Assembly: GCF_026008495.1 (NCBI RefSeq)
Contig: NZ_BQUN01000005.1
Coordinates: 1 to 64,000, forward strand
Source of the DNA: Streptomyces sp. A012304
GTDB lineage: Bacteria > Actinomycetota > Actinomycetes > Streptomycetales > Streptomycetaceae
Direction of reading: 5' to 3'
DNA length: 64,000 bases
The notes under the pieces were generated by a model, which was given only the letters and a program-made list of their open reading frames with translations, had not been told where the DNA came from and ran no database searches. Each line of letters starts with the position of its first letter. Position 1 is the first letter of the stretch. Positions 1 to 64,000 of the stretch are shown one piece after another. Both the position numbers and the translations under genes were made by a program.

Positions 1-1
1 C

Positions 2-295
2 CGCCACGACGCGGCCGCCGTGGCGATCGGCAGGCGCGCCCTGGGGCACCCGATCCGGCGACGGGCGACACCGCCCCCGCACGACCAGAGTGATCGTGCG
101 GGGCATCGGACCGTCCAGGCCCGACCGGAGGCCCCGGGGCGTGAGGAACCCCGCCCCCGCATCCCCGGACCACGGACACGATCCGTGCACGCCGGACGCG
201 GAGCGAACGCGGGAGACCAGGACGCCCAACACCGTTCGGAGCGTCCGGCTGAGCATGGGTTCTGGCAGCAGGACTCACTCCCGCTCAGTCTTTAG
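2..295 (+). CDS. Possible TnpB-like transposase, C-terminal end only (partial)
   Basis: An open frame enters from the left edge and runs about 97 codons to a TAG. Its first visible residues (RHDAAAVAIGRRALGH) loosely resemble the last RuvC segment of TnpB/IS605-type proteins (Asp, then Ala-Ala, then a hydrophobic residue), followed by a long Arg/Pro-rich tail. This is inferred from a short motif only. The rest of the gene lies outside the window, and the frame could be unrelated. It converges on the metallophosphoesterase gene and overlaps its end by 11 bases. Confidence 0.28.
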   Translation, partial: RHDAAAVAIGRRALGHPIRRRATPPPHDQSDRAGHRTVQARPEAPGREEPRPRIPGPRTRSVHAGRGANAGDQDAQHRSERPAEHGFWQQDSLPLSL

Positions 296-1019
296 GAACG
301 GTGTGCAGCTGGTACACGTTGAACGCCCGCCGGATGACCGGCTGGGCCACGTTCCGCACCCGGACGCCGCCGGCCGTCATCCCGTGCTCGCTGCCCATGT
401 GGGCGTGGCCGTGCACGGAGAGATCGGCGCCCGCCGTGTCGATCGCCTCGGCCAGCAGATAGCTGCCGAGGAACGGGTAGATCTCCGGCGGCTCACCGGC
501 GAGGGTGTCGGCGACGGGGGAGAAGTGGGTGAGCGCCACGCGCAGCTCGCAGCCGTCCCGGTCCAGCTCCTCCAGCGCGCCGTGCAGGGCGTCCGCGCAG
601 CGGCGGGTGTAGCGCACGAACTCCTTCATCAGCGGCTCGCCGAACTCCCCGGCGCTGCGGCCGACGAAGCCGCCGCAGAAGCCCTTGGTGCCGGCCACGC
701 CGACGCGGGTGCCGCCGCACTCGACGACGGTGCCCTCGCCCTCCAGGACCGTCACACCGGCCTCCTGGAGGATCTCGGTCACCTTCTCGGGCTGCTCGTC
801 GTGGTGATCGTGGTTGCCGAGCACGGCCACCACCGGCACCGGCAGGTCCCGTACCTCCTGGGCCACGACGCGTGCCTCGTCCGGTGTGCCGTGCCGGGTC
901 AGGTCGCCCGCCAGGAGCAGCAGGTCGGCACAGTCGTGCAGGGTGTCGAAGGCGGGCCGCAGCAGGCCCTGGCTGTCGGGGCCCATGTGGATGTCCCCGA
1001 CCGCGGCGACACGGATCAT
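285..1019 (-). CDS. Calcineurin-like metallophosphoesterase
   Basis: A 244-residue cytoplasmic phosphoesterase of the binuclear-metal calcineurin-like superfamily. The metal-ligand motifs appear in order: GDIH (8-11), GDLT (38-41), GNHD (68-71), a THFSP motif near 165 and HGHAH near 200. The substrate cannot be told from sequence; family members hydrolyse phosphomonoesters, phosphodiesters or cyclic nucleotides. The start chosen is the ATG that overlaps the stop of the upstream BON gene by four bases (ATGA), which implies translational coupling. A longer frame upstream reads antisense-like sequence and was rejected. It is the last gene of a three-gene operon with a nucleotidyltransferase. Confidence 0.87.
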   Translation of the reverse strand: MIRVAAVGDIHMGPDSQGLLRPAFDTLHDCADLLLLAGDLTRHGTPDEARVVAQEVRDLPVPVVAVLGNHDHHDEQPEKVTEILQEAGVTVLEGEGTVVECGGTRVGVAGTKGFCGGFVGRSAGEFGEPLMKEFVRYTRRCADALHGALEELDRDGCELRVALTHFSPVADTLAGEPPEIYPFLGSYLLAEAIDTAGADLSVHGHAHMGSEHGMTAGGVRVRNVAQPVIRRAFNVYQLHTVPKD

Positions 1020-1306
1020 GGCAGGTCCTCCGCATGGTCGGGGGAGGCGGTCTCCGCCACCACGACGTCGGTGTGCACGGCCAGTCCGGCCAGCTCCTCG
1101 CGGACAGTCCGCAGCAAGGTCTCGCGGCACTCCGCCGACGGCACCGTGCCGGTCACCACGACCGACCCGGCCCGCACCTCGGCCCGTACGCCCAGCTCAC
1201 CCAGTTCCTCGGCGGCCAGCCGGTCGCGCAGGTGGGCGACGCGGTACTCGACGTTCTCCGAGGCAGCGCCGGTACCTCCGGCATGCTCTGCCACGGGCTC
1301 ACTCAT
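1016..1306 (-). CDS. BON domain protein
   Basis: A 96-residue protein with one BON-type alpha/beta fold. The strand pattern from about residue 40 to 86 (VRAEVRAGSVVVTGTVPS, then a helix, then VHTDVVVAE) is the usual BON core with its central Gly. BON domains bind phospholipid or other ligands and are often found beside transport or stress functions. There is no signal peptide, so it is probably cytoplasmic. It overlaps both neighbours by ATGA junctions, so the three proteins are likely made in step. The product of such a small stand-alone BON gene is not functionally defined. Confidence 0.75.
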   Translation of the reverse strand: MSEPVAEHAGGTGAASENVEYRVAHLRDRLAAEELGELGVRAEVRAGSVVVTGTVPSAECRETLLRTVREELAGLAVHTDVVVAETASPDHAEDLP

Positions 1307-1998
1307 GGCCGTTCCTCCTTCGGCCTCGGCGGGATGACCTCCAGTCGCTCCAGGAAGTAGAAGAACGCGTCGGGCATCGGCTCGTCCCCGCAGGCGCCGC
1401 GCACCCTGTCCCAGTCGACCTTCTCCCGCAGCGTGCGGGCGATGGGCAGCACCGCCCCGAAGTCGCAATGGTGCTCGGAGAAGGCGGCCACCAGGCTGTG
1501 CACCAGGTCGGTCGGCGCCAGCACCGGCATGAAGACCGAGTCGACCGACAGCTCCTGGGCTCTGGCCAGCAGCTCGGTGGTGACCGGCTGGTGCGCCAGC
1601 TCGAAGATAAGGTCGACCTGCTGACCGAGGCAGGTGGACTTCAGCAGCCAGTCCTCCGGCGGCGCGTACACCGGAAGCCCGGCTTCCTTGAGGGTCTCGG
1701 CGACGGCGTCCGCGTCCTCGGGGCGGAAGCAGAAGTCGACGTCGTGCTGGAGGTTCTGGGAGCCGCCGTGCGCGTACACGGCGACACTGCCCGCCAGGGC
1801 GAACGCGTGCCCCTTCCGCTTCAGGATCCCGCCGACCTGCTTCGCGGCCTGGAGGATCGCCTGGTTGCGGTCGAGCGGCAGGTCCGCCTCCCCGAGCACG
1901 TCGTTCTGCGGGACGAGACCGGGGTCGCCCGACGCGAGACGCAGTTCCGCGACGCCCGCGTCCCGGGCGAGAGCGTTGTCGTCCGCCTGCTGCGTCAT
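1303..1998 (-). CDS. Nucleotidyltransferase-fold protein
   Basis: A 231-residue protein with a nucleotidyltransferase signature. GSVAVYAHGG (70-79) is followed by the acidic pair DVD (86-88), and the pattern continues to a QQVDLIFE strand that supplies the third carboxylate near 129. This matches polymerase-beta-like transferases of the NTP_transf_5/AbiEii group, which move nucleotides or act on RNA or protein targets. The target here is unknown. It is the first gene of the operon. The ATG is preceded by GGAGGAAGGGCAG on the coding strand, a good ribosome site. Its last bases overlap the BON start (ATGA). Confidence 0.72.
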   Translation of the reverse strand: MTQQADDNALARDAGVAELRLASGDPGLVPQNDVLGEADLPLDRNQAILQAAKQVGGILKRKGHAFALAGSVAVYAHGGSQNLQHDVDFCFRPEDADAVAETLKEAGLPVYAPPEDWLLKSTCLGQQVDLIFELAHQPVTTELLARAQELSVDSVFMPVLAPTDLVHSLVAAFSEHHCDFGAVLPIARTLREKVDWDRVRGACGDEPMPDAFFYFLERLEVIPPRPKEERP

Positions 1999-2130
1999 CA
2001 CTGCCCTTCCTCCTGTCGGCCGGCACGCCCGGCGCACCGACTCCGAAGCACCGAGAGCCCCGAGTACCCGCCCCCCGCCCCCCGACACAGCCCGACGACG
2101 GACGACGCCCACCCCGGCCGCGGGTGCCAT

Positions 2131-2150
2131 CACCGGCACGGATGCCGGTG
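2131..2150. other. Perfect hairpin in the leader side of the operon
   Basis: CACCGGCA and TGCCGGTG form an 8-bp stem around a CGGA loop, 133 bases upstream of the nucleotidyltransferase start. It could be a leader attenuator, an operator or a terminator of an unseen transcript. There is no T-tract. Confidence 0.4.
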
Positions 2151-2519
2151 GCGGCCCGTACCTGTGCCGGAACGGCGGACTCAGCCGGGCACGCCCGGGC
2201 CGACGAGACAGGCGCCCGACGACGGACCGCCGCACGCACGACGTACCGACCGCCGACGCAGCCTGCGCCCCGCGCCCGCGCGACGGCGGGGCGGGCCCGA
2301 GCGGCGGGGGAGCGGTGAGGGTCGCCGCGCGTACCACTTGCCTCCCGCCGGGGCAGCAACGGTCGGTGGCCGTCGGGGGCGTGGTCGGCAAGGGCTCGAC
2401 GCGGTCGTCGGCATGCGCCTCGCCGTCGCGCGACGGCCGGGCCGTCCCGTCCGAGCCACGATGGCCGGGGCCTTCCCGAGCGGCGGGCCCGGCCCGGGGA
2501 GGGGCCTGGCGGCGCGTGG

Positions 2520-2594
2520 CGTCGACGTGCCCCCGGCACTTGCGCGGGGGGCCGTGACGTCGACATGCGCCCCGCACTCGCGCGGGGGCCGGGC
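2520..2594. repeat. Imperfect 38-base tandem duplication
   Basis: CGTCGACGTGC at 2520 recurs as CGTCGACATGC at 2558. The following bases are also conserved (CCCCGGCACTTGCGCGGGGG against GCCCCGCACTCGCGCGGGGG). Each copy contains a GCGCGGGGG block. It lies in non-coding DNA upstream of the 103-residue protein. Confidence 0.55.
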
Positions 2595-2691
2595 CCGCCC
2601 CGCCGGCGGGAGTCGCAGCGCGGCCCGGTGAGCGCGCGTCCGCGTGGCTCGCGGGCGGGTGCCGTTCGGCCTTCCGGGGCACTCGGGACGC

Positions 2692-3003
2692 ATGGACGGC
2701 AAGGACACGCGGGTGTGGGCCTCCGGAGCGGAACGGGAGGTCGTCGGGCGGATCGTCGAGGCGTGGCTGGCGGAGGCCGAGCGTCATGATCCGGGCGCGG
2801 CCCGGGAGGCCCGGGACGGGTGGGAACAGGGGTCGATGTCGGAGCGGGCCGCCCAGGAGCTGGCCCTGTGGGTCACCGCCCGCGTCACCGACACCGGTTT
2901 CAACGAGGACGAGGGCCCGCAGGTCGACGGCCCGCTCCGCATCACCCCGGCCGACAAGGAGACCGTCCACCGCTGGCTGGCGGCTCAGGGGTACGCGATC
3001 TGA
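2692..3003 (+). CDS. Hypothetical protein, 103 residues
   Basis: A small, acidic, helix-rich cytoplasmic protein that begins MDGKDTRVWASG. I do not recognise a named domain. Codon third positions are strongly GC-rich throughout, as in real genes here, and the frame ends cleanly with TGA. The ATG was chosen over an upstream in-frame start because the earlier residues look like non-coding translation. It converges on the GH115 gene, whose stop is 18 bases away. Confidence 0.6.
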   Translation: MDGKDTRVWASGAEREVVGRIVEAWLAEAERHDPGAAREARDGWEQGSMSERAAQELALWVTARVTDTGFNEDEGPQVDGPLRITPADKETVHRWLAAQGYAI

Positions 3004-3021
3004 GCCGCCGAGGACGCGGGC

Positions 3022-5997
3022 CTACTGGTCCGGCGCCGCCAGCCCGGCCCCGGTGGCCGGATGGGGGTTGAACACCGGGTGGTAGCTCTCCGGCGGCGCC
3101 AGGTACGCGGCGGGCAGACCGCCGGTGTCGATGACGATCTGGTCGACGGCGATCGCGGGATCGACCATGAACAGCCGCAGGACGTGCTCGCCGGGCCGCC
3201 CGACCGTCACCGTGGCGGTCAGCTTCTCGACGCCCTCCTCCACGTTCCTGGCCCAGGCGTCGCCCCGGTTGCCGGTGGCGACGGCCTGCCCGGACAGCAC
3301 GGTCACCGGTTGGTCGTCGAGGGCGAGCGCCAGCCGGCGGTGGCCGCGCTCGTCGAGGGAGGGCAGCCGGAAGACCGTGACCGGGAAGGTCCCCGTACTG
3401 GAGAACCGCACCCGGTACCGCAGCTCGGCCGCCGCGGTGGCGAAGTCCCCGGTGACCGGAGCCGCCGTCGACGGCACCGCCTCCACCGCGCCGCTGCGCC
3501 GGCCCAGGCCCCGCACGGTCCGCCAGCACGCGCCACCCCGCGCCACGCGCTGGTCGGTGTGCACGGCGTCGATCGACACGAGACCGTTGGCCTCGACGAA
3601 CCCGCGGGCCCGTCGGCGCGCCCGCTCCCCGTCGTTGCGCACCCGCAGCGGTACGGCGATCTCCTGCCCGCCCCCGCGCACGGTGACCGTCGCCTCGTGC
3701 GCGCCCTCCGGCACCCTCGCCCAGTCGATCTCCACCCACAGCCGGACCTGCTCGGTCAGCGAGCCGCCCGCCGCGCTGAGCCGCACCCACGGCAGGTCCG
3801 CCTCCGCCGCCCAGTCCACCGGCAGGAACCCGGTGTTGAAGACATCCACGAAACGCCGGTCGCGGGTCCAGGAGGAGAACGACAGCGGCCGGGCCGATCC
3901 CGTCTCGTTGCCCTCGGCGGCCACCCCGAGCCCCGAGGTCTCCTGACGGGCGATCCGGGTCACCGTGGGACGGCCCGGCGCCTTGGGGATCTGCGAGGGG
4001 TACGGGTTGACGATCCCGTCCCATTTCCCGCCCGCCACCTGGGTGTTGTACCGCTGGGTGATCGCCACCTCCTCGGCGTGGGCCGCGTGCGCCAGGTCGG
4101 CGAAACGGTTCGTGCCGGCCCCCCGGCCCTGCCGCACGGCGAGCGCGTTGCGGTCCGCCCAGTAGTACTTCAGGTTCATCAGGTACGCGCCGCGCACCGG
4201 GTACTCGACCAGCTCGAAGTACGCGTCCCGGTACGCCTCCGGCAGTTCCGCGCCGAGGTCCCGCACCCGCGTCAGCAGCCGCTCGTACGCGGCCAGCCGG
4301 CGCCCCGCCTCGTCGCCGTGGTGGACGACGGAGAAGATCCCGCGGTCGATGAACTCCGGCCGCCGCTCCGCCGCCAGCCGGTAGTACTCGGTGCGGATCG
4401 CCGCGATCCGCGCGCCGTTGCGGCGGCCGAACTGCCGGCCGGCCCACTCGGCCAGGAAGTCCTCCACGTCGCCGGCCCGCCACCGGTCCACGTCCCAGGC
4501 CATGTCCATGCAGAAGGACAGACCGGTCTCGATCGACTTGACGTCACCCACGTTGAAGATCCACATGCGGTCGGCGCCGTGCTCGTACACCCGCCGCAGC
4601 TCCTGCCACACCTTGGACAGCTGGGTGGTGTCCAGCCACAGATAGCTGCGGGGCCGGCCCCAGTAGGAGAGGTGGTAGTAGATGCCGTTGCCGCCCGCGC
4701 GTGCCCGCTCGGCCGCGTCGGGCAGCTGGCGCATGTTGCCGTGGTTGTCGTCGGGCCATATCAGCGTGACGTCCTCGGGCACCCGGACGCCCGCGTTGTA
4801 CAGCTCCAGGACCTCCTTGTACGGGATGAAGATCTGCGGCTGGGCCGCGGCGCCCACCTCCTCGGCCAGGATCCGCCGCTGCTCGGCGATGATGTCGTTC
4901 ATCACCGCGACCTTCTCGGGGACGGTGGTGGCGTGCTTCGTCTCCAGCGCGCTGTCGTGCAGCCCGCGCATGCCGAGCGTCCAACTGCTCTCGTAGCCGG
5001 CGTTCTGCCGGGCCCGGGCCCTCCAGTAGTCGGAGATGACCCCGGGGTTCACCGTGTAGTCGTACACCGGCAGGGCCCCGTCCGCGCCCCGGTGCTCCTC
5101 CGCCCAGGGCGCCCACTCGTGGACGCCGTTGCGCAGCAGGGCCTCGGGGTGGCTGGAGCCGACGACGATGCCGTAGCGCTCGGCCAGCTCCGGGTTCTCA
5201 CGGTGCTTGTTGAAGAAGTCGGAGTACGGATGCATGGCCGGCCAGAGGTAGTTGGCCTTCAGACGGAGCAGCAGTTCGAAGATCCGCTCGTAGGTCCTGG
5301 GGCCGATGTTCTTGTCCGGTTCCTGGGTGCGGTGCGACCACGTGGTCAGGTTCTGCTCGTCGTTGATGAAGACGCCCCGGTAACGGACGGACGGCTCGTA
5401 CCGCTTGAACGGCCCGGCCGGCACCGTCACCGAGGCCCGCCGCTCGACCGGGACGTCGGCCCACCAGTACCAGGGCGAGACGCCGATCCGTTCGGAGGTG
5501 TCGTAGACGCCGTAGACCGTGCCGCGCCGCTCGCTGCCCGCGATCACCAGGGCGCGGTCCACGCCCGGGAGCGGACGCTCGACCACCTGGGTGACCGAGG
5601 CCTCCCACCGTCCGCGCACCCGTGTGACGTCCAGCCGCCCCTGCGCGACCAGCCGGTCGACGACCGGGCTCGCGCCGAGGGTTCCCACCAGGACCAGCCC
5701 CGCCGCCCGCTCCGGCAGTGTGTGCCGCATCGCCGGGCGCACTCCGGCGACCCGTTCGACGTCGGCCAGGAGATCGCCGGCCGCCCGGATCACGGCGGCG
5801 TCGTCCGCCGCGTCCACGAAGACGTCGACCGGGACCCCGTCCCGCACCAGCGGGAAGTCCGGCCGCCCGGAGACGGCCCGGGCGGCCGATGGGGACACCC
5901 CGGGCAGCAGCGGGGCCAGTCCGACGGCCGTCACACCCCGCAGGAACGACTTGCGGGTCCAGCCCTGCGCGGGGTCCTGCGGTGCGGCGTGCGGCAT
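3022..5997 (-). CDS. GH115 family alpha-glucuronidase, secreted
   Basis: A 991-residue protein matching glycoside hydrolase family 115, which removes 4-O-methyl-glucuronic acid side chains from xylan. Family-like stretches include YRGVFINDEQNL (about 205-216), LKANYLWPAMHPYSDFF (about 250) and VVGSSHPEALLRN. The N-terminus has a Tat-like signal (TRKSFLRG followed by a hydrophobic run and SAARA), so export is likely. The last 250 residues form beta-rich C-terminal domains, as in characterised GH115 enzymes. It is divergent from the rpiB-like gene, with a LacI-type palindrome between them, so induction by a xylan sugar is likely but not shown. Confidence 0.88.
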   Translation of the reverse strand: MPHAAPQDPAQGWTRKSFLRGVTAVGLAPLLPGVSPSAARAVSGRPDFPLVRDGVPVDVFVDAADDAAVIRAAGDLLADVERVAGVRPAMRHTLPERAAGLVLVGTLGASPVVDRLVAQGRLDVTRVRGRWEASVTQVVERPLPGVDRALVIAGSERRGTVYGVYDTSERIGVSPWYWWADVPVERRASVTVPAGPFKRYEPSVRYRGVFINDEQNLTTWSHRTQEPDKNIGPRTYERIFELLLRLKANYLWPAMHPYSDFFNKHRENPELAERYGIVVGSSHPEALLRNGVHEWAPWAEEHRGADGALPVYDYTVNPGVISDYWRARARQNAGYESSWTLGMRGLHDSALETKHATTVPEKVAVMNDIIAEQRRILAEEVGAAAQPQIFIPYKEVLELYNAGVRVPEDVTLIWPDDNHGNMRQLPDAAERARAGGNGIYYHLSYWGRPRSYLWLDTTQLSKVWQELRRVYEHGADRMWIFNVGDVKSIETGLSFCMDMAWDVDRWRAGDVEDFLAEWAGRQFGRRNGARIAAIRTEYYRLAAERRPEFIDRGIFSVVHHGDEAGRRLAAYERLLTRVRDLGAELPEAYRDAYFELVEYPVRGAYLMNLKYYWADRNALAVRQGRGAGTNRFADLAHAAHAEEVAITQRYNTQVAGGKWDGIVNPYPSQIPKAPGRPTVTRIARQETSGLGVAAEGNETGSARPLSFSSWTRDRRFVDVFNTGFLPVDWAAEADLPWVRLSAAGGSLTEQVRLWVEIDWARVPEGAHEATVTVRGGGQEIAVPLRVRNDGERARRRARGFVEANGLVSIDAVHTDQRVARGGACWRTVRGLGRRSGAVEAVPSTAAPVTGDFATAAAELRYRVRFSSTGTFPVTVFRLPSLDERGHRRLALALDDQPVTVLSGQAVATGNRGDAWARNVEEGVEKLTATVTVGRPGEHVLRLFMVDPAIAVDQIVIDTGGLPAAYLAPPESYHPVFNPHPATGAGLAAPDQ

Positions 5998-6048
5998 GGT
6001 CGCTCCCTCGGCCTGGGGTACCTCGACGGTGATGGCATGGGCATGCTA

Positions 6049-6060
6049 GAAAGCGCTTTC
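6049..6060. promoter_or_regulatory. LacI/GalR-type operator palindrome
   Basis: GAAAGCGCTTTC is a perfect 12-base palindrome with the central CG typical of LacI-family operators. It sits 51 bases upstream of the GH115 start and 57 upstream of the isomerase start, so one repressor could control both directions. No LacI-type regulator gene is present in the window. Confidence 0.6.
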
Positions 6061-6103
6061 CTTGCACCCTAGGACCACTGCGGCCGCGCCGTCCAGAACC
6101 AAG

Positions 6104-6109
6104 TAGGCT
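6104..6109 (+). promoter_or_regulatory. Putative -10 element for a leaderless transcript
   Basis: TAGGCT, a common Streptomyces -10 sequence, ends 7 bases before the ATG of the isomerase gene. No Shine-Dalgarno sequence precedes that ATG, so transcription may start at or next to the start codon. Confidence 0.4.
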
Positions 6110-6116
6110 CCGAAGC

Positions 6117-6572
6117 ATGCGGATCTCCGTCTCCTCCGACATGGACGAACCCGTGGCCCGCGCCCTCGTCGCCCAGCTGCGTGAGCGTGGGCACGACGTC
6201 GTCACACACGGCGCGCTGCGCCCCGGCGCCGACCCGCAGTGGGCGGTGTGCTCCGAGGCGGCCGCCCGGGACGTGGCCGACGGGACCTCCCAGCAGGCGG
6301 TGGTGTGCTGCTGGACCGGCACCGGCGCCTCGATCGCCGCCAACAAGGTGCCCGGCGTACGCGCGGCCCTGTGCGCCGACGCCTACACCGCCGAGGGCGC
6401 CCGCCGCTGGAACGACGCCAACGTCCTCGCGCTCAGCCTGCGCCTGACCTCCGAGCCACTGCTGAAGGAGATCCTGGACGCCTGGTTCACCGCTGAGGCC
6501 AGCGACGACGCCGAGGACCGGGGGAACGTCACCCACGTCGACCGGCTGGACCGGGGCCGGACGGGTACCTGA
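6117..6572 (+). CDS. RpiB/LacAB family sugar-phosphate isomerase
   Basis: A 151-residue cytoplasmic aldose-ketose isomerase. The family motif is present: C65-W-T-G-T-G70 followed by ASIAANKVPGVRAAL, with Cys65 in the catalytic-base position of E. coli-type RpiB. The usual C-G-T-G is changed to C-W-T-G, so substrate preference may differ from plain ribose-5-phosphate. The family also includes allose- and galactose-6-phosphate isomerases. It is followed 96 bases downstream by phosphoketolase and is divergent from a xylan-active enzyme. This supports a role in pentose phosphate flux from plant sugars, which is an inference. Confidence 0.82.
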   Translation: MRISVSSDMDEPVARALVAQLRERGHDVVTHGALRPGADPQWAVCSEAAARDVADGTSQQAVVCCWTGTGASIAANKVPGVRAALCADAYTAEGARRWNDANVLALSLRLTSEPLLKEILDAWFTAEASDDAEDRGNVTHVDRLDRGRTGT

Positions 6573-6668
6573 CGGGCGGTCGCCCCTGGCGGGGACCCGG
6601 AGGCCGGGACAGGGTGGGGGTACGGACCGGCACCACCCCCCGTCGCACCCGATCCGGAAGGAACCGAG

Positions 6669-9053
6669 ATGCCCGTCGACCCGCAGCAGGCGTCCGCCCC
6701 GCTCACCGACGAGGAGCTGAGGACGCTGGACGCCCACTGGCGCGCCGCGAACTACCTGTCCGTCGGCCAGATCTACCTCATGGCCAACCCGCTGCTCACC
6801 GAGCCGCTGCGTCCGGAGCACGTCAAACCGCGGCTGCTCGGCCACTGGGGCACCTCACCCGGCCTGAACCTCGTGCACACCCACCTCAACCGTGTCGTCC
6901 GGGCCCGGGACCTGGACGCCCTGTGCGTCTGGGGCCCCGGCCACGGCGGGCCCGCGGTGGTCGCCAACTCCTGGCTGGAGGGCTCGTACACCGAGATCTA
7001 CCCCGATGTCACCCGGGACGCGGCCGGCATGGCCCGGCTGTTCCGGCGGTTCTCCTTCCCCGGCGGCATCCCCAGCCATGTCGCCCCCGAGACGCCCGGC
7101 TCCATCCACGAGGGCGGCGAACTCGGCTACTCGCTCTCCCACGCCTACGGCGCCGCGTTCGACAACCCGGACCTGCTGGTGGCCTGCGTGATCGGCGACG
7201 GAGAGGCGGAGACCGGGCCGCTGGCCGCGTCCTGGCACTCCAACAAGTTCCTCGACCCGGTCCACGACGGCGCCGTCCTGCCGATCCTCCACCTCAACGG
7301 CTACAAGATCGCCAATCCGACGGTCCTCGCCCGCCTTCCCGAGCCCGAGCTCGACGCGCTGCTGCGCGGCTACGGCCACGACCCGGTCCACGTCACCGGC
7401 GACGACCCCATGGCCGTCCACCGCGCCATGGCCGAGGCCATGGACACCGCCCTCGACCGCATCGCCGCCCTCCAGCGGGCCGCCCGCGAGGACGGCGTCG
7501 GCGAGCGTCCCCGTTGGCCGGTGATCGTGCTGCGCACCCCCAAGGGCTGGACCGGCCCCGGACAGGTCGACGGCCTGCCCGTGGAGGGCACCTGGCGCTC
7601 CCACCAGGTGCCGCTGGCCGCCGTCCGCGACAACCCCGAGCACCTGCGGCAGCTGGAGGCCTGGCTGCGCTCCTACCGGCCCGAGGAGCTGTTCGACGAA
7701 CACGGCTGCCCCCGGCTCGACGTGCTGGCCTGCGTCCCCGACGGCCCCCGCCGGCTCGGCGCCACCCCGCGCGCCAACGGCGGCCTGCTGCTGCGCGCGC
7801 TGCCGCTGCCCGCCCTGGAGCCGTACGCCGTCGCCGTCGACAAGCCCGGCGCGAGCCTGCACGAACCCACCGCCGTCCTCGGGGAGTTCCTGGAGGAGGT
7901 CATGCGCTCCACCGCGGAGCGGCGCGACTTCCGCCTGGTCGGCCCCGACGAGACCGCCTCCAACCGCCTCCAGGCCGTCTACGGCGCCAGCGGCAAGGCC
8001 TGGCAGGCCCAGACCCTCCAGGTCGACCAGGACCTCGACCGGCACGGCCGGGTGATGGAGATCCTCTCCGAACACACCTGCCAAGGCTGGCTGGAGGGCT
8101 ATCTCCTGACGGGCCGTCACGGACTGTTCTCCTGCTACGAGGCGTTCGTGCACATCGTCGACTCGATGGTCAACCAGCACGTCAAATGGCTGCGCGTGAC
8201 CCGGCGGCTGCCGTGGCGCGCCCCCATCGCCTCCCTCAACTACCTGCTCACCTCGCACGTCTGGCGCCAGGACCACAACGGCTTCTCCCACCAGGACCCC
8301 GGCTTCGTCGACCACATCCTCAACAAGAGCCCCGAGGCCGTCCGCGTCTACCTCCCGCCGGACGCCAACACCCTGCTGTCCGTCGCCGACCACGTCCTGC
8401 GCAGCCGCGACTACGTCAACGTCGTCGTCGCCGGCAAACAGCCCTGCTTCGACTGGCTCACCCTCGACCAGGCCCGCGTCCACTGCGCGCGCGGCGCCGG
8501 CGTCTGGGAGTGGGCCGGCACCGAGGACGGCACCCGCGAACCGGACGTCGTCCTCGCCTGCGCGGGCGACGTCCCCACCCAGGAGGTCCTCGCCGCCGCC
8601 CAGCTGCTCCGCCGCCACCTGCCCGAACTGGCCGTGCGGGTCGTCAACGTCGTCGACATCGCCCGCCTGATGCCCGGCGAGGAACACCCGCACGGCATGA
8701 ACGACTTCGAGTACGACGGCCTGTTCACCGCCGACAAGCCGGTGATCTTCGCCTACCACGGCTACCCGTGGCTGATCCACCGCCTCGCCTACCGCCGCAC
8801 CGGCCACCGCCACCTGCACGTGCGCGGCTACAAGGAGATCGGCACCACGACCACGCCGTTCGACATGGTCGTCCGCAACGACCTCGACCGCTACCGCCTG
8901 GTCATGGACGTCATCGACCGGGTGCCCGGCCTGGCGGTGCGCGCGGCGGCCGTACGGCAGCGGATGGAGGACGCGCGGCTGCGCCACGACGACTGGATCC
9001 GGGTCCACGGCACCGACCTTCCCGAGGTCGCCGACTGGTCCTGGGACGGCTGA
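6669..9053 (+). CDS. xfp: Xylulose-5-phosphate / fructose-6-phosphate phosphoketolase
   Basis: A 794-residue thiamine-diphosphate enzyme that splits xylulose-5-phosphate (and often fructose-6-phosphate) with phosphate to acetyl phosphate plus a shorter sugar phosphate. The length is standard for the family. It has [11 protein letters not shown] near the N-terminus (58-68), the TPP-binding GDGEAETG (176-183), and a central [20 protein letters not shown] segment. The start is preceded by GGAAGGAAC. A strong hairpin directly follows the stop. Together with the isomerase it offers a bypass from pentoses to acetyl phosphate. Confidence 0.95.
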
Positions 9054-9056
9054 GCC

Positions 9057-9074
9057 GCGCCCCGGGCAGGGCGC
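9057..9074 (+). terminator. Hairpin terminator after phosphoketolase
   Basis: GCGCCC and GGGCGC pair around a 6-base loop, starting 4 bases after the stop codon. No T-run follows, as is usual in Streptomyces. Confidence 0.5.
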
Positions 9075-9394
9075 ACGGAACGGGGCGGACGGCGCAGAAG
9101 CAGGGGCAAGGGACCGTCGGGTGTGCGCCCTGTTACGGCGTCCCGCAGGGCGCTTACATTGGTCGGCCCAGCCCTGCGGCGCGGATCCGGCGGGGCGAGT
9201 CCCACCACTCCCGTGGTCACCGGCCGTCCCGTCCGGCACCCGCCCGGACCCGGGTACGGCCCGCACACCGGCGCGGCTTCAGGGCGACGGGTGCGCGACC
9301 ACCCGCGCGACAGGCACCACCCCGTGACCCCGCTCGGGCCGTGCTATCGGGTGCCCGCGGTACGAGCGCGTGTCGAGAGCCACTGGAGGCCGTT
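9075..9394. other. Intergenic stretch between xfp and the ATP-grasp gene
   Basis: About 320 bases without a supported gene. It contains an 8-bp inverted repeat (GCGCCCTG at 9125-9132 with CAGGGCGC at 9146-9153) just upstream of TACATT (9155-9160). This could be a promoter with an operator for the downstream gene. Confidence 0.4.
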
Positions 9395-10384
9395 GTGTCC
9401 CGACCGTGCATCGCCCTGATCGCCGACCCCACCTCGCCCGAAGGCTGCCGTGAGTACCTCGCCGAGGCGGTGGAGCTGCTCACCGGCGCACCGCCCGTGC
9501 GCGTCGACTCCCGGCACTTCGCGACCGGCGGCAGCGGCCGCGGCATCCGCGACGCGGGCCGGTTACGGCTCCAGGTCCCCGAGGAGCGGCTGGACTTCGT
9601 ACCCGACATCGTCCTGCTCTACGAGATCCCGCCGCACCGCCGCCGGGACCTCGTCGGCTTCCAGGAACTCCTGGAGCACCACGACGTGGTCACCCTCGGC
9701 ACCGGCCCCGACGCCTGGCGGACGGCGACCGAGAAGAACCTCACCGTCGAACGGTTCCGCAGGGACGGCATCGCCCAGATGGAGACCGTCGTCCTGTCCC
9801 GCCCCAGCGAGCGGGAGGCGGCCGACGCCTTCGAACGGCTCGGCGGCGACACCTGGGCGCGGCCCGTCGTCGGAACCGGCGGCAACGACACCTTCCACGT
9901 CACCACCCCGGGCGAACTGGACGACGCCGTCGCCTACTACGCCAAGCACGGCACCGACTGGCTGCTCTCCCGCGACGCGGGCAACGTCACCGCCGACGGA
10001 CAGCGCCACCAGTTCCGGGTCTTCGTCCTCGGCGGCCGGGTCGTGCACGCCCGTGAGCACCTCCAGCCCGCGCCCGACACCCCGTGCAACACCTGTCAGG
10101 GCGCCACCCCCGTGCCCATCGCCCCGCCGGACCTGCCGCCGCGCCTGGCCGAACTCTCGGTCGCCGCCACCGCGTCGGTCGGCCTGCCCTTCGCCGGTGT
10201 CGACCTGGCCGTCGAGAACGGCGGGGTGGTCTTCGAGGTCAACGTCCAGCCGGCCTTCGTCGACGGCGAACTGCACACCGTGGCCGTGCCGTACGTCCAG
10301 GCGCACCTCGACGCCCACGCGGCGGCGGAGCGCGCCCGGTGGACGCCGCCGCTGAGCCGCCGGGGGTTCACAGCCTCAGCGTGA
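9395..10384 (+). CDS. ATP-grasp domain protein (RimK-like)
   Basis: A 329-residue protein with ATP-grasp organisation. An N-terminal pre-grasp domain is followed by [10 protein letters not shown], then a [16 protein letters not shown] nucleotide-binding loop, and a C-terminal [20 protein letters not shown] segment with the metal-binding Glu and Asn. ATP-grasp enzymes join a carboxylate to an amine or thiol through an acyl phosphate; the substrate here is unknown. A CNTC motif sits near residue 230. The GTG start has a perfect GGAGG five bases upstream. The gene converges on and overlaps the phosphatase gene by 17 bases. Confidence 0.72.
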
Positions 10385-12299
10385 ACCAGGTCGTCTTGCC
10401 CTCGTCGGTCGGCCGCACGCCCCAGCCGTCGGCGAGGGTACGGACCAGCAGCAGGCCCCGTCCGGACTCCTCATCGCGCTCCGCCGGACGCGGCTGCGGC
10501 AGCTGCGGACTGCGGTCGCCGACCTCGACCGTGAGGCCGGTGGCCGTACGGTGCAGATGCAGCGCGATCGGGCCCTCGCCGTGCTGGACGGCGTTGGTGA
10601 GCGTCTCCGACAGCAGCAACAGCGCGTCGTCGGCGACACGGTCCGCGCACCGCCACGAGGCCAGCGCCCGGCGCAGGAAGGCACGCCCCTCCGGCACCGA
10701 GGCGGGCACGGCCGGCAGATCGGTGGAGACGGCCGCGAGCGGCCCGGCCGGGAGCCGGGCGAGCAGCAGGGTGACGTCGTCGTTGTGGCTGTCCGGATCG
10801 GGCAGCAGGCCCGCCAGCACCTGGTCCGCGGCGGTCTCCAGCGACGGCGTGCCGGCGAACAGCTTCTCCAGCAGCACGGTGAGTTCGCCGATCCGCGACT
10901 CGATGTCGCTGCCCGGCGTCTCGACCAGGCCGTCCGTGTACAGCACCAGGGTCGCGCCCGGCGGTATCTCCGAGCTGCCCTGCTCGAAGAGCACGTCGCC
11001 CACGCCGAGGGGCGTGTTGACCGGGGCGACGAGCGGGCGCACCCCGTCGCCCGCCCCGGCCACCAGCACCGGGAGATGGCCCGCCGAACAGACGGTGACC
11101 GTCCCCGCGTCCGGGGCGATCACCAGGTAGCAGCAGGTGACGAGCTGGTCGGGCACATCGAGGTCGGCGACGCACGTGTCCAGCGCCCGCATCAGCTGCC
11201 GCGGCTGCATACCGGTCTTCGCCAGCGCGTGCGCCGCCGAGCGCAGCTGGCCCATCACGGCGGCGGCCTCCAGCCCCCGGCCCATCACGTCGCCTATCAG
11301 CACGCCCACCCGGTCGGCGCCCAGCGGTACGAGGTCGAACCAGTCGCCGCCCACCCCCGCGCCCTGGGTCGCCGGCCGGTAGCGGCTGGCGGTGGCCAGG
11401 CCCGGCAGCGCGGGCGGGGTGCCCATCAGACTGCGCTGGAGGGTCAGCGCGATGTGCCGCTGCTGCTCGTACAGGGCGGTGAGTTCGGCCTCCGCGCGCT
11501 TGCGGTCGCTGATGTCCCGCACGATCGCGCACGCCCCGACCACCGCGCCGTGGGTGTCCCGGGTGGGCCACAGGGTGACGTCCACGTCGAGCAGCGCCCC
11601 GGTGCGGGTGACCCGCAACGTCTCGAAGTGCTCGACCTTGCGGCCGCGCCGCAGCCGCTTCAGCAGCGCCCTGACCTCGCCCCGCAGCTCCGGCGGGGCC
11701 AGCAGGGAGACGTGCCGGCCGATGGCCTCCTCGGCGGTGTAGCCGTACAGGCGCTGGGCGGCCGCGTTCCAGTAGGTGACGTACCCGTCGAGGGTGTGGG
11801 CCAGGATCGCGTCCTGGGAGGACTCCACGAGCGCCGCCAGCTCGTTGATGCGCGCCTCGGCCGCCTTGCGGTCGCTGACGTCGCGCACGGCCGCCGACAC
11901 CAGCAGCCCGTCCGCGGTCTCCAGGGGGCTCAGACTGATCTCGACGGGGAACTCGGTGCCGTCCTTGCGCAGCCCGTGCAGTTCGAGACCCGCGCCCATG
12001 GGACGCACCTGGCGGTTGGCGGTGTACCCGCCCCGGTGCGCGGTGTGCTGGTCACGGAAACGGTGCGGGATCAGCAACTCGACCGGGCGGCCGAGGAGTT
12101 CCTCACGGCCGTAGCCGAACAGCGCCTCGGTCTGGGCGTTGACGAGGCGGATCGTGCCCGTGTCGTCGACGATGACCATCGCGTCCGGCGCCGCCTCCAG
12201 CAGCCCCCGGAACCGCTCCTCGGCCCCGCCCTCCGGCCCGGCGGTACGCCGCCCGTACCGCCGCCGTGCCACTGGTTCCGCCCGCACCAAGTCGGCCAT
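10368..12299 (-). CDS. PAS-PAS-SpoIIE phosphatase with HATPase domain
   Basis: A 643-residue cytoplasmic signalling protein. It has two PAS domains (about 30-130 and 150-255; each ends in a DVSDRK or DISDRK linker), a PP2C-type SpoIIE phosphatase domain (about 290-495, with GGDWFDLV and [11 protein letters not shown] acidic metal motifs), and a C-terminal GHKL kinase-like ATPase (about 515-640, [12 protein letters not shown]). Such proteins control anti-anti-sigma factors in stress and development. The combination of anti-sigma-like kinase and phosphatase in one chain is common in Streptomyces. The ATG is preceded by GAGGTGG; an upstream GTG lacks a ribosome site. Confidence 0.88.
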
Positions 12300-12472
12300 G
12301 ATCCACCTCACCTCGCGCGATGTTTCAGGCCATCACAGCGCCTCCACACCGTCTCCGCTCCGCGATGTCGCTTACTGACCGTTCATGCCCGAACCCGCCC
12401 ATGAGCGTCCCCGGTCTGTCACCGCGCCGGCGAACTGCCGGGTTCTCCCGCTGAGTCGCCGCCGCGTCGCCG

Positions 12473-12478
12473 TACCCT
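12473..12478 (+). promoter_or_regulatory. Putative -10 element for a leaderless transcript
   Basis: TACCCT ends 7 bases before the GTG of the fructosamine kinase-like gene. That gene has no Shine-Dalgarno sequence, so a leaderless mRNA is plausible. Confidence 0.35.
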
Positions 12479-12485
12479 GGGCGCC

Positions 12486-13343
12486 GTGTACACGTCCGAC
12501 AGTCCCGGTGCCGCGGCGGCCCGGCTCACCGGAGGCGCCGTGCTCCGGGAACGCCCGCTGTCCGCGTCCCTCACGGAGGCCGACCTCGACGGCGGTCCGA
12601 CGGTCATGGTCAAGCGCGCCGACGGCGCCGGCGCGGCGCGGGCGGAGGCCGCCGGTCTGCGCTGGCTCGCCGACGCCGGCACGGTGCGGGTGCCGGTGGT
12701 ACGCGGGCATGACGAACGCTGGCTGGTGACCGACCGGGTGCCGACGGGCCCGCCGAGCCCCGAGGCCGCCCTGCGCCTCGGCCGGGATCTCGCCGCCCTG
12801 CACTCCGCCGGCGCCCCCGCGTTCGGCGCCCCGCCGCCGGACGGCCCCAAGGACGCCTTCATCGGCCTCGCCCCGATGCGGAACGTCACCGGCGACGACT
12901 GGCCGGGCTGGTACGCCGAGCACCGGGTGCTGCCGTACCTGCGCAGCGCGGTCGACGACGGCGTGGTGCGCCCGGGCGAGGCGGCCGTCGTCGAGCGGGC
13001 CTGCGAGCGGCTGCCCGGGCTGGCCGGCCCGGCCGAGCCGCCCGCGCGGCTGCACGGCGACCTGTGGAACGGCAACGTGCTGTGGGGCACGGACGGACAC
13101 GCCTGGCTGATCGACCCGGCCGCGCACGGCGGGCACCGCGAGACCGACCTCGCCATGCTGGACCTGTTCGGCTGCCCGTACCTGGAGCGGATACGGGACG
13201 GCTACCAGCAGGCCGCGCCGCTCGCCGAGGGCTGGCGCGACCGGATCGGTGCCCACCAGCTCTTCCCGCTGCTGGTGCACGCGGTGCTGTTCGGCCGCGC
13301 GTACGCCGAGCGGGCGCTGGCGGTGGCCGAGCGCGTCGGGTAG
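12486..13343 (+). CDS. Fructosamine kinase family protein
   Basis: A 285-residue kinase-like protein of the fructosamine/ketosamine-3-kinase family, within the aminoglycoside phosphotransferase fold. The catalytic loop LHGDLWNGNVLW (about 194-205) and the metal-binding LIDPAAHGGHRETDLAML segment (about 212-230) are classic for the family. FN3K relatives phosphorylate sugar adducts on proteins so that they break down (deglycation). It is divergent from the phosphatase gene, with 186 bases between them. A 12-bp hairpin terminator follows the stop. Confidence 0.85.
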   Translation: MYTSDSPGAAAARLTGGAVLRERPLSASLTEADLDGGPTVMVKRADGAGAARAEAAGLRWLADAGTVRVPVVRGHDERWLVTDRVPTGPPSPEAALRLGRDLAALHSAGAPAFGAPPPDGPKDAFIGLAPMRNVTGDDWPGWYAEHRVLPYLRSAVDDGVVRPGEAAVVERACERLPGLAGPAEPPARLHGDLWNGNVLWGTDGHAWLIDPAAHGGHRETDLAMLDLFGCPYLERIRDGYQQAAPLAEGWRDRIGAHQLFPLLVHAVLFGRAYAERALAVAERVG

Positions 13344-13358
13344 CGGGCGGGCAGCCGT

Positions 13359-13386
13359 GAGGGACAGGGCACGGGCCCTGTCCCTC
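13359..13386. terminator. Strong bidirectional terminator hairpin
   Basis: GAGGGACAGGGC and GCCCTGTCCCTC form a perfect 12-bp stem with loop ACGG between two convergent genes. It can serve both. Confidence 0.8.
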
Positions 13387-13420
13387 CTCGACGACACGGC
13401 GCGCGGCCGGCCGGTCGGCG

Positions 13421-13771
13421 TTACGTCCGGTTGCCCTTCGGCTTGCCCCGCTGGTCCGGGGTGCCGTGCGGCGGCGGGCTGGACGGCTGCGGCGAGGTCG
13501 CGGGCGACACCGGCGAACCGCCGTGCCGCTCGGACCGCTCGGGACGCAGCGCGCCCGGATCGCCGGACGTCGGCTCGGCGCCCGCCTTCAACTGCTCCAG
13601 ACGTGACGTCAGCAGCTCGGTGACCGGGAGCCGGTCGGCATGCGTGCGCTCGTAGGCGAGCAGCTCCTCCACCTCCCCGGCGGTGAGCGACCGTACGCGG
13701 CTCTCCAGACCGCCGATGGGCAGGTGGTCGTAGTCGGGCAGGGGCAGGGTGCTGCGGCCGTGGTCGGCCAT
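13421..13771 (-). CDS. Conserved small Streptomyces protein, lipid/stress type unknown
   Basis: A 116-residue hydrophilic protein. The first 65 residues are ordered and helix-rich (LPDYDHLPIGGLESRVRSLT, then EVEELLAYERTHADR). The rest is a disordered Pro/Ser/Gly tail ending in PKGNRT. I recognise the N-terminal pattern as one that recurs in Streptomyces proteins of unknown function, with no assigned activity. The ATG has GGAAGTGAG upstream. A longer frame to 13915 was rejected because its extra residues look like non-coding translation. Confidence 0.65.
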   Translation of the reverse strand: MADHGRSTLPLPDYDHLPIGGLESRVRSLTAGEVEELLAYERTHADRLPVTELLTSRLEQLKAGAEPTSGDPGALRPERSERHGGSPVSPATSPQPSSPPPHGTPDQRGKPKGNRT

Positions 13772-13856
13772 GAATCTCACTTCCGTTCGCTCAGTCGCCT
13801 CGAGCGGTCGTACGGTCGCGGTGCGCGGCGTTCGCGATGGCGGCCTCAGCGGGGCG

Positions 13857-13885
13857 GGCGCGCCCAGCCGCCGGGTGGGCGCGTC
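13857..13885 (-). terminator. Hairpin after the DUF6479-like gene
   Basis: CGCGCCCA (13859-13866) pairs with TGGGCGCG (13876-13883) around a 9-base loop, 35 bases past the stop of the gene at 13920. Confidence 0.5.
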
Positions 13886-13919
13886 GCCCCAGTGAGGCGT
13901 CCGCGAGCAGGGCACCGCC

Positions 13920-14285
13920 TCAGTGGGCGCCCAGGCCGCCTCCGCCGAACGAGCCGCTGCTGCCCGGGCTCCAGCGCCGCCGGGCCTTGGACGCGCTGGT
14001 CCGGGTCTGCATGTTGGTCAGTTCGTACGGGGTGAGCGGGCGGCCGCCCTCGGGCATCCGGGGCACTTCGTCGGGCTCGCGGATCTCCCGGACCTCGTGC
14101 ACCGGACCCTCCGGCGGCAGATGCGGCTGCTCCTCGGGGCGCGGCCGGGGCGGCTCGCGCAGTTTGATACGCGCGCCCAGCCAGAAGCTGCCGGCCAGCA
14201 TGGCCACAAGGACGACGCCGACCAGGAACATGCCCAGGCTGAGCAGGCCGCTCGGCGCGGCCAGCTGCTGAGTTGCGGTACTCAT
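13920..14285 (-). CDS. DUF6479-like single-pass membrane protein
   Basis: A 121-residue protein with one hydrophobic span (about 14-37, LLSLGMFLVGVVLVAMLAGS). This is followed by a charged cytoplasmic tail rich in Pro and Glu, the phrase PEGGRPLTPYEL and a Gly/Ser-rich end. The arrangement matches small Streptomyces proteins annotated as DUF6479, whose role is unknown. The start is the only good ATG. Confidence 0.7.
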   Translation of the reverse strand: MSTATQQLAAPSGLLSLGMFLVGVVLVAMLAGSFWLGARIKLREPPRPRPEEQPHLPPEGPVHEVREIREPDEVPRMPEGGRPLTPYELTNMQTRTSASKARRRWSPGSSGSFGGGGLGAH

Positions 14286-14435
14286 ATCAGGCGAATACCC
14301 CTGTTACCACCCGCGAACCACGAGGCGACGGCCGTCGCCACACGCATCCGGAGCCTCACGCACGGTGTCCGGCGGCGAGCCCGCAGAGGGGTCGGCGAGG
14401 GGTTTGACGCGGGCCGTCGCGGCTACCCGCGTCTT

Positions 14436-14810
14436 GTGACTTCGACGACATCCCAACAGGAACTCTTCCGGTTCCTGGAGGACCGCTTCGCTTGCGCACA
14501 GGCGTGCACCGAGTGTGCCCGGGCCTGTGCGCTGCGCGCGAGCCTCGTGGATCCGGACGGAACCGAACAGCAGGAACTCATACGACGCAAGGGCATCATG
14601 TGCGCGGAGGTCTGCGACGCGACCTGCCGGGTGCTGTCCGAGGACAACCGGATGGACGAGGACAGCATCCGCGTCCAGCTGGAATGGTGCCGCACCGTCT
14701 GCCTGGAGTGCGCCCACGCCTTCGACAAGCAGCCCGGCGCCGAGGAGAGCGCGGCGGCCTGCCGCGCCTGCGCCCAGGCCTGCACGGACTTCATGGCCAC
14801 GCTGACCTAG
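14436..14810 (+). CDS. Cys-rich four-helix copper-storage-like protein
   Basis: A 124-residue all-helical protein with repeated Cys pairs spaced three or four apart: CAQACTECARAC near 20-31, CAEVCDATC near 55-63, CRTVCLEC near 84-91 and CRACAQAC near 107-114. This is the pattern of the DUF326/Csp four-helix bundle proteins, which bind many Cu(I) ions inside the bundle. There is no signal peptide, so it would be a cytosolic copper store (Csp3-like). The GTG start at 14436 is inferred from the frame; no clear ribosome site precedes it. Confidence 0.8.
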   Translation: MTSTTSQQELFRFLEDRFACAQACTECARACALRASLVDPDGTEQQELIRRKGIMCAEVCDATCRVLSEDNRMDEDSIRVQLEWCRTVCLECAHAFDKQPGAEESAAACRACAQACTDFMATLT

Positions 14811-14995
14811 GCACCTCGGCGACCGCTCCCACGCTCATCTCGTGGAGTGTCCGGCGCACGACCGCGACGGTCGGGGCGCCGGATCGTCACGGGCGCCGGA
14901 TGTCGGCCCGGCCCGCTCCTGCCATTCCCAATTTCTGGAACACGTTCTACGGTGTGCGCCGTCAGGACACCGGCCTTGGGAAGCCAGGAGGCGCC

Positions 14996-16174
14996 GTGCA
15001 CCTCGACCAGACCCCCGAGCAGCAGCGGCTGCGCAGCGAACTGCGCGCCTACTTCGCCGAGTTGGTGCCGGACAACGCCTACGCCCGGCACACCGACCCG
15101 GTCGCCGCCAAACGCTTCTACCGCGCGACCATCCGCCGGCTCGGCGCGGACGGCTGGCTCGGCGTCGGCTGGCCGAAGGAGTACGGCGGGCGCGGCCTCA
15201 CCCCCGTCGAGCAGTTCGTCTTCTTCGACGAGGCCGCCCAGGCCGGCGTGCCGCTGCCGCTGATGGCCCTCAACACGGTCGGCCCGACGATCATGCGCTA
15301 CGGCACCGACGAGCAGAAGGCGTACTTCCTGCCGCGGATCCTCTCCGGCGAGATCGACTTCGCCATCGGCTACAGCGAACCCGACGCGGGCACCGACCTC
15401 GCCGCGCTGAGGACACGGGCCGTGCGGGAGGGGGACGAGTACGTCGTCAACGGCCAGAAGATCTGGACCACCAACGGCGACACCGCCGACTGGGTCTGGC
15501 TCGCCGTGCGGACCGACCCCGACGCACCGCCGCACAAAGGCATCAGCATGCTGCTCGTCCCGACCACCGACCCCGGCTACTCCTGCACTGTCATCCGCAC
15601 CCTGGCCTCCCACGACACCACGGCCAGCTACTACGAGGACGTCCGCGTCCCCGTCTCCCGCCGCGTCGGCGCCGAGAACGAGGGCTGGCGGCTGATCACC
15701 AACCAGCTCAACCACGAACGCGTCACCCTCGCCGCCCACGGCACCATGGCGATCCGCGCCCTGCACGACGTGCAGCGCTGGGCGACGGAGACCAAACTCG
15801 CCGACGGCCGGCGCGTCGTCGACCTGCCCTGGGTACGCCGCCGGCTCGCCCAGACCCACGTGAGGCTCGACGCGCTCAAACTTCTCAACTGGCAGATGGT
15901 GGGCGCCCTCCAGGACGGCACCCTCACCCCGCAGGACGCCTCCGCCGTCAAGGTCTACGGCTCCGAGGCGCGCCGCGAGGCCTACGCCTGGCTGCTGGAG
16001 GTCGTCGCGGCCCCGGGCGCCCTCCAGGAGGGCTCGGCCGGCGCCGTCCTCCACGGCGACCTCGAACGCGGCTACCGCTCCGCCGTGATCTTCACCTTCG
16101 GCGGCGGCAACAACGAGATCCAGCGGGAGATCATCTCCTGGATCGGGCTGGGGATGCCACGCGTACGACGCTAG
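14996..16174 (+). CDS. Acyl-CoA dehydrogenase family protein
   Basis: A 392-residue FAD enzyme of the acyl-CoA dehydrogenase family, which introduces an alpha-beta double bond in acyl-CoA thioesters. Visible motifs include WPKEYGGRGLTPVEQFVF near 59-76, IGYSEPDAGTDLAALRTRAV near 123-142, WTTNGDTADW and the C-terminal FTFGGGNNEIQREIISWIGL. It is most like the long-chain or sterol-type (FadE) group. The GTG start has AGGAGG upstream at 14986-14991. It stands alone and is not near the other lipid genes. Confidence 0.88.
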   Translation: MHLDQTPEQQRLRSELRAYFAELVPDNAYARHTDPVAAKRFYRATIRRLGADGWLGVGWPKEYGGRGLTPVEQFVFFDEAAQAGVPLPLMALNTVGPTIMRYGTDEQKAYFLPRILSGEIDFAIGYSEPDAGTDLAALRTRAVREGDEYVVNGQKIWTTNGDTADWVWLAVRTDPDAPPHKGISMLLVPTTDPGYSCTVIRTLASHDTTASYYEDVRVPVSRRVGAENEGWRLITNQLNHERVTLAAHGTMAIRALHDVQRWATETKLADGRRVVDLPWVRRRLAQTHVRLDALKLLNWQMVGALQDGTLTPQDASAVKVYGSEARREAYAWLLEVVAAPGALQEGSAGAVLHGDLERGYRSAVIFTFGGGNNEIQREIISWIGLGMPRVRR

Positions 16175-16217
16175 TCCGCTGTGGCGAGGCTTTTTGGCCG
16201 GCGCGTGATCAGCCGAA

Positions 16218-16258
16218 GCACAGGGTTTGGCCGGCCCGTCGGCTTCAGGGCCCTGTGC
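16218..16258 (+). terminator. Possible terminator hairpin after acyl-CoA dehydrogenase
   Basis: GCACAGGG (16218-16225) and CCCTGTGC (16251-16258) can pair, though the 25-base loop is long. Confidence 0.35.
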
Positions 16259-16397
16259 GGTGGCTTTGAGAACGATGCCCCGGTGCTCGACTGTCTTGCG
16301 GTTCTCGAACCGGGACACGTTGACCGATGCGAGGCCGCGGTCGTCCGGGGAACTGGCGGCCTTACGGTGGTACGCCGGGTGAAGGGTGCGTGCGATA

Positions 16398-16411
16398 GGG
16401 CCGACCGGTCC
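16398..16411. promoter_or_regulatory. DosR/DevR-like box 1
   Basis: GGGCCGACCGGTCC has the GGG-N-C-N4-G-N-CCC layout of DosR-type operators (10 of 14 positions symmetric). It is 178 bases upstream of the alcohol dehydrogenase start. Confidence 0.4.
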
Positions 16412-16492
16412 TGGTGCCCGGGTCCGGTAGGGCCTTCCTCATGCGGTCGTGGACAGGCCGCCGGGGAAAGCCTCCTGTCCGGTCGTCGGACG

Positions 16493-16506
16493 GGGCCGAC
16501 CGGCCC
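16493..16506. promoter_or_regulatory. DosR/DevR-like box 2
   Basis: GGGCCGACCGGCCC matches its reverse complement at 12 of 14 positions. It shares ten leading bases with box 1, 95 bases away, and lies 83 bases before the alcohol dehydrogenase ATG. Confidence 0.45.
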
Positions 16507-16588
16507 ATGCGCCGCCCACCAGGCCGCGACAAGCTGGATATGCGGTGCAATCCCGGCATCATGCCCACGGCAGGAAGGTGGGAACGCC

Positions 16589-17659
16589 ATGAAGGGCTAT
16601 GTTTTCCACGGCCCCGGACAGTCAGCCTGGGAGGACGTCCCGGACCCCGGTATCAAGGAGGCGACGGACGCGATCGTGCGTGTCGACGCCGTCACCATCT
16701 GCGGGACGGACCTGCACATCCTCAAAGGCGACGTGCCCGAGGTACGCCCAGGCACGGTGCTGGGGCACGAGGCGGTCGGTGAGATCGTCGACGTAGGCGG
16801 TGACGTGCGCACTGTGCGGCCGGGGGACCGAGTACTGGTCTCCTGCATCACCGCCTGCGGCCGCTGCCGGTACTGCCGGGAGAGCATGTACGGCCAGTGC
16901 CGGGGCGGCGGAGGCTGGATCCTGGGCCACCTGATCGACGGCACCCAGGCCGAGTACGCGCGCGTGCCGTACGCCGATCTCTCCGTGCACCCGCTGCCCA
17001 ACGCCCTGGACAGCAGGGACGCGGTACTGCTGGCCGACATCTTCCCGACCGCCTACGAGGTCGGTGTGCTCAACGGGCACGTACGGCCCGGGGACACCGT
17101 CGCCGTCGTGGGCGCCGGTCCCATAGGGCTCGCGGCCATCGCCACGGCCAAGCTGTTCGCTCCGGAGCGGATCGTCGCCGTGGACCTCGTCGCCGCGCGA
17201 CTGGAAGCGGCCAGGCAGCTCGGCGTGGACGCGGTGGCGGACGCCCGGGAAGCCCCCGAGCAACTGATCGAGGACCTCACCGACGGGCTGGGCGCGGACG
17301 TGGCCGTCGAGGCCGTCGGCGTGCCGGAGACCTTCGAGACGTGTACGCGCATGGTGCGGCCTGGCGGGCACGTGGCCAACGTCGGCGTGCACGGCAGGCC
17401 CGCGACCCTGCACCTGGAAGACCTGTGGATCAAGAACGTGACCATCACCACGGGCCTCGTCGACACGTACTCCACCCCCACCCTGCTCCGGATGGCGGCC
17501 GCCGGCCGACTGCCCACCGAGCAGCTGGTCACTCACACCTTCCCGCTGACACGCATGCAGGAGGCGTACGACGTCTTCTCTCAGGCATCCGACACCGGTG
17601 CGCTCAAGGTCGTGCTCGGCGGGGAGCAGCACGAGGTCGTCCCAGCTCGGGCGGCCTGA
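16589..17659 (+). CDS. Zinc-dependent alcohol dehydrogenase
   Basis: A 356-residue medium-chain dehydrogenase. The catalytic zinc site residues are visible (Cys38 in VTICGTDLHI, then His and Glu in VLGHEAVGEI). The structural zinc lobe has four Cys (CGRCRYCRESMYGQC), and the NAD-binding motif GAGPIGLAA lies near 171. The substrate is probably a small alcohol or aldehyde. The ATG is preceded by GGAAGGTGG. Two DosR-like boxes lie upstream and an ion channel gene lies downstream. This fits the hypoxia-type dehydrogenases of streptomycetes, an inference from context. Confidence 0.88.
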   Translation: MKGYVFHGPGQSAWEDVPDPGIKEATDAIVRVDAVTICGTDLHILKGDVPEVRPGTVLGHEAVGEIVDVGGDVRTVRPGDRVLVSCITACGRCRYCRESMYGQCRGGGGWILGHLIDGTQAEYARVPYADLSVHPLPNALDSRDAVLLADIFPTAYEVGVLNGHVRPGDTVAVVGAGPIGLAAIATAKLFAPERIVAVDLVAARLEAARQLGVDAVADAREAPEQLIEDLTDGLGADVAVEAVGVPETFETCTRMVRPGGHVANVGVHGRPATLHLEDLWIKNVTITTGLVDTYSTPTLLRMAAAGRLPTEQLVTHTFPLTRMQEAYDVFSQASDTGALKVVLGGEQHEVVPARAA

Positions 17660-17760
17660 ACTCCGGCCGACCTCGGCGGCTGCGGCAGGAACCGCCGGAC
17701 AGGCCATAGGCTCCGACTACGGGGTTCCGCTTTCAGGTGACAGGGCCATGGGAGATGTGG

Positions 17761-18639
17761 ATGAAGTGGTTGGTCTCGCTGGCCGGCGCCGGGCTCGTCA
17801 TGCTCACCCTGCGGGACCTCTTCCATACCCTCTGGCACCCCACCCGTCACGGTGGCCTGAGCCGCCTCGTCATGACGGCGTTGTGGCGTCTGGCCCGGCG
17901 CTTCCGTGCGCGCAGGCGGGTGGTCGGGCTCGTCGGACCGCTCGCCATGGTCACGGTGGTGGGCATGTGGGCCTTCACCGTCGTCCTCGGCTGGGCCATC
18001 ATCTACTGGCCCCACATGCCCGGGGCGTTCGCCTTCTCACCCGGTTCCAAGGCGGCGCAGGAGCCCGCGCTGCTCGACTCCGTGTACCTGTCGCTCGTCA
18101 CGGTGGCCACCCTGGGCCTGGGAGACATCGCACCCGGCGAGGGCTGGCTCCGCCTGGTCTCCCCGTTGGAAGCTCTCGTCGGCTTCGCCCTCCTGACGGC
18201 CACTGTCTCCTGGGTGCTGGAGATCTACCCGGCGCTGACCCGCAGGAGGGTCCTGGCCATCCGGCTGGCGCTGCTGCGCGACTCGGACCCGACGCCGCAG
18301 CAGATCGACTGCACGGCGGGGGCGCTGCTGCTGGACAGCCTGGCCACGGAAGTCGTACGCGTGCGTATCGACTTCACCCAGTACGCCGAGGCGTACTACT
18401 TCCATGACGGGGAGGACCATTCGTCGCTGGCGGCCACGGTCGGCTACGCCGCCACCCTCGCCCAGCGCGGACAGGCAGCCCAGCGGCCGGAGGTGCGCCT
18501 GGCAGGTGACTTGCTCGCCGGTGCGCTGAAGGACCTCGCGGCCATCCTTGACCAGCGCTTTCTCCACACCGGTGGCACGGCGACGGAAGTTTTCGCAGCG
18601 TACGCCGCGGACCACGGGCGCAGCCTCGCACAGCCCTGA
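17761..18639 (+). CDS. Potassium channel-like membrane protein
   Basis: A 292-residue membrane protein with hydrophobic spans near 4-20, 56-82 and 137-158 and a re-entrant pore loop ending in TVATLGLGD (114-122). This is the Ion_trans_2 layout, but the canonical TVGYGD filter reads TLGLGD, so ion selectivity is uncertain. The C-terminal 130 residues are soluble and helical and could be a sensor domain. The start at 17761 has GGGAG six bases upstream; an in-frame GTG at 17737 lacks a ribosome site. It follows the alcohol dehydrogenase gene by 101 bases and may share its control. Confidence 0.75.
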   Translation: MKWLVSLAGAGLVMLTLRDLFHTLWHPTRHGGLSRLVMTALWRLARRFRARRRVVGLVGPLAMVTVVGMWAFTVVLGWAIIYWPHMPGAFAFSPGSKAAQEPALLDSVYLSLVTVATLGLGDIAPGEGWLRLVSPLEALVGFALLTATVSWVLEIYPALTRRRVLAIRLALLRDSDPTPQQIDCTAGALLLDSLATEVVRVRIDFTQYAEAYYFHDGEDHSSLAATVGYAATLAQRGQAAQRPEVRLAGDLLAGALKDLAAILDQRFLHTGGTATEVFAAYAADHGRSLAQP

Positions 18640-18856
18640 CCGACCAGCCCATGCCCGATACACCGGCCACTGGCCGCATTGCTCGTGGCAGGGGCCCGGC
18701 TTCGGCTGGACCGGGCGGCGCTGGACCGCGAGCTGCCGCGCGTGGAGGAGATTCCGCTCGACAGCGGCCGCAAGCGCGTGACGACCGTCCACCGCCTGCC
18801 GGACGGAGCAGAGTGAATGATCCAGCGGCGCCCTGGGGAGGCTCCGAGGTGATGTC

Positions 18857-19801
18857 GTGGTGGGGGATGTGCCGACGCAGGCGAGTGAAGGATCTGGGGG
18901 CCAGGTCGACGTGATGCTCAGGAGACACCTGGCGGCTGTGGTCCCATCTGCCGGTATGACAGGCGACCCGGGGCTGTTCGGACCGAACTCCGTGACCTGG
19001 CAGCTCCACGCCGACCCCATGATGTGGGTCGCCGGCATCCGCGCGCTCTACCTCCAGGCCCTCCACCCGCGCGCGGTACGCGGCGTCATGCAGAACTCCG
19101 ACTTCCGGCGTGACGCCTGGGGCCGCCTCATGCGCACCGCCCACTTCGTCGGCACCACGACGTACGGCACCACCGAGGCCGCCGAGCGGGCCGGGGCGCG
19201 CGTCCGGAAGATCCACCGCATGCTGTCGGCGACCGACCCGGACACGGGGGAGCGGTACCCCGTCGACGAACCCGCGCTGCTGCGGTGGGTGCACTGCGCC
19301 GAGATCGACTCCTACCTGCATGTGCTGCGCCGCTCCGGCTATCCCCTCTCCGACGCCGCGGCCGACCACTACCTCGCCGAACACCGCGTCAGCGCCCGCC
19401 TGGTGGGCCTCGACCCCGACGCCGTACCCGCCGACCGGGCCGGGATGGACGCCTACTTCGAGAAGGTGCGCCCCGAACTCGCCGCCGGAGAGGAGGCCCG
19501 CGCGGTGGACGACTTCCTGCTCCGCCCGCCCACGCACCCCCTGCTCGTCCCGGCACGCGCCCTGCTCTGGCGGCGCGTGGCCCACCTGGCGTACGCCTCC
19601 CTGCCGCCGTACGCCCACGAGCTGTACGGCAGACCGGCCCCGCCCCCCGCCACCGTCACCCGGCGGCTGCGGGCCACGGGTGCGGCGCTCCGCGCCGTTC
19701 CGGCCCAGGTGCGCTGGCAGCTGCCGCCCAAGCATGTCCTCACCGCCGTGGCGCGCCTCGGCCCAGGGACGCGTCCGGCACCGCACAGGGCCGCGCGGTA
19801 G
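18857..19801 (+). CDS. MpaB-family oxygenase (DUF2236)
   Basis: A 314-residue protein of the DUF2236 family, related to latex-clearing protein Lcp and MpaB, in which histidines bind heme b for oxygenase chemistry. The family opening FGPNSVTWQLHADPMMWVAG (about 36-55), the ALHPRAVRGV segment and the central WVHCAEIDSYL are clear. The substrate is unknown. The GTG start follows GAGGTGATGTC. Later starts at 18914 and 18956 are also possible because the first 30 residues are poorly conserved in type. There is no signal peptide. Confidence 0.82.
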   Translation: MVGDVPTQASEGSGGQVDVMLRRHLAAVVPSAGMTGDPGLFGPNSVTWQLHADPMMWVAGIRALYLQALHPRAVRGVMQNSDFRRDAWGRLMRTAHFVGTTTYGTTEAAERAGARVRKIHRMLSATDPDTGERYPVDEPALLRWVHCAEIDSYLHVLRRSGYPLSDAAADHYLAEHRVSARLVGLDPDAVPADRAGMDAYFEKVRPELAAGEEARAVDDFLLRPPTHPLLVPARALLWRRVAHLAYASLPPYAHELYGRPAPPPATVTRRLRATGAALRAVPAQVRWQLPPKHVLTAVARLGPGTRPAPHRAAR

Positions 19802-19804
19802 ACC

Positions 19805-19841
19805 CCTCAGTCCCAGCCCCGTTCCGCCTCAGTCCCAGCCC
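19805..19841. repeat. Short tandem repeat at the Nudix stop codon
   Basis: CCTCAGTCCCAGCCC occurs at 19805-19819 and 19827-19841 (period 22). The second copy encodes the last residues and stop of the Nudix gene on the minus strand, so the first is a duplicated gene end. Confidence 0.6.
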
Positions 19842-20680
19842 AGCTCCGTGTACGGCCGCCCTTCCCGGATCCCGTCGAGGGCCGCCCGCGCGTAGCCGAC
19901 CATCGGGTCGGGCAGCGCGTCGAGGGGCCACCACCCCCAGCCGAGGCACGCGTCCGGCTCCAGCACCCGCGGCTCACCCGCCCACCGCCGGGCCCGGAAC
20001 ACCAGCTGGAGGCGCGGCGGGGCACCGGGCGCGTCCACGACATGCACGGTGTGGACGAGCTCGACGTCCGCCGCCTCGATCACCAGCCCGGCCTCCTCCC
20101 GCGCCTCCCGGATCAGGCAGGCCACCGCGGACTCCTGCTCGCAGTGACCGGCGAGGAAGTGGTGCTGCGAGGGCGCGAAGGGCGACTCGGGGTGGCGCAG
20201 CCCGAGGAGCACCTTGCCGTCCCGCTCCAGATGGAGGTGCACGCCGACGACATGGGCGACGGCTCCCTGCCCGTGCCCCCGCGGCGGGCGCTCGGCCCGC
20301 TCGGCCCGATGGCGGGCGAGGACCTCCGCCACCCAGGGCGCAATCGTCAGCCGGGCGGTCGTCGCGGCGTCGAAGAAGGCGAACATGATGCCCTCGGTGA
20401 CCGGCAGCCGGGACGGATCGCCGTCCCAACGGCCCAGGAACACCTGCATGGTGTCGTCGACGACGGTGAACCGGGTCAGCCCGTCGACGACGAGGCCCGT
20501 CTCCTCCAGCAGCTCACGCGCCACGGCCTCCTCCAGCGTCTCGTCGCCCTCCCTGGCCCCGCCCGGCAGGGACCACATACCGGCATCGTTGATCGGCTTG
20601 TGCGCGTCCCGCAGATGGAGCAGGTACTGGCCGTCCCGGTTGACCAGGAGGGCGGCGGTCCAGCAGGGCTCGGCGGTCAT
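19829..20680 (-). CDS. Tandem Nudix hydrolase
   Basis: A 283-residue protein with two Nudix domains. The first (about 5-130) has a complete Nudix box: GGAREGDETLEEA, then the helix ARELLEETGL. The second (about 140-280) begins GHCEQESAVACL, then IREAREEAGL; here only four residues separate the Gly from the first Glu where the consensus has five. Nudix enzymes hydrolyse nucleoside diphosphates linked to another group, with mutagenic dNTPs and sugar nucleotides as common substrates. The ATG has AAGGAG upstream. It is divergent from a methyltransferase gene. Confidence 0.85.
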   Translation of the reverse strand: MTAEPCWTAALLVNRDGQYLLHLRDAHKPINDAGMWSLPGGAREGDETLEEAVARELLEETGLVVDGLTRFTVVDDTMQVFLGRWDGDPSRLPVTEGIMFAFFDAATTARLTIAPWVAEVLARHRAERAERPPRGHGQGAVAHVVGVHLHLERDGKVLLGLRHPESPFAPSQHHFLAGHCEQESAVACLIREAREEAGLVIEAADVELVHTVHVVDAPGAPPRLQLVFRARRWAGEPRVLEPDACLGWGWWPLDALPDPMVGYARAALDGIREGRPYTELGWD

Positions 20681-20762
20681 GGGGCTCCTTCGGGCGCGGC
20701 GTGATCGGCGACCCCTTCTGTCTGCCCGACCACCGTCCCGTCCAAGCTGCTTGGATGACGGG

Positions 20763-21461
20763 ATGACCGCCGAGACCGCGTACCACGGAGAGATGGGCGA
20801 GCAGTTCGCCGCCCGGGCCTCCACCAGCGTCTACAACGCCCACACCGACCGCCCGGCGATGCTGGGACTCGCCGGTGACGTGAGCGGACGGCACGTCCTG
20901 GACCTCGGCTGCGGCGCCGGGCACTACGCCGCCGCCCTCCTCGACCGCGGCGCCGCACACGTCGTCGGCGTGGACGGCAGCGAGAGCCTGCTGCGCGCGG
21001 CACGCGAACGCCTCGGCGACCGGGCCGTCGCCCTGCACCACCACGATCTGGAGGAGCCCCTGGCCTTCCTGCCGGACGGCTCCTTCGACCTGGCGCTGAT
21101 GGCCCTCGTCTACCACCACGTGGAGGCCCGCGCACAGCTGCTCTCCGAGATCCGCCGCGTCCTGCGGCCGGGGGGCACCCTGCTCGTCTCCACCACCCAC
21201 CCCACCGCCGACTGGACCTACTACGGCGGCTCCTACTTCGCCGACGACCGGGTCGCCCTGCCCTTCGGCACCGAGTACGCCCTCAGCTACCGGCGGATGA
21301 CGCTGGAGGCGTTCCTCGGGGAGCTGCTCGGCGCCGGGTACGTGCTGGAGAGGCTGCTGGAACCCCGGGCCACCGAGACCGCCCGCCTGGTGGACCCCGG
21401 CCGGTACGAGAAGACGCACCGGTCCCCGACCTTCCTGGCCGTGCGCCTGCGCCGCCCCTGA
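20763..21461 (+). CDS. Class I SAM-dependent methyltransferase
   Basis: A 232-residue cytoplasmic methyltransferase. Motif I is VLDLGCGAGHYAAALL (45-60), the acidic residue of motif II is in VVGVDGSESLL, and motif IV/VI is LALMALVYHHV followed by EIRRVLRPGG. The fold is the Methyltransf_11 small-molecule type. The acceptor is unknown. It is divergently transcribed from the Nudix gene with only 82 bases between starts. Confidence 0.88.
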   Translation: MTAETAYHGEMGEQFAARASTSVYNAHTDRPAMLGLAGDVSGRHVLDLGCGAGHYAAALLDRGAAHVVGVDGSESLLRAARERLGDRAVALHHHDLEEPLAFLPDGSFDLALMALVYHHVEARAQLLSEIRRVLRPGGTLLVSTTHPTADWTYYGGSYFADDRVALPFGTEYALSYRRMTLEAFLGELLGAGYVLERLLEPRATETARLVDPGRYEKTHRSPTFLAVRLRRP

Positions 21462-21511
21462 CCGCACCCGTACCCCTGGCCGGTCTTGATCGTCCCGTGT
21501 TACCAAGAACC

Positions 21512-23098
21512 ATGCCTGCACACGAGGGACACCACGGACACCCGGGACACCGCGCGTACGACGTCGCCATCGTCGGCGGCGGACACAACGGCCTGGTCGC
21601 CGCCGCCTACCTGGCCCGGGCCGGACGGTCCGTGCTGGTGCTGGAGCGGCTGGACCACACCGGGGGAGCCGCCGTCTCCACCCGCCCGTTCGCCGGTGTG
21701 GACGCCCGGCTGTCGCGCTACTCCTACCTGGTCAGCCTGCTGCCGCGGAAGATCGTGCGGGACCTCGGCCTGGACTTCCGCGTCCAGGGCCGCACCATCT
21801 CGTCGTACACACCCGTCGAGCGCGGCGGCAGGCCGACCGGGCTGCTCGTCGGCGGGGGCGAGGAGCGCACGCGGGAGGCATTCGCACGGCTGACGGGCGG
21901 CGAGCGCGAGTACGCGGCCTGGCAGCGCTTCTACGGCATGACCGGGCGCGTGGCCCGGCGGGTGTTCCCGACGCTCACCGAACCGCTGCCGACCCGTGAG
22001 GAGCTGCGCCGCCGTGTCGACGACGAGGAGGCCTGGCGGACCCTCTTCGAGGAGCCGATCGGCGTGGCGATCGAGGAGCGCTTCGCCGACGACCTGGTGC
22101 GCGGCGTGGTCCTGACCGACGCGCTCATCGGCACCTTCGCCGACGCCCACGACGCCTCCCTCAAGCAGAACCGCTGCTTCCTCTACCACGTCATCGGCGG
22201 CGGCACCGGCGCCTGGGACGTGCCCGTCGGCGGCATGGGCGCCCTCACCGACGCCCTGGCCACGGCCGCCCGGGACGCCGGCGCCGTCCTCGCCACCGGC
22301 CACGAGGCCGTCCGGATCGCCACCGACGGCCGCAGCGCCGAGGTCACCTACCGCACCGCGGACGGCGAGGGTGTCGCCACCGCCCGGCACGTCCTGGTCA
22401 ACGCCTCCCCGCAGGCGCTCGCCGCCCTCACCGGCGACGAGCCGCCCGCCCCCGCCGAGGGCGCCCAGCTCAAGGTGAACATGCTGCTCAAGCGGCTGCC
22501 CCGGCTGCGGGACACGGCCGTCGACCCGCGCGAGGCCTTCGCCGGCACCTTCCACATCGCCGAGGGCTACCGGCAGCTCGCCACCGCCCACGCCGAGGCC
22601 GCCGCCGGCGGGCTGCCCACCGCCCCGCCCTCCGAGATCTACTGCCACTCCCTGACCGACCCGAGCATCCTCGGCCCGGAGCTGGTCGCGCGGGGTCACC
22701 ACACCCTGACACTGTTCGGCCTGCACACGCCCGCGCGCCTGTTCGAGAAGGACAACGACGCCGTCCGCGAGGAACTGCTCGGGGCGACCCTCGCCCAGCT
22801 CGACGCCCACCTCGCCGAACCCCTCGCCGACTGCCTCGCCACCGACGCCGACGGCCGCCCCTGCATCGAGGCGAGGACCCCGCTGGACCTGGAGCGCGAC
22901 CTCGGCCTGCCCGGCGGCAACATCTTCCACCGGGATCTGGCCTGGCCCCACGCGCAGGAGGGCACCGGCCGCTGGGGCGTGGAGACCCGGCACGCCAACG
23001 TCCTGCTGTGCGGGGCGGGCGCGGTGCGCGGGGGAGGGGTGAGCGGGGTGCCGGGGCACAACGCGGCGATGGCGGTGCTGGAGGCCGAAGAGGGCTGA
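21512..23098 (+). CDS. FAD-dependent phytoene desaturase-like oxidoreductase
   Basis: A 528-residue flavoprotein. The N-terminal Rossmann motif DVAIVGGGHNGLVAAAYLARA (from about 17) starts a two-dinucleotide-binding fold of the CrtI/amine-oxidase type. The C-terminal end has the second FAD motif (NVLLCGAGAVRGGGVSGVPG). Relatives with this plan include carotenoid isomerase-like and pyridine nucleotide-disulfide oxidoreductase domain 2 proteins, but no carotenoid genes lie nearby, so the substrate is open. The ATG at 21512 was preferred over a GTG at 21497. TACCAA just upstream may be a -10 element. Confidence 0.82.
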   Translation: MPAHEGHHGHPGHRAYDVAIVGGGHNGLVAAAYLARAGRSVLVLERLDHTGGAAVSTRPFAGVDARLSRYSYLVSLLPRKIVRDLGLDFRVQGRTISSYTPVERGGRPTGLLVGGGEERTREAFARLTGGEREYAAWQRFYGMTGRVARRVFPTLTEPLPTREELRRRVDDEEAWRTLFEEPIGVAIEERFADDLVRGVVLTDALIGTFADAHDASLKQNRCFLYHVIGGGTGAWDVPVGGMGALTDALATAARDAGAVLATGHEAVRIATDGRSAEVTYRTADGEGVATARHVLVNASPQALAALTGDEPPAPAEGAQLKVNMLLKRLPRLRDTAVDPREAFAGTFHIAEGYRQLATAHAEAAAGGLPTAPPSEIYCHSLTDPSILGPELVARGHHTLTLFGLHTPARLFEKDNDAVREELLGATLAQLDAHLAEPLADCLATDADGRPCIEARTPLDLERDLGLPGGNIFHRDLAWPHAQEGTGRWGVETRHANVLLCGAGAVRGGGVSGVPGHNAAMAVLEAEEG

Positions 23099-23174
23099 CG
23101 GCTCGCATGGGCGGGGGCGGGGAGGGGTACTGCGGCACAACGGAAGAAGACCGCACCTGTGACAGGAGGCTGTC

Positions 23175-23366
23175 ATGGCGGAAGTCAGCCCCATCGACCT
23201 GCAGAAAGCCCTCAGCGGCATGGACTACCCGACGGACAAGCAGCACCTGGTGGAGCGTGCCCGGAAGAACAAGGCCGACGACAAGGTCGTCAGCCGCCTC
23301 AACGGTCTGAAGCAGGACCACTTCGACGGGCCGAACGAGGTGCAGAAGGCCGTCTTCAACGAGTAG
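23175..23366 (+). CDS. DUF2795 domain protein
   Basis: A 63-residue, fully soluble protein with the DUF2795 pattern: an amphipathic first helix, the DYPTDKQHLVERARKNKA segment, then NGLKQDHFDGPNEVQ. Such small proteins are common in actinobacteria and are of unknown function. A strong AGGAGG ribosome site precedes the ATG, so expression is likely high. Confidence 0.85.
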   Translation: MAEVSPIDLQKALSGMDYPTDKQHLVERARKNKADDKVVSRLNGLKQDHFDGPNEVQKAVFNE

Positions 23367-23429
23367 TCGACCGGAGCGGAGCTCCCTCGGGCCGGCCGAC
23401 GGACCGTCCTCGGCCGGCCCGAGGACAAT

Positions 23430-23451
23430 AATCTGACGGAGCATCAGAAAA
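23430..23451. promoter_or_regulatory. Putative operator, copy B (AATCTGAC-N6-TCAGAAAA)
   Basis: An imperfect palindrome (TCTGA and TCAGA arms) lies 39 bases before the nitronate monooxygenase ATG. It has the same 8+6+8 layout and identical outer arms as the site at 33349-33370. The type resembles TetR-family operators. No TetR gene is present in the window. Confidence 0.6.
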
Positions 23452-23490
23452 AGTCTTCCGTCGGCACGGCCGCTGCGGCATCCTGCGCCC

Positions 23491-24600
23491 ATGCAGACGG
23501 AGCTGAGCAACCTCCTGGGAGTCGAGCACGCCGTCTTCGGCTTCACGCCGTTCCCTGCCGTCGCCGCGGCCATCAGCCGCGCGGGCGGCTTCGGCGTGCT
23601 CGGCGCGGTCCGCTACACCGCCCCCGACGACCTCAAACGCGACCTCGACTGGATCGACGCCCACGTCGACGGCCGGCCGTACGGGCTGGACGTCGTCATG
23701 CCCGCGAAAAAGGTCGAGGGCGTCACCGAGGCGGACGTCGAGGCGATGATCCCCGCCGGGCACCGGCAGTTCGTGCGCGACACCCTCGCCAAGTACGGCG
23801 TACCGGAACTGGCCGAGGGCGAGGCCTCCGGGTGGCGCATCACCGGCTGGATGGAGCAGGTCGCCCGCAGCCAGCTCGACGTCGCCTTCGACCACCCCAT
23901 CCGGCTGCTCGCCAACGCCCTCGGCTCCCCGCCCGCCGACATCGTGGCCCGCGCCCACGAGCGGGGCGTCCTGGTCGCCGCGCTCGCGGGCAGCGCCCGG
24001 CACGCGCTCAAACACAAGGAGGCGGGCATCGACATCGTCGTGGCGCAGGGCTACGAGGCCGGCGGACACACCGGCGAGATCGCCTCCATGGTGCTCACTC
24101 CCGAGGTCGTCGACGCCGTCGCCCCGCTGCCCGTGCTGGCGGCCGGCGGCATCGGCAGCGGACGGCAGATCGCCGCCGCCCTCGCGCTCGGCGCCCAGGG
24201 CGTCTGGTTGGGTTCCCTCTGGCTGACCACCGCCGAGGCCGACCTGCACTCGCCCGCCCTGACCCGCAAGCTCCTCGCGGCCGGCTCCGGCGACACCGTC
24301 CGCTCCCGCGCCCTGACCGGGAAACCCGCACGCCAGCTCCGTACCGAATGGACCGACGCCTGGGACGACCCGCACGGACCCGGCACCCTCCCGATGCCCC
24401 TCCAGGGCCTGCTCGTCGCCGAGGCCGTCTCCCGCATCCAGAAGTACGAGGTCGACCCGCTGCTCGGCACACCCGTCGGCCAGATCGTCGGCCGGATGAA
24501 CGACGTCCGCAGCGTCCGGGCCGTCTTCGACGACCTCACCCGCGGCTTCGAGCGGGCCGTGGACCGCGTCAACCGCATCGCCGGAAGGAGCGGCCAGTGA
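23491..24600 (+). CDS. Nitronate monooxygenase-like FMN oxidoreductase
   Basis: A 369-residue TIM-barrel flavoprotein of the 2-nitropropane dioxygenase/nitronate monooxygenase family. Family hallmarks are the N-terminal GFTPFPAVAAAISRAGGFGV, the FMN/catalytic stretch VVAQGYEAGGHTGE (about 184-197) and PVLAAGGIGSGRQIAAALAL. Many actinobacterial paralogs sit beside lipid catabolism genes and may act on acyl-CoA or NAD(P)H rather than nitroalkanes. Its stop overlaps the start of an acyl-CoA ligase gene (GTGA), and the promoter carries operator copy B. A CATCCT -10-like element ends six bases before the ATG. Confidence 0.83.
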   Translation: MQTELSNLLGVEHAVFGFTPFPAVAAAISRAGGFGVLGAVRYTAPDDLKRDLDWIDAHVDGRPYGLDVVMPAKKVEGVTEADVEAMIPAGHRQFVRDTLAKYGVPELAEGEASGWRITGWMEQVARSQLDVAFDHPIRLLANALGSPPADIVARAHERGVLVAALAGSARHALKHKEAGIDIVVAQGYEAGGHTGEIASMVLTPEVVDAVAPLPVLAAGGIGSGRQIAAALALGAQGVWLGSLWLTTAEADLHSPALTRKLLAAGSGDTVRSRALTGKPARQLRTEWTDAWDDPHGPGTLPMPLQGLLVAEAVSRIQKYEVDPLLGTPVGQIVGRMNDVRSVRAVFDDLTRGFERAVDRVNRIAGRSGQ

Positions 24601-26150
24601 CCAGCACACCCCCCACCGGCTTCTGGAGCCAGGCCACCGCCGACCCCGACCGCGTCGTCCTCGTCGCCCCGGACGGCGAGGAATGGACCGCCGGCCGCCT
24701 GCACGCCGCCGCCAACCGCCTCGTGCACGGGCTGCGCGCGGCCGGCCTCGCACGCGGCGACGCCTTCGCCGTCGTCCTGCCCAACTCGGCCGAGTTCTTC
24801 ACCGCCCACCTGGCCGCCACCCAGGCCGGCTTCTACCTCGTCCCCGTCAACCACCACCTCGTCGGCCCCGAGATCGCCTGGATCGTCTCCGACTCCGGCG
24901 CCAAGGTGCTCATCGCGCACGAGCGGTACGGCGACGCCGCCCGTCGTGCCGCCGACGAGGCCGGCCTGCCCGCCGGCCGGCGGTACGCCGTCGGCCGGGT
25001 CGAGGGCTTCCGCCCGTACGCCGAACTCCTCGACGGGCAGCCCGCGTCGGCACCCGCCGACCGCACCCTCGGCTGGGTCATGAACTACACCTCGGGCACC
25101 ACGGGCCGCCCGCGCGGCATCCGCCGCCCGCTGCCCGGCAAGCCGCCGGAGGAGGCCTACCTCGGCGGCTTCCTCGGCATCTTCGGTATCCGGCCGTTCG
25201 ACGACAACGTCCATCTGGTCTGCTCGCCGCTCTACCACACGGCCGTCCTCCAGTTCGCGGGCGCGTCCCTGCACATCGGGCACCGCCTGGTCCTGATGGA
25301 CAAGTGGACGCCCGAGGAGATGCTCCGCCTCATCGACGCCCACCGCTGCACCCACACCCATATGGTCCCGACCCAGTTCCACCGCCTGCTCGCCCTGCCG
25401 GAGCCGGTCAGACGGGCCTACGACGTCTCCTCCATGCGGCACGCCATCCACGGTGCCGCGCCCTGCCCCGACCACGTCAAACGGGCGATGATCGACTGGT
25501 GGGGCGACTGCGTGGAGGAGTACTACGCGGCCAGCGAGGGCGGCGGGGCCTTCGCCACCGCCGAGGACTGGCTGAAGAAGCCCGGTACGGTCGGCAAGGC
25601 CTGGCCCATCAGCGAACTCGCCGTCTTCGACGACGACGGCCACCGCCTGCCGCCCGGTGAACTCGGCACCGTGTACATGAGGATGACGACGGGCGGCTTC
25701 AGCTACTACAAGGACGAGGCCAAGACCCGCAAGAACCGCATCGGTGACTTCTTCACCGTCGGCGACCTCGGCCACCTGGACGAGGACGGCTACCTCTTCC
25801 TGCGCGACCGCAAGATCGACCTGATCATCTCCGGCGGCGTCAACATCTATCCGGCCGAGATCGAGTCGGCGCTGCTCGCCCACCCGGCCGTCGCCGACGC
25901 CGCCGCCTTCGGCATCCCGCACGACGACTGGGGCGAGGAGGTCAAGGCCGTCGTCGAGCCGGCCCCGGGCCACGCGCCCGGCGCCGGCCTCGCCGCCGAC
26001 CTCCTCGCCCACTGTGCCGACCGCCTCGCCGGCTACAAGCGGCCGCGGAGCATCGACTTCGTCACCGAGATGCCCCGCGACCCCAACGGCAAGCTGTACA
26101 AACGGCGGCTGCGGGAGCCGTACTGGGAGGGCCGCACCCGGCCGCTGTGA
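24597..26150 (+). CDS. Acyl-CoA synthetase (AMP-dependent ligase)
   Basis: A 517-residue ANL-superfamily enzyme that activates a carboxylic acid to acyl-CoA through an acyl adenylate. Motifs include the P-loop-like YTSGTTGRPRGIRR (about 163-176), YYAASEGGG, GDLGHLDEDGYLFLRDRKID (about 390-410) and the C-terminal catalytic Lys in PNGKLYKRRL (about 500). It is most similar to FadD-type ligases for long or branched substrates. It overlaps the monooxygenase stop by four bases, so it is co-expressed with it under operator copy B. Confidence 0.9.
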   Translation: MTSTPPTGFWSQATADPDRVVLVAPDGEEWTAGRLHAAANRLVHGLRAAGLARGDAFAVVLPNSAEFFTAHLAATQAGFYLVPVNHHLVGPEIAWIVSDSGAKVLIAHERYGDAARRAADEAGLPAGRRYAVGRVEGFRPYAELLDGQPASAPADRTLGWVMNYTSGTTGRPRGIRRPLPGKPPEEAYLGGFLGIFGIRPFDDNVHLVCSPLYHTAVLQFAGASLHIGHRLVLMDKWTPEEMLRLIDAHRCTHTHMVPTQFHRLLALPEPVRRAYDVSSMRHAIHGAAPCPDHVKRAMIDWWGDCVEEYYAASEGGGAFATAEDWLKKPGTVGKAWPISELAVFDDDGHRLPPGELGTVYMRMTTGGFSYYKDEAKTRKNRIGDFFTVGDLGHLDEDGYLFLRDRKIDLIISGGVNIYPAEIESALLAHPAVADAAAFGIPHDDWGEEVKAVVEPAPGHAPGAGLAADLLAHCADRLAGYKRPRSIDFVTEMPRDPNGKLYKRRLREPYWEGRTRPL

Positions 26151-26153
26151 CGG

Positions 26154-28559
26154 TCACCGGCGCTCACCGACCCGCACGACCTTCAGCGCCGGCGAGGACA
26201 GGATGTCCTTCTCGCAGAACCGGGACGTCACCCACCGCTCTCCGGAGAACAACCGGGTCTGGTCGGTGTGATGGGGCGAGCCGGGGTTCGAGGACTGGGA
26301 GTACGTCAGCAGCGTCCGGGCCACCGGGCAGCGGCCGCCGTCCCAGCCGACGGCCTGGAGGTAGCTGGTGCCGGTCGTCACCTCGGTGTAGCCGCCGCCC
26401 GCCGGGTTCCACACCTGCTCGACCTTGTTCCACACGCCGAGGGACTCGGTGCCGCCCGGTACCGGGATCCGCTTGCCGTCGCGTACGACGAACTGGTGGT
26501 CGCCGAGCGGCGCGTCGAGCGGGATGCCGGCCGCGCGCAGTTCGGCGACCGCGTCCGCGAGGGCGGTCCGGAACGCCGGGGCGTCCGTGTCGAGTGTGTG
26601 CGGGGTGCGCACGGGGTCGGCCGCCGAGAAGGGCACCTTCCACTGCTGGGCGGTGGGGAACCTGCGCCAGAACCGGTCGAAGAGCAGCGCGCCCCGGCTG
26701 CCGGTGTCGGCCCTGCGGTCCCACGCGGCCAGCACCCCGCACGCCTCACCGACGTCGACGGCCTTGCCGTCACTGCCGGTCGCCGTCCCGTCCGGCAGCG
26801 CGGCGCACGCCTTCGCCGCGTCCGTGGCGGCGAGATCGGCGGCGGGCACCCGGTTGGCGTACTGCTGCCGTTGCAGGTCCCGCACGGTCAGGCCGCCGCG
26901 CCGGGCCATCGCCGCCACGTCCTCGATCGCGCCGCGGGTGCGCAGCGAGCGGGCGGTGCCGATGGTGCCGAAGACCCGCTCGTAGCCCGTCAGTGGCCGG
27001 TCCGCGTTGGCCAGCCAGGCACTGTCGTTGGAGTTCTCCGCGTACGGCGCGTCCGTCAGGGTGGGCAGTTTCGCGGGCCCGAAGACACCCGGCTGCACGG
27101 CGTCGGGGTCGCTGCCGAGGGCGCAGTCGCCGCGCGAGCCGTCCAGGACCGCCACTCCGGACGCGGGGTAGGTGGCCCTGCCGAGCGGGGTGGAGCAGCG
27201 CCGGTCCAGCTCGTCGGTGACGCGGGGCAGCACCTGGGACTGGGTGAACAGGGTGTGGCCGGTGGAGTCGGCGGCGACGGTGTTCACCCACGGCAGGCCC
27301 TGGGTGCGCCGCAGGGCGGCGAGGACGTCGGCCGTGCTGTGGGCGGTGGCGAAGCCGAGAGCGGTGTCGGAGGCGCGCAGGTTGGTGGCGTTGGGGTCGT
27401 TCAGGGCGTAGGCGGTGGTGGTCGTCCAGGGCAGCGGCAGGGCGGGGCCGAGGGAGGTGACCACCGGGCCGTAGCGCGTCCACCACTGGGTGCGGGTCAC
27501 CGAGGTGCCGTCCCGCACGGGCACGGTCACCGCGCGCCGGGTCATCCGCTCGGGCCGGCCGTCCACCAGGTACACCGTCGGGTCGGCCGGATCCAGTGTC
27601 AGCTGGTGGAGGTTGAGGGGCACACCGGTGGCGACGGTGTGGCTCCAGGCCACGTGCGCGGTGTGGCCTATGGACACCGTCGGGGTGCCGAGCAGCGAGG
27701 CGCCGGAGACGTTCAGCCGGCCCGGGACGGTCTGCTGCGACTGCCAGAAACGGCGGCCGCCCTGCCACGGGTAGTGCGGGTTGCCGAGCAGCAGACCGCG
27801 GCCGTTCGCCGTGGTGGCGCCGCTGAAGGCGACCGCGTTGGAGCCCATGTCGGCGGTGTCCGCGGCGAACAGCTCCGCGGCGGCGCGCGCGGTGTCCGCG
27901 GCGTCGATCGGCGCGGGGGAGGGCGCGGTGGGCGGCTGCGCGGCCGTGATGCCGTCGACGGCCCGGCCCTGCCCGCCGAGCACGGCGAGGGCGAAGCCGC
28001 GCGTCGCCACGTCCAGTGTGGTGATCGGGCGGACCCACGCGGCGCCCCGGCAGGCCGGGTCGGTGATCTCGTTCTGCCGCAGCCAGGCGTTGTACCCGGC
28101 CGCGAAGCCCCGCATGAGGTCCTTGGCGCTGCGGCTCGGACCGGCCGGCGCCGGCCGCGCCAGCAGGCCCTCCACCGTGCCCGCCTCCCGCACCCCGCGG
28201 AAGTACAGGTCGCTGGAGAGGTTCCTGGTGGCGGAGGAGAGCGAGAAGTCGGGCGCCGCGTCGGGCCCGAAGAACCGCGACCGCTCCCCGCGCACGGTCA
28301 CGAAACCGTCGGCGAGCGTGCACACCTGGTCGGCGGCCTGCGCCCAGCCGGTGCCGAAGCCCAGGTCCGCGTAGTCGCGCGCGAGGATGTGCGGAATGCC
28401 GTACTCGGTGTAGCGGATGACGGCGGACAGGCCGCCGGCGGAGGGGTGTTCCGGGCGGGACGGGTGGTCCTGCCGCCCGGTCGCGGTCGCCGGTGGCGTC
28501 GCCGCGACGGTGAGCAGGGCGACGGCGCCGACGACGATTCGTCTCAGGCGGGTACGCAT
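26154..28559 (-). CDS. Secreted penicillin-acylase family amidohydrolase (AHL acylase-like)
   Basis: An 801-residue Ntn hydrolase precursor. A signal peptide (MRTRLRRIVVGAVALLTVAA, cleavage near 27) precedes the alpha chain. Autocleavage should occur before Ser240 in DMGSNAVAFSG, giving the catalytic N-terminal Ser of the beta chain. NPHYPW follows near 258. Length and order match the AhlM and aculeacin acylase group, which hydrolyse acyl-homoserine lactones, cyclic lipopeptides or penicillin V. The start has GGGAGG upstream. It converges on the acyl-CoA ligase gene, with three bases between stops. Confidence 0.87.
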   Translation of the reverse strand: MRTRLRRIVVGAVALLTVAATPPATATGRQDHPSRPEHPSAGGLSAVIRYTEYGIPHILARDYADLGFGTGWAQAADQVCTLADGFVTVRGERSRFFGPDAAPDFSLSSATRNLSSDLYFRGVREAGTVEGLLARPAPAGPSRSAKDLMRGFAAGYNAWLRQNEITDPACRGAAWVRPITTLDVATRGFALAVLGGQGRAVDGITAAQPPTAPSPAPIDAADTARAAAELFAADTADMGSNAVAFSGATTANGRGLLLGNPHYPWQGGRRFWQSQQTVPGRLNVSGASLLGTPTVSIGHTAHVAWSHTVATGVPLNLHQLTLDPADPTVYLVDGRPERMTRRAVTVPVRDGTSVTRTQWWTRYGPVVTSLGPALPLPWTTTTAYALNDPNATNLRASDTALGFATAHSTADVLAALRRTQGLPWVNTVAADSTGHTLFTQSQVLPRVTDELDRRCSTPLGRATYPASGVAVLDGSRGDCALGSDPDAVQPGVFGPAKLPTLTDAPYAENSNDSAWLANADRPLTGYERVFGTIGTARSLRTRGAIEDVAAMARRGGLTVRDLQRQQYANRVPAADLAATDAAKACAALPDGTATGSDGKAVDVGEACGVLAAWDRRADTGSRGALLFDRFWRRFPTAQQWKVPFSAADPVRTPHTLDTDAPAFRTALADAVAELRAAGIPLDAPLGDHQFVVRDGKRIPVPGGTESLGVWNKVEQVWNPAGGGYTEVTTGTSYLQAVGWDGGRCPVARTLLTYSQSSNPGSPHHTDQTRLFSGERWVTSRFCEKDILSSPALKVVRVGERR

Positions 28560-28906
28560 GGTGCCTCCCAACGTCCTTGAGGGAAGGGGCGGTTGAGCGT
28601 ACCAGCGGGTATGTGATCGGGCCGGGAGGAGAGTCGACGGTTGAGCGTGAACCGGACTCGGTCGCCGTCCGCCGCCACGCCCGCCTCGTAGGCGAGCAAC
28701 GTGTCGAGGAAGAGCCGCCGCTGATCGGGCGTCAGCGGGGCCGGCGCCCTGCGCCAGGCTTCCGCGCCTGGCGCGAGCCACGCCGAGATCGCCGGCTCGT
28801 GCTCCGCCGCGAGGGCGACGATCCGCCGACGCCGGTCCCGTTCGTCCTCCCGGCGCTCCAGGAACCCCTTCCGGCTCAGGTCGCCGATCAGCTGGCTCAC
28901 CGTCGT
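28544..28906 (-). pseudogene. MarR-family regulator remnant (C-terminal part)
   Basis: The frame reads TTVSQLIGDLSRKGFLERRE, then DERDRRRRIVALA, then a long C-terminal helix ending AYEAGVAADG. This is the wing, basic turn and dimerisation helix of a MarR regulator. The first half, with the recognition helix and N-terminal dimer part, is missing: sequence upstream in the frame is unrelated. The 3' end runs through to overlap the acylase start, which suggests loss of the proper stop. It faces away from a similarly broken tautomerase remnant. Confidence 0.6.
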
Positions 28907-28943
28907 CGGCGCAGGTACGCACCCACGCGAACGGAGACGCACC

Positions 28944-29080
28944 ATGCCGCACCACACCGTGCACCTCGGCGAGGAAGCCCTCGACGGGACCGTGGAACCG
29001 AAGCTGATCGCGGCCTGACGATCGTGACCGTCGTCGGCGTCCCCGACGGACGCACGGGGGTGGCGGGCGCGGTGGCCTGA
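28944..29080 (+). pseudogene. Tautomerase-like gene remnant
   Basis: An ATG with GGAGA upstream opens a 24-codon frame, MPHHTVHLGEEALDGTVEPK followed by LIAA, then stops. Pro at position 2 after Met is the catalytic residue of 4-oxalocrotonate tautomerase-type enzymes. Directly after, in another frame, comes LTIVTVVGVPDGRTGVAG, like the C-terminal strand of the same family. The middle of the gene is missing. With the MarR remnant it looks like a degraded divergent regulator and enzyme pair. Confidence 0.5.
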
Positions 29081-29139
29081 CCCCCGGCCGCGGGAGGCGA
29101 CTTGACCCGCCCCGGCCGCCCCGCCGAGGATCATGCGTC

Positions 29140-30639
29140 ATGACGCCCGGACACGGCAGCACGGTCGACGGGGCGCTGCGGCGCAGCGCCCGGCGCACCC
29201 CGGCACGCGTGGCGGTCGAGTACCGCGACCGCTCCTGGACCTACGAGGAACTCGACGAGGCCGTCTCCCGCGCGGCGAGCGTCCTGCTCGACCAGGGCCT
29301 CGCCCCGGGCGACCGGGTCGGCGCCTACGGACACAACTCCGACGCCTACCTCCTCGCGTTCCTCGCCTGCGCGCGCGCCGGCCTGGTCCACGTCCCCGTC
29401 AACCAGCACCTCACCGGCGACGACCTCGCCTACATCGTCGGCCAGTCGGGCAGCACCCTGGTGCTGGCCGACCCCGACCTCACCGACCGCCTCCCGGACG
29501 GCGTACGGACGCTGCCGCTGCGCGACACCGACGACTCGCTCCTCGCCCGGCTCACCTCCGCCCCCGCGTACGACGGCCCCGAGCCCCGCAGCGAGGACCT
29601 CGTCCAGCTCCTCTACACCTCCGGTACGACGGCCCTGCCCAAGGGCGCGATGATGACCCACCGCGCCCTGGTGCACGAGTACCTGAGCGCCATCACCGCC
29701 CTCGACCTGAGCGCCGGCGACCGCCCCGCCCACGCGCTGCCGCTCTACCACTCGGCGCAGATGCATGTGTTCCTGCTGCCCTACCTCGCGGTCGGCGCCA
29801 CGAACACCGTCCTCGACGCGCCCGACGGCGACCGGCTGTTCGACCTGATCGAGGAGGGCCGGGTGGACAGTCTCTTCGCCCCGCCCACCGTCTGGATCGG
29901 CCTGGTGAACCGGCCCGACTTCACCACCCGCGACCTGAGCGGCCTGCGCAAGGCGTACTACGGCGCCTCGATCATGCCCGTCCCCGTCCTGGAACGCCTG
30001 CGCGAACGCCTGCCGAAGCTGGCCCTGTACAACTGCTTCGGCCAGAGCGAGATCGGACCGCTCGCCACCGTCCTCGCCCCCGAGGAGCACAAGGGCCGCC
30101 TGGAGTCCTGCGGACGCACCGTCCTGTTCGTGGACGCCCGGGTCGTCGACGAGAACGGCCAGGACGTGCCCGACGGCACCCCCGGCGAGATCGTCTACCG
30201 CTCGCCCCAGCTGTGCGAGGGCTACTGGGACAAGCCCGAGGAGACCGCCGAGGCGTTCCGCGACGGCTGGTTCCACTCCGGTGACCTCGCCGTGCGCGAC
30301 GCCCACGGCTACTTCACGATCGTCGACCGCGTGAAGGACGTCATCAACTCCGGTGGCGTGCTGGTCGCCTCCCGCCAGGTCGAGGACGTCCTCTACACCC
30401 ACGAGGCCGTCGCCGAGGCCGCCGTCATCGGACTGCCCGACGAGAAGTGGATCGAGGCGGTGACCGCGGTCGTCGTCGCGCGCGGCGAGGTCTCGGAGGC
30501 CGAACTCCTCAGCCACGCCCGCGACAAGCTCCCCGCCTTCAAGGCGCCCAAGCGGGTGCTGTTCGTGGACGAACTGCCGCGCAACGCCAGCGGGAAGATC
30601 CTCAAGCGGGAGCTGCGCGAGCGGTTCACCCGGGACTGA
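29140..30639 (+). CDS. Acyl-CoA synthetase (AMP-dependent ligase)
   Basis: A 499-residue ANL ligase. The adenylation motif LLYTSGTTALPKGAMMTHRA is near 165-184, NCFGQSEIGP near 297-306, GWFHSGDLAVRDAHGYFTI near 376-394, and the C-terminal NASGKILKRELRERF carries the catalytic Lys. It activates a carboxylate to its CoA ester. The chain-length preference cannot be told. The start has GAGGA upstream. The next gene, an alpha/beta hydrolase, begins 79 bases on in the same direction and may be co-transcribed. Confidence 0.9.
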   Translation: MTPGHGSTVDGALRRSARRTPARVAVEYRDRSWTYEELDEAVSRAASVLLDQGLAPGDRVGAYGHNSDAYLLAFLACARAGLVHVPVNQHLTGDDLAYIVGQSGSTLVLADPDLTDRLPDGVRTLPLRDTDDSLLARLTSAPAYDGPEPRSEDLVQLLYTSGTTALPKGAMMTHRALVHEYLSAITALDLSAGDRPAHALPLYHSAQMHVFLLPYLAVGATNTVLDAPDGDRLFDLIEEGRVDSLFAPPTVWIGLVNRPDFTTRDLSGLRKAYYGASIMPVPVLERLRERLPKLALYNCFGQSEIGPLATVLAPEEHKGRLESCGRTVLFVDARVVDENGQDVPDGTPGEIVYRSPQLCEGYWDKPEETAEAFRDGWFHSGDLAVRDAHGYFTIVDRVKDVINSGGVLVASRQVEDVLYTHEAVAEAAVIGLPDEKWIEAVTAVVVARGEVSEAELLSHARDKLPAFKAPKRVLFVDELPRNASGKILKRELRERFTRD

Positions 30640-30718
30640 GCCGCCACCCGCCCGCCCCCGGACCATGCCGCGAAAACCACGTTGCACGACGTCCACGACC
30701 CCACCGAGGATCCCCTCC

Positions 30719-31558
30719 ATGCCCACCTTCACCGCACCCGACGGCACCCGGCTCGCCTACCACCTGCGCGGCGAGGGCGCCCCGCTCGTCGTCCTGCCCG
30801 GCGGCCCGATGCGCGCCTCCGCCTACCTCGGCGACCTGGGCGGTCTGAGCGCCCACCGCCGGCTGGTCCTGCTCGACCTGCGCGGCACCGGCGACTCCGA
30901 GGTGCCGGCCGACCCGGCGACGTACCGCTGCGACCGGCTCGTGGACGACGTGGAGGCGCTCCGGGACCACCTGGGCCTGGAGAGCATGGACCTGCTCGCG
31001 CACTCGGCGGGCGGCAGTCTCGCCCTGCGGTACGCCGCCCGCCACCCGCGGCGGGTGGCACGGCTGGCACTGATCACCGCGACCCCCTGGGCGCTGGGCA
31101 TGCCGGCCACCCCCGAGGACCGGCTGGCCGCCGCACGGCTGCGCGCGGACGAGCCGTGGTTCGCGGACGCCTTCCCGGCGTTCGAGGCCTGGCTCGCCGG
31201 GAAGAGCGACTTCGACCCGGCGTTCGCGCCGTTCTTCCACGGCCGCTGGGACGAGGCCGCCCGGGCGCACGCCGCCGCCGACGACGAGCAGAGCAACGAC
31301 GAGGCGGCCGAGGTGTACGGCTCCGACGGCGCCTACGACCCGCCCGCGACCCGCGCCGCGCTCGCCGGACTGTCCGCCGAGGTCCTCGTCCTGGCCGGCG
31401 AACTCGACGGCGGACCCCGCCCCGGACTGGCGCGCCGCACCGCCGACGTCTTCCGCCACGCGCAGCTCGCCGTGCAGCCCGGCGCGGGGCACTACCCGTG
31501 GCTGGACGACCCGGAGTGGTTCGTCCGCCGCACGGTCGCCTTCCTCGACGGGAAGTGA
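30719..31558 (+). CDS. Alpha/beta hydrolase (proline iminopeptidase-like)
   Basis: A 279-residue alpha/beta hydrolase. The oxyanion region VVLPGGPMRASAYL (24-37), LLDLRGTGDS (51-60), the nucleophile elbow AHSAGGS with Ser96 and a C-terminal GAGHYPWLDDP with the catalytic His are clear. The LPGGP and DLRGTGDS pattern is that of the S33 prolyl aminopeptidase group, although many such proteins hydrolyse esters. GAGGA precedes the ATG. It ends 73 bases from a convergent acyl-CoA ligase. Confidence 0.85.
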   Translation: MPTFTAPDGTRLAYHLRGEGAPLVVLPGGPMRASAYLGDLGGLSAHRRLVLLDLRGTGDSEVPADPATYRCDRLVDDVEALRDHLGLESMDLLAHSAGGSLALRYAARHPRRVARLALITATPWALGMPATPEDRLAAARLRADEPWFADAFPAFEAWLAGKSDFDPAFAPFFHGRWDEAARAHAAADDEQSNDEAAEVYGSDGAYDPPATRAALAGLSAEVLVLAGELDGGPRPGLARRTADVFRHAQLAVQPGAGHYPWLDDPEWFVRRTVAFLDGK

Positions 31559-31631
31559 CTGACCCCGGTGCGGGCCGTAGGGGGCGGTGCGTTCGCGGAT
31601 TCCGTGCGGGCCCCGGCCGCTGCCCGGCCCG

Positions 31632-33257
31632 TCACCCGCGGGGCGTGAGGCCGGCGTCGGCCGCCGCCACCTCCCGCGCCCACCGGTAGTCCGCCTTCCC
31701 GCTCGGCGAGCGGCGGACGGCCTCCGTGATCACCAGCCGACGGGGGATCTTGTACCCGGCGAGACGGGTGCGGCAGTGGGCCTGGATGTCCGCGAGGGAG
31801 GGGCGCGGCACTCCCGTGCGCAGCTGGACCACGGCGGCCACCTGGCTGCCCCACCTCGCGTCCGGCACTCCCGCCACCAGGGCGTCGTACACGTCCGGAT
31901 GCGACTTCAGGGCCTGCTCGACCTCCTCCGGGTACACCTTCTCGCCACCGGTGTTGATGCACTGCGAACCGCGGCCGAGCACGACGACCACGCCGTCCTC
32001 GTCGACCGTGGCCATGTCGCCGAGCAGCACCCAGCGCTCGCCGTCCTTCTCGAAGAACGTCTCCGCCGTCTTCGCGGGGTCGTTGTAGTAGCCGAGGGGG
32101 ACGTGCCCGCGCTGGGCGACCCGGCCCATCTCGCCCGCCGCGACCGGCTCGTGGGTCACCGGGTCGACCACCCGGGTACGGGAGTTGACGCGGATTCGGA
32201 AGCCGCGTTCGGGACCGGCGTCGTCCGTCGCCGTGCCGTTGAAGCCGGACTCGGAGGAGCCGAAGTTGTTCAGCAGCATCGCGTTCGGCACGAGCGCCCG
32301 GAACTGCTCGCGGACCGTGTCGGACATGATCGCCCCGGACGAGGAGACGCTGAAGAGGGACGAGCAGTCCGTGCCCTTCATCGGGCCCTCCAGCGCGTCG
32401 ATCAGCGGCCGCAGCATGGCGTCACCCACCAGGGAGACGGCGCTGACCCGCTCCTTCGCCACCGTCCGCAGCACCTCCTCCGGTACGAACTTGCGGTGAA
32501 TCACAACCCGTTGGCCGAAGTTGAAGCCGATGAACGCCGTCAGCGTGGAGGTGCCGTGCATCAGCGGGGCGGTGGGGAAGAAGGTGATCCCCGACCCGCC
32601 GGCCGCCACCCGCTCGGCCACCTCCTGCGGCTTCCGCACCGGCTCACCGGTCGGCGCGCCACCGCCCAGACCGGCGAAGAACAGGTCCTCCTGACGCCAC
32701 ATCACACCCTTGGGCAGGCCGGTCGTCCCACCCGTGTAGATGATGAACTGGTCGTCCCCCGACCGTGCCGGGAACCCCCGCTCCGGTGACCCGCCCGCCT
32801 CGGCCTCCGTGAAGCCGACGGCCGCGACCTGCTCCGCCCCCGCCCCCACCCGGATCAGCCGGCGCAGCGCCGGGGCCTGCGGCACGGCCGCCGCCACCCG
32901 GTCCGCGAACTCCGCCTCGAAGACCAGGGCCACCAGGTCGGCGTCCCGGTAGAGGTACACCAACTCCTCTTCGACGTACCGGTAGTTGACGTTCACCGGC
33001 ACGATCCGCGCCTTCAGGCAGCCCAGCACCGTCTGGAGGTACTCGACCCCGTTGTAGAGATGGAGCCCGACGTGCTCGCCGGGGCGGACGCCGCTGTCCA
33101 GGAGATGATGACCGATGCGGTTGGCCGCCGCGTCCAGTTCCGCGTACGTCAGCCGGCGCTCCGCACCCGTCCCCGGGTGGTCGACGTACACCAGCGCCTC
33201 ACGGTCCGGCACCACGTCGACGACCGACTCGAACAGGTCGGCAAGGTTGTACTCCAC
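31632..33257 (-). CDS. Acyl-CoA synthetase, FadD-like
   Basis: A 541-residue ANL ligase resembling actinobacterial FadD enzymes of sterol side-chain and long-chain acid activation (FadD19/FadD17 type). Motifs are YTGGTTGLPKGVMWRQEDL near 174-192, NNFGSSESGFNG near 332, WVLLGDMATVDEDGVVVVLGRG near 410 and SPSGKADYRWARE near the end. The GTG start is preceded by AGGAGG. It is divergent from the crotonase, DUF35, thiolase operon, with operator copy A in the shared promoter region, so the ligase probably supplies the CoA ester that the operon shortens. Confidence 0.88.
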   Translation of the reverse strand: MEYNLADLFESVVDVVPDREALVYVDHPGTGAERRLTYAELDAAANRIGHHLLDSGVRPGEHVGLHLYNGVEYLQTVLGCLKARIVPVNVNYRYVEEELVYLYRDADLVALVFEAEFADRVAAAVPQAPALRRLIRVGAGAEQVAAVGFTEAEAGGSPERGFPARSGDDQFIIYTGGTTGLPKGVMWRQEDLFFAGLGGGAPTGEPVRKPQEVAERVAAGGSGITFFPTAPLMHGTSTLTAFIGFNFGQRVVIHRKFVPEEVLRTVAKERVSAVSLVGDAMLRPLIDALEGPMKGTDCSSLFSVSSSGAIMSDTVREQFRALVPNAMLLNNFGSSESGFNGTATDDAGPERGFRIRVNSRTRVVDPVTHEPVAAGEMGRVAQRGHVPLGYYNDPAKTAETFFEKDGERWVLLGDMATVDEDGVVVVLGRGSQCINTGGEKVYPEEVEQALKSHPDVYDALVAGVPDARWGSQVAAVVQLRTGVPRPSLADIQAHCRTRLAGYKIPRRLVITEAVRRSPSGKADYRWAREVAAADAGLTPRG

Positions 33258-33348
33258 CGTTCCTCCTGACCTCGGACGGCCTGGCTCCCTGAGGGTTGCC
33301 GGTCATCAGAGCAAAGGGCGCACCAAGTGTGAAGGGCTCCCACCAAGA

Positions 33349-33370
33349 AATCTGACTATGTGTCAGAAAA
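33349..33370. promoter_or_regulatory. Putative operator, copy A (AATCTGAC-N6-TCAGAAAA)
   Basis: TCTGAC-TATGT-GTCAGA is a perfect 6-bp inverted repeat inside a 22-base block, 91 bases from the ligase start and 62 from the crotonase start. It shares both 8-base arms and spacing with the site at 23430. A further half-site-like TCTGTCAGA lies at 33411-33419. Confidence 0.65.
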
Positions 33371-33432
33371 CCCTTGAAGTGCCTCCCGCCCTCCTGCAAC
33401 CTGTTCTCGTTCTGTCAGAGGGGAGATGGGTG

Positions 33433-34233
33433 ATGGGCGGTACGGAACACCTCACCGTGCGGCGCGAAGGCGCCACACTCGTGCTCACGCTCAACCGGCC
33501 CGAGGCGAAGAACGCGCTCTCGCTCGCCATGCTCGTCGGCCTGTACGACGGCTGGATCGAGGCCGACGAGGACGACTCGGTCCGCTCGATCGTGTTCACC
33601 GGCGCGGGCGGCACGTTCTGCGCCGGCATGGACCTCAAGGCCCTCGCCGGGAAAGGCATGGAAGGCGAGCAGTACCGCCACCGGCTCAAGGCCGACCCCG
33701 ACCTGCACTGGAAGGCGATGCTGCGCCACCACCGCCCCCGCAAGCCGGTGATCGCCGCCGTCGAGGGCCACTGCGTGGCGGGCGGCACCGAGATGCTCCA
33801 GGGCACCGACATCCGCGTCGCCGGCGAGTCCGCCACCTTCGGGCTCTTCGAGGTGCGCCGCGGCCTGTTCCCGATCGGCGGCTCCACCGTTCGCCTGCCC
33901 CGCCAGATCCCGCGCACCCACGCCCTGGAGATGCTGCTCACCGGCCGCCCCTACAGCGCGCGGGAGGCCGCCGCCGTCGGTCTGATCGGACACGTCGTCC
34001 CGGACGGCACCGCCCTGGAGACGGCCCTGGAGATCGCCGAACGGATCAACTCCTGTGCCCCGCTCGCCGTCGAGGCCGTCAAGGCGTCGGTGTACGAGAC
34101 CGCCGGGATGACCGAGACCGACGGCCTCGCCGCCGAACTCACCCGCGGATGGCCCATCTTCGACACGGCCGACGCCAAGGAGGGCGCCCGCGCCTTCGCC
34201 GAGAAACGCCCGCCCGTCTACAAGCGGGCCTAG
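33433..34233 (+). CDS. Crotonase / enoyl-CoA hydratase family protein
   Basis: A 266-residue crotonase-fold protein. Visible are LTLNRPEAKNALSLAMLVGL (about 18-37), the oxyanion-hole segment FTGAGGTFCAGMDLKALAG (about 55-73) and KPVIAAVEGHCVAGGTEML (about 103-121). Residues matching the two catalytic Glu of classical hydratases are not clear in the expected places, so it may be an isomerase or another crotonase activity. A GTG three bases earlier is an alternative start. It is the first gene of the operon under operator copy A. Confidence 0.85.
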   Translation: MGGTEHLTVRREGATLVLTLNRPEAKNALSLAMLVGLYDGWIEADEDDSVRSIVFTGAGGTFCAGMDLKALAGKGMEGEQYRHRLKADPDLHWKAMLRHHRPRKPVIAAVEGHCVAGGTEMLQGTDIRVAGESATFGLFEVRRGLFPIGGSTVRLPRQIPRTHALEMLLTGRPYSAREAAAVGLIGHVVPDGTALETALEIAERINSCAPLAVEAVKASVYETAGMTETDGLAAELTRGWPIFDTADAKEGARAFAEKRPPVYKRA

Positions 34234-34258
34234 CAGGTGCCACCGCCCCACGCCCTCC

Positions 34259-34340
34259 AGCCCCCTGAGCGAGGGAGTCACCGTGCCTGACGTCCTCCGA
34301 GCCCCCTGAGCGAGGGAGTCACCGTGCCCCACGTCCTCAA
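34259..34340 (+). repeat. 41-base tandem duplication covering ribosome site and start codon
   Basis: AGCCCCCTGAGCGAGGGAGT and the following bases (including CACCGTGCC and ACGTCCTC) occur twice with period 41 (34259-34299 and 34300-34340). Each copy has GAGGGAG and a GTG start. The first GTG (34283) opens an 8-codon frame MPDVLRAP that stops at 34307-34309. The second GTG (34324) starts the DUF35 gene with MPHVLKAP. Confidence 0.85.
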
Positions 34341-35274
34341 AGCCCCCCTGGTCGTCCAGTTCCCCTTCACCCGGTCGCTCGGACCCGTGCAGAGCGCCTT
34401 CCTCACCGGCCTGCGCGAGCGCGTCGTCCTCGGCGTGCGGGCCACCGACAGCCGCGTCCTCGTCCCGCCCGTCGAGTACGACCCCGTCACCGCCGAAGAG
34501 CTCCGCGACCTCGTCGAGGTGGCCCCCACCGGCACCGTCACCACCTGGGCCTGGAACCACGCCCCCCGCCGCGGCCAGCCCCTCGACACACCCTTCGCCT
34601 GGGTCCTGGTCCGCCTCGACGGCGCCGACACCGCCCTCCTGCACGCCCTCGACGCCCCCGGCCCCGACGCCGTGCGCACCGGGATGCGGGTCCGCGTCCG
34701 CTGGGCGCGGGAGCCCTCCGGCGCCATCACGGACATCGCCTGCTTCGAGCCGTACGACGGTGATCCGGTCCACGTCGCGGGCTCCTCCGGCGAGTTCGAG
34801 GAGCCGGTCGGCGGCATCGTCGCCGAGGCGCGCCTCGACTACACCTACTCACCCGGCCGCGCCCAGAGCGCCTACATCGACGCCCTCGCCGAACACCGGA
34901 TCGTCGGCGAGCGCTGCCCCTCCTGCCGCAAGGTGTACGTGCCGCCGAGGGGCGCGTGCCCCACCTGCGGCGTCGCCACCGCCGAACAGGTGGAAGTGGG
35001 CCCGCGCGGCACGGTCACCACGTTCTGCATCGTCAACATCAAGGCCTCTCATACGGCGAACGCGGACATCGAGGTGCCCTACGTCTACGCCCACATCGCC
35101 CTCGACGGCGCCGACCTCGCGCTGCACGGCCGCATCGGCGGCATCCCCTACGACCAGGTGCGCATGGGCCTCAGGGTCGAGCCGGTGTGGACGCGAGGAG
35201 CCCGTCACCCCGACCACTACCGGCCGACCGGCGAACCCGACGCGCAGTACGACACCTACAAGGAGCTGCTGTGA
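34324..35274 (+). CDS. Tandem DUF35 OB-fold / zinc-ribbon protein
   Basis: A 316-residue protein with two DUF35 units. The first (about 15-150) has an OB-fold (GTVTTWAWNHA near 70-80) but no zinc-ribbon cysteines. The second (about 180-310) has a full ribbon C198-P-S-C201 and C212-P-T-C215, then its OB-fold (GTVTTFCIVNI). DUF35 proteins bind acyl-CoA and partner thiolase-fold enzymes, such as ChsH2 with the Ltp2 retro-aldolase in cholesterol degradation. The next gene starts on its stop codon (GTGA), which fits a complex with the two thiolase-like proteins. Confidence 0.85.
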   Translation: MPHVLKAPLVVQFPFTRSLGPVQSAFLTGLRERVVLGVRATDSRVLVPPVEYDPVTAEELRDLVEVAPTGTVTTWAWNHAPRRGQPLDTPFAWVLVRLDGADTALLHALDAPGPDAVRTGMRVRVRWAREPSGAITDIACFEPYDGDPVHVAGSSGEFEEPVGGIVAEARLDYTYSPGRAQSAYIDALAEHRIVGERCPSCRKVYVPPRGACPTCGVATAEQVEVGPRGTVTTFCIVNIKASHTANADIEVPYVYAHIALDGADLALHGRIGGIPYDQVRMGLRVEPVWTRGARHPDHYRPTGEPDAQYDTYKELL

Positions 35275-36320
35275 CGCGTGACATCGCGGTCGTCGCCTTC
35301 GCCCAGTCCGCCACCCTGCGCACCACCGAGGAACTCTCCGAGGTGGAGATGCTCATGCCGGTCCTGCACGAGGTCCTGGACCGCACCGGCCTGAAGACCG
35401 CGGACATCGGCTTCACCTGCTCCGGCTCCAGCGACTACCTCGCCGGCCGCGCCTTCTCCTTCACCCTCGCCCTCGACGGCGTCGGCGCCTGGCCGCCCAT
35501 CTCCGAGTCCCACGTCGAGATGGACGGCGCGTGGGCCCTGTACGAGGCCTGGACCAAACTGCTCACCGGCGACGCCGACACCGCGCTCGTCTACTCCTAC
35601 GGCAAGTCCTCACCCGGTTCGCTGCGCGACGTCCTCACCCGCCAGCTCGACCCGTACTACGTCGCCCCCCTGTGGCCCGACTCCGTCGCCCTCGCCGCCC
35701 TCCAGGCCCAGGCGCTGATCGACGCGGGCGCCACCGACGAACCCGCCCTCGCCGCGATCGGCGCCCGCAGCCGACGCGCCGCGACCCTCAACCCCCACGC
35801 CCAGCTGCGCGGTCCCACACCCCACGGCGACTACGTCGTACGGCCCTTGCGGACCGGTGACTGCCCGCCCGTCGGCGACGGCGCCGCCGCCGTGATCCTC
35901 GCCGCGGGGGAGCGGGCCCGCGAGCTGTGCTCCCGCCCCGCCTGGATCCGCGGCATCGACCACCGCGTCGAGGCCCACGCCCTCGGCGTGCGCGACCTGA
36001 CCGACTCGCCCTCCACCCGCCTCGCCGCCGAGAACGCCGGCGCCTTCCAACGACCGGTCGACACCGCCGAGTTGCACGCCCCCTTCACCTCCCAGGAGGT
36101 CGTCCTGCGCAAGGCGCTGCGGCTCGACGACAGCGTGCGCGTGAACCTCTCCGGCGGTGCCCTCGCCGCCAACCCGATGATGGCCGCCGGCCTCGTCCGC
36201 GTCGGCGAGGCCGCCGCCCGCGTCCACCGGGGCGACTCCGACCGCGCCCTGGCCCACGCCACGTCCGGCCCGTGCCTGCAACAGAACCTGGTCGCCGTAC
36301 TCGAAGGGGATCCGCGATGA
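35271..36320 (+). CDS. Thiolase-fold protein 1 (lipid-transfer-protein-like)
   Basis: A 349-residue thiolase-fold protein. The C-terminal half keeps family features (GDGAAAVILAAGERA near 201-215, LHAPFTSQEVVLRKAL, and VNLSGGALAANPMMAAGLVR near 289-308). At the position where thiolases have the nucleophilic Cys in an N-C-x-S-G context, this protein reads HVEMDGAWALYEA, so no Cys is present. Loss of that Cys is seen in Ltp2-type retro-aldolases. It overlaps the genes on both sides (GTGA and ATGA), which indicates coupled synthesis of a complex. Confidence 0.83.
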   Translation: MTRDIAVVAFAQSATLRTTEELSEVEMLMPVLHEVLDRTGLKTADIGFTCSGSSDYLAGRAFSFTLALDGVGAWPPISESHVEMDGAWALYEAWTKLLTGDADTALVYSYGKSSPGSLRDVLTRQLDPYYVAPLWPDSVALAALQAQALIDAGATDEPALAAIGARSRRAATLNPHAQLRGPTPHGDYVVRPLRTGDCPPVGDGAAAVILAAGERARELCSRPAWIRGIDHRVEAHALGVRDLTDSPSTRLAAENAGAFQRPVDTAELHAPFTSQEVVLRKALRLDDSVRVNLSGGALAANPMMAAGLVRVGEAAARVHRGDSDRALAHATSGPCLQQNLVAVLEGDPR

Positions 36321-37483
36321 GCAAGGAGCCCGTGGCCGTCGTGGGCATCGGCCAGACCAAGCACGTCGCCGCCCGGCGGGACGTCTCGATCGCCGGACTG
36401 GTCCGGGAGGCCGCCCGACGCGCCCTCGACGACGCCGAGTTGACCTGGGCCGACATCGACGCCGTCGTCATCGGCAAGGCACCCGACTTCTTCGAGGGCG
36501 TCATGATGCCCGAGCTGTACCTCGCCGACGCCCTCGGCGCCGTCGGCAAACCCATGCTGCGCGTGCACACCGCCGGGTCGGTCGGCGGCTCCACCGCACT
36601 GGTCGCCGCCAACCTGGTCGCCGCCCGCGTCCACGCCACCGTCCTCACCCTGGCCTTCGAGAAGCAGTCCGAGTCCAACGCCATGTGGGGCCTGTCCCTG
36701 CCGATCCCCTTCCAGCAGCCCCTGCTGGCCGGCGCGGGCGGCTTCTTCGCGCCGCACGTGCGCGCCTACATGCGGCGCAGCGGCGCCCCCGACACGGTCG
36801 GTTCGCTCGTCGCCTACAAGGACCGCCGCAACGCGCTGAAGAACCCCTGGGCCCACCTCCACGAGCACGACATCACCCTGGAGAAGGTGCAGGCCTCGCC
36901 CATGCTCTGGGACCCGATCCGCTACTCCGAGACCTGCCCCTCCTCCGACGGCGCCTGCGCGATGGTCCTCACCGACCGCGCCGGAGCGGCCCGCTCCCCG
37001 CGCCCGCCCGCCTGGATGCTCGGCGGCGCGATGCGCAGCGAACCGACCCTGTTCGCCGGGAAGGACTTCGTGTCGCCGCAGGCCGGCAAGGACTGCGCGG
37101 CCGACGTGTACCGCCAGGCCGGGATCTCCGAACCGCGCCGGGACATCGACGCCGCCGAGATCTACGTGCCGTTCTCCTGGTACGAACCCATGTGGCTGGA
37201 GAACCTCGGCTTCGCCGACGAGGGCGAGGGCTGGAAACTCACCGAGGCAGGCGTCACCGAACTCGACGGCGACCTGCCCGTCAACATGTCGGGCGGCGTG
37301 CTCTCCACCAACCCCATCGGCGCCTCCGGCATGATCCGCTTCGCCGAAGCGGCCCTCCAGGTGCGCGGACAGGCCGGGGAACACCAGGTGGACGGCGCCC
37401 GCAGGGTCCTCGGACACGCCTACGGCGGCGGCTCCCAGTTCTTCTCCATGTGGCTCGTCGGCGCGCAACCCCCGGACAGCTGA
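36317..37483 (+). CDS. Thiolase-fold protein 2 (acetyl-CoA acetyltransferase-like)
   Basis: A 388-residue thiolase-fold protein beginning PVAVVGIGQTKHVAARRDVS. The usual nucleophile region reads RVHTAGSVGGSTALVAANLV (about 77-96) with no Cys. The C-terminal NMSGGVLSTNPIGASGMIRF and GHAYGGGSQFFSMW keep the thiolase superfamily pattern, and a His precedes the Gly run. It therefore may not be a true thiolase. The last gene of the operon; the ATG overlaps the previous stop. No terminator is evident directly after it. Confidence 0.83.
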   Translation: MSKEPVAVVGIGQTKHVAARRDVSIAGLVREAARRALDDAELTWADIDAVVIGKAPDFFEGVMMPELYLADALGAVGKPMLRVHTAGSVGGSTALVAANLVAARVHATVLTLAFEKQSESNAMWGLSLPIPFQQPLLAGAGGFFAPHVRAYMRRSGAPDTVGSLVAYKDRRNALKNPWAHLHEHDITLEKVQASPMLWDPIRYSETCPSSDGACAMVLTDRAGAARSPRPPAWMLGGAMRSEPTLFAGKDFVSPQAGKDCAADVYRQAGISEPRRDIDAAEIYVPFSWYEPMWLENLGFADEGEGWKLTEAGVTELDGDLPVNMSGGVLSTNPIGASGMIRFAEAALQVRGQAGEHQVDGARRVLGHAYGGGSQFFSMWLVGAQPPDS

Positions 37484-37526
37484 AAGGTCGCCGCCATGTG
37501 CTCTGTCCGGGCCCGGTGACGATCGC

Positions 37527-37532
37527 TAGGCT
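37527..37532 (+). promoter_or_regulatory. Putative -10 element for the DUF397 gene
   Basis: TAGGCT lies 33 bases upstream of the GTG start. A weak TGTCCG sits 17 bases further up. Confidence 0.35.
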
Positions 37533-37565
37533 GGCCGCGGACGACGAACCGGGAGGAGCACGGAC

Positions 37566-37808
37566 GTGGCCGAGAGCACCATCCAGCAGCAGCCGTTCGC
37601 GGGCTGGGAGAAGCCGGAGCTGGACCTCAGCAACGCCGAATGGCAGTCCAGCAGCCGAGGCCGGGGGGATGTCCAGATCGCCTTCGTCGAGGGCTTCATC
37701 GCGATGCGCAACAGCGGCCGCCCCGAGAGCCCGTCCCTGATCTTCACGCCCGCCGAGTGGGGCGCGTTCGTGTCGGGGGCGCGGGAAGGGGAGTTCGACC
37801 TGACCTGA
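37566..37808 (+). CDS. DUF397 domain protein
   Basis: An 80-residue protein of the DUF397 family. Family features are WQSSSRGRGDVQIAFVEGFI (26-45), MRNSGRPESPSLIFTPAEWG (about 47-66) and the terminal FVSGAREGEFD. Many such proteins pair with an adjacent XRE-type DNA-binding regulator and influence differentiation or antibiotic output. No XRE gene lies beside this one, so it is an orphan. The GTG has a strong GGGAGGAG ribosome site. Confidence 0.88.
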   Translation: MAESTIQQQPFAGWEKPELDLSNAEWQSSSRGRGDVQIAFVEGFIAMRNSGRPESPSLIFTPAEWGAFVSGAREGEFDLT

Positions 37809-37959
37809 GCCGCCGACCGCACCCGGCCCCGCCTCGACGGGCCGAACCGGCGGTGTTCGCCCTCAATTTCCGGACACGCGACCCACGGGACGCGGCCGGG
37901 GCCGATGCCTGAGCCAGGCTGGCCCCAGCAGGACACGGGTCGTATCCGGAGGTGGGACC

Positions 37960-38862
37960 ATGAGCACCCTGCCGGTCGTCGCGGCGGTCGACGGTTCCGA
38001 CGACAGCTGGCGCGCCCTGGACTGGGCCCTCGACGCCGCACGCCGTCGCGGTGCCCCCCTGCGCGTGGCGCACGTACGCCAGTACGACGCCTGGGCCCAC
38101 CCCGGCGCCCCTGTCGTCCTCCCCCCGCCCCCGGACGAGGATCCGGTGCTCGCCGAGGCCCGCGCCCGGCTGGCGGGCACGGCGGAGGGGACGGAGGTGG
38201 AGTACGCCGGGCTGGACGGGGCGCCGGGCGCGCTGCTGCCGGAACTGGGGGCCGAGGCCGATCTGCTCGTCCTCGGGTCCCGGGGCCGCGGCGGCTTCGC
38301 CCGACTGCTGCTCGGCTCCAACGGCCTGACCGCCGCCCGGGACGCCGAGTGCCCGGTCGTCATCGTGCCGCGGCCCGGCCGCGAGGTCGACGGCCCACCG
38401 CCGCGGCCCGGCCCCCGCGTGGTCGTGGGCCTCAAGGTGGACGGCCCCGACGACGCCACCCTCGACCTCGCCTTCACCGAGGCCGCCCTGCGCGACGCCC
38501 GCCTGGAGGTGGTCGCCGCCTACCCCTGGCCCCTCCAGACCTGGGCCGCCCCCGGCGAGCTGCTCCCGCCGCCCGTCGACCAGCAGGCCGTCGAGCACGA
38601 GACGCGCACCCTCGCCGAGGGATTCCTCGCCGCCCACCGCGAGCGCCACCCCGAGGTCCCTGCCGAGCCCCGCCCGGTCCCCGGCGACGCGGCCGGCCAC
38701 CTCGTCGCCGCCTCCCTCGAGGCCGACCTGGTCGTCGTGGGCCGTCACCGCCGCCGCCTGCTGGCCCCCGCCCGCATGCTGGGCTCCGTCACCCACGCGG
38801 TCCTGCTGCACGCGGCGAGCCCGGTGGCCGTGGTGCCGCCCGCGCCGGCCGAGGACCACTGA
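37960..38862 (+). CDS. Universal stress protein, two UspA domains
   Basis: A 300-residue protein made of two UspA domains (about 5-140 and 150-295). The first has the ATP-binding signature LVLGSRGRGGFARLLLGSNG followed by ECPVVIVP. The second has LVVVGRHRRRLLAPARMLGS and ends SPVAVVPP, with a less perfect ATP motif. Such proteins accumulate under starvation or hypoxia in actinobacteria. GGAGGTGGG precedes the ATG. It stands alone between small genes. Confidence 0.9.
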   Translation: MSTLPVVAAVDGSDDSWRALDWALDAARRRGAPLRVAHVRQYDAWAHPGAPVVLPPPPDEDPVLAEARARLAGTAEGTEVEYAGLDGAPGALLPELGAEADLLVLGSRGRGGFARLLLGSNGLTAARDAECPVVIVPRPGREVDGPPPRPGPRVVVGLKVDGPDDATLDLAFTEAALRDARLEVVAAYPWPLQTWAAPGELLPPPVDQQAVEHETRTLAEGFLAAHRERHPEVPAEPRPVPGDAAGHLVAASLEADLVVVGRHRRRLLAPARMLGSVTHAVLLHAASPVAVVPPAPAEDH

Positions 38863-38927
38863 CCACCCACGCGTCTCCGTCCCACCCACCGCACGTGACC
38901 TCCCGCACATCCTGGAACGGCACCACG

Positions 38928-38933
38928 TACCAT
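38928..38933 (+). promoter_or_regulatory. Putative -10 element for a leaderless transcript
   Basis: TACCAT ends six bases before the ATG at 38940, and no ribosome site is present. Confidence 0.35.
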
Positions 38934-38939
38934 GGCCGC

Positions 38940-39437
38940 ATGTCGTTCCTCCGCCGCCGCAGCGCCACGCCCGCCGGGCCCGACTTCGACGTACTGGCCA
39001 TGGACCCGGGCGACTGGCCCGGCAACCTCGGCGCCGGACTGCTGCCCGCCCCCGACGGCAGCTGCCAGGGCGTCTTCCTGCGCTACGACCTGTTCGGCGG
39101 CCGGGGCCCCGCGATGATCATCGGCAATCTGCCGGAGGGCTCCCCCGCCCGTGACGTCGCCGAGGGCGAGGTCCCCTTCGAGGTCGCCCAGCTGCTGCTC
39201 GCGCTGGAGAACGACGAGGAGGTGACCGTCGTCGGCACCGAGGACATGCCGGTGATGCAGGGCGACAACCTCCTGATCGTGCGCCGCCTCAAGCTCTCCG
39301 AGAGCCGCATCTCCTGCGTCCAGTTCGACCGCAGCGACAACGTCCTGGTGACCATCGCCGCCTGGGACCGCCCCATCACCGACGACCTGTACGCCCTGCT
39401 GAAGCCGCTCCCGGCGGAGCTTTTCCAGCAGGGCTGA
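38940..39437 (+). CDS. Conserved hypothetical protein, 165 residues
   Basis: A soluble, acidic alpha/beta protein that begins MSFLRRRSATPAGPDFDVLA. It has recurring beta segments (GVFLRYDLFGG, MIIGNLPEGS, LLIVRRLKLSES, VLVTIAAWDRP). I do not recognise a family with a known role, though the codon pattern and order look like a real, conserved Streptomyces gene. No membrane span or signal. A weak hairpin follows, shared with the convergent amidase gene. Confidence 0.72.
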   Translation: MSFLRRRSATPAGPDFDVLAMDPGDWPGNLGAGLLPAPDGSCQGVFLRYDLFGGRGPAMIIGNLPEGSPARDVAEGEVPFEVAQLLLALENDEEVTVVGTEDMPVMQGDNLLIVRRLKLSESRISCVQFDRSDNVLVTIAAWDRPITDDLYALLKPLPAELFQQG

Positions 39438-39441
39438 GCGA

Positions 39442-39460
39442 TCCGGAGGGCTCTTCCGGA
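39442..39460. terminator. Weak terminator between convergent genes
   Basis: TCCGGA occurs on both sides of a 7-base loop (39442-39447 and 39455-39460) and can pair. Confidence 0.4.
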
Positions 39461-39463
39461 CCC

Positions 39464-41434
39464 CTAGACGGCCGACAGGCGGACGTCCGCCGCCCGGACG
39501 AACGCCACCCGGTGCCCGTACTGGATCTCGTAGTACAGCTCCTTGCCCACCACGACGCGGTGCGCGTCGGTGGCGAAGCCGCCCGCGTAGTAGTACTCGC
39601 CGGGCACCTTGCCGCCGACGACGTACTTCTGCCCCTTCGGCAGCCGGTACGGCAGCGGTGACAACGGCTGGGCCGGGACCCCCGCCGGATAGGCCGACGC
39701 CTCCGGATAGGCGCGGCCGTACACCGGGACGCTGTCCAGGCCGTCCTTCGGGGTCACCACCGAGCCGGACGCGGGCACGGCGGCCGGCTGCCGCGCCGGG
39801 TTGCGGAACCACGCCTTCTGCCCCAGGTACCAGATCGCCGTCCACTCGCCCCACCGGTCGGCCACCGCGAACCGCTGCCCGGTCGAGACCCGCGAGGAGA
39901 GGTCGTTCACGCCGGTCGTGGGGGCCGTGCCCAGGCCGACGTCCTTGATCAGCGGCGATGTCTCGTCGTGGTCGGAGTACAGCCGCACCGCGCCGGAGCC
40001 GTGCGCCGCGCACGGCTCACCCCGGGTGCGGCAGCCCGTGAACACCGGCCGGTTCGTCGTGTACTCCGGCAGGATCGTCACCAGCCCGCCGCCCACGCGG
40101 GCCGTGGCCTCCAGGGGCCGGCCCAGCAGCTCGAAGTAGTGCCGCCAGTCCCAGTACGGGCCCGGGTCGGTGTGCATGCCCGGCGCGGACGCCGCCGTCG
40201 CGCCGGGCACGGTGTCATGGCCGAGGATGTGCTGCCGGTCCAGCGGAATGCCGTACTTCGCGGCCAGGTACGTCACCAGCCGCGCCGACGACCGGTACAT
40301 CGCCTCCGTGTACCAGGCGTCGGGGGAGGCGAGGAAGCCCTCGTGCTCCAGACCGATCGACTTGGTGTTGACGTACCAGTTCCCGGCGTGCCAGGCCACG
40401 TCCTTCGCCCGCACATGCTGCGCGACATGGCCGTCGGTGGAGCGCAGCGAGTAGTTCCAGGACACGTAGGCGGGGTCCTGGACCAGGTCGATCACTCCCT
40501 CCCAGCCGCCCTCGGTGTCATGGACGACGATGTACTCGATGGACTGCGAGGCCGGGCGGTCGCCCAGGTCGTGGTTGCCGTAGTCGTCGTCGCCCCACCG
40601 CGCGTACGGTGCCGGGACCCACTCGCAGGACACGGTCGCCGGGCACTCGGTGCCCGCCGCGGTGGCCGTCCGCATACCGCTGTGCCGCAGCTGGCCGGTG
40701 TCGGGCCGCAGACCCGGATGCGCCGGCAGGGTGACTTGCTGCCCCGCGTCCGTGGTGCGTCGCGCGCCGGTGCGGATCACCTCGTACACGTCGTTCGCGT
40801 AGGCGGCGCCCGTCGCGGTGTCGTCGGCGCCCGAGAAGCGCGCCACCGCGCCGTACCACTCCGCCGGGTCGGCGCTCAGCGGCTCGCCCAGGTCGCGCTG
40901 GGCGGCGGCGAGCAGGGCGGCGCCGCCGGAGATGTTGGCCACGGGATCGGCTCGCACCGTCTCGATGCTCACGCCGATCAGCTCAGCCGCCGACACGAGC
41001 GTCTTGAGCCGGGCCGGGATCTCCGCGTCGTCCGGGAGCGCCGCCGAGGGGCGCAGGGGCCGGCGCGCCTCGTCGCCGCGCGGGTCCTCCGCGCCCCCGC
41101 TGTGGTGCGGGGCCGTGGTCAGGGCGGTGCGGGCGTCGGTGAGGTGCATCGGGCCGTAGCCGCCGATCACGCTCGGCGCCCCGCCGTGCGTGTCCCAGCG
41201 GGACTGGAGGTAGGAGACGCCCAGGAGCACACTCTGCGGCACCCGGAACTGGGCCGCCGCCGCGGTGAAGGCGTTCTGCAGCGAGTCCGGCGGCTCGGGC
41301 GCGGGCCGGCCGAGGGGTGGTGCGGCGCCGCCCATCAGGGGCAGCAGCAGGGAGACCGCGGCGAGGGCGCCGGCGTTCCTGCGGGTGCGTCTGTGTCCGG
41401 TGAGGGTGCGGGGGTCGGTGACGGATCCTCGCAA
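39464..41434 (-). CDS. Secreted N-acetylmuramoyl-L-alanine amidase
   Basis: A 656-residue exported protein with a twin-Arg-containing signal region (HRRTRRNAGALAAVSLLLPL). The Amidase_2 domain (about 295-430) has the zinc ligand His305 in YIVVHDTEGG, then SIGLEHEGF and HILGHDTVPG. The N-terminal region (about 50-225) resembles a helical lysozyme-like or LysM-accessory fold. The C-terminal 200 residues hold SH3-like repeats for cell-wall binding (GQRFAVADRWGEW). It probably trims peptidoglycan stem peptides. The start is TTG with AGGAGG five bases upstream, so a TTG start is well supported. Confidence 0.85.
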   Translation of the reverse strand: MRGSVTDPRTLTGHRRTRRNAGALAAVSLLLPLMGGAAPPLGRPAPEPPDSLQNAFTAAAAQFRVPQSVLLGVSYLQSRWDTHGGAPSVIGGYGPMHLTDARTALTTAPHHSGGAEDPRGDEARRPLRPSAALPDDAEIPARLKTLVSAAELIGVSIETVRADPVANISGGAALLAAAQRDLGEPLSADPAEWYGAVARFSGADDTATGAAYANDVYEVIRTGARRTTDAGQQVTLPAHPGLRPDTGQLRHSGMRTATAAGTECPATVSCEWVPAPYARWGDDDYGNHDLGDRPASQSIEYIVVHDTEGGWEGVIDLVQDPAYVSWNYSLRSTDGHVAQHVRAKDVAWHAGNWYVNTKSIGLEHEGFLASPDAWYTEAMYRSSARLVTYLAAKYGIPLDRQHILGHDTVPGATAASAPGMHTDPGPYWDWRHYFELLGRPLEATARVGGGLVTILPEYTTNRPVFTGCRTRGEPCAAHGSGAVRLYSDHDETSPLIKDVGLGTAPTTGVNDLSSRVSTGQRFAVADRWGEWTAIWYLGQKAWFRNPARQPAAVPASGSVVTPKDGLDSVPVYGRAYPEASAYPAGVPAQPLSPLPYRLPKGQKYVVGGKVPGEYYYAGGFATDAHRVVVGKELYYEIQYGHRVAFVRAADVRLSAV

Positions 41435-41591
41435 GGCGGCCTCCTGAGGCGTGCGAGCGGGGCGGGCGTGCGGAACCGGACCTGTGTGCGCGGTACCGGT
41501 TTGTCCGACGATCCGTCAATCATGCCGACCGATGGGTCATTTCCCACGGTACGAGGGGTTCGGCGCGTTTCGTGGTGGTCCGGACAGACGA

Positions 41592-41631
41592 AGGCCCGCG
41601 GTGCGCCGCCGCTCTGGCGCACCGCGGGCCT
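41592..41631 (-). terminator. Strong terminator after the phosphotransferase gene
   Basis: AGGCCCGCGGTGCGC and GCGCACCGCGGGCCT pair perfectly (15 bp) with a 10-base loop, 8 bases beyond the stop. Confidence 0.8.
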
Positions 41632-41639
41632 CCCTCCCC

Positions 41640-42779
41640 TCAGCGAGTGCCGACCGCCGCCCGAACGGCCCGTCGGGCCAGCTGGCAGTCGTCGTGCAGC
41701 CGCCGCAGCAGCAGCCGCTGCTCCTCGCCGGACGGCGCGGCACCCGGGTGGGCCATCCCGGGAGCCGTCGGGGCCGTGTCGTGCATCGAACGCTGCACGG
41801 CCGTCTCGTAGGTGCGGATCTCCCGGGTCAGGACCAGCATCAGATTCACCAGGAAGGCGTCCCGCGAGGCCGGGCCCGCGGACTGCGCGATCTGGCTGAT
41901 CTGCCGCCGTGCCACCGGCGCGTCGCCCAGGACCGACCACAGCGTGGCCAGGTCGTAGCCCGGCAGGTACCACCCCGCGTGCTCCCAGTCCACCAGCACT
42001 GGACCGGCCGGTGACAGAAGGATGTTCGACAGGAGGGCGTCGCCGTGGCAGAACTGGCCCATGCCCTGACGGCCCGCGGTCGCCGCGATGCCGTGCAGCA
42101 GCTTCTGCAGATCGCCCAGGTCCCGGTCGGTGAGCAGACCCAGTTCGTGGTAGCGGGAGATCCGGGCCGCGTAGTCCAACGGTGCGTCGAAGCTGCCCGC
42201 CGCCGGCCGCCAGGAGTTCAGCCGGCAGATCGCGGCGACCGCGGCCCTGATGTCCGCGCGCGGCGGGGCCTCCGTCGGATGCCGCTGGAGCGCCGCCGCC
42301 CGGCCGGGCATCCGTTCGACGACGAGTGTGCAGTTGTCCGGGTCCGCCGCGATCAGTCTCGGCACCCGCACCGGAGGGCGCTGCCGGACGAACGTGCGGT
42401 ATGCGGCTATTTCATGCCGGATCCGCTCGGCCCATACCGGGGAGTGGTCCAGTAAACACTTGGCGACGGCCGTGCTGCGTCCCGTCGTGCCGACCAGGAG
42501 CACGGACCGTCCGCTGCGGCGCAGCACCTGCACCGGGGAGAACTCCGGGCAGATCCGGTGCACCGACGCGATCGCCGTGCGCAGCTGGGCGCCCTGGGGG
42601 CCGGACAGGTCGAGCCTCCCGCTGAGCGGTTGCGTGCCGATCCCCGCCGCGCGACGGGCCCGGCCCGCGCCGAGCGCGGGGGCCGCCGACCGCGCGGGGT
42701 CGAGGTAGGGGCCGCCGCCGCCCGGGCGAGGGTGCAGCGACCGGGGCGGGGCGGACACGGAGGACGATGCTGCGTACAT
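41640..42779 (-). CDS. Aminoglycoside phosphotransferase-fold protein
   Basis: A 379-residue kinase-fold protein. The catalytic loop [13 protein letters not shown] (about 243-255) and the metal loop [20 protein letters not shown] (about 260-279) are typical of the APH/choline kinase family. The first 60 residues are Pro/Gly-rich and probably disordered. The substrate is unknown; antibiotic resistance should not be assumed. It is divergent from the nsdB-like gene. A region of direct repeats (CCTGGCGAA twice near 42930) lies between their starts. Confidence 0.8.
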
Positions 42780-43011
42780 GGGCGAAACAGATCCCTTCGT
42801 GTGCCAGAAGTCAAAACGCTGCCCCGACCGGCCTTCGCGGGTGCACCCTGGGGAATGTCCCTCGGCGACCGGGTCGGGGTGGCGCGTTCCTACCTGACAC
42901 CCGATGCCCAGTGGCACACCATCTGGCGCACCCTGGCGAACCCTGGCGAATAGTCGCCCGGCAACTTTCACGGGGCTACTGTCAACTCAGCCGAGAACCT
43001 GGGGGCTTGAC

Positions 43012-44511
43012 GTGAGCGGACAACCCAACACCCGCCTTGCGGACCTGTTCGGCCTGGCCGGCTGGTCCAAGGGTGAACTCGCGAGGCTGGTCAACCGGCA
43101 GGCGGCGGCCATGGGCCACCCCCAGCTGGCGACGGACACCTCCCGGGTGCGGCGGTGGATCGACATGGGAGAGATCCCGCGCGATCCGGTGCCGCGGGTG
43201 CTGGCGGCCCTGTTCACCGAGCGTCTCGGCCGTGTCGTGACCATCGAGGACCTCGGTCTGGTCCGGCACGGGCGTACGGGAAAACGGCCACGCGGCGGGA
43301 GTGCGGAACATCCCGACGGCGTGCCGTGGGCGCCCGAACGGACTGCCGCGGTCCTCACCGAATTCACGGGAATGGACCTCATGCTCAACCGACGCGGCTT
43401 GGTGGGCGCGGGTGCCGCGCTCGCCGCGGGATCAGCACTCAGCAGCGCCATGTACGACTGGCTGCACACCGACCCCACCCTCTCCGCCGACGCTCCCGTC
43501 ATCGACCACCCCCTCCTGCACGCCGACTCCGCCGGGTTCGACCGCTACGAGGCCGCCCCCATCGGCAGGGAGGAGGTCGACGAACTCGAGCGCTCGGTGG
43601 AGGTGTTCCGAGCCTGGGACGCCGCCCGTGGCGGCGGCCTCCAGCGCAAGGCCGTGGTGGGCCAGCTCAATGAGGTGGGCGGCATCCTCGCCTACCGTCA
43701 TCCGCCCCACCTTCAACGGCGCCTGTGGGGCGTCGCCGCCAACCTCGCCGTGCTCGCGGGCTGGATGTCGCACGACGTCGGTCTGGAGCCCACGGCCCAG
43801 AAGTACTTCGTGATCGCCGCCCATGCCGCCCGGGAGGGCGGTGACCGGCCGCGGGCCGGGGAGGCGCTCTCCCGGGCGGCCCGTCAGATGGTCCACCTGG
43901 GCCGGCCCGACGACGCCCTCGACCTGATGAAGCTCGCCCAGTCCGGCGCCGGCAGCGAGGTGCTGCCGCGCACCCGGGCGATGTTCCACACCATCGAGGC
44001 CTGGGCGCAGGCGTCGATGGGCAAGGGCCAGGCCATGCGCCGCACCCTCGGCCAGGCGGAGGACCTGTTCGTCTCCGACAAGAGCGACGTGGAACCGCCG
44101 TCCTGGATGCAGACCTTCAAGGACGAGGACCTGTACGGCATGCAGGCCCTGGCCTACCGCACGCTGGCCGAGTTCGAGCCGGGAGCGGCCGTGCACGCCC
44201 AGTACTACGCGCAGAAGGCGCTGGCGCTGCGGGTCGACGGACGGGAGCGGTCGAAGATCTTCGACCACCTGTCGATGGCCTCGGCCTGCTTCATCGCGGA
44301 CGACCCCGAACAGGCGGACCGGTACGCCCGGCTGGCCCTGATGTCGATGGGGTCGAACTCCTCCCGCCGTACCTGGGACCGGCTGCGCCAGATGTACCGG
44401 CTCACCGGGGAGTACGCGAGCTACCCGAGGATCAGCGAGCTGCGCGAGGAGATCCGTCAGGCGCTGCCGAAGCAGAAGGGGGGCAGGCAGGGCGGCTCGG
44501 CCCAGGCATAG
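43012..44511 (+). CDS. nsdB: NsdB-type TPR regulator of differentiation
   Basis: A 499-residue protein with an N-terminal XRE-like DNA-binding segment (LADLFGLAGWSKGELARLVN, then TSRVRRWIDMGEIPRDPVPR, about 10-65). A short hydrophobic stretch follows (GLVGAGAALAAGSALSS near 131-147), then TPR-like helical repeats to the end (for example YFVIAAHAAREGGDRPRAGE). I recognise it as the NsdA/NsdB family, whose members repress antibiotic production and sporulation in Streptomyces. The choice of nsdB rather than nsdA rests on overall pattern memory. The GTG start was preferred over an upstream ATG because family proteins begin near SGQPNTRL. Confidence 0.78.
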   Translation: MSGQPNTRLADLFGLAGWSKGELARLVNRQAAAMGHPQLATDTSRVRRWIDMGEIPRDPVPRVLAALFTERLGRVVTIEDLGLVRHGRTGKRPRGGSAEHPDGVPWAPERTAAVLTEFTGMDLMLNRRGLVGAGAALAAGSALSSAMYDWLHTDPTLSADAPVIDHPLLHADSAGFDRYEAAPIGREEVDELERSVEVFRAWDAARGGGLQRKAVVGQLNEVGGILAYRHPPHLQRRLWGVAANLAVLAGWMSHDVGLEPTAQKYFVIAAHAAREGGDRPRAGEALSRAARQMVHLGRPDDALDLMKLAQSGAGSEVLPRTRAMFHTIEAWAQASMGKGQAMRRTLGQAEDLFVSDKSDVEPPSWMQTFKDEDLYGMQALAYRTLAEFEPGAAVHAQYYAQKALALRVDGRERSKIFDHLSMASACFIADDPEQADRYARLALMSMGSNSSRRTWDRLRQMYRLTGEYASYPRISELREEIRQALPKQKGGRQGGSAQA

Positions 44512-44525
44512 AGCAGCCCTGCGGT

Positions 44526-44550
44526 GCCCGGGTCATCCGGTGACCCGGGC
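44526..44550. terminator. Bidirectional terminator hairpin
   Basis: GCCCGGGTCA and TGACCCGGGC form a perfect 10-bp stem with a 5-base loop. It overlaps the last codons and stop of the minus-strand phosphatase gene and lies 15 bases after nsdB. Confidence 0.75.
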
Positions 44551-45942
44551 GACGAGCACGCAGGCCTCGTCCTGCCGTTCCTCCGTCTCGCACTCCTCGA
44601 CGACCATCCGCAGGCAGTCCTGTGCGGTGGGCGCCCCGGCGAGGCGGGGGGCCAGTTCGAGCAGGGGGGTCGGTTCACCGTCGCGGGGCACGAGTCCGTC
44701 GGTGTGCAGCAGGAGCAGGTCGCCCGTCTGGAGGTTCTCCTCGGCCTGTCCGTACTCGGCGCCCGAGGTGGCGCCGAGGAGAACGCCCTCCGGCGCGGTC
44801 AGCCGGCGCCCCGTCCCGTCGCGGAAGAGCAGCGGGGCGGGGTGTCCGGCCTGCGCCCACAGCAGGGTGCGGGTGCCGGGGAGGTAGCGGCAGCAGACGG
44901 CGCCGGCGAGGGCAGGCTGGACACCTGCGTCGAGTAACTGGTTCAGCCAGGACATCAGTTGGGCCGGCCGGGCGCCGGCCATCGCCATGCCGCGCAGGGC
45001 GCCCAGCATCATCGCCATGGTGGAGGCGACGGCCGGGCCGTGCCCGGTGAGGTCGCCGACGCTCAGGAGCGTCTCGCCGTCGGAGAGTTCGAGCGCGTCG
45101 TACCAGTCGCCGCCGATGAACGAGGTGGTGGAGGCGGGCAGGCAGTGGGCGGCGAGGTCGAGGGACCGGGGGCCCTGGTGCGCGAGCCGCAGGGAGCCGC
45201 GCCAGGGCGGCAGCACGGCTTCCTGGAGCTCGACCGCGATCCGGTGCTCGGTCTGTGCCACCTGCCGGTCGCGCCGCAGCGAGTCACGGGTCTCGCGCAC
45301 CGCCCGCCGGCCGCTGTGCAGTTCGCTGACGTCACGCAGCACGGCCCACATGGAGGCGGTGCTGCCGTCGGCGTCGAGCACCGGTTCGCCCATCATGTGC
45401 ACGGTACGGACCTCGCCGTCCGGCCGGACGACGCGGAACTCCCCGTCGATGGGCCGGGCGTCGACGAGACACCCCGTGACCATCGCCGTCAGCCGCGGCC
45501 GGTCCTCCTCCAGGACGAGGGAGGGTAATTCGTCGAGGGTGAGCGCGGGGGCGGCCGGGTCGCGGCCGAGGATCCGGCAGAGCTCGGCGGACCAGACGGC
45601 CTCGTCCGTCAGCAGGTTCCACTCCGCGGTGCCGACCCGGCTGAGCTGCGCGCCGCGCCGCGAGCCCGTCGGTGCGGGGGCGGCGGGCGCGGCCTCGGCG
45701 GCCGGCTCGGGGCCGTCCCGGAGCTGCGCCAAGTGCGCGTCCAGATCGTTGAGCTGATGCAGCGCCAGGTCGTAGAGAGCGCGCTGCCAGCGGCCCTGCG
45801 GGTCCGTTCCGTCGCCCTGTGCGTCCCGCCGTACGGCGTCCACGTCGCCCTTGAGTCGCCTCGTCTGCGTGATCAGCGCGTCGACCGGGCCGCGTCCTGG
45901 TGGCTGGGCGGCTGGGCGGTCCGCAGAGCGAGGGGACGGCAT
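44533..45942 (-). CDS. PAS-SpoIIE (PP2C-type) phosphatase
   Basis: A 469-residue cytoplasmic protein. A helical N-terminus (about 10-80) is followed by a PAS domain (about 100-215, ending VLRDVSELHSG), a coiled linker and a SpoIIE-type PP2C domain (about 245-465). The metal motifs are GGDWYDALELSD near 277-288 and SVGDLTGHGPAVAST near 295-309, plus the C-terminal EERQDEACVLVARV. It should dephosphorylate an anti-sigma antagonist. Unlike the one at 10368 it lacks the HATPase domain. The start has GGAGTG upstream. It faces the SsgA-like gene across a 423-base region. Confidence 0.88.
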   Translation of the reverse strand: MPSPRSADRPAAQPPGRGPVDALITQTRRLKGDVDAVRRDAQGDGTDPQGRWQRALYDLALHQLNDLDAHLAQLRDGPEPAAEAAPAAPAPTGSRRGAQLSRVGTAEWNLLTDEAVWSAELCRILGRDPAAPALTLDELPSLVLEEDRPRLTAMVTGCLVDARPIDGEFRVVRPDGEVRTVHMMGEPVLDADGSTASMWAVLRDVSELHSGRRAVRETRDSLRRDRQVAQTEHRIAVELQEAVLPPWRGSLRLAHQGPRSLDLAAHCLPASTTSFIGGDWYDALELSDGETLLSVGDLTGHGPAVASTMAMMLGALRGMAMAGARPAQLMSWLNQLLDAGVQPALAGAVCCRYLPGTRTLLWAQAGHPAPLLFRDGTGRRLTAPEGVLLGATSGAEYGQAEENLQTGDLLLLHTDGLVPRDGEPTPLLELAPRLAGAPTAQDCLRMVVEECETEERQDEACVLVARVTG

Positions 45943-46365
45943 GACGCACTCCGATGCGGGGGACGGGACGGCCGGGGGGACGGAAAGGGCCGTTACGACT
46001 GTTGCACAGCCCGCGACTCCGTGTAAGGGATTTGGCAACACACGATACGGTGGTGCATCCGGCATATGCCACAGTCTTCACGGGGGGATCCCGGGGCCCG
46101 AACGGCGTACCCCGTTCCCCTGGTCAAGTCGTAGACAGCGTACGCGACTTGACGGATGTGACGGTGGCGCGGGGCGCACTTCACGCCCCTGTTCGACGGT
46201 CGTGTGTTCCATGGTGCGGGGGCGCTCTCGAGCGCGGCTGGGCGCGCGTGACGCAGCTCACATCAGTTACTCACGGGTTTCGCGTAATGCAAAACGCCCC
46301 CGCGAAGTCCTACAAGCATCACGCCGAAACGAACCGACGACCTCTCACCGCTGCGGAGATCGACC
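45943..46365. other. 423-base intergenic region between divergent genes
   Basis: No gene supported. It is relatively AT-rich for this chromosome (for example TAAGGGATTTGGCAACACAC near 46023). It must carry the promoters of both the phosphatase and the SsgA-like gene. No sigma consensus could be assigned with confidence. Confidence 0.5.
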
Positions 46366-46788
46366 ATGGACATCGCTCACGTCACCGTCCGACAGCCCGT
46401 CCGCGCCCAGCTCATCACCCTGGAGGAGCAGGAGCTCCCGGTCTCCGCCACGCTCCGCTACAGCGCCGCCGATCCGCTCGCGGTGCACCTCGACTTCCCG
46501 CCGGAGGCATCCCTGCACGGCGAGGCGGTCACCTGGACCTTCGGCCGCGCGCTGCTGGAGGAGGGGCTCGGCGGTCCGGCCGGCGGCGGCGACGTGCACA
46601 TCTGGCCGTGCGGACGGGCCCGTACGGTCCTGGAGCTGAACTCGCCGTACGGGCTGGCCCTGCTCCAGTTCGACACGGTCGCCCTGCGGCGCTTCCTGCT
46701 GCGCAGCTACGCCGTGGTGGCGGAGGGCAAGGAGGACGTCGGCGCGGCGGTCGACGAGGGGCTGCACGCCCTGCTGGGCAATGTCTGA
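46366..46788 (+). CDS. SsgA-like sporulation/cell-division protein (SALP)
   Basis: A 140-residue protein of the SsgA/SsgB family, unique to sporulating actinomycetes. Family phrases include LPVSATLRYSAADPLAVHLD (24-43), VTWTFGRALLEEGL (about 55-68), GDVHIWPCG and a C-terminal FLLRSYAVVAEG. SALPs steer septum placement and peptidoglycan remodelling during sporulation. It is most like the SsgB-type core, but which paralog it is cannot be told. GGAG precedes the ATG. Nearby nsdB and the phosphatase make a small developmental block. Confidence 0.9.
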   Translation: MDIAHVTVRQPVRAQLITLEEQELPVSATLRYSAADPLAVHLDFPPEASLHGEAVTWTFGRALLEEGLGGPAGGGDVHIWPCGRARTVLELNSPYGLALLQFDTVALRRFLLRSYAVVAEGKEDVGAAVDEGLHALLGNV

Positions 46789-46800
46789 GGCGCCCCTGTG

Positions 46801-47814
46801 TCAGCGGTACAGGTCCGGGCGCGGAGCGAGGCCGACGGTCACGCGCGTTCCGCCCTCCAGCGCCCGTACGCCTGCCTCGGCCACGGCCGAGGCCGCGTAG
46901 CCGTCCCAGGCGGTCGGGCCGGTGACCCGGCCCTGCCGGGCGGCGTCGACCCACGCCTGCACCTCGCGGTCGTAGGCGTCCACGAACCGCACCAGGTAGT
47001 CCTGCGGCACCTGGGTGCCGGCGGTGCCGCGCGCGGTCACCTGCATGCCGTGGTCGTCGCCGACCCGGGCGCTGCCCGCCTCGCACACCGCCTCGCAGCG
47101 CACCTGGTAGCCGAAGCCGCAGTTGACGAACACCTCGACGTCGACCAGGGCGCCGCCGTCGGTCTCGAACAGCACGAACTGCGGGTCGAGCAGGCCCTCG
47201 GGCGCGCCGGCCGACGGGCGCGGGCGCAGCACGGTGACCGCGGTCAGCTCCTGGCCGAGCAGCCAGCGGGCCGCGTCGATCTCGTGCGACACCGAGCTGT
47301 CGATCAGCATCGCGCTGGTGAATCCGGGCGGCGAGGAGACGTTGCGGTGGACGCAGTGCAGCATCAGCGGCCGTCCCAGCCGGCCGTCGTCCAGCAGCGC
47401 CTTGAGCCCGCGGTACTCGGCGTCGTAGCGCCGCATGAAACCGATCTGCGCCAGCCGCCGGCCCCGCCGCGCCTCCGCCTCGACCACGCGCAGCGCTCCG
47501 GCGGAGTCCGGGACCATGGGCTTCTCGCACAGCACGGGCAGACCGCGGGCGAAGGCGGCGAGCAGGGCCTCCTCGTGCGCGGGGCCGGGGGAGGCGATCA
47601 GGACGGCGTCGACGCCGGGGGCGTCCAGCGCGGCCGCCACCTCCGTGTGGACAAAGACGCCCTCGATGCCGGCGACGGCTTCCTTCGCACGGTCGGCGTC
47701 GAGGTCCGCCACCGCGGCGACCCTGGCCCCGCTCACCACCCGATCCAGGCGACGTATGTGGTCGGCGCCCATGTGTCCGGCGCCCAGTACGGCCACGCCC
47801 AGCAGGTCACCCAC
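46801..47814 (-). CDS. Gfo/Idh/MocA oxidoreductase (inositol 2-dehydrogenase-like)
   Basis: A 337-residue NAD(P)-dependent sugar or cyclitol dehydrogenase. The Rossmann motif [13 protein letters not shown] (8-20), the EKP signature (97-99) and the [14 protein letters not shown] segment (about 173-186) with catalytic Asp/His are all present. The sequence is nearest inositol 2-dehydrogenases (IolG). No other inositol genes lie in the window. GTG start with GGAGGGAG upstream. It lies 63 bases downstream of the baeRF-like gene on the same strand. Confidence 0.88.
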
Positions 47815-47877
47815 GTGCTCTCCCTCCGGCCGGCGATCACGCCGTAGCGTACGCCGCCGGAAAGGAGCACCGAGAGG

Positions 47878-48972
47878 TCAGTAGCGCAGCACGCCCGCGA
47901 TGCCGTTGGCCTCGCCCAGGGTGCCGTCCGGGACGAAACGGACCTCGGCGCCGGTCTCCAGGCACTGCTCGACGATCTCGTCCACGATGTCGTCGCGGGC
48001 GTCCAGGTCGCCCGTCGCGGCCGGGATCAGATGCTCGCCGTCGTCCCGCACGGTGACGCGGTAGTTCTCCTCGACGGCCAGCAGCCGGACCCGGCCCTCG
48101 CGGGCGCTCTGCCACAGCTCGTCGACCCCGGCGGCGAAGGTGCGGTGGCCGCGGGCGGAGTCCAGCTCCCGGGCCACGGCGGCGGTGTCCCGGCGGGCCT
48201 CCGCGTCGTGCAGGGGGCGCACCGCCTGCCACACGGCCTCGGGGGTGGCGTGGGTGAGGCCGCCGTGCGGGACGTGCACGGCGTCGCGGGTGACGCCGCC
48301 CAGTTCGTCCAGCAGGGACAACGCCGCCTGCTCGCCGGTGACGTACAGCGGGCGCGGGTCCTCGCGCAGCAGCCGGCCCATCGCCGCGTCGGCGTCCTTC
48401 AGGAAGTGGCGGGTGTCCTCGTCGCGGAAGGTGCTCGGCAGGTCGCCGACGCGTTCCATGCGCTCGGCGTCGAAGTTCTCCCGGCTCCTGGTCTTCGGGA
48501 AACCGCCGGTGCGCTGCTCGGTGACCCGGTCGGCGCCACCGTTCCACAGCGTGACGCGGTCGGCGGAGACCGACAGCACCCAGAACGGCCGTTCGGAGGC
48601 CTGCGCCGAGACGAGGTTGCGGGTGAGGAAGGTGTCGGAGAGGACGATCCGCTCGGGCACGGGACGGGCCAGGGACCACACCTGGTGCTCGCCCGGGGCG
48701 GCGAAGATCACCAGCCCGTCCTCGGCGTGCGTCAGGTCGACCTCGGCCAGGGCCCGGTCCAGCTGCTCGGCGACGTCCGCGCGCCGCTCCCGGGTGACCG
48801 ACGGATCGGCCTCCAGCTGTTTCTTCGCCTCCGCCACCACATTGCGCAGCCGCACCCGGTCCTGGGCGTTGTCGGGTTCCCGGCGGTGCGTCGGTGTCAG
48901 CACGGACACCGCGGGATAGGGGCGCGGGCGGCGCAGTTCGGAGAGGGTCGCGGGGCTGAGTGCGTGCTCCAT
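47878..48972 (-). CDS. baeRF-type (eRF1-like) protein
   Basis: A 364-residue protein that I recognise as a bacterial archaeo-eukaryotic release factor family member (baeRF3-like, sometimes mislabelled chemotaxis protein). Typical parts are the N-terminal AVSVLTPTHRREPDNAQDRV (about 24-43) with RLRNVVAEAKKQL, the middle-domain PFWVLSVSADRVTLWNGGAD and the C-terminal eRF1 domain-3-like VEQCLETGAEVRFVPDGTLG followed by ANGIAGVLRY. Such proteins are predicted to act on stalled ribosomes, but function is largely untested. The start could also be the GTG at 48981. Confidence 0.8.
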   Translation of the reverse strand: MEHALSPATLSELRRPRPYPAVSVLTPTHRREPDNAQDRVRLRNVVAEAKKQLEADPSVTRERRADVAEQLDRALAEVDLTHAEDGLVIFAAPGEHQVWSLARPVPERIVLSDTFLTRNLVSAQASERPFWVLSVSADRVTLWNGGADRVTEQRTGGFPKTRSRENFDAERMERVGDLPSTFRDEDTRHFLKDADAAMGRLLREDPRPLYVTGEQAALSLLDELGGVTRDAVHVPHGGLTHATPEAVWQAVRPLHDAEARRDTAAVARELDSARGHRTFAAGVDELWQSAREGRVRLLAVEENYRVTVRDDGEHLIPAATGDLDARDDIVDEIVEQCLETGAEVRFVPDGTLGEANGIAGVLRY

Positions 48973-49167
48973 GAACAGCACGATAGGCCGGATTCACCTA
49001 TGGGGCATTTGGGGCGGATGGGATCTCTTCGCCTTCGGTGCGTGGCTGCCGGTGAGGGGGCGTCGCGTTCCCGCGAGAACCCTTCGCGCACGGCAGTGAC
49101 GACGAGCCCGGCCGCCCGTTACCGTACGCGTCAGTAACCGGACGGCACCGCACCGCAGGAGGCACCC

Positions 49168-49938
49168 ATGCCGCAGCTCGAAGTCGACGGCGCAGCACTG
49201 ACGTACGACGACGAGGGCCCGCGTGACGGCGGCGGGGTGCCGCTGGTGTTCGTGCACGGCTGGACCGCGAACCGGCACCGCTGGGACCACCAGATCGCGC
49301 ACTTCTCCACCACGCGCAGAGTGGTCCGGCTCGATCTGCGCGGGCACGGTGAGAGCGGCGGCGCGGGCGTGAAGACCATCGACGAGCTGGCCGCCGACGT
49401 GCTGGCCCTCCTCGACCACCTGAAGATCGAGCGGTGCGTCCTCGTCGGCCACTCGATGGGCGGGATGATCGCGCAGACCATCGCCCTCGCCCACCCCGGC
49501 CGCGTGGAGCGCATGGTGCTGGTCAACTCCATCGGCCGGATGGCCTACAACCGGGGCCGGGGCCTGCTGATGGCCGCCTCCACCCTCGTCCCGTTCAAGC
49601 TGTTCGTCGCCGCCAACATCCAGCGCGCCTTCGCCCCCGGCTATCCCCGCGAGGAGATCCGCGCGTACGTCAAGGCCTCCGCGGACACCCCGCGCGAGGT
49701 GGTCATGACGCTGTACGGCGCCATGCGCGCCTTCGACCTCCTCGACCGTGCCGGGGAGATCGCCGTCCCCACCCTGATGATCCACGGCTACCACGACATC
49801 CAGCTGCCGCTGAAGCAGATGCTGCGGATGGCCAAGGCCTACCCGGACGCCACCGTCCGCGTCCTGGACGCCGGTCATGAACTGCCCGTGGAGAAGCCGG
49901 CCGAACTGACCGCCGCCATCGACGCCTTCGTGCGCTGA
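49168..49938 (+). CDS. Alpha/beta hydrolase
   Basis: A 256-residue alpha/beta hydrolase. FVHGWTANRHRWDHQI (28-43) forms the oxyanion site, RLDLRGHGES follows, the nucleophile is Ser96 in VGHSMGG, and DAGHELPVEKP near 236 supplies His. It is similar to peroxidase-type or ester hydrolases. The substrate is not identifiable. AGGAGG precedes the ATG. It is convergent with the tripeptidyl aminopeptidase gene. Confidence 0.88.
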   Translation: MPQLEVDGAALTYDDEGPRDGGGVPLVFVHGWTANRHRWDHQIAHFSTTRRVVRLDLRGHGESGGAGVKTIDELAADVLALLDHLKIERCVLVGHSMGGMIAQTIALAHPGRVERMVLVNSIGRMAYNRGRGLLMAASTLVPFKLFVAANIQRAFAPGYPREEIRAYVKASADTPREVVMTLYGAMRAFDLLDRAGEIAVPTLMIHGYHDIQLPLKQMLRMAKAYPDATVRVLDAGHELPVEKPAELTAAIDAFVR

Positions 49939-49941
49939 CCG

Positions 49942-49955
49942 CCCGCGCCGGCGGG
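49942..49955. terminator. Short GC hairpin between convergent genes
   Basis: CCCGC and GCGGG pair around GCCG, a weak 5-bp stem in the 20-base gap. Confidence 0.35.
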
Positions 49956-49958
49956 GCC

Positions 49959-51551
49959 TCAGTCCTCCTCGTCGGCCCCGCAGGAACTGCCGCTCGGCGG
50001 CAGTTCCCCGTACAGCAGGAAGTCGTCGACCTTGCGGTGCACGCACTTGGAGGAGCCGTATCCGGTGTGGCCGTCGCCGCGGTTGTCGAGCACCACGGCC
50101 GACGGCCCGAGCCGCTCCGCCGTCTGCACCGTCCAGCGGTACGGCGTCGCCGGGTCGCCCCGGGTGCCGACGAGCAGCATCTTCGGGGTGTCGAGGTCCT
50201 TCACCTCGTCGCGGATGAAGTCGGTGCCCTTGGGGCGGCCGTAGCACAGCAGGACCTGGGTGAGGCGGTAGCGGCCGAAGACGGGGGAGGCCTGCTCATA
50301 GGCGGCGCGCAGCCGCTTGAGGTTCGCGACGACCTGGGCGGCGGTGGGGCGGTCGGGGTCGTCCGCGCAGTTGATCGCCATCAGCGCCGCCGGAAGGTTG
50401 TCCAGGGGCACGTCCTCCTCGTCGACCAGGCCGCCGCTGGGATCACCGCCGCCCGGGTCCTTCACGGGCAGCCCCAGACCTCCGGTGGCGAACGCCACGA
50501 CCCCGCTGGTGTCGCCGTGCTCGACGAGTTGGGCCAGCGCCCGCTCCAGGGACGGCCACAGCTCCCTGCTGTACAGACCCTGACCGATGGCGCCCACCAG
50601 GTCCTGTCCGCTGAACGGCTCACCGAAGTCCGTCGGCACCGGGTCCTCGTCGAGGGAGCGCACCAGCCGCAGGACCTCCTCCCGCGCCTTGCGCGCGTCC
50701 TGTCCGAACGGGCAGGCGATGTCCTTCACGCACCAGTCGACGAAGTCCTCCAGCGCCATCTGCTGCCCCCGGGCGCCCGCGATCCCCTGTTCGGTCAGCG
50801 GCTCGGTCAGTGTGTCCACGCCGTCCAGGACCATCCGGCCCACCCGGCCGGGGAACAGGGCGGCGTACACCGCGCCGAGCCGGGTGCCGTAGGAGAAGCC
50901 GAGGTAGTTGAGCTTCTTGTCGCCGAGCGCCTCGCGGATGACGTCCAGGTCCCGTGCCGCCTCGACCGTGCCGATGTGCGGCAGCACCGGCCCGGAGTGC
51001 TCGGCGCAGGCGGCGGCCGCCTTCTTCAGCTGCTCCAGCAGCGAGCGCGGGTCGGCGAGATCGTCCGGGCCCTCGTCGATGGCCGCCAGCCCGCTCTCCT
51101 CACCGTCGCCGCAGCTCACCGGGGAGGACCGGCCGACGCCCCGGGGATCGAAGCTCACCACGTCGTAGCGGTCGGTGAGATCCATGAACTCCTTGGCCCC
51201 GTAGGCGAGTTCGGGGACCCCCGGCCCGCCGGGCCCGCCGAAGTTCAGCAGCACCGAGCCGCGCCGGTCGCCGGTGGCCCGGTAGCGGGCGAGCGCCAGG
51301 TCGAGGGTGCCCGCCTCGGGCCGGTCGTGGTCGACGGGCACGGTCACCTTGCCGCACTGGAGATCGGCGGGCATCCCGTCGCCCGTGCACTTCTTCCAGG
51401 CGATCTTCTGCTCGTGGATCCGGGACGGATCGGAACCGGGAGCCATGTCCGCGGCCGCCGTCGGCAGCGCCGCGCCCAGCAGGGTCAGCGCGGCGGCGGC
51501 GGCGAGCGCGCCGCGCCGCAGGGCGGGCCGCGTCGACAGCTTGGCCAGCAT
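49959..51551 (-). CDS. Secreted tripeptidyl aminopeptidase-like hydrolase (S33)
   Basis: A 530-residue exported alpha/beta hydrolase. The signal region MLAKLSTRPALRRGALAAAA is followed by hydrophobic residues to about 35. LLNFGGPGGPG (101-111) is the S33 oxyanion motif, VSFDPRGVGRS (133-142) follows, Ser220 is in LGFSYGTRLG, and the C-terminal TAP-domain segment ends DGHTGYGSSKC with catalytic His. It is close to the Streptomyces mycelium-associated SlpD/SlpE and Tap group, which remove N-terminal tripeptides. GGAGG precedes the ATG. Confidence 0.9.
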   Translation of the reverse strand: MLAKLSTRPALRRGALAAAAALTLLGAALPTAAADMAPGSDPSRIHEQKIAWKKCTGDGMPADLQCGKVTVPVDHDRPEAGTLDLALARYRATGDRRGSVLLNFGGPGGPGVPELAYGAKEFMDLTDRYDVVSFDPRGVGRSSPVSCGDGEESGLAAIDEGPDDLADPRSLLEQLKKAAAACAEHSGPVLPHIGTVEAARDLDVIREALGDKKLNYLGFSYGTRLGAVYAALFPGRVGRMVLDGVDTLTEPLTEQGIAGARGQQMALEDFVDWCVKDIACPFGQDARKAREEVLRLVRSLDEDPVPTDFGEPFSGQDLVGAIGQGLYSRELWPSLERALAQLVEHGDTSGVVAFATGGLGLPVKDPGGGDPSGGLVDEEDVPLDNLPAALMAINCADDPDRPTAAQVVANLKRLRAAYEQASPVFGRYRLTQVLLCYGRPKGTDFIRDEVKDLDTPKMLLVGTRGDPATPYRWTVQTAERLGPSAVVLDNRGDGHTGYGSSKCVHRKVDDFLLYGELPPSGSSCGADEED

Positions 51552-51746
51552 CAGTGCCTCCAGAGGCGCCCGGCGGCGGACCGGTGATCGGTGCCCTGGC
51601 CCACGATAGGCGGCGTGCGCGGGGCCCGCCTCCGGGGCGAGCCCGCCCCCGTCGCGCGCTCCGCTCACCCATGTGCTGAAGACATGAGCCGGTTTTGCTA
51701 CTAGTTCTACTCTTGTGGCGCCCGATGGGGTGAAAGACCCGTTGGC

Positions 51747-51774
51747 CATAACTCGGACGGTTCCGCCGCGTTCT
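51747..51774 (+). promoter_or_regulatory. BldN-like promoter candidate for the chaplin gene
   Basis: CATAAC (51747-51752), a 16-base spacer and CGTTCT (51769-51774) resemble the BldN consensus CGTAAC-N16-CGTTGA (5 of 6 and 4 of 6). It sits 49 bases before the chaplin ATG. BldN is known to control chaplin genes in Streptomyces. Confidence 0.4.
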
Positions 51775-51823
51775 ACGGGGTGCGGGCGAGCGCCCGCGAC
51801 ATGTTCTGGAAGGCAGGGACCCC

Positions 51824-52576
51824 ATGAGACGGGTTACCCGAAACGGTGTGATCGCCGTCGCCGCCGCCTCGGGCGCGATGGCCGTGACGATGCCCGCGTT
51901 CGCCGACTCGGCGGCCAACGGAGTGGCGGCGGGTTCGCCCGGAGTGATCTCCGGCAACACGATGCAGGCGCCGGTGCACATCCCCGTGAACCTGTGCGGC
52001 AACACGGTGGACGTGGTCGGCGTGCTGAATCCGGCCTTCGGCAACAGCTGCGCCGACAAGGGCGGGGCCGCCGCATCCGAGGAGCCCGGGAGCGGCGCCG
52101 AGGCGTCCGGCATCTCCACCGACTCGCCGGGTGTCGTCTCCGGCAACGGCGCCCAGGTGCCCGTCGACGTCCCGGTGAACGCCACCGGCATCAGCGTGGA
52201 CGTCGTCGCGATCCTGAACCCGGCGTTCGGCAACCAGTCCGTGAACGACTCCGGCAAGCCGGAGTCGCCCTCGGAGCCCGAGCCCGTGCCGCCGGCGGAG
52301 CCGGCGCCGCCCACCGCGTCGCGCCCCGAGCCGAAGCCGATGCCCGCGGCCCCCGCGCCGCAGGCCCCCGCTCCGGCTCGGGCGGTCACGGCCCCCGCGC
52401 CGCAGGCCCCCGCTCCGGCTCGGGCGGTCACGGCGCCGGCCCCGACTTCCGAGACGACGTCCGCCCTGGCCGACACCGGAGCGGACGCCATGATCCCGGC
52501 CCTGGCGGGCAGTGCGGCCCTGGTCCTGGGCGGAGCCGTCCTGTACCGGCGGTTCCGGGCGGGAGCGCAGGGCTGA
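51824..52576 (+). CDS. Long chaplin with two chaplin domains and a sortase signal
   Basis: A 250-residue surface protein. It has a signal peptide (MRRVTRNGVIAVAAASGAMA, cleavage near 28), a first chaplin domain (about 34-78, GSPGVISGNTMQAPVHIPVN with Cys in NLCGN and NSCAD), a second (about 98-145, GVVSGNGAQVPVDVPVN), a Pro/Ala-rich spacer, then LADTG, a hydrophobic span and RRFRAG, the layout of a sortase substrate. Chaplins coat aerial hyphae and lower surface tension. In the second domain the two Cys positions are changed (NATG and GNQS), so it has no disulfide. It is anchored to the cell wall. Confidence 0.92.
   Translation: MRRVTRNGVIAVAAASGAMAVTMPAFADSAANGVAAGSPGVISGNTMQAPVHIPVNLCGNTVDVVGVLNPAFGNSCADKGGAAASEEPGSGAEASGISTDSPGVVSGNGAQVPVDVPVNATGISVDVVAILNPAFGNQSVNDSGKPESPSEPEPVPPAEPAPPTASRPEPKPMPAAPAPQAPAPARAVTAPAPQAPAPARAVTAPAPTSETTSALADTGADAMIPALAGSAALVLGGAVLYRRFRAGAQG
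52349..52432 (+). repeat. Perfect 42-base tandem repeat in the chaplin spacer
   Basis: Two identical 42-base units (52349-52390 and 52391-52432) encode the repeated segment APAPQAPAPARAVT. Length in this spacer probably varies among strains by slippage. Confidence 0.9.
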
Positions 52577-52580
52577 GCGG

Positions 52581-52609
52581 GTCCGGGCGCGGCTGAAGCG
52601 CCCCGGGAC
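52581..52609 (+). terminator. Terminator hairpin after the chaplin gene
   Basis: GTCCGGGCGC and GCGCCCCGGGAC pair with a 7-base loop and a small bulge, 5 bases after the stop. A second hairpin (GGCCGCGGG with CCCGCGGCC) follows at 52613-52652. Confidence 0.6.
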
Positions 52610-52738
52610 GACGGCCGCGGGTCCCCTGTCACCGGGCGGGGGGCCCGCGGCCTCTCCTGGGGCGTCGCCCGGCCGGCGCGGGCCGTCATGGGCGTTAATC
52701 GCTTTGAGGCGCGCCGCTCGGCGTGCTGGAGTGGGCGG

Positions 52739-53515
52739 ATGGATCATGCCGCGGTACTCGCCCTCTACGACCGGGACATGCGCGAAGGCGCCCGTCCCGA
52801 CGGCCCCGACGCCCGTGTGGAACACATCGGGAGCCTGGTCCGCCAGGTCGGCTCCGCCCAGGGCTGGAACGGCGTCCTGTGGTACGACCTCGATCCGGCC
52901 GACGCCGACGCGGCGATCGCCGAGCAGATCGCCCACTTCACCGGGCTCGGCCTCGACTTCGAGTGGAAGGTCTACGGCCACGACCGGCCGGCCGACCTCG
53001 CCGAGCGGCTTCTGGCGGCCGGGTTCACGCCCGAGCCCGAGGAGACGCTGATGATCGGCGAGACCCGCGATCTGCTCCTCGACGTCGAACTCCCCGACGG
53101 CGTCCGCGTCGTGCCGGTCACCGACCGGGCCGGCGTGGAACTCGTGGCCGACGTCCACGAGAAGGCGTTCGGCACCGACGCCTCGCGGCTGCGCCACCAG
53201 ATGCTGGCCCGTCTCACCGCCGATCCGGACACCGTCGTCGCCGTCGTGGCCCTCGCGGGGGACGAGCCGGTGAGCTCGGCGCGCATGGAGCTGGTGCCCG
53301 GGACCCGGTTCGCCGGCCTGTGGGGCGGCGGCACCGTCGAGGGCTGGCGCGGCCGCGGCATCTACCGCGCCCTGGTCGCCCACCGCGCCCGCGCCGCCGC
53401 CGACCGCGGGTACCGCTACCTCCAGGTCGACGCCTCCGACCAGAGCCGGCCCATCCTCCAGCGGCTCGGCTTCGCCGCACTGAGCACGACGACGCCGTAC
53501 GTGTACGTGCCCTAG
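52739..53515 (+). CDS. GNAT family N-acetyltransferase
   Basis: A 258-residue protein with a C-terminal GNAT domain (about 115-255). The acetyl-CoA-binding loop is GWRGRGIYRALVAHRARAAA with the Q/R-x-x-G-x-G/A pattern (RGRGIYR) near 202, and the final strand QVDASDQSRPILQRLGF. The N-terminal 110 residues are a separate helical domain. The substrate is unknown. GGAG lies upstream of the ATG. A short terminator hairpin follows at 53565. Confidence 0.85.
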   Translation: MDHAAVLALYDRDMREGARPDGPDARVEHIGSLVRQVGSAQGWNGVLWYDLDPADADAAIAEQIAHFTGLGLDFEWKVYGHDRPADLAERLLAAGFTPEPEETLMIGETRDLLLDVELPDGVRVVPVTDRAGVELVADVHEKAFGTDASRLRHQMLARLTADPDTVVAVVALAGDEPVSSARMELVPGTRFAGLWGGGTVEGWRGRGIYRALVAHRARAAADRGYRYLQVDASDQSRPILQRLGFAALSTTTPYVYVP

Positions 53516-53564
53516 GCCCCTGGTCGCCCTCGTCTGTCCACGACTCCGGCTGTCCTGACCTCGC

Positions 53565-53585
53565 GGACGGGATTCAGGGCCGTCC
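53565..53585. terminator. Terminator between convergent genes
   Basis: GGACGG and CCGTCC pair around a 9-base loop between the GNAT and GlsB-like genes. Confidence 0.45.
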
Positions 53586-53587
53586 CG

Positions 53588-53851
53588 TCAGCGGCGGGCC
53601 TTCGCCCGGTCCAGGCCGGCGACGCCGAGCGCGGCCAGGCCGATCTGGATCAGCCACTCGACCCAGTCGACCCCGTCGGTGTCGGCCACGCCCAGGCCCG
53701 CGGCGACCGCCGAACCGATCAGCGCGGCCACGATGCCGACGGCGATCGTCCACAGCACGCCGATGCGCTGGCGCCCGGGCACGACGAGCCGGCCCAGCAC
53801 GCCGATGACGATGCCGATGAATATGGCACTGATGATGCCGTCGATCTCCAT
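53588..53851 (-). CDS. GlsB/YeaQ/YmgE family membrane protein
   Basis: An 87-residue membrane protein with three hydrophobic spans (about 4-24, 31-53 and 62-82). The GIVIGVLGRLVVPG opening is typical of the GlsB/YeaQ (transglycosylase-associated) stress proteins, whose exact role is unclear. Downstream of the P-loop kinase-like gene on the same strand, 97 bases away, so read-through is possible. Confidence 0.85.
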   Translation of the reverse strand: MEIDGIISAIFIGIVIGVLGRLVVPGRQRIGVLWTIAVGIVAALIGSAVAAGLGVADTDGVDWVEWLIQIGLAALGVAGLDRAKARR

Positions 53852-53948
53852 CCTCGCCCCTCCTCCTCAGGACCCCGCTGGTCCGCGTCTGCCCGCTGAG
53901 GGGCGGGACAGTCCGTTCCGCCCCTCGGGACGTGGGTCGCGGCTGCGG

Positions 53949-54485
53949 CTACGCGGTGCCCCAGCCGGTGGCGGCCAGCACCTCTTCGGCGATGTCGGGC
54001 ACCGAACGTCCGTCGGTCGCCACCCGGACGGTGTCCGCGGGCGCCCGCGCGTCCAGCATCCGCGCCTTGCGGAGGCTCCCGGCCAGCTCGCTGTCGAACT
54101 CCGAGCCCAGCTCCCGCCCCGCCAGCCGCCGCTCGGTGGTCTCGTCGGTGGCGGTGAGCAGGACCCGCACGAGCCGCACCCCGTCGCCCAGGGCCCGGCG
54201 GAAGCAGCCCGTCAGGTCGTCCAGCACACAGACCGTGTTCGTGTACACGAGCCGCCGGTAGCCGAGCTCGGCGTAGTTCCCCCATACGGCGGTGAGGTTG
54301 CGCTCCGCGATCGCGGTCCGGGTGGGGTCGCCCTCGGGCGCCGGATGGACCTGGCCCATGTAGTCGCCGTCGATCACCGCGTGCGGTACGCCGACGGCGC
54401 GCAGCCGGGCCGATACCTCCCAGCCGACGGTCGTCTTGCCGACGCCCGCGCGTCCGCCGATGAGCAGGGCTTCCGAATGCTGCAT
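53949..54485 (-). CDS. P-loop ATP-binding kinase-like protein
   Basis: A 178-residue P-loop NTPase with Walker A GGRAGVGKTT (10-19). A DGDYMG segment and NLTAVWGNYAELGYRRLVYT follow, then the LID-like RVLLTATDETTERRLAGREL. The fold matches small AAA_33/AAA_18 kinases such as adenylylsulfate or gluconate kinase relatives. The phosphate acceptor is unknown. The ATG start was chosen because earlier frame residues are Arg/Pro-rich non-coding translation. Confidence 0.78.
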   Translation of the reverse strand: MQHSEALLIGGRAGVGKTTVGWEVSARLRAVGVPHAVIDGDYMGQVHPAPEGDPTRTAIAERNLTAVWGNYAELGYRRLVYTNTVCVLDDLTGCFRRALGDGVRLVRVLLTATDETTERRLAGRELGSEFDSELAGSLRKARMLDARAPADTVRVATDGRSVPDIAEEVLAATGWGTA

Positions 54486-54528
54486 CCGGTCATCGTGGCA
54501 GCCGGCCCGGAGGGCGGACCAGCGCTTT

Positions 54529-55113
54529 TCATCCGGGGCCGGGCCGGCTCTCCGGGCCGGTGTCCGCGCGCAGGGCCCAGGTGCGCAGCAGGACGTCCCG
54601 GTCCTGGTGCGAGCGCCGCACGGCAGGCTCGTCCGTGAGGGCGAAACCGCACGAGCGCGCGACACCCTCGCTCGCCGCGTTCCCGGCCTCGACGCACAGC
54701 ACCACGCGCCGTGGGCGCAGTACCCGCACGGCGTGCTCGGCGACCAGCCGCACCGCCCGCCCGGCCAGTCCCTGCCCCCGGTGGGCGGCTCCCACGCCGT
54801 AGGCGAGTTCGGCGTCCCGGCCGTCCGAGGAACTGCGGAAGAGCAGCACCTCGCCCTTGGGGCGCCGGCCGTCGGTGGTGACGGCGAGCTGCACCCCGCG
54901 CCCCTCGGCCAGGCCCGCCCGGGCCCGGTCGAGATAGGCGCGGGCCGCTCGTGCGTCGAACGGCGAGACCACCGGGGTCCACCGGGCGATCTCCGGGTCG
55001 TCGTACATCGCGACCAGGTCGTCGAGGTCGTCGTCCGACCACGGGCGCAGGACGATGCCGTCCCCTTCGAGGCGGAGCGTCGCGGGCAGGGTGAACGTCC
55101 CGTCGGTTTCCAT
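54529..55113 (-). CDS. GNAT family N-acetyltransferase (RimJ/RimL-like)
   Basis: A 194-residue Acetyltransf_3-type GNAT. The opening LEGDGIVLRPWSDDDLDDLV and PEIARWTP are typical of RimJ/RimL-like enzymes. The AcCoA loop is GVGAAHRGQGLAGRAVRLVA (about 111-130), and NAASEGVARSCGF (about 150) is the late conserved helix. It may acetylate ribosomal protein N-termini or small amines. It lies on the same strand as the kinase-like gene, 43 bases upstream of it. Confidence 0.87.
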   Translation of the reverse strand: METDGTFTLPATLRLEGDGIVLRPWSDDDLDDLVAMYDDPEIARWTPVVSPFDARAARAYLDRARAGLAEGRGVQLAVTTDGRRPKGEVLLFRSSSDGRDAELAYGVGAAHRGQGLAGRAVRLVAEHAVRVLRPRRVVLCVEAGNAASEGVARSCGFALTDEPAVRRSHQDRDVLLRTWALRADTGPESRPGPG

Positions 55114-55163
55114 GAGTCGATCCTGCCACCGGTCCGGGGCGAGGGGGCGCGGCGGACGCGGAC

Positions 55164-55203
55164 GCGGCCCGGCCGGCCCGAGGGGCCGGGCCGGCCGGGC
55201 CGC
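55164..55203 (-). terminator. Very strong 16-bp hairpin
   Basis: GCGGCCCGGCCGGCCC and GGGCCGGCCGGGCCGC pair perfectly around an 8-base loop between the SPW gene and the GNAT gene. It should end the SPW transcript. Confidence 0.8.
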
Positions 55204-55223
55204 CTTTCCGGCGCGGGGGATGG

Positions 55224-55664
55224 TTACGACCTGGGGACGCTCTTCGCCGCCGTACCGGCGCACATCGCCCCGAGGATCAGGGCCAGAACACCGATGATGA
55301 TGTTGTTGACGACGACACCGGCGTCCGGGCTGTCGCCGACGACCCACGGGGCGATGATCATCCAGATGCCCAGCGCGCACATGGCCCAGCTCAGGCCGTA
55401 CATGCGGGCGGGGGCCGCGGTGAACCCGAGCGCCAGCAGACCGATCGCTATGCCGACGATCAGGTTGTGCGTCATGAGCGCGGGCTGGCTGGCGGTGTAG
55501 TGGAGGATCCACGGGGATACGGCGCAGTACAGACCGAGCAGGAACACCGGTCCGTCCACGAGCGCCACATCACGACCACCGAGCATCCGGTCGTAGCGAG
55601 ACCGCATCTCGGGAACATCGGGGTGAGTCGACATATCGCCTCTGGTGGGCGAGACGTTGGCCAT
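55224..55664 (-). CDS. SPW repeat membrane protein
   Basis: A 146-residue membrane protein with four spans between residues 38 and 138. It has two SPW-type motifs: SPW at 50-52 and APW at 105-107, each followed by a helix. This is the SPW repeat family (DUF/vitamin-K-epoxide-like small proteins) of unknown function, common in Streptomyces. AAGGAG lies upstream of the ATG. The promoter region is unusually AT-rich for the locus. A possible promoter is noted at 55742. Confidence 0.87.
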   Translation of the reverse strand: MANVSPTRGDMSTHPDVPEMRSRYDRMLGGRDVALVDGPVFLLGLYCAVSPWILHYTASQPALMTHNLIVGIAIGLLALGFTAAPARMYGLSWAMCALGIWMIIAPWVVGDSPDAGVVVNNIIIGVLALILGAMCAGTAAKSVPRS

Positions 55665-55741
55665 GACTCGTCTCCTTTGACTTGCAGGCCTGACCGCGTC
55701 TGGTGCGGTGTGCGGTAAGCGCCGCGCATGTTCATTCTGCG

Positions 55742-55770
55742 CTTATTTGGCCTTTATGTGTAGAGGTCAG
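55742..55770 (-). promoter_or_regulatory. Possible promoter for the SPW gene
   Basis: On the minus strand CTGACC and AATAAG are separated by 17 bases, a weak -35/-10 pair about 80 bases ahead of the ATG. Confidence 0.3.
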
Positions 55771-55794
55771 CGCAGTGAGACGGACATCGGCCGG

Positions 55795-56490
55795 TCAGCC
55801 CAGGCGCTTCAGGAGTTCCGTGGCCAGGGGGGCCGAGGAGGCCGGGTTCTGGCCGGTGACCAGGGTGCGGTCGACCACCACCTGCGGCGCCCACGGCTCA
55901 CCCGCCACCACCTCGACGCCGACCTCGGTCAGCCGGTCCTGGAGCAGCCACTTGGCCCGCTCGCCGAGGCCCGCCTGGAGTTCCTCGGCGTTGGTGAAGG
56001 CGGCGACCCGATAGCCCGCGAAGGCGTTGAAGCCGTCCTCCGTCACCGCCGCCAGCAGCGCGGCGGGGCCGTGGCAGACGACGCCGAGCGGCTTGCCCGA
56101 GTCCAGCGCGTCGATCAGCAGCCGGCCGGAGGCGGCGTCGACGGCCAGGTCCTCCATCGGGCCGTGGCCGCCCGGGTAGAAGACGGCCGCGTAGTCGTCG
56201 AGGTCCACGTCCTCCAGCCGGATCGGGTGCTGGAGTTCGGTCATCCCGGCCAGCGCGGCGGCGACCCGGTCGGCGCCCTCCTGCCCGCCGTTCGCCTCGG
56301 CGGCGAGGCTGCCCTTGTCGACCGGCGGGACGACACCGCCGGGCGTCGCGACGACGACCTCGTGACCGGCCGCGCGGAACGCCTCCCAGGGGGCGACGGC
56401 CTCCTCGGCCCAGAAGCCGGTGGGGTGCAGGGTGCCGTCGTCGAGCGTCCAGTGGTCGGCGCCGGTCATCACGAAGAGGATCTTGGCCAT
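55795..56490 (-). CDS. PfpI/DJ-1 superfamily protein (Hsp31-like)
   Basis: A 231-residue type-1 glutamine-amidotransferase-like protein. The nucleophile Cys139 and His140 are in LGVVCHGPAALL. The upstream acidic partner is in VFYPGGHGPMEDL (103-115), and WAEEAVAPWEAFRAAGHEVV marks the Hsp31-type N-terminus. Roles include glyoxalase III or protein deglycase and chaperone activity. It is divergent from a LysR regulator whose likely operators lie between them. A weak GGAGAC precedes the ATG. Confidence 0.88.
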   Translation of the reverse strand: MAKILFVMTGADHWTLDDGTLHPTGFWAEEAVAPWEAFRAAGHEVVVATPGGVVPPVDKGSLAAEANGGQEGADRVAAALAGMTELQHPIRLEDVDLDDYAAVFYPGGHGPMEDLAVDAASGRLLIDALDSGKPLGVVCHGPAALLAAVTEDGFNAFAGYRVAAFTNAEELQAGLGERAKWLLQDRLTEVGVEVVAGEPWAPQVVVDRTLVTGQNPASSAPLATELLKRLG

Positions 56491-56571
56491 GGTGTGTCTC
56501 CGAGGTGTCGTTCCTGACGCTCCGTGAGTGGGGCGTCAACGGGTCGGTGTTCTCGAACCTACGCCGTCGTC

Positions 56572-56621
56572 GGCATGGGAAACCAATGGGGATACCAATG
56601 GCAGGCATGGGAACGCCAATG
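56572..56621. promoter_or_regulatory. Direct repeats in the PfpI/LysR intergenic region
   Basis: GGCATGGGAAACCAATG (56572) and GGCATGGGAACGCCAATG (56604) are near-identical. CCAATG occurs three times (56583, 56595, 56616). They may bind the LysR protein and control both genes. Confidence 0.5.
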
Positions 56622-56654
56622 CCGCCGGGTACGCGGGAGGGGATACTCGGTCCG

Positions 56655-57563
56655 GTGGAGCAAGCCCCTCACCTGGACCTCAACCTGCTGCGCACCTTCC
56701 TGGCGGTGTACCGCTCGGGCTCGTTCACCGGTGCCGCGCACCTCCTCGGCCTGTCCCAGCCCACGGTGACGACCCAGATGCGCACCCTGGAGCGGCAGAC
56801 CGGACGCGAACTGTTCGAGCGGCTCCCCCGGGGGGTCGCGCCGACGGCCGTGGCGGACGCCCTCGCGGCCTCCGTCGCCGGGCCGCTCGACGAACTCGCC
56901 GCGGTGGCCGGCCCGGACCTCACCGCGACCCGCCGGGCCGACCCGGTGCACCTCGCCGGGCCCGCCGAGCTGCTGTGCACGCGCGCGCTGCCCGCCCTCG
57001 CGCCTCTGGTCGCGGAGGGTCTGCGGCTGCGGGTGGCGACCGGCCTGACCGACGCGCTGCTCGACGAACTGCGCGCCGGGCGCCACGACCTGGTCATCGC
57101 CACGGCCCGGCCGCGCGGTCGGGCACTGCCCTCGGTGCCCCTGACCGACGAGGAGTTCGTCCTGGTGGCCGCCCCGCTGTGGGCCGAGCGGCTCAGGGGG
57201 AGACCGGCCGCGGAGCTGCCCGTGGCGCTCCACTCCGTGCCGCTCGTCTCCTACGCGGAGGACCTGCCGATCGCCCGCCGCTACTGGCGGCACGTCTTCG
57301 GGCGGCGGCTGTCGGTCGTCGCCGCGGTGACCGTCCCGGACCTGCGGGGCGTCCTGGCCGTGGTGACCGCCGGCGCCGGCTTCACCGTGCTGCCCCGCTA
57401 CCTCTGTCAGGACGAGCTGGCCTCGGGCACCCTGGTCGCGCTCCACGAACCGGACGACGCGCCCATCAACACGGGCTTCCTCGTCCAGCGCCCCGGCACC
57501 GTCGACAACCCCGACGTCACCCGCGTCCGCGACGCCCTGCTGGCCGACGCCCGGACCTGGTGA
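56655..57563 (+). CDS. LysR-family transcriptional regulator
   Basis: A 302-residue LTTR. The N-terminal winged helix (about 5-65) contains LDLNLLRTFLAVYRSGSFTG and the recognition segment LLGLSQPTVTTQMRTLERQT. The C-terminal effector domain (about 90-295) has the PBP2-like alternation. The GTG start gives the usual LysR length; in-frame ATG codons at 56586 and 56613 lie inside the repeated operator-like region and are less likely. It probably regulates the divergent PfpI gene. Confidence 0.85.
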   Translation: MEQAPHLDLNLLRTFLAVYRSGSFTGAAHLLGLSQPTVTTQMRTLERQTGRELFERLPRGVAPTAVADALAASVAGPLDELAAVAGPDLTATRRADPVHLAGPAELLCTRALPALAPLVAEGLRLRVATGLTDALLDELRAGRHDLVIATARPRGRALPSVPLTDEEFVLVAAPLWAERLRGRPAAELPVALHSVPLVSYAEDLPIARRYWRHVFGRRLSVVAAVTVPDLRGVLAVVTAGAGFTVLPRYLCQDELASGTLVALHEPDDAPINTGFLVQRPGTVDNPDVTRVRDALLADARTW

Positions 57564-57603
57564 GACACGCGGCTCCCGACGACGGCGACGACGGCACCGG
57601 GCT

Positions 57604-57631
57604 CCCCGGCCGGGCGGACGCCCCGCCGGGG
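57604..57631. terminator. Terminator between convergent genes
   Basis: CCCCGGC and GCCGGGG pair around a GC-rich loop that can extend the stem. It lies between the LysR and cellulase stops. Confidence 0.6.
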
Positions 57632-57660
57632 GATGTGGCACCCGTCGTTGGAGCGGCTGC

Positions 57661-59157
57661 TCAGGCGCCGTCGATCAGGGCCTCGGCCAGGTCGGGGGAG
57701 AAGCGGCCGGCCGGCGGGGAGCCCGCCGGGCACTGGTCCGAGTCGCCGTCCGAGTCGCCCGGGTTCTTGATCCACAGCTGGTACTCGGCCCCACCGGCGC
57801 TGCCGGCCCGGGAGGTCACGCCGAGTCTGCGCTGCGGCGGGTTGCAGAAGCCCACGTGGCCGCTGTCGGGCGAGCCGGGGACCACCCAGCCGCCGTTGCC
57901 GTTGCGGGAGGTGTCGACCACCCATCGGCTGGTGACGCCGAAATCGGACCGCAGCCGGGCGGTGAGCCGCGCCGCGTAGTCATCGGAGACGGGGGTGTCG
58001 TCGAAGTTGGACACGTTGACCGAGATCCCGCGCGCCATGGAGATCCCGGAACGGTTGAGCAGGTACGCCATCCGCTCCAGGCCGATGCCCTGCGTGCCGC
58101 TGAGGTCCGCGCCCAGCGTCCAGGTGGCGTTGCCGGCGTCCAGGTACGTCCGCACGGACGGGCCCTGCTGCTGGAGGTGCTGGGTGGCGTACCAGAGCAT
58201 GTCGAAGCGCTGCTCGGCGGTGCCCTTCATACAGGCGTCGTCCGAGGCCTGGGCCACCGCGTCCGGCTCCAGCACGACGATCGCCGGACGGCCCGCGATG
58301 CCCTGGGTGAACTGGTCGATCCACGCCTTGTACAGGTCGGGGGACCCGGCGCCGCCGGAGGAGGCCCCGCCGCAGTCCCGGCCGGGGATGTTGTAGGCGA
58401 CCAGCACGGGCAGCCGGCCCTGGTCGGCGGCGGCGCCGACGTAGTTCGACACCTCGGTCCGGATCGCGGTCGTGGGGTCGCCGTCGGCGTCCCAGTCGCC
58501 GAACCACTTCACCGTGTTGTGGTCCGCGACGGAGGCCTTGATCCTGGCGGCGCGCGGGTCCAGCGGATTGTCGCCGACCCAGGTCGCCGCGGTGTTGTCG
58601 GGGTCGGTGTAGAAGCCCTCGCGGGCGGTGGAGGTGGTCAGGGACACGTTGTCGAGGACGAAGTCCGTGGGCACCGGCTGCCCGCCCAACTGGAAGTTGA
58701 GCGCCCCGGTCGTGGTGTCGATCCCGGAGGTGAACGTCCAGGAGAAGCGCTGCGAGGTGGTCGTCAGGGCGACGGTCCGGTCCAGTGTCGCGGTGTACGG
58801 CTCGCCCCCGAGCTGCGCGGTCGCGCGCAGTGTCGCCGCCACGGAGGCCCGGGCGTCGAAGGAGAGCGTGTACCTGACGCCCGGCCGGAACCGGAGAGCG
58901 TCCTGGCCGACGATGGCGTCCCACGGGTCGGCCGTTGCGCCGTCGACGCTCGCGACCAGCTCTCCGCCGGTGGCGGTCATGGCGGCGCCCGAGGACCACC
59001 AGCCGGTGGTGCCGGCGGCGAAGGTGCCGTTGGCCGCCAGCTCGCCGTAGACCGGCTGGGGGTCGGCCGCGACGGCGGACGGGGCGGTGGGCGTCAGGAG
59101 GGCGAGGGCCAGTGCGGGGGCGGCGGCCGCCCGCAGCAGCCCGGATCTCATGATCAT
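57661..59157 (-). CDS. Secreted GH6 family cellulase
   Basis: A 498-residue exported protein. It has a signal peptide (cleavage near 31, SAVAA), an N-terminal beta-sandwich carbohydrate-binding-like domain (about 40-160) and a GH6 catalytic domain (about 165-490). Hallmarks are VLVAYNIPGRDCGGASSGG, the catalytic-acid motif VVLEPDAVAQ near 270, FCNPPQRRLG near 435 and ending WIKNPGDSDG. GH6 enzymes cleave beta-1,4-glucan as endoglucanases or cellobiohydrolases. It lacks a C-terminal CBM2. ATG at 59157 has AAGGA upstream; a GTG at 59178 is possible. No CebR-type box was seen upstream. Confidence 0.9.
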   Translation of the reverse strand: MIMRSGLLRAAAAPALALALLTPTAPSAVAADPQPVYGELAANGTFAAGTTGWWSSGAAMTATGGELVASVDGATADPWDAIVGQDALRFRPGVRYTLSFDARASVAATLRATAQLGGEPYTATLDRTVALTTTSQRFSWTFTSGIDTTTGALNFQLGGQPVPTDFVLDNVSLTTSTAREGFYTDPDNTAATWVGDNPLDPRAARIKASVADHNTVKWFGDWDADGDPTTAIRTEVSNYVGAAADQGRLPVLVAYNIPGRDCGGASSGGAGSPDLYKAWIDQFTQGIAGRPAIVVLEPDAVAQASDDACMKGTAEQRFDMLWYATQHLQQQGPSVRTYLDAGNATWTLGADLSGTQGIGLERMAYLLNRSGISMARGISVNVSNFDDTPVSDDYAARLTARLRSDFGVTSRWVVDTSRNGNGGWVVPGSPDSGHVGFCNPPQRRLGVTSRAGSAGGAEYQLWIKNPGDSDGDSDQCPAGSPPAGRFSPDLAEALIDGA

Positions 59158-59472
59158 GGAGAAAGGGTCCTTCTTCACTCGTGAGGGGGCCGGCCGGGAA
59201 ACGACACGGAGCCACGCCCGAGGAAGGTCCCCCTTCCGTACGGCCGATCGGCGAACGCACGGACCAACGCCTCATGATCCCCTGACAGTGGATCACGCGG
59301 CCATCGGGCGGCTGGAGTTGTGATGTGCACCATACCTCGTGCCGTCGTGGCCGGGACGGGACGCCCGGTCCCGCGCTGCGGCCGTGGCGTCGGCGGTGCA
59401 GGATGGGCGCGGACAGGCCCCCTCGACCGACGAGGGCATGTCCGTTCGAATCAGGCACCGACGGGAGGCGAA
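59158..59472. other. 315-base intergenic region
   Basis: No gene supported. It holds promoters for the cellulase and the monooxygenase genes and an inverted repeat GGAAGG-TCCC-CCTTCC (59222-59237) that could be an operator. Confidence 0.5.
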
Positions 59473-60465
59473 ATGCTGCGGACCGCTCTGTGCGACCTCT
59501 TGGGCGTGGACGTGCCGGTCATCGGCGCGCCGTACGGCCCCTTCGAGCAGGTCGAGCTGGCCGCGGCGCTGTGCGGCGCCGGGGCCCTGGGCAGCCTCGG
59601 GACGGCGGTGCGTCCGCTGCCCGACCTGCGGCGCCAATGGGCGCGGATGCGGGAGCTCACCGACCGCCCGTTCGCCGTCAACCACACGCTGCGCCCGCTG
59701 AACGAGGAGGCGTTCCGGGCGACGATCGAGGAGCGCCCCGCCGCGATCTCCTTCCATCTCGGCGTCCCCGCCGACCTGGTCGCACGCGCCCACGACGCGG
59801 GCATCCTGTGGATCCAGCAGGTCATGGACGTGGAGCAGGCCGAGGAGGCCGTCCGGGCGGGGGCGGACGTCATCGTCGCCCAGGGCGGCGAGGCGGGCGG
59901 CAACGGCGGCGAGGTGGCCACCATGGTGCTGGTTCCGCAGGTGGTGGACATCGCGGGGGACATTCCCGTCGTCGCCGCGGGCGGGATCGCCGACGGCCGG
60001 GGTCTGGCGGCCGCGCTGGCGCTCGGCGCGCAGGGAGTCGTGCTCGGAACGCGGCTGCTCGCCTCGGTGGAGATGGGCATCGCCGAGGAATGGAAACAGC
60101 GGATCGTCGCGGCCGGGGCGACGGACACCGTCAAGCTGAGGCACGGCGACAGGGTCCTGCCCCCGTACTCGCGCCCCGGCCGCCACCCGGGCCGGCCCCG
60201 GACCCTGCGCACCCCCTTCCTCGACGAGCTCGAAGCGCATCCCGAACGGGTGGACCCGGCCGAGGCCGGGCCACGGCTGGTGGAGGCGGTGCTGTCCGGC
60301 CGGGGGCACGAGTTCCTGCCGTTCACCGGCCAGTCGGCCGCCCTCGTCCACGACGTCCTCCCGGCGGCCGAGATCGTGCGGGGGATCGTGGCCGACGCGG
60401 AGCGCGTCCTGCGCGGGATCACCGATGCCACCGGACCGCCGCGCCCCGCGGGGACGCCCCAGTAG
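59473..60465 (+). CDS. Nitronate monooxygenase-like FMN oxidoreductase (second)
   Basis: A 330-residue TIM-barrel flavoprotein of the same family as the gene at 23491. It has VPVIGAPYGPFEQVELAAAL (about 14-33), the family AQGGEAGGNGGEVATMVLVP (about 139-158) in which the usual GGH is GGN, and PVVAAGGIADGRGLAAALAL. The His to Asn change at the catalytic His position suggests an altered activity. A perfect GGGAGG precedes the ATG. It converges with the photolyase gene. It does not carry the 22-bp lipid operator upstream. Confidence 0.83.
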   Translation: MLRTALCDLLGVDVPVIGAPYGPFEQVELAAALCGAGALGSLGTAVRPLPDLRRQWARMRELTDRPFAVNHTLRPLNEEAFRATIEERPAAISFHLGVPADLVARAHDAGILWIQQVMDVEQAEEAVRAGADVIVAQGGEAGGNGGEVATMVLVPQVVDIAGDIPVVAAGGIADGRGLAAALALGAQGVVLGTRLLASVEMGIAEEWKQRIVAAGATDTVKLRHGDRVLPPYSRPGRHPGRPRTLRTPFLDELEAHPERVDPAEAGPRLVEAVLSGRGHEFLPFTGQSAALVHDVLPAAEIVRGIVADAERVLRGITDATGPPRPAGTPQ

Positions 60466-60486
60466 TAGCCCGAGCGTGGCTCCCCG

Positions 60487-61857
60487 TCAGCGGTCCTGGA
60501 CGCTCGCGGCCCGTCGGAACCGGGCGAGCCCCTCCGACAGCTCGATGATCCGATCCGGATAGCCGGTCGCCGCCCGCTCGGCGTCCGGCAGCTTCCACGG
60601 CTCGTGCACCGCCGGACCCCCGATCCCCGCCAGCTCGGGCACCCACCGCCGCACGTACGCCCCGTCCCGGTCGTGCCGCTTGGCCTGCGCGACCGGGTTG
60701 AGGACCCGGTTGGGCCGGGTGTCGCTGCCCGTCCCCGCCACCCACTGCCAGTTGAGCTGGTTGTTGGCCACATCCCCGTCCACCAGCAGCTCCAGGAAGT
60801 GGCGCGCGCCGATCCGCCAGTCGACGTACAGCGTCTTGGTGAGGAAGCTCGCGGTCAGTAGCCGGCCCCGGTTGTGCATCCACCCCTCGTGCCGCAGTTG
60901 CCGCATCGCCGCGTCCACCACCGGACAGCCGGTACGGCCCTCCCGCCACGCCTCGATGTCCGCCCGGGCCGTCCGCTCGGTCCGCCACCGGTGGCCGCGG
61001 CTCCGGTAGTCGGCGTGTGACGCCTCCGGGCGGGCCGCCAGCAGCTGGCGGTGGAAGTCGCGCCAGGCGAGCTGCCGTACGAACGCCTCGGCGCCCGGGC
61101 CGCCCGCCGCGCGCGCCCGGTGCACGAGTTCGACGGGGGAGACGGTGCCGAAGTGCAGATGGGGCGAGAGCCGGGAGGTGGCGTCACCGGCCAGGTCGTC
61201 GTGCCGGTCCTCGTAGGCGGAGATCCCCTGGCGCAGCCAGGCGGTCAGCCGTCCGCGGCCCTCCGCCTCACCGCCCGGGCCCAGTCCCGGCGACTCCCCC
61301 CGGTACGAGGGCGGCTCCAGCGAGCCGACAGCGTCCGGCACCCGTACGGTCCGGGGCGCGCCGAGCGGCTTGCGCGGGGTCTCGCCCGACCAGCGGCGTA
61401 AGTACGGCGTGAAGACGGCGAAGTGGTCCGCACCGGACGGGGTCACCGCACCGGGGGCCAGGACGGTCGTCACCGTGTCGTGGACGTGCAGCCGCACGCC
61501 CTGGGCCGCCAGGGCGTGCCGCAGCCGTTCCTCCCGGCGCTGCGCGTACCCGCTCACATCGGCCGCCAGGTGCACCGCGCCGGCCCCCGCCTCGGCGGCC
61601 ACCCGGCACACCTCGGCGACCACGTCGCCCGAGCGCAGGACCAGCCGCCCGCCCCGCCGCCGCAGGCCCGCGTCCAGGTCGCGCAGGCAGTCGGAGAGGA
61701 ACGCCAGCCGGTTGGGCGTGGCGAACCCGGCGCCGTCCACGGCCCGGTCGCGCACGAACAACGGGACCACCTCCCGGCTCGAGTCGAGGGCGGCGCGCAG
61801 CGGCGGATGGTCGTGCAGACGCAGGTCGGAGGTGTACAGGACCAGCGAGACGTTCAT
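60487..61857 (-). CDS. phr: Deoxyribodipyrimidine photolyase / cryptochrome family
   Basis: A 456-residue flavoprotein. The N-terminal alpha/beta antenna domain starts VSLVLYTSDLRLHDHPPL. The FAD-binding helical domain contains TSRLSPHLHFGTVSP (about 245-259), FVRQLAWRDFHRQLL, GCPVVDAAMRQLRHEGWMHN (about 338-357), LLVDGDVANNQLNWQWVAGT (about 382-401) and RVLNPVAQAKRHD. All are standard for CPD photolyases of class I, which repair UV dimers using blue light. No ribosome site is clear before the ATG. Confidence 0.93.
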   Translation of the reverse strand: MNVSLVLYTSDLRLHDHPPLRAALDSSREVVPLFVRDRAVDGAGFATPNRLAFLSDCLRDLDAGLRRRGGRLVLRSGDVVAEVCRVAAEAGAGAVHLAADVSGYAQRREERLRHALAAQGVRLHVHDTVTTVLAPGAVTPSGADHFAVFTPYLRRWSGETPRKPLGAPRTVRVPDAVGSLEPPSYRGESPGLGPGGEAEGRGRLTAWLRQGISAYEDRHDDLAGDATSRLSPHLHFGTVSPVELVHRARAAGGPGAEAFVRQLAWRDFHRQLLAARPEASHADYRSRGHRWRTERTARADIEAWREGRTGCPVVDAAMRQLRHEGWMHNRGRLLTASFLTKTLYVDWRIGARHFLELLVDGDVANNQLNWQWVAGTGSDTRPNRVLNPVAQAKRHDRDGAYVRRWVPELAGIGGPAVHEPWKLPDAERAATGYPDRIIELSEGLARFRRAASVQDR

Positions 61858-62067
61858 GGCGCTGACTTTCGGACGAGCGGTGGCGGCACACCTGCTTCGG
61901 TACCGCGGACCGCGTTCCGCCCCGGTGCCGCCGCGCCCGGCGCGGGTGCGGATCCCTCGGTCGGACGGGTGAGCCCCGGCGGGTGAAACATGAACATGTC
62001 CAGGCCGATCCGGGGCACACGACCTGTACGGGAAATGTCCGTCATACGACAGGAGGTGCCGACCGCT

Positions 62068-62235
62068 ATGGGCGCGAGGGTGTTGGAGCGTTTTCCCGCT
62101 GGAGCTCCGCGCGGATCGTGGCCGGCGGAGGAGTACGCGGCACGGCGGCGGGCCGAGGGACTGCCGGCGACCGTGGTCATGGACCTCAAGTCGGACGCCT
62201 TCCTCGTCGTGGTGCGGTCGGGCGACGAGGAGTGA
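62068..62235 (+). CDS. Small hypothetical protein, 55 residues
   Basis: A small soluble protein (MGARVLERFPAG, then RGSWPAEEYAARRRAEGLPA and DAFLVVV). Its composition and GC-rich third positions support it as coding. AGGAGGTG lies 11 bases upstream of the ATG. Upstream in-frame ATGs at 61990 and 62035 are possible but less supported. The function is unknown. It is divergent from the photolyase gene. Confidence 0.6.
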   Translation: MGARVLERFPAGAPRGSWPAEEYAARRRAEGLPATVVMDLKSDAFLVVVRSGDEE

Positions 62236-62241
62236 CCCGCC

Positions 62242-62260
62242 CGGGGCCCAGGGTGCCCCG
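62242..62260. terminator. Terminator between convergent genes
   Basis: CGGGGC and GCCCCG pair around a 7-base loop, 6 bases after the small gene. Confidence 0.55.
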
Positions 62261-62323
62261 CACATCGTGCCGCCGGTCGGAAGTCACCGCCACTCGGAGC
62301 CGGCCTGATCCACGGCACACCGC

Positions 62324-63361
62324 CTAGCGCGGGCCACCCGTGAGCGCGTCGAGATGCGCCGCCCGGGACTCCGGGGTCTGACCCTGCACCAGGAGGAACA
62401 GTCCCTCCCTCGCCAGGCGCTGGGCCCTGCTCGTCAGCAGCATCGAGCGGCCGCCGCCGGCCACCACCGCCGCCGTGGTCGCCGCCCGCAGCAGCTCGTA
62501 GGACTGGATCCGCAGCGACAGGCGCTCCTCCAGGCGTTCGTCCGGCACCGGGTGGTCGGCCAGGGCGTAGGCCCGGCCGCGGACCTCGGTCAGGCGGGCG
62601 CGGAACGGGGCCGCCGTGTCCTCGTCCAGCAGGGTCAGGGCGGCCTCCGCGAGACCGAAGACCGCCGGACTGGCGCTCACCGCCTTGGTGCGGTCCGCCG
62701 CCGCCCACCGGTCGAGCGGCGTGCGCAGGGCCACCGCCTCCTCGGGCAGCCGGAAGCCGTCCAGGTCCAGGGAGACCGTGCGGGCGGCGGTGAGGGCCGC
62801 CAGGCGCAGCGGCCGTGAGGCGCGCAGACCCGGCTGCTCCCGCGACTCGGTGAAGGCGAAAAGGGCCTCGCCGGCGTCGGTGACCCCGGCGAGGAGCATC
62901 ACGTCGTTCAGACCCCACCCCGTGTACCAGGGCACGGTCCCGTCGAACCGCCAGCCGTCCCGCTCCCGGGTCACCCGGACGGGGACGCGCGGGTACGCCC
63001 GCAGATGGGCGTAGGCCACCCCGGACAGCAGTTCTCCCCGGGCCAGTGGCCCCAGCAGCCGGTCGCGCACCGGACCCTCGCTCCGCGCCAGCGTCAGCAC
63101 GGGCGTGTGGTGCTGGGTCTGGACGAACCAGGTCGAGCAGCAGGCCCCGGCCAGGATCTCCGCCGTCTCGCGCACCACCTCCGCCGGGGCCGCCGCACCG
63201 CCGTACTCCTTCGGCGCGTTCAGCCCCAGCAGGCCCGACCGCCTGATCTCCGTGAGGTGGCTCGCGGGAACCCCCTCCTGGTCGACGCGTTCCGCGTGGG
63301 GTGCGAGGAGGGTGTCGGCCAGGTGGCGGGCGCGGGTGACGAGGAGGTGCGGTGCGGTCAT
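62324..63361 (-). CDS. Acyl-CoA dehydrogenase-like flavoprotein
   Basis: A 345-residue protein of the acyl-CoA dehydrogenase fold. The N-terminal helical part (VDQEGVPASHLTEIRRSGLL, then GLNAPKEYGG) is typical. WFVQTQHHTPVLTLA and WRFDGTVPWYTGWGLND correspond to the FAD and substrate region. The C-terminal helical bundle is shorter than in standard enzymes, and the usual GGxG-NEI-type end is replaced. It may be a monooxygenase-type relative (HpaB/DszC-like) rather than a dehydrogenase. It begins at ATG; upstream residues in the same frame are non-coding in type. Confidence 0.75.
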   Translation of the reverse strand: MTAPHLLVTRARHLADTLLAPHAERVDQEGVPASHLTEIRRSGLLGLNAPKEYGGAAAPAEVVRETAEILAGACCSTWFVQTQHHTPVLTLARSEGPVRDRLLGPLARGELLSGVAYAHLRAYPRVPVRVTRERDGWRFDGTVPWYTGWGLNDVMLLAGVTDAGEALFAFTESREQPGLRASRPLRLAALTAARTVSLDLDGFRLPEEAVALRTPLDRWAAADRTKAVSASPAVFGLAEAALTLLDEDTAAPFRARLTEVRGRAYALADHPVPDERLEERLSLRIQSYELLRAATTAAVVAGGGRSMLLTSRAQRLAREGLFLLVQGQTPESRAAHLDALTGGPR

Positions 63362-63761
63362 GCCCGCGATTCTCCCGGACCCGTCCGTCGAGGTCGGGAG
63401 CGGTGCGGAGCCAGCTCCGTGACCACGTCGAAGTCCAACCCGTCGTCCACCTACCTCACCCCGCTCGGCCAGGACCACTGGCGGCTGAGCCGGTGAACCG
63501 CTGGGCCCGTGATCGGCTGAGAGCCCGGCGGTGGGCGGACGCGGGCAGGAGCGGACGGAAGTAGTCCGCCAAGTGGCAGCAAAGGCGCGGCTCTTAGTCC
63601 GGAACGACAAGGTCCGTAGTCCGAAACGGCCAATTCCGGCGGACTTTCGAATCCGGCATGCACGAAACGGCACCGCCGGACGCCGTGGGGGCAGAAGGTG
63701 TAACCGTCGCCTTCCGGGGCTCAAGGGCCCCGAACAGCCAGCGGAGAGGACCGAAGGGTCC
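63362..63761. other. 400-base regulatory-looking intergenic stretch
   Basis: No gene supported. It contains three TAGTCCG copies (63562, 63595 and 63617) spaced 33 and 22 bases apart, and a short hairpin CGGGGC-N6-GCCCCG at 63715-63732. Confidence 0.5.
63562..63623. promoter_or_regulatory. Three phased TAGTCCG repeats
   Basis: TAGTCCG occurs at 63562-63568, 63595-63601 and 63617-63623. Start-to-start distances are 33 and 22 bases, close to three and two helical turns. They lie 139 to 200 bases before the small gene at 63762. Confidence 0.5.
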
Positions 63762-63926
63762 GTGAACGACCAGTTCGAACAGCTCGCCCGGGACGTGGCG
63801 TTGTCCCTGCTCGCCCTGCGGGTCTTCGGACCCGCCGCCGTCGCCCTCGCGCGCCGGGTCGTCGCCGCACTCGTGCGGGTCGGCGTCCGGGAGATGGATC
63901 ACCGGCTCCCGGGAGGCGATCGGTGA
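63762..63926 (+). CDS. Small protein, 54 residues
   Basis: A 54-residue protein, MNDQFEQLARDVALSLLALR, with an amphipathic or membrane-associated helix to about 42. I do not recognise it. The GTG start has AGGACC upstream. Its stop overlaps the start of the next gene (GTGA), so the two are coupled. Confidence 0.6.
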   Translation: MNDQFEQLARDVALSLLALRVFGPAAVALARRVVAALVRVGVREMDHRLPGGDR

Positions 63927-64000
63927 CCCAGGAGGAGTTGCGACCCGCCGGAAAACCCCGGGCGGCGGAGAAGCTGCCGCTGGACTTCACGGCCTTCCAC
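63923..64000 (+). CDS. Start of a probable sigma-factor-like gene (partial)
   Basis: Only 26 codons are inside the window (GTG start, then TQEELRPAG, then KLPLDFTAFH at the edge). The LPLDFTAFH pattern is like the start of region 2 in Streptomyces ECF-type sigma proteins, where a short gene of this kind often precedes it. This is a tentative inference because the rest is missing. Confidence 0.4.
   Translation, partial: MTQEELRPAGKPRAAEKLPLDFTAFH

Follow-up and report, generated by a model that had tools for sequence, protein, structure and literature searches.

The window, a stretch of 64,000 nucleotides of Streptomyces sp. A012304, holds three tightly packed genes, all open and all on the forward strand. 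The first (34324-35274) encodes a tandem DUF35 protein of 316 residues, an Rv3521-type partner of Ltp3 and Ltp4; the second (35271-36320) encodes an Ltp4-type thiolase-fold protein of 349 residues, and the third (36317-37483) an Ltp3-type thiolase-fold protein of 388 residues. The original prediction had successive genes overlapping by 4 bp, and the two junctions indeed read GTGA and ATGA. Upstream on the same strand lies a gene for an EchA19-type enoyl-CoA hydratase (33433-34233), which scores 414.6 bits with the PRK07799 equivalog (cut-off 316) and 370.6 bits with the EchA19 model, just below its cut-off of 400. Divergent from it is the gene for a FadD19-type acyl-CoA ligase (31632-33257, reverse strand; PRK07798, 742.5 bits, cut-off 543). 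Three more distant forward-strand genes resemble proteins of related actinobacteria: a FadE26-like acyl-CoA dehydrogenase (14963-16174, start codon not fixed) at 53% to a Nocardia farcinica homologue taken to be FadE26; a nitronate-monooxygenase-like protein (23491-24573) at 58% to one encoded close to the ltp3/ltp4 locus of Tsukamurella; and a further acyl-CoA ligase (24618-26123) at 59% to a Nocardia ligase in the same setting. Neither the dehydrogenase nor this second ligase matched any NCBIfam model above its cut-off.

The DUF35 protein had been described as a tandem fusion in which only the second unit keeps a zinc ribbon, and both parts of that description hold. PF01796 matches two stretches, giving two OB units, and a single zf-ChsH2 match covers residues 186-217 of unit 2; residues 1-139 contain no Cys. 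An AlphaFold2 model (pLDDT 92.6, pTM 0.65) runs through a similar strand-helix-strand order twice and has 6ok1_B as its best structural match. The ribbon is not universal, since among 33 fused homologues four Cys are present in 12, three in 11, and none in 10. In our wider set, 10 of the 43 rows (9 distinct loci) encode the DUF35 pair in separate neighboring genes; judged from these sequences, units 1 and 2 exist as separate genes in other lineages, a point that is new here.

The Ltp4-type protein scores 564 bits with NCBIfam PRK07937 (cut-off 419) and the Ltp3-type protein 716 bits with PRK08313 (cut-off 514), which we take to be the Ltp4 and Ltp3 models, respectively. By these scores both proteins belong to existing families. 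Their association with the DUF35 protein is not a matter of chance, because the three genes occur together in every one of the 80 named loci and in all 43 rows of the wider set, whose members were chosen by their Ltp4 match, such that a lone Ltp3 would escape notice. S. clavuligerus, a laboratory species, is among the Streptomyces with the triad. Two pairs of rows in that set are duplicates (L027 and L141, L031 and L183), leaving 41 distinct loci. The whole module, FadD19-EchA-DUF35-Ltp4-Ltp3, is present in 77 of the 80 named loci, and in the remaining 3 the available sequence begins too near the triad for the module to be judged.

Both thiolase-fold partners had been predicted to lack the nucleophilic Cys. 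Alignment revealed no intact thiolase Cys at the corresponding position, which is occupied by Gly87 in Ltp3 (41 of 41 rows) and by Glu83 in Ltp4 (43 of 43 rows); a profile comparison sets Glu83 against Ser88 of Ltp3, one residue off the alignment-based Gly87. SCP2-type thiolases are also marked by the HPxG His, in whose place Ltp3 has Asn332 (41/41). Ltp3 does have the pattern of the Ltp2/ChsH2 aldolases, in that it lacks the nucleophilic Cys and begins its counterpart of the YDHF motif with a Tyr: Tyr283, in the sequence YVPF, is invariant in 41 of 41 rows. The His of YDHF, the oxyanion His of those aldolases, is not kept, Pro285 standing at its position in every Ltp3 row, and the second catalytic Tyr of Ltp2 also appears to be missing. 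Because Ltp3 retains an invariant Tyr at the position of the Ltp2 base and Ltp4 does not, Ltp3 is probably the catalytic subunit, an assignment that is new here. The Ltp4 residue paired with Tyr283, residue 269, is His in 31 rows, Gln in 5, Ser in 5, Asn in 1, and Tyr in 1 (n=43). Since His269 corresponds to a His in the HDCF motif of SCP-2 thiolases (in the available part of PMC12329534), Ltp4 may nonetheless have a catalytic role of its own.

Several characterized systems combine thiolase-fold and DUF35 components. The archaeal thiolase/HMG-CoA synthase/DUF35 complex (PDB 6esq), the best fold match of Ltp4, contains two different thiolase-superfamily proteins and a DUF35 protein, as in the triad, but in that complex each partner is an active enzyme and the DUF35 protein is single, unlike what we propose here. 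The acyltransferase PhlABC (PDB 5m3k) is likewise a multicomponent enzyme, in which a thiolase-fold subunit is combined with PhlB, a subunit of the DUF35 type; it differs in catalyzing acyl transfer and in having a single DUF35. The Ltp2-ChsH2 aldolase (PDB 6ok1) pairs a Cys-less thiolase fold with DUF35 and has a Tyr at the position shared by YDHF and YVPF, although Ltp3 has no counterpart of the YDHF His. Ltp2-ChsH2 contains one thiolase-fold protein, and its DUF35 domain is fused to a MaoC hydratase domain, whereas the triad has two thiolase-fold proteins, and the fusion partner of its DUF35 domain is another DUF35. The Sal-Shy aldolase (PDB 9myr), a thiolase-fold retro-aldolase with a DUF35 partner, Shy, shares with Ltp3 a Gly at the Cys position, according to the part of PMC12329534 at hand, and is distinguished from the triad by a Tyr-Cys pair (YDCY) and a homodimeric core.

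The nearest relatives by family are Rv3523 (Ltp3), Rv3522 (Ltp4), and Rv3521 of the KstR regulon, together with ltp3 and ltp4 of Rhodococcus rhodochrous; this comparison was made through NCBIfam families and through Nocardia and Tsukamurella relatives rather than through the Rv and Rhodococcus sequences themselves. The window and the Nocardia and Tsukamurella relatives share the order DUF35-ltp4-ltp3 along with nearby genes of the fadD19 and echA19 types, the arrangement of a sterol aldol-lyase set; in these relatives a P450 and a steroid thiolase are also encoded no more than about 9 kb away from the triad. Compared to the Rv and Rhodococcus set, the five Streptomyces genes form one compact module with a different palindrome in its promoter, and no KshA or HsaC orthologue was found in the window's genome.

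We therefore read the triad, with a probability of about 70%, as the Streptomyces retro-aldolase of the Ltp3/Ltp4/tandem-DUF35 kind, acting on C24-branched side chains of plant or fungal sterols. The gene content, the family membership, the missing thiolase Cys, the conservation across the family, and the co-occurrence with sterol genes are directly established, and from them we infer an order of steps. FadD19 would form the CoA ester of the side chain, as had been suggested for the divergent ligase; family membership, synteny, and published fadD19 genetics, as far as available, favor this role. The FadE26-like dehydrogenase and the EchA19-type hydratase would then yield a beta-hydroxyacyl-CoA, to be cut by an Ltp3-Ltp4-DUF35 assembly in a retro-aldol reaction rather than by thiolysis. 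The predicted base is Tyr283 of the catalytic Ltp3 subunit, equivalent to the Tyr of YDHF in Ltp2; Ltp4 would be a non-catalytic partner, and each thiolase-fold subunit would be served by a DUF35 unit of its own, 1 or 2. A heteromeric complex of the three proteins is likely. The core of the original prediction, that Cys-less thiolase-fold proteins and DUF35 together cleave a CoA ester in a retro-aldol reaction, is supported by family membership, synteny, and the available portion of the published ltp3/ltp4 genetics. The idea is well supported but not new, because work on other actinobacteria, where the genes form a KstR-regulated set for such side chains, already describes Ltp3 and Ltp4 as aldol lyases acting on C24-branched sterols (PMC6273163 and PMC8708139, from partial text). 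A literature search found no assay of any enzyme of the triad, which counts against our reading, and no description of the complex or its mechanism; among the matches listed, PMC10398937 alone names Ltp3, Ltp4, and DUF35 together, and its available part describes no three-protein complex.

Two kinds of DNA motif accompany these genes. The fadD19/echA19 bidirectional promoter contains the palindrome TCTGAC-N5-GTCAGA (33351-33367), a proposed operator, and a second copy with one mismatch (23432-23448) lies upstream of the nitronate monooxygenase/ligase pair. Genome-wide, 37 sites with at most one mismatch were found, compared to 2 for the control, some at other sterol genes and some inside, or distant from, sterol-type genes (C136, C187, C208, C35, C197, and C1); with three mismatches allowed, the window itself showed no enrichment (19 found, 22.5 expected). 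The palindrome seems to tie the sterol gene set together as a repeated DNA switch and is a candidate operator. A TetR gene in the C68 cluster was considered as its regulator and gains no support from its distribution, because it occurs in 28 of 28 Streptomyces whether the module is present or absent. The site listed for SAV151 of S. avermitilis, TCTGAC-N10-GTCAGA (PMC10933834, in the part available), has identical half-sites, but the two were not equated because the spacing differs.

The fadD19/echA19 promoter also carries a KstR-like site, TGCAACCTGTTCTC (33395-33408, forward strand), with one mismatch to TnnAACnnGTTnnA; a full motif is present there in 11 of 78 loci. An exact site, TGGAACACGTTCTA (14936-14949), lies directly upstream of the FadE26-like gene. 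Exact motifs directly precede the DUF35 gene in three of the 15 records examined (L119, L142, and L143), like the KstR site at Rv3520c/Rv3521 (PMC1995591, partial text). The host genome has 28 exact KstR-type sites (control, 11); 4 of the 11 inspected precede sterol-type genes, namely the FadE26-like gene, a MaoC operon, the gene for a KstR-like regulator, and an acyl-CoA dehydrogenase gene. That regulator scores 148.7 bits to KstR structures, and KstR is its sole NCBIfam match (204 bits, below the cut-off of 280); this score and the imperfect promoter site count against our reading.

Besides the KstR-like regulator, the host genome carries genes for CYP125 and FadA5, an Ltp2 gene accompanied by a ChsH2-like one, and a HIP-ring cluster. 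Taken with the Ltp3 and Ltp4 families and the FadD19- and EchA19-type partners, these genes make a sterol the most likely substrate, and the original suggestion that the proteins form a heteromeric variant acting on some other branched acid or isoprenoid is not supported as that of an unknown system. Among 28 Streptomyces sampled, CYP125, Ltp2, and IpdA each occur in 18 of 18 Ltp4-positive and 0 of 10 Ltp4-negative genomes. The enzymes for the first two rings are distributed differently: KshA, the ring-B hydroxylase, occurs in 1 of the 18 Ltp4-positive genomes, HsaC at a threshold of 50% in 1, and KstD in 10. In the window's genome, KstD was not found, no protein matched KshA at E 1e-40 or better, and HsaC had no orthologue, the best HsaC-like protein reaching 45%. 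Its HsaC-like genes (45% and 40%) were not taken as ring-cleavage orthologues because no HsaA homologue of at least 40% was found in the own-genome stretches searched, and the C68 proteins fall below the curated cut-offs for plain HsaB (195 of 230) and IpdE2 (206 of 450). Genes for the sterol tail and last two rings are present, and the usual genes for the first two that were looked for genome-wide were not found. As neither KshA nor an HsaC orthologue was found, a complete aerobic 9,10-seco steroid pathway is unsupported for this genome.

One broader reading, which we offer tentatively and at somewhat less than even odds, is that many Streptomyces have a sterol-degradation regulon not described in the literature searched, with TCTGAC-N5-GTCAGA as operator beside KstR sites. 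It would join the Ltp3/Ltp4/DUF35 and Ltp2/ChsH2 aldolases and CYP125/FadA5 with another cluster, made up of genes for flavin-, luciferase-like, and FMO-type monooxygenases, amidohydrolases, and ligases; rings A and B would be opened without KshA and HsaC, followed by the standard HIP pathway for rings C and D. The missing ring A/B enzymes also prompt the proposal that in Streptomyces the module kept its chemistry and was co-opted for a different isoprenoid or branched acid. The distribution of KshA, HsaC, and KstD agrees with that proposal, as does the statement, in the available part of PMC4810484, that 55 of 57 Streptomyces genomes have no steroid pathway. We consider it unlikely in view of the strict co-occurrence of CYP125, Ltp2, and IpdA with Ltp4, of a host P450 closest to CYP125 structures (518.7 bits, versus 301.5 for CYP124), and of a Streptomyces CYP125 that hydroxylates cholesterol in vitro (PMC9728343, from partial text).

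The triad's architecture could also be read otherwise, with Ltp3 and Ltp4 each forming a homodimer and independently catalyzing its own reaction on a common DUF35 scaffold, like the archaeal thiolase/HMG-CoA synthase complex. The Ltp4 model does match the archaeal thiolase 6esq_A best (Z 42.8, rmsd 2.2 over 339), and His269 is frequent, but residue 269 is not His in 12 of 43 rows, Glu is fixed at the Cys position, and the three genes always occur together in the Ltp4-picked rows, where a lone Ltp3 would be invisible; this arrangement seems unlikely. A true thiolase with a relocated nucleophile is very improbable: Cys207 of Ltp3 is invariant (41/41), but it aligns with a Cys beside the SDG/TDG motif that is also found in Ltp2, and Asn332 replaces the HPxG His throughout.

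For the retro-aldolase that we favor, the module suggests a testable division of labor, with Ltp3 catalytic, Ltp4 its partner, and one DUF35 unit for each. The triad itself is a known kind of enzyme set, and the interesting leads are the candidate operator and the missing A/B-ring enzymes. In a genus said earlier to have no steroid pathway in 55 of 57 genomes (PMC4810484, in its available part), 18 of 28 sampled species carry side-chain and C/D-ring marker genes, and the known A/B-ring enzymes tested are for the most part absent from them. This gap may reflect unknown enzymes for the middle part of the pathway or different substrates, and the predicted operator would provide a handle for collecting the missing genes.

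The tandem DUF35 gene (34324-35274), the ltp4-type gene (35271-36320) and the ltp3-type gene (36317-37483) were all confirmed as open reading frames on the plus strand, with a 4-bp overlap at each of the two junctions, and the three overlapping genes of the original prediction are thus real and correctly placed. The genome that carries them measures 9.66 Mb. The second and third proteins fall in the NCBIfam families PRK07937 and PRK08313, both well above the cut-off, which from gene order we take to be Ltp4 and Ltp3, respectively. The prediction of a retro-aldolase was right in kind, but systems of this type are already known, and their genetics have been published for relatives. According to PMC6429209, ltp4 and ltp3 are Rv3522 and Rv3523, adjoining Rv3521.

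Directly upstream of the triad, a fadD gene (PRK07798, minus strand) and an enoyl-CoA hydratase gene (PRK07799, plus strand; 370.6 bits with the EchA19 model, cut-off 400) diverge from a single 175-bp region. This five-gene module is complete in 77 of the 80 named loci, and in the remaining three the sequence begins too close to the triad to judge the upstream genes; 79 of these 80 closest loci carry Streptomyces titles. In Nocardia farcinica, FadD19-like and EchA-like genes are likewise divergent and lie ~5 kb away from the triad; next come genes for a CYP125-type P450 and a steroid thiolase. In a locus from another family (L179), a P450 gene resembling CYP125 by eye ends directly 5' of the first DUF35 gene. 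The module or triad is plasmid-borne in two genera, in Streptomyces clavuligerus (L122) and on plasmid 4 of Tsukamurella tyrosinosolvens (L119), where other sterol-type genes accompany the triad; a gene annotated as steroid 3-ketoacyl-CoA thiolase, a P450 and CoA-transferase genes are on that plasmid. Diverged second copies of the triad, with Ltp4 at ~50%, Ltp3 at ~57% and the DUF35 genes split, are found at L168 and L169 (genomes G107 and G031), and may form a paralogous set that acts on a different substrate. The Ltp4 matches of three genomes (L184, L187 and L148) include an in-frame stop, possibly reflecting match edges, frameshifts or sequencing errors.

The tandem DUF35 protein comprises two OB units, and its single zinc ribbon is in unit 2, as had been proposed. 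Its model (pLDDT 92.6) shows a similar domain twice, and the best structural match is 6ok1_B, the chain that contributes DUF35 to the Ltp2-ChsH2 aldolase. Ten of 43 rows, from 9 different loci and genomes, encode the two units in separate neighboring genes; in the two cases read closely, an OB-only protein of ~145 residues precedes a zinc-ribbon protein that is 168 to 180 residues long. Such splits into two adjoining genes occur in several lineages (L141, L147, L168, L169 and L175-L179). All four zinc Cys are kept in 12 of the 33 fused rows, while 11 rows keep three and 10 keep none, so the family does not depend on zinc. The two units and the two thiolase-fold proteins, which stand together, would fit a putative assembly built on an Ltp3-Ltp4 pair, with a DUF35 unit for each subunit.

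Both thiolase-fold partners indeed lack the nucleophilic Cys. Its position is taken by Gly87 in Ltp3 (alignments with zebrafish SCP2 thiolase and 7yvy), invariant in 41/41 rows, and by Glu83 in Ltp4 (alignment with 7yvy), invariant in 43/43 rows; in a profile comparison of the two families, Glu83 pairs with Ser88, an offset of one residue. Ltp3 has the motif YVPF, with Tyr283 and Pro285 each in 41/41 rows, and Asn332 (41/41) in place of the HPxG His of thiolases. As described in PMC12329534, Sal has Gly at the nucleophile position, in common with Ltp3, and the base is the Tyr of YDHF in Ltp2 and a Tyr-Cys pair of YDCY in Sal. The corresponding motif of Ltp4 is HAPF in the window, with a first position that varies among the 43 rows (H 31, Q 5, S 5, N 1 and Y 1), and its unvarying residues are Ser80 (35/35, A3) and His81, Glu83 and Asp85 (43/43). 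These residues suggest that Ltp3 is the catalytic partner and that Ltp4 is probably non-catalytic, although SCP-2 thiolases share the His at the first HAPF position, which tempers this reading. The Ltp4 model (pLDDT 87.4, pTM 0.90) has a thiolase fold across residues 2-348 and best matches 6esq_A, from an archaeal thiolase/HMG-CoA synthase/DUF35 complex (Z 42.8, rmsd 2.2 over 339), compared with 9myr_A of Sal/Shy (Z 36.2, rmsd 2.8 over 335) and 6ok1_C (Z 35.8, rmsd 2.8 over 328).

Sterol-type genes occur elsewhere in the genome. A KstR-like regulator at position 102949 of contig C12 scored 148.7 bits against KstR structures and 145.3 against 3bjb, an unnamed TetR protein, with the next match at 42.7; KstR was its sole NCBIfam match (204 bits, below the cut-off of 280), and the upstream region of the gene contains an exact KstR motif. 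A P450 is nearest to CYP125 structures (518.7 bits versus 301.5 for CYP124), and FadA5 and Ltp2 exceed the cut-offs for steroid thiolase (681 versus 515) and PRK07855 (660 versus 469). There are also a MaoC-DUF35 gene of the ChsH2 type, read by eye, relatives of an Hsd4A-type SDR and a MaoC hydratase (51-57%) and, in the window, a FadE26-like gene (53%) downstream of an exact KstR motif. A cluster at C97:170-179 kb holds relatives of Nocardia/Tsukamurella HIP-type genes (63-69%), which we take to be FadE30, FadA6, IpdC and EchA20.

The fadD19/echA19 promoter contains a palindrome, TCTGAC-N5-GTCAGA (33351-33367), with fixed arms and a variable center, found in 74/78 loci and as CTGAC-N5-GTCAG in 78/78. 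In the KstR-like site of these promoters, the AACCTGTT part is present in 77/78 loci and the full KstR motif in 11/78. Another palindrome copy (23432-23448) precedes a monooxygenase/ligase pair. The whole genome has 37 sites with 0-1 mismatch versus 2 for the reversed pattern, and 9 exact sites versus 0 for the control. Sites lie before the ChsH2-type gene adjoining Ltp2 (C102:79682), a MaoC/ADH/SDR operon (C12:85819) and an F420-type oxidoreductase (C12:94742), and between the segments that match CYP125 and FadA5 (C12:115687); 13 fall in C68:176-272 kb, with further sites elsewhere. This 96-kb stretch belongs to a dispersed catabolic cluster (C68:166000-281230; L188-L192 and L131), where near-site products include a second Ltp2-type protein (PRK07855, 575 versus 469), flavin reductase, acyl-CoA dehydrogenases, a luciferase-like monooxygenase, SDRs, ligases and two amidohydrolases (Amidohydro_2); an FMO-like protein was also seen by eye.

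The class sample includes 28 Streptomyces, this genome among them, of which 18 are positive for Ltp4 and 10 negative. Exact palindrome sites number 106 in the positive genomes (1 to 10 each) versus 3 in the negative, or 0.66 versus 0.044 per Mb (Mann-Whitney p ~1e-5, a guide only, given the relatedness and unequal sizes of the genomes); the reversed pattern gave 3 across all 28. Among the 10 positive genomes whose site lists are complete, 8 have an exact site no more than 5 kb from Ltp4, and 8 have one that close to Ltp2. A genome of another family (G013) has 10 exact sites, two sharing a contig with its ltp4. The palindrome is a candidate operator.

Ltp2, CYP125 and IpdA (query checked against 6co6) are each found in the same 18/18 Ltp4-positive Streptomyces and in 0/10 negative ones. 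KshA, with a checked query that was positive in 7/9 comparison genomes, was found in 1/18 and 0/10, and KstD in 10/18 and 0/10, with no KstD found in the window's genome. HsaC at >=50% (query checked) was found in 1/18, and its best match in the window's genome is 45%. Two Ltp4-positive genomes of another family (G055 and G232) likewise gave no KshA match. The genome-wide search of the middle pathway covered these three markers: KshA, KstD and HsaC. Set against the counts for Ltp2, CYP125 and IpdA, these counts therefore show that markers for both pathway ends are present and that the known middle, to the extent of this search, is absent. HIP metabolism by Streptomyces rubescens appears in work cited within PMC5380842, and PMC9728343 describes action of a Streptomyces CYP125 on cholesterol. 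The more interesting questions concern the division of labor between Ltp3 and Ltp4, the candidate regulon marked by the palindrome and the ring A/B enzymes that were not found.
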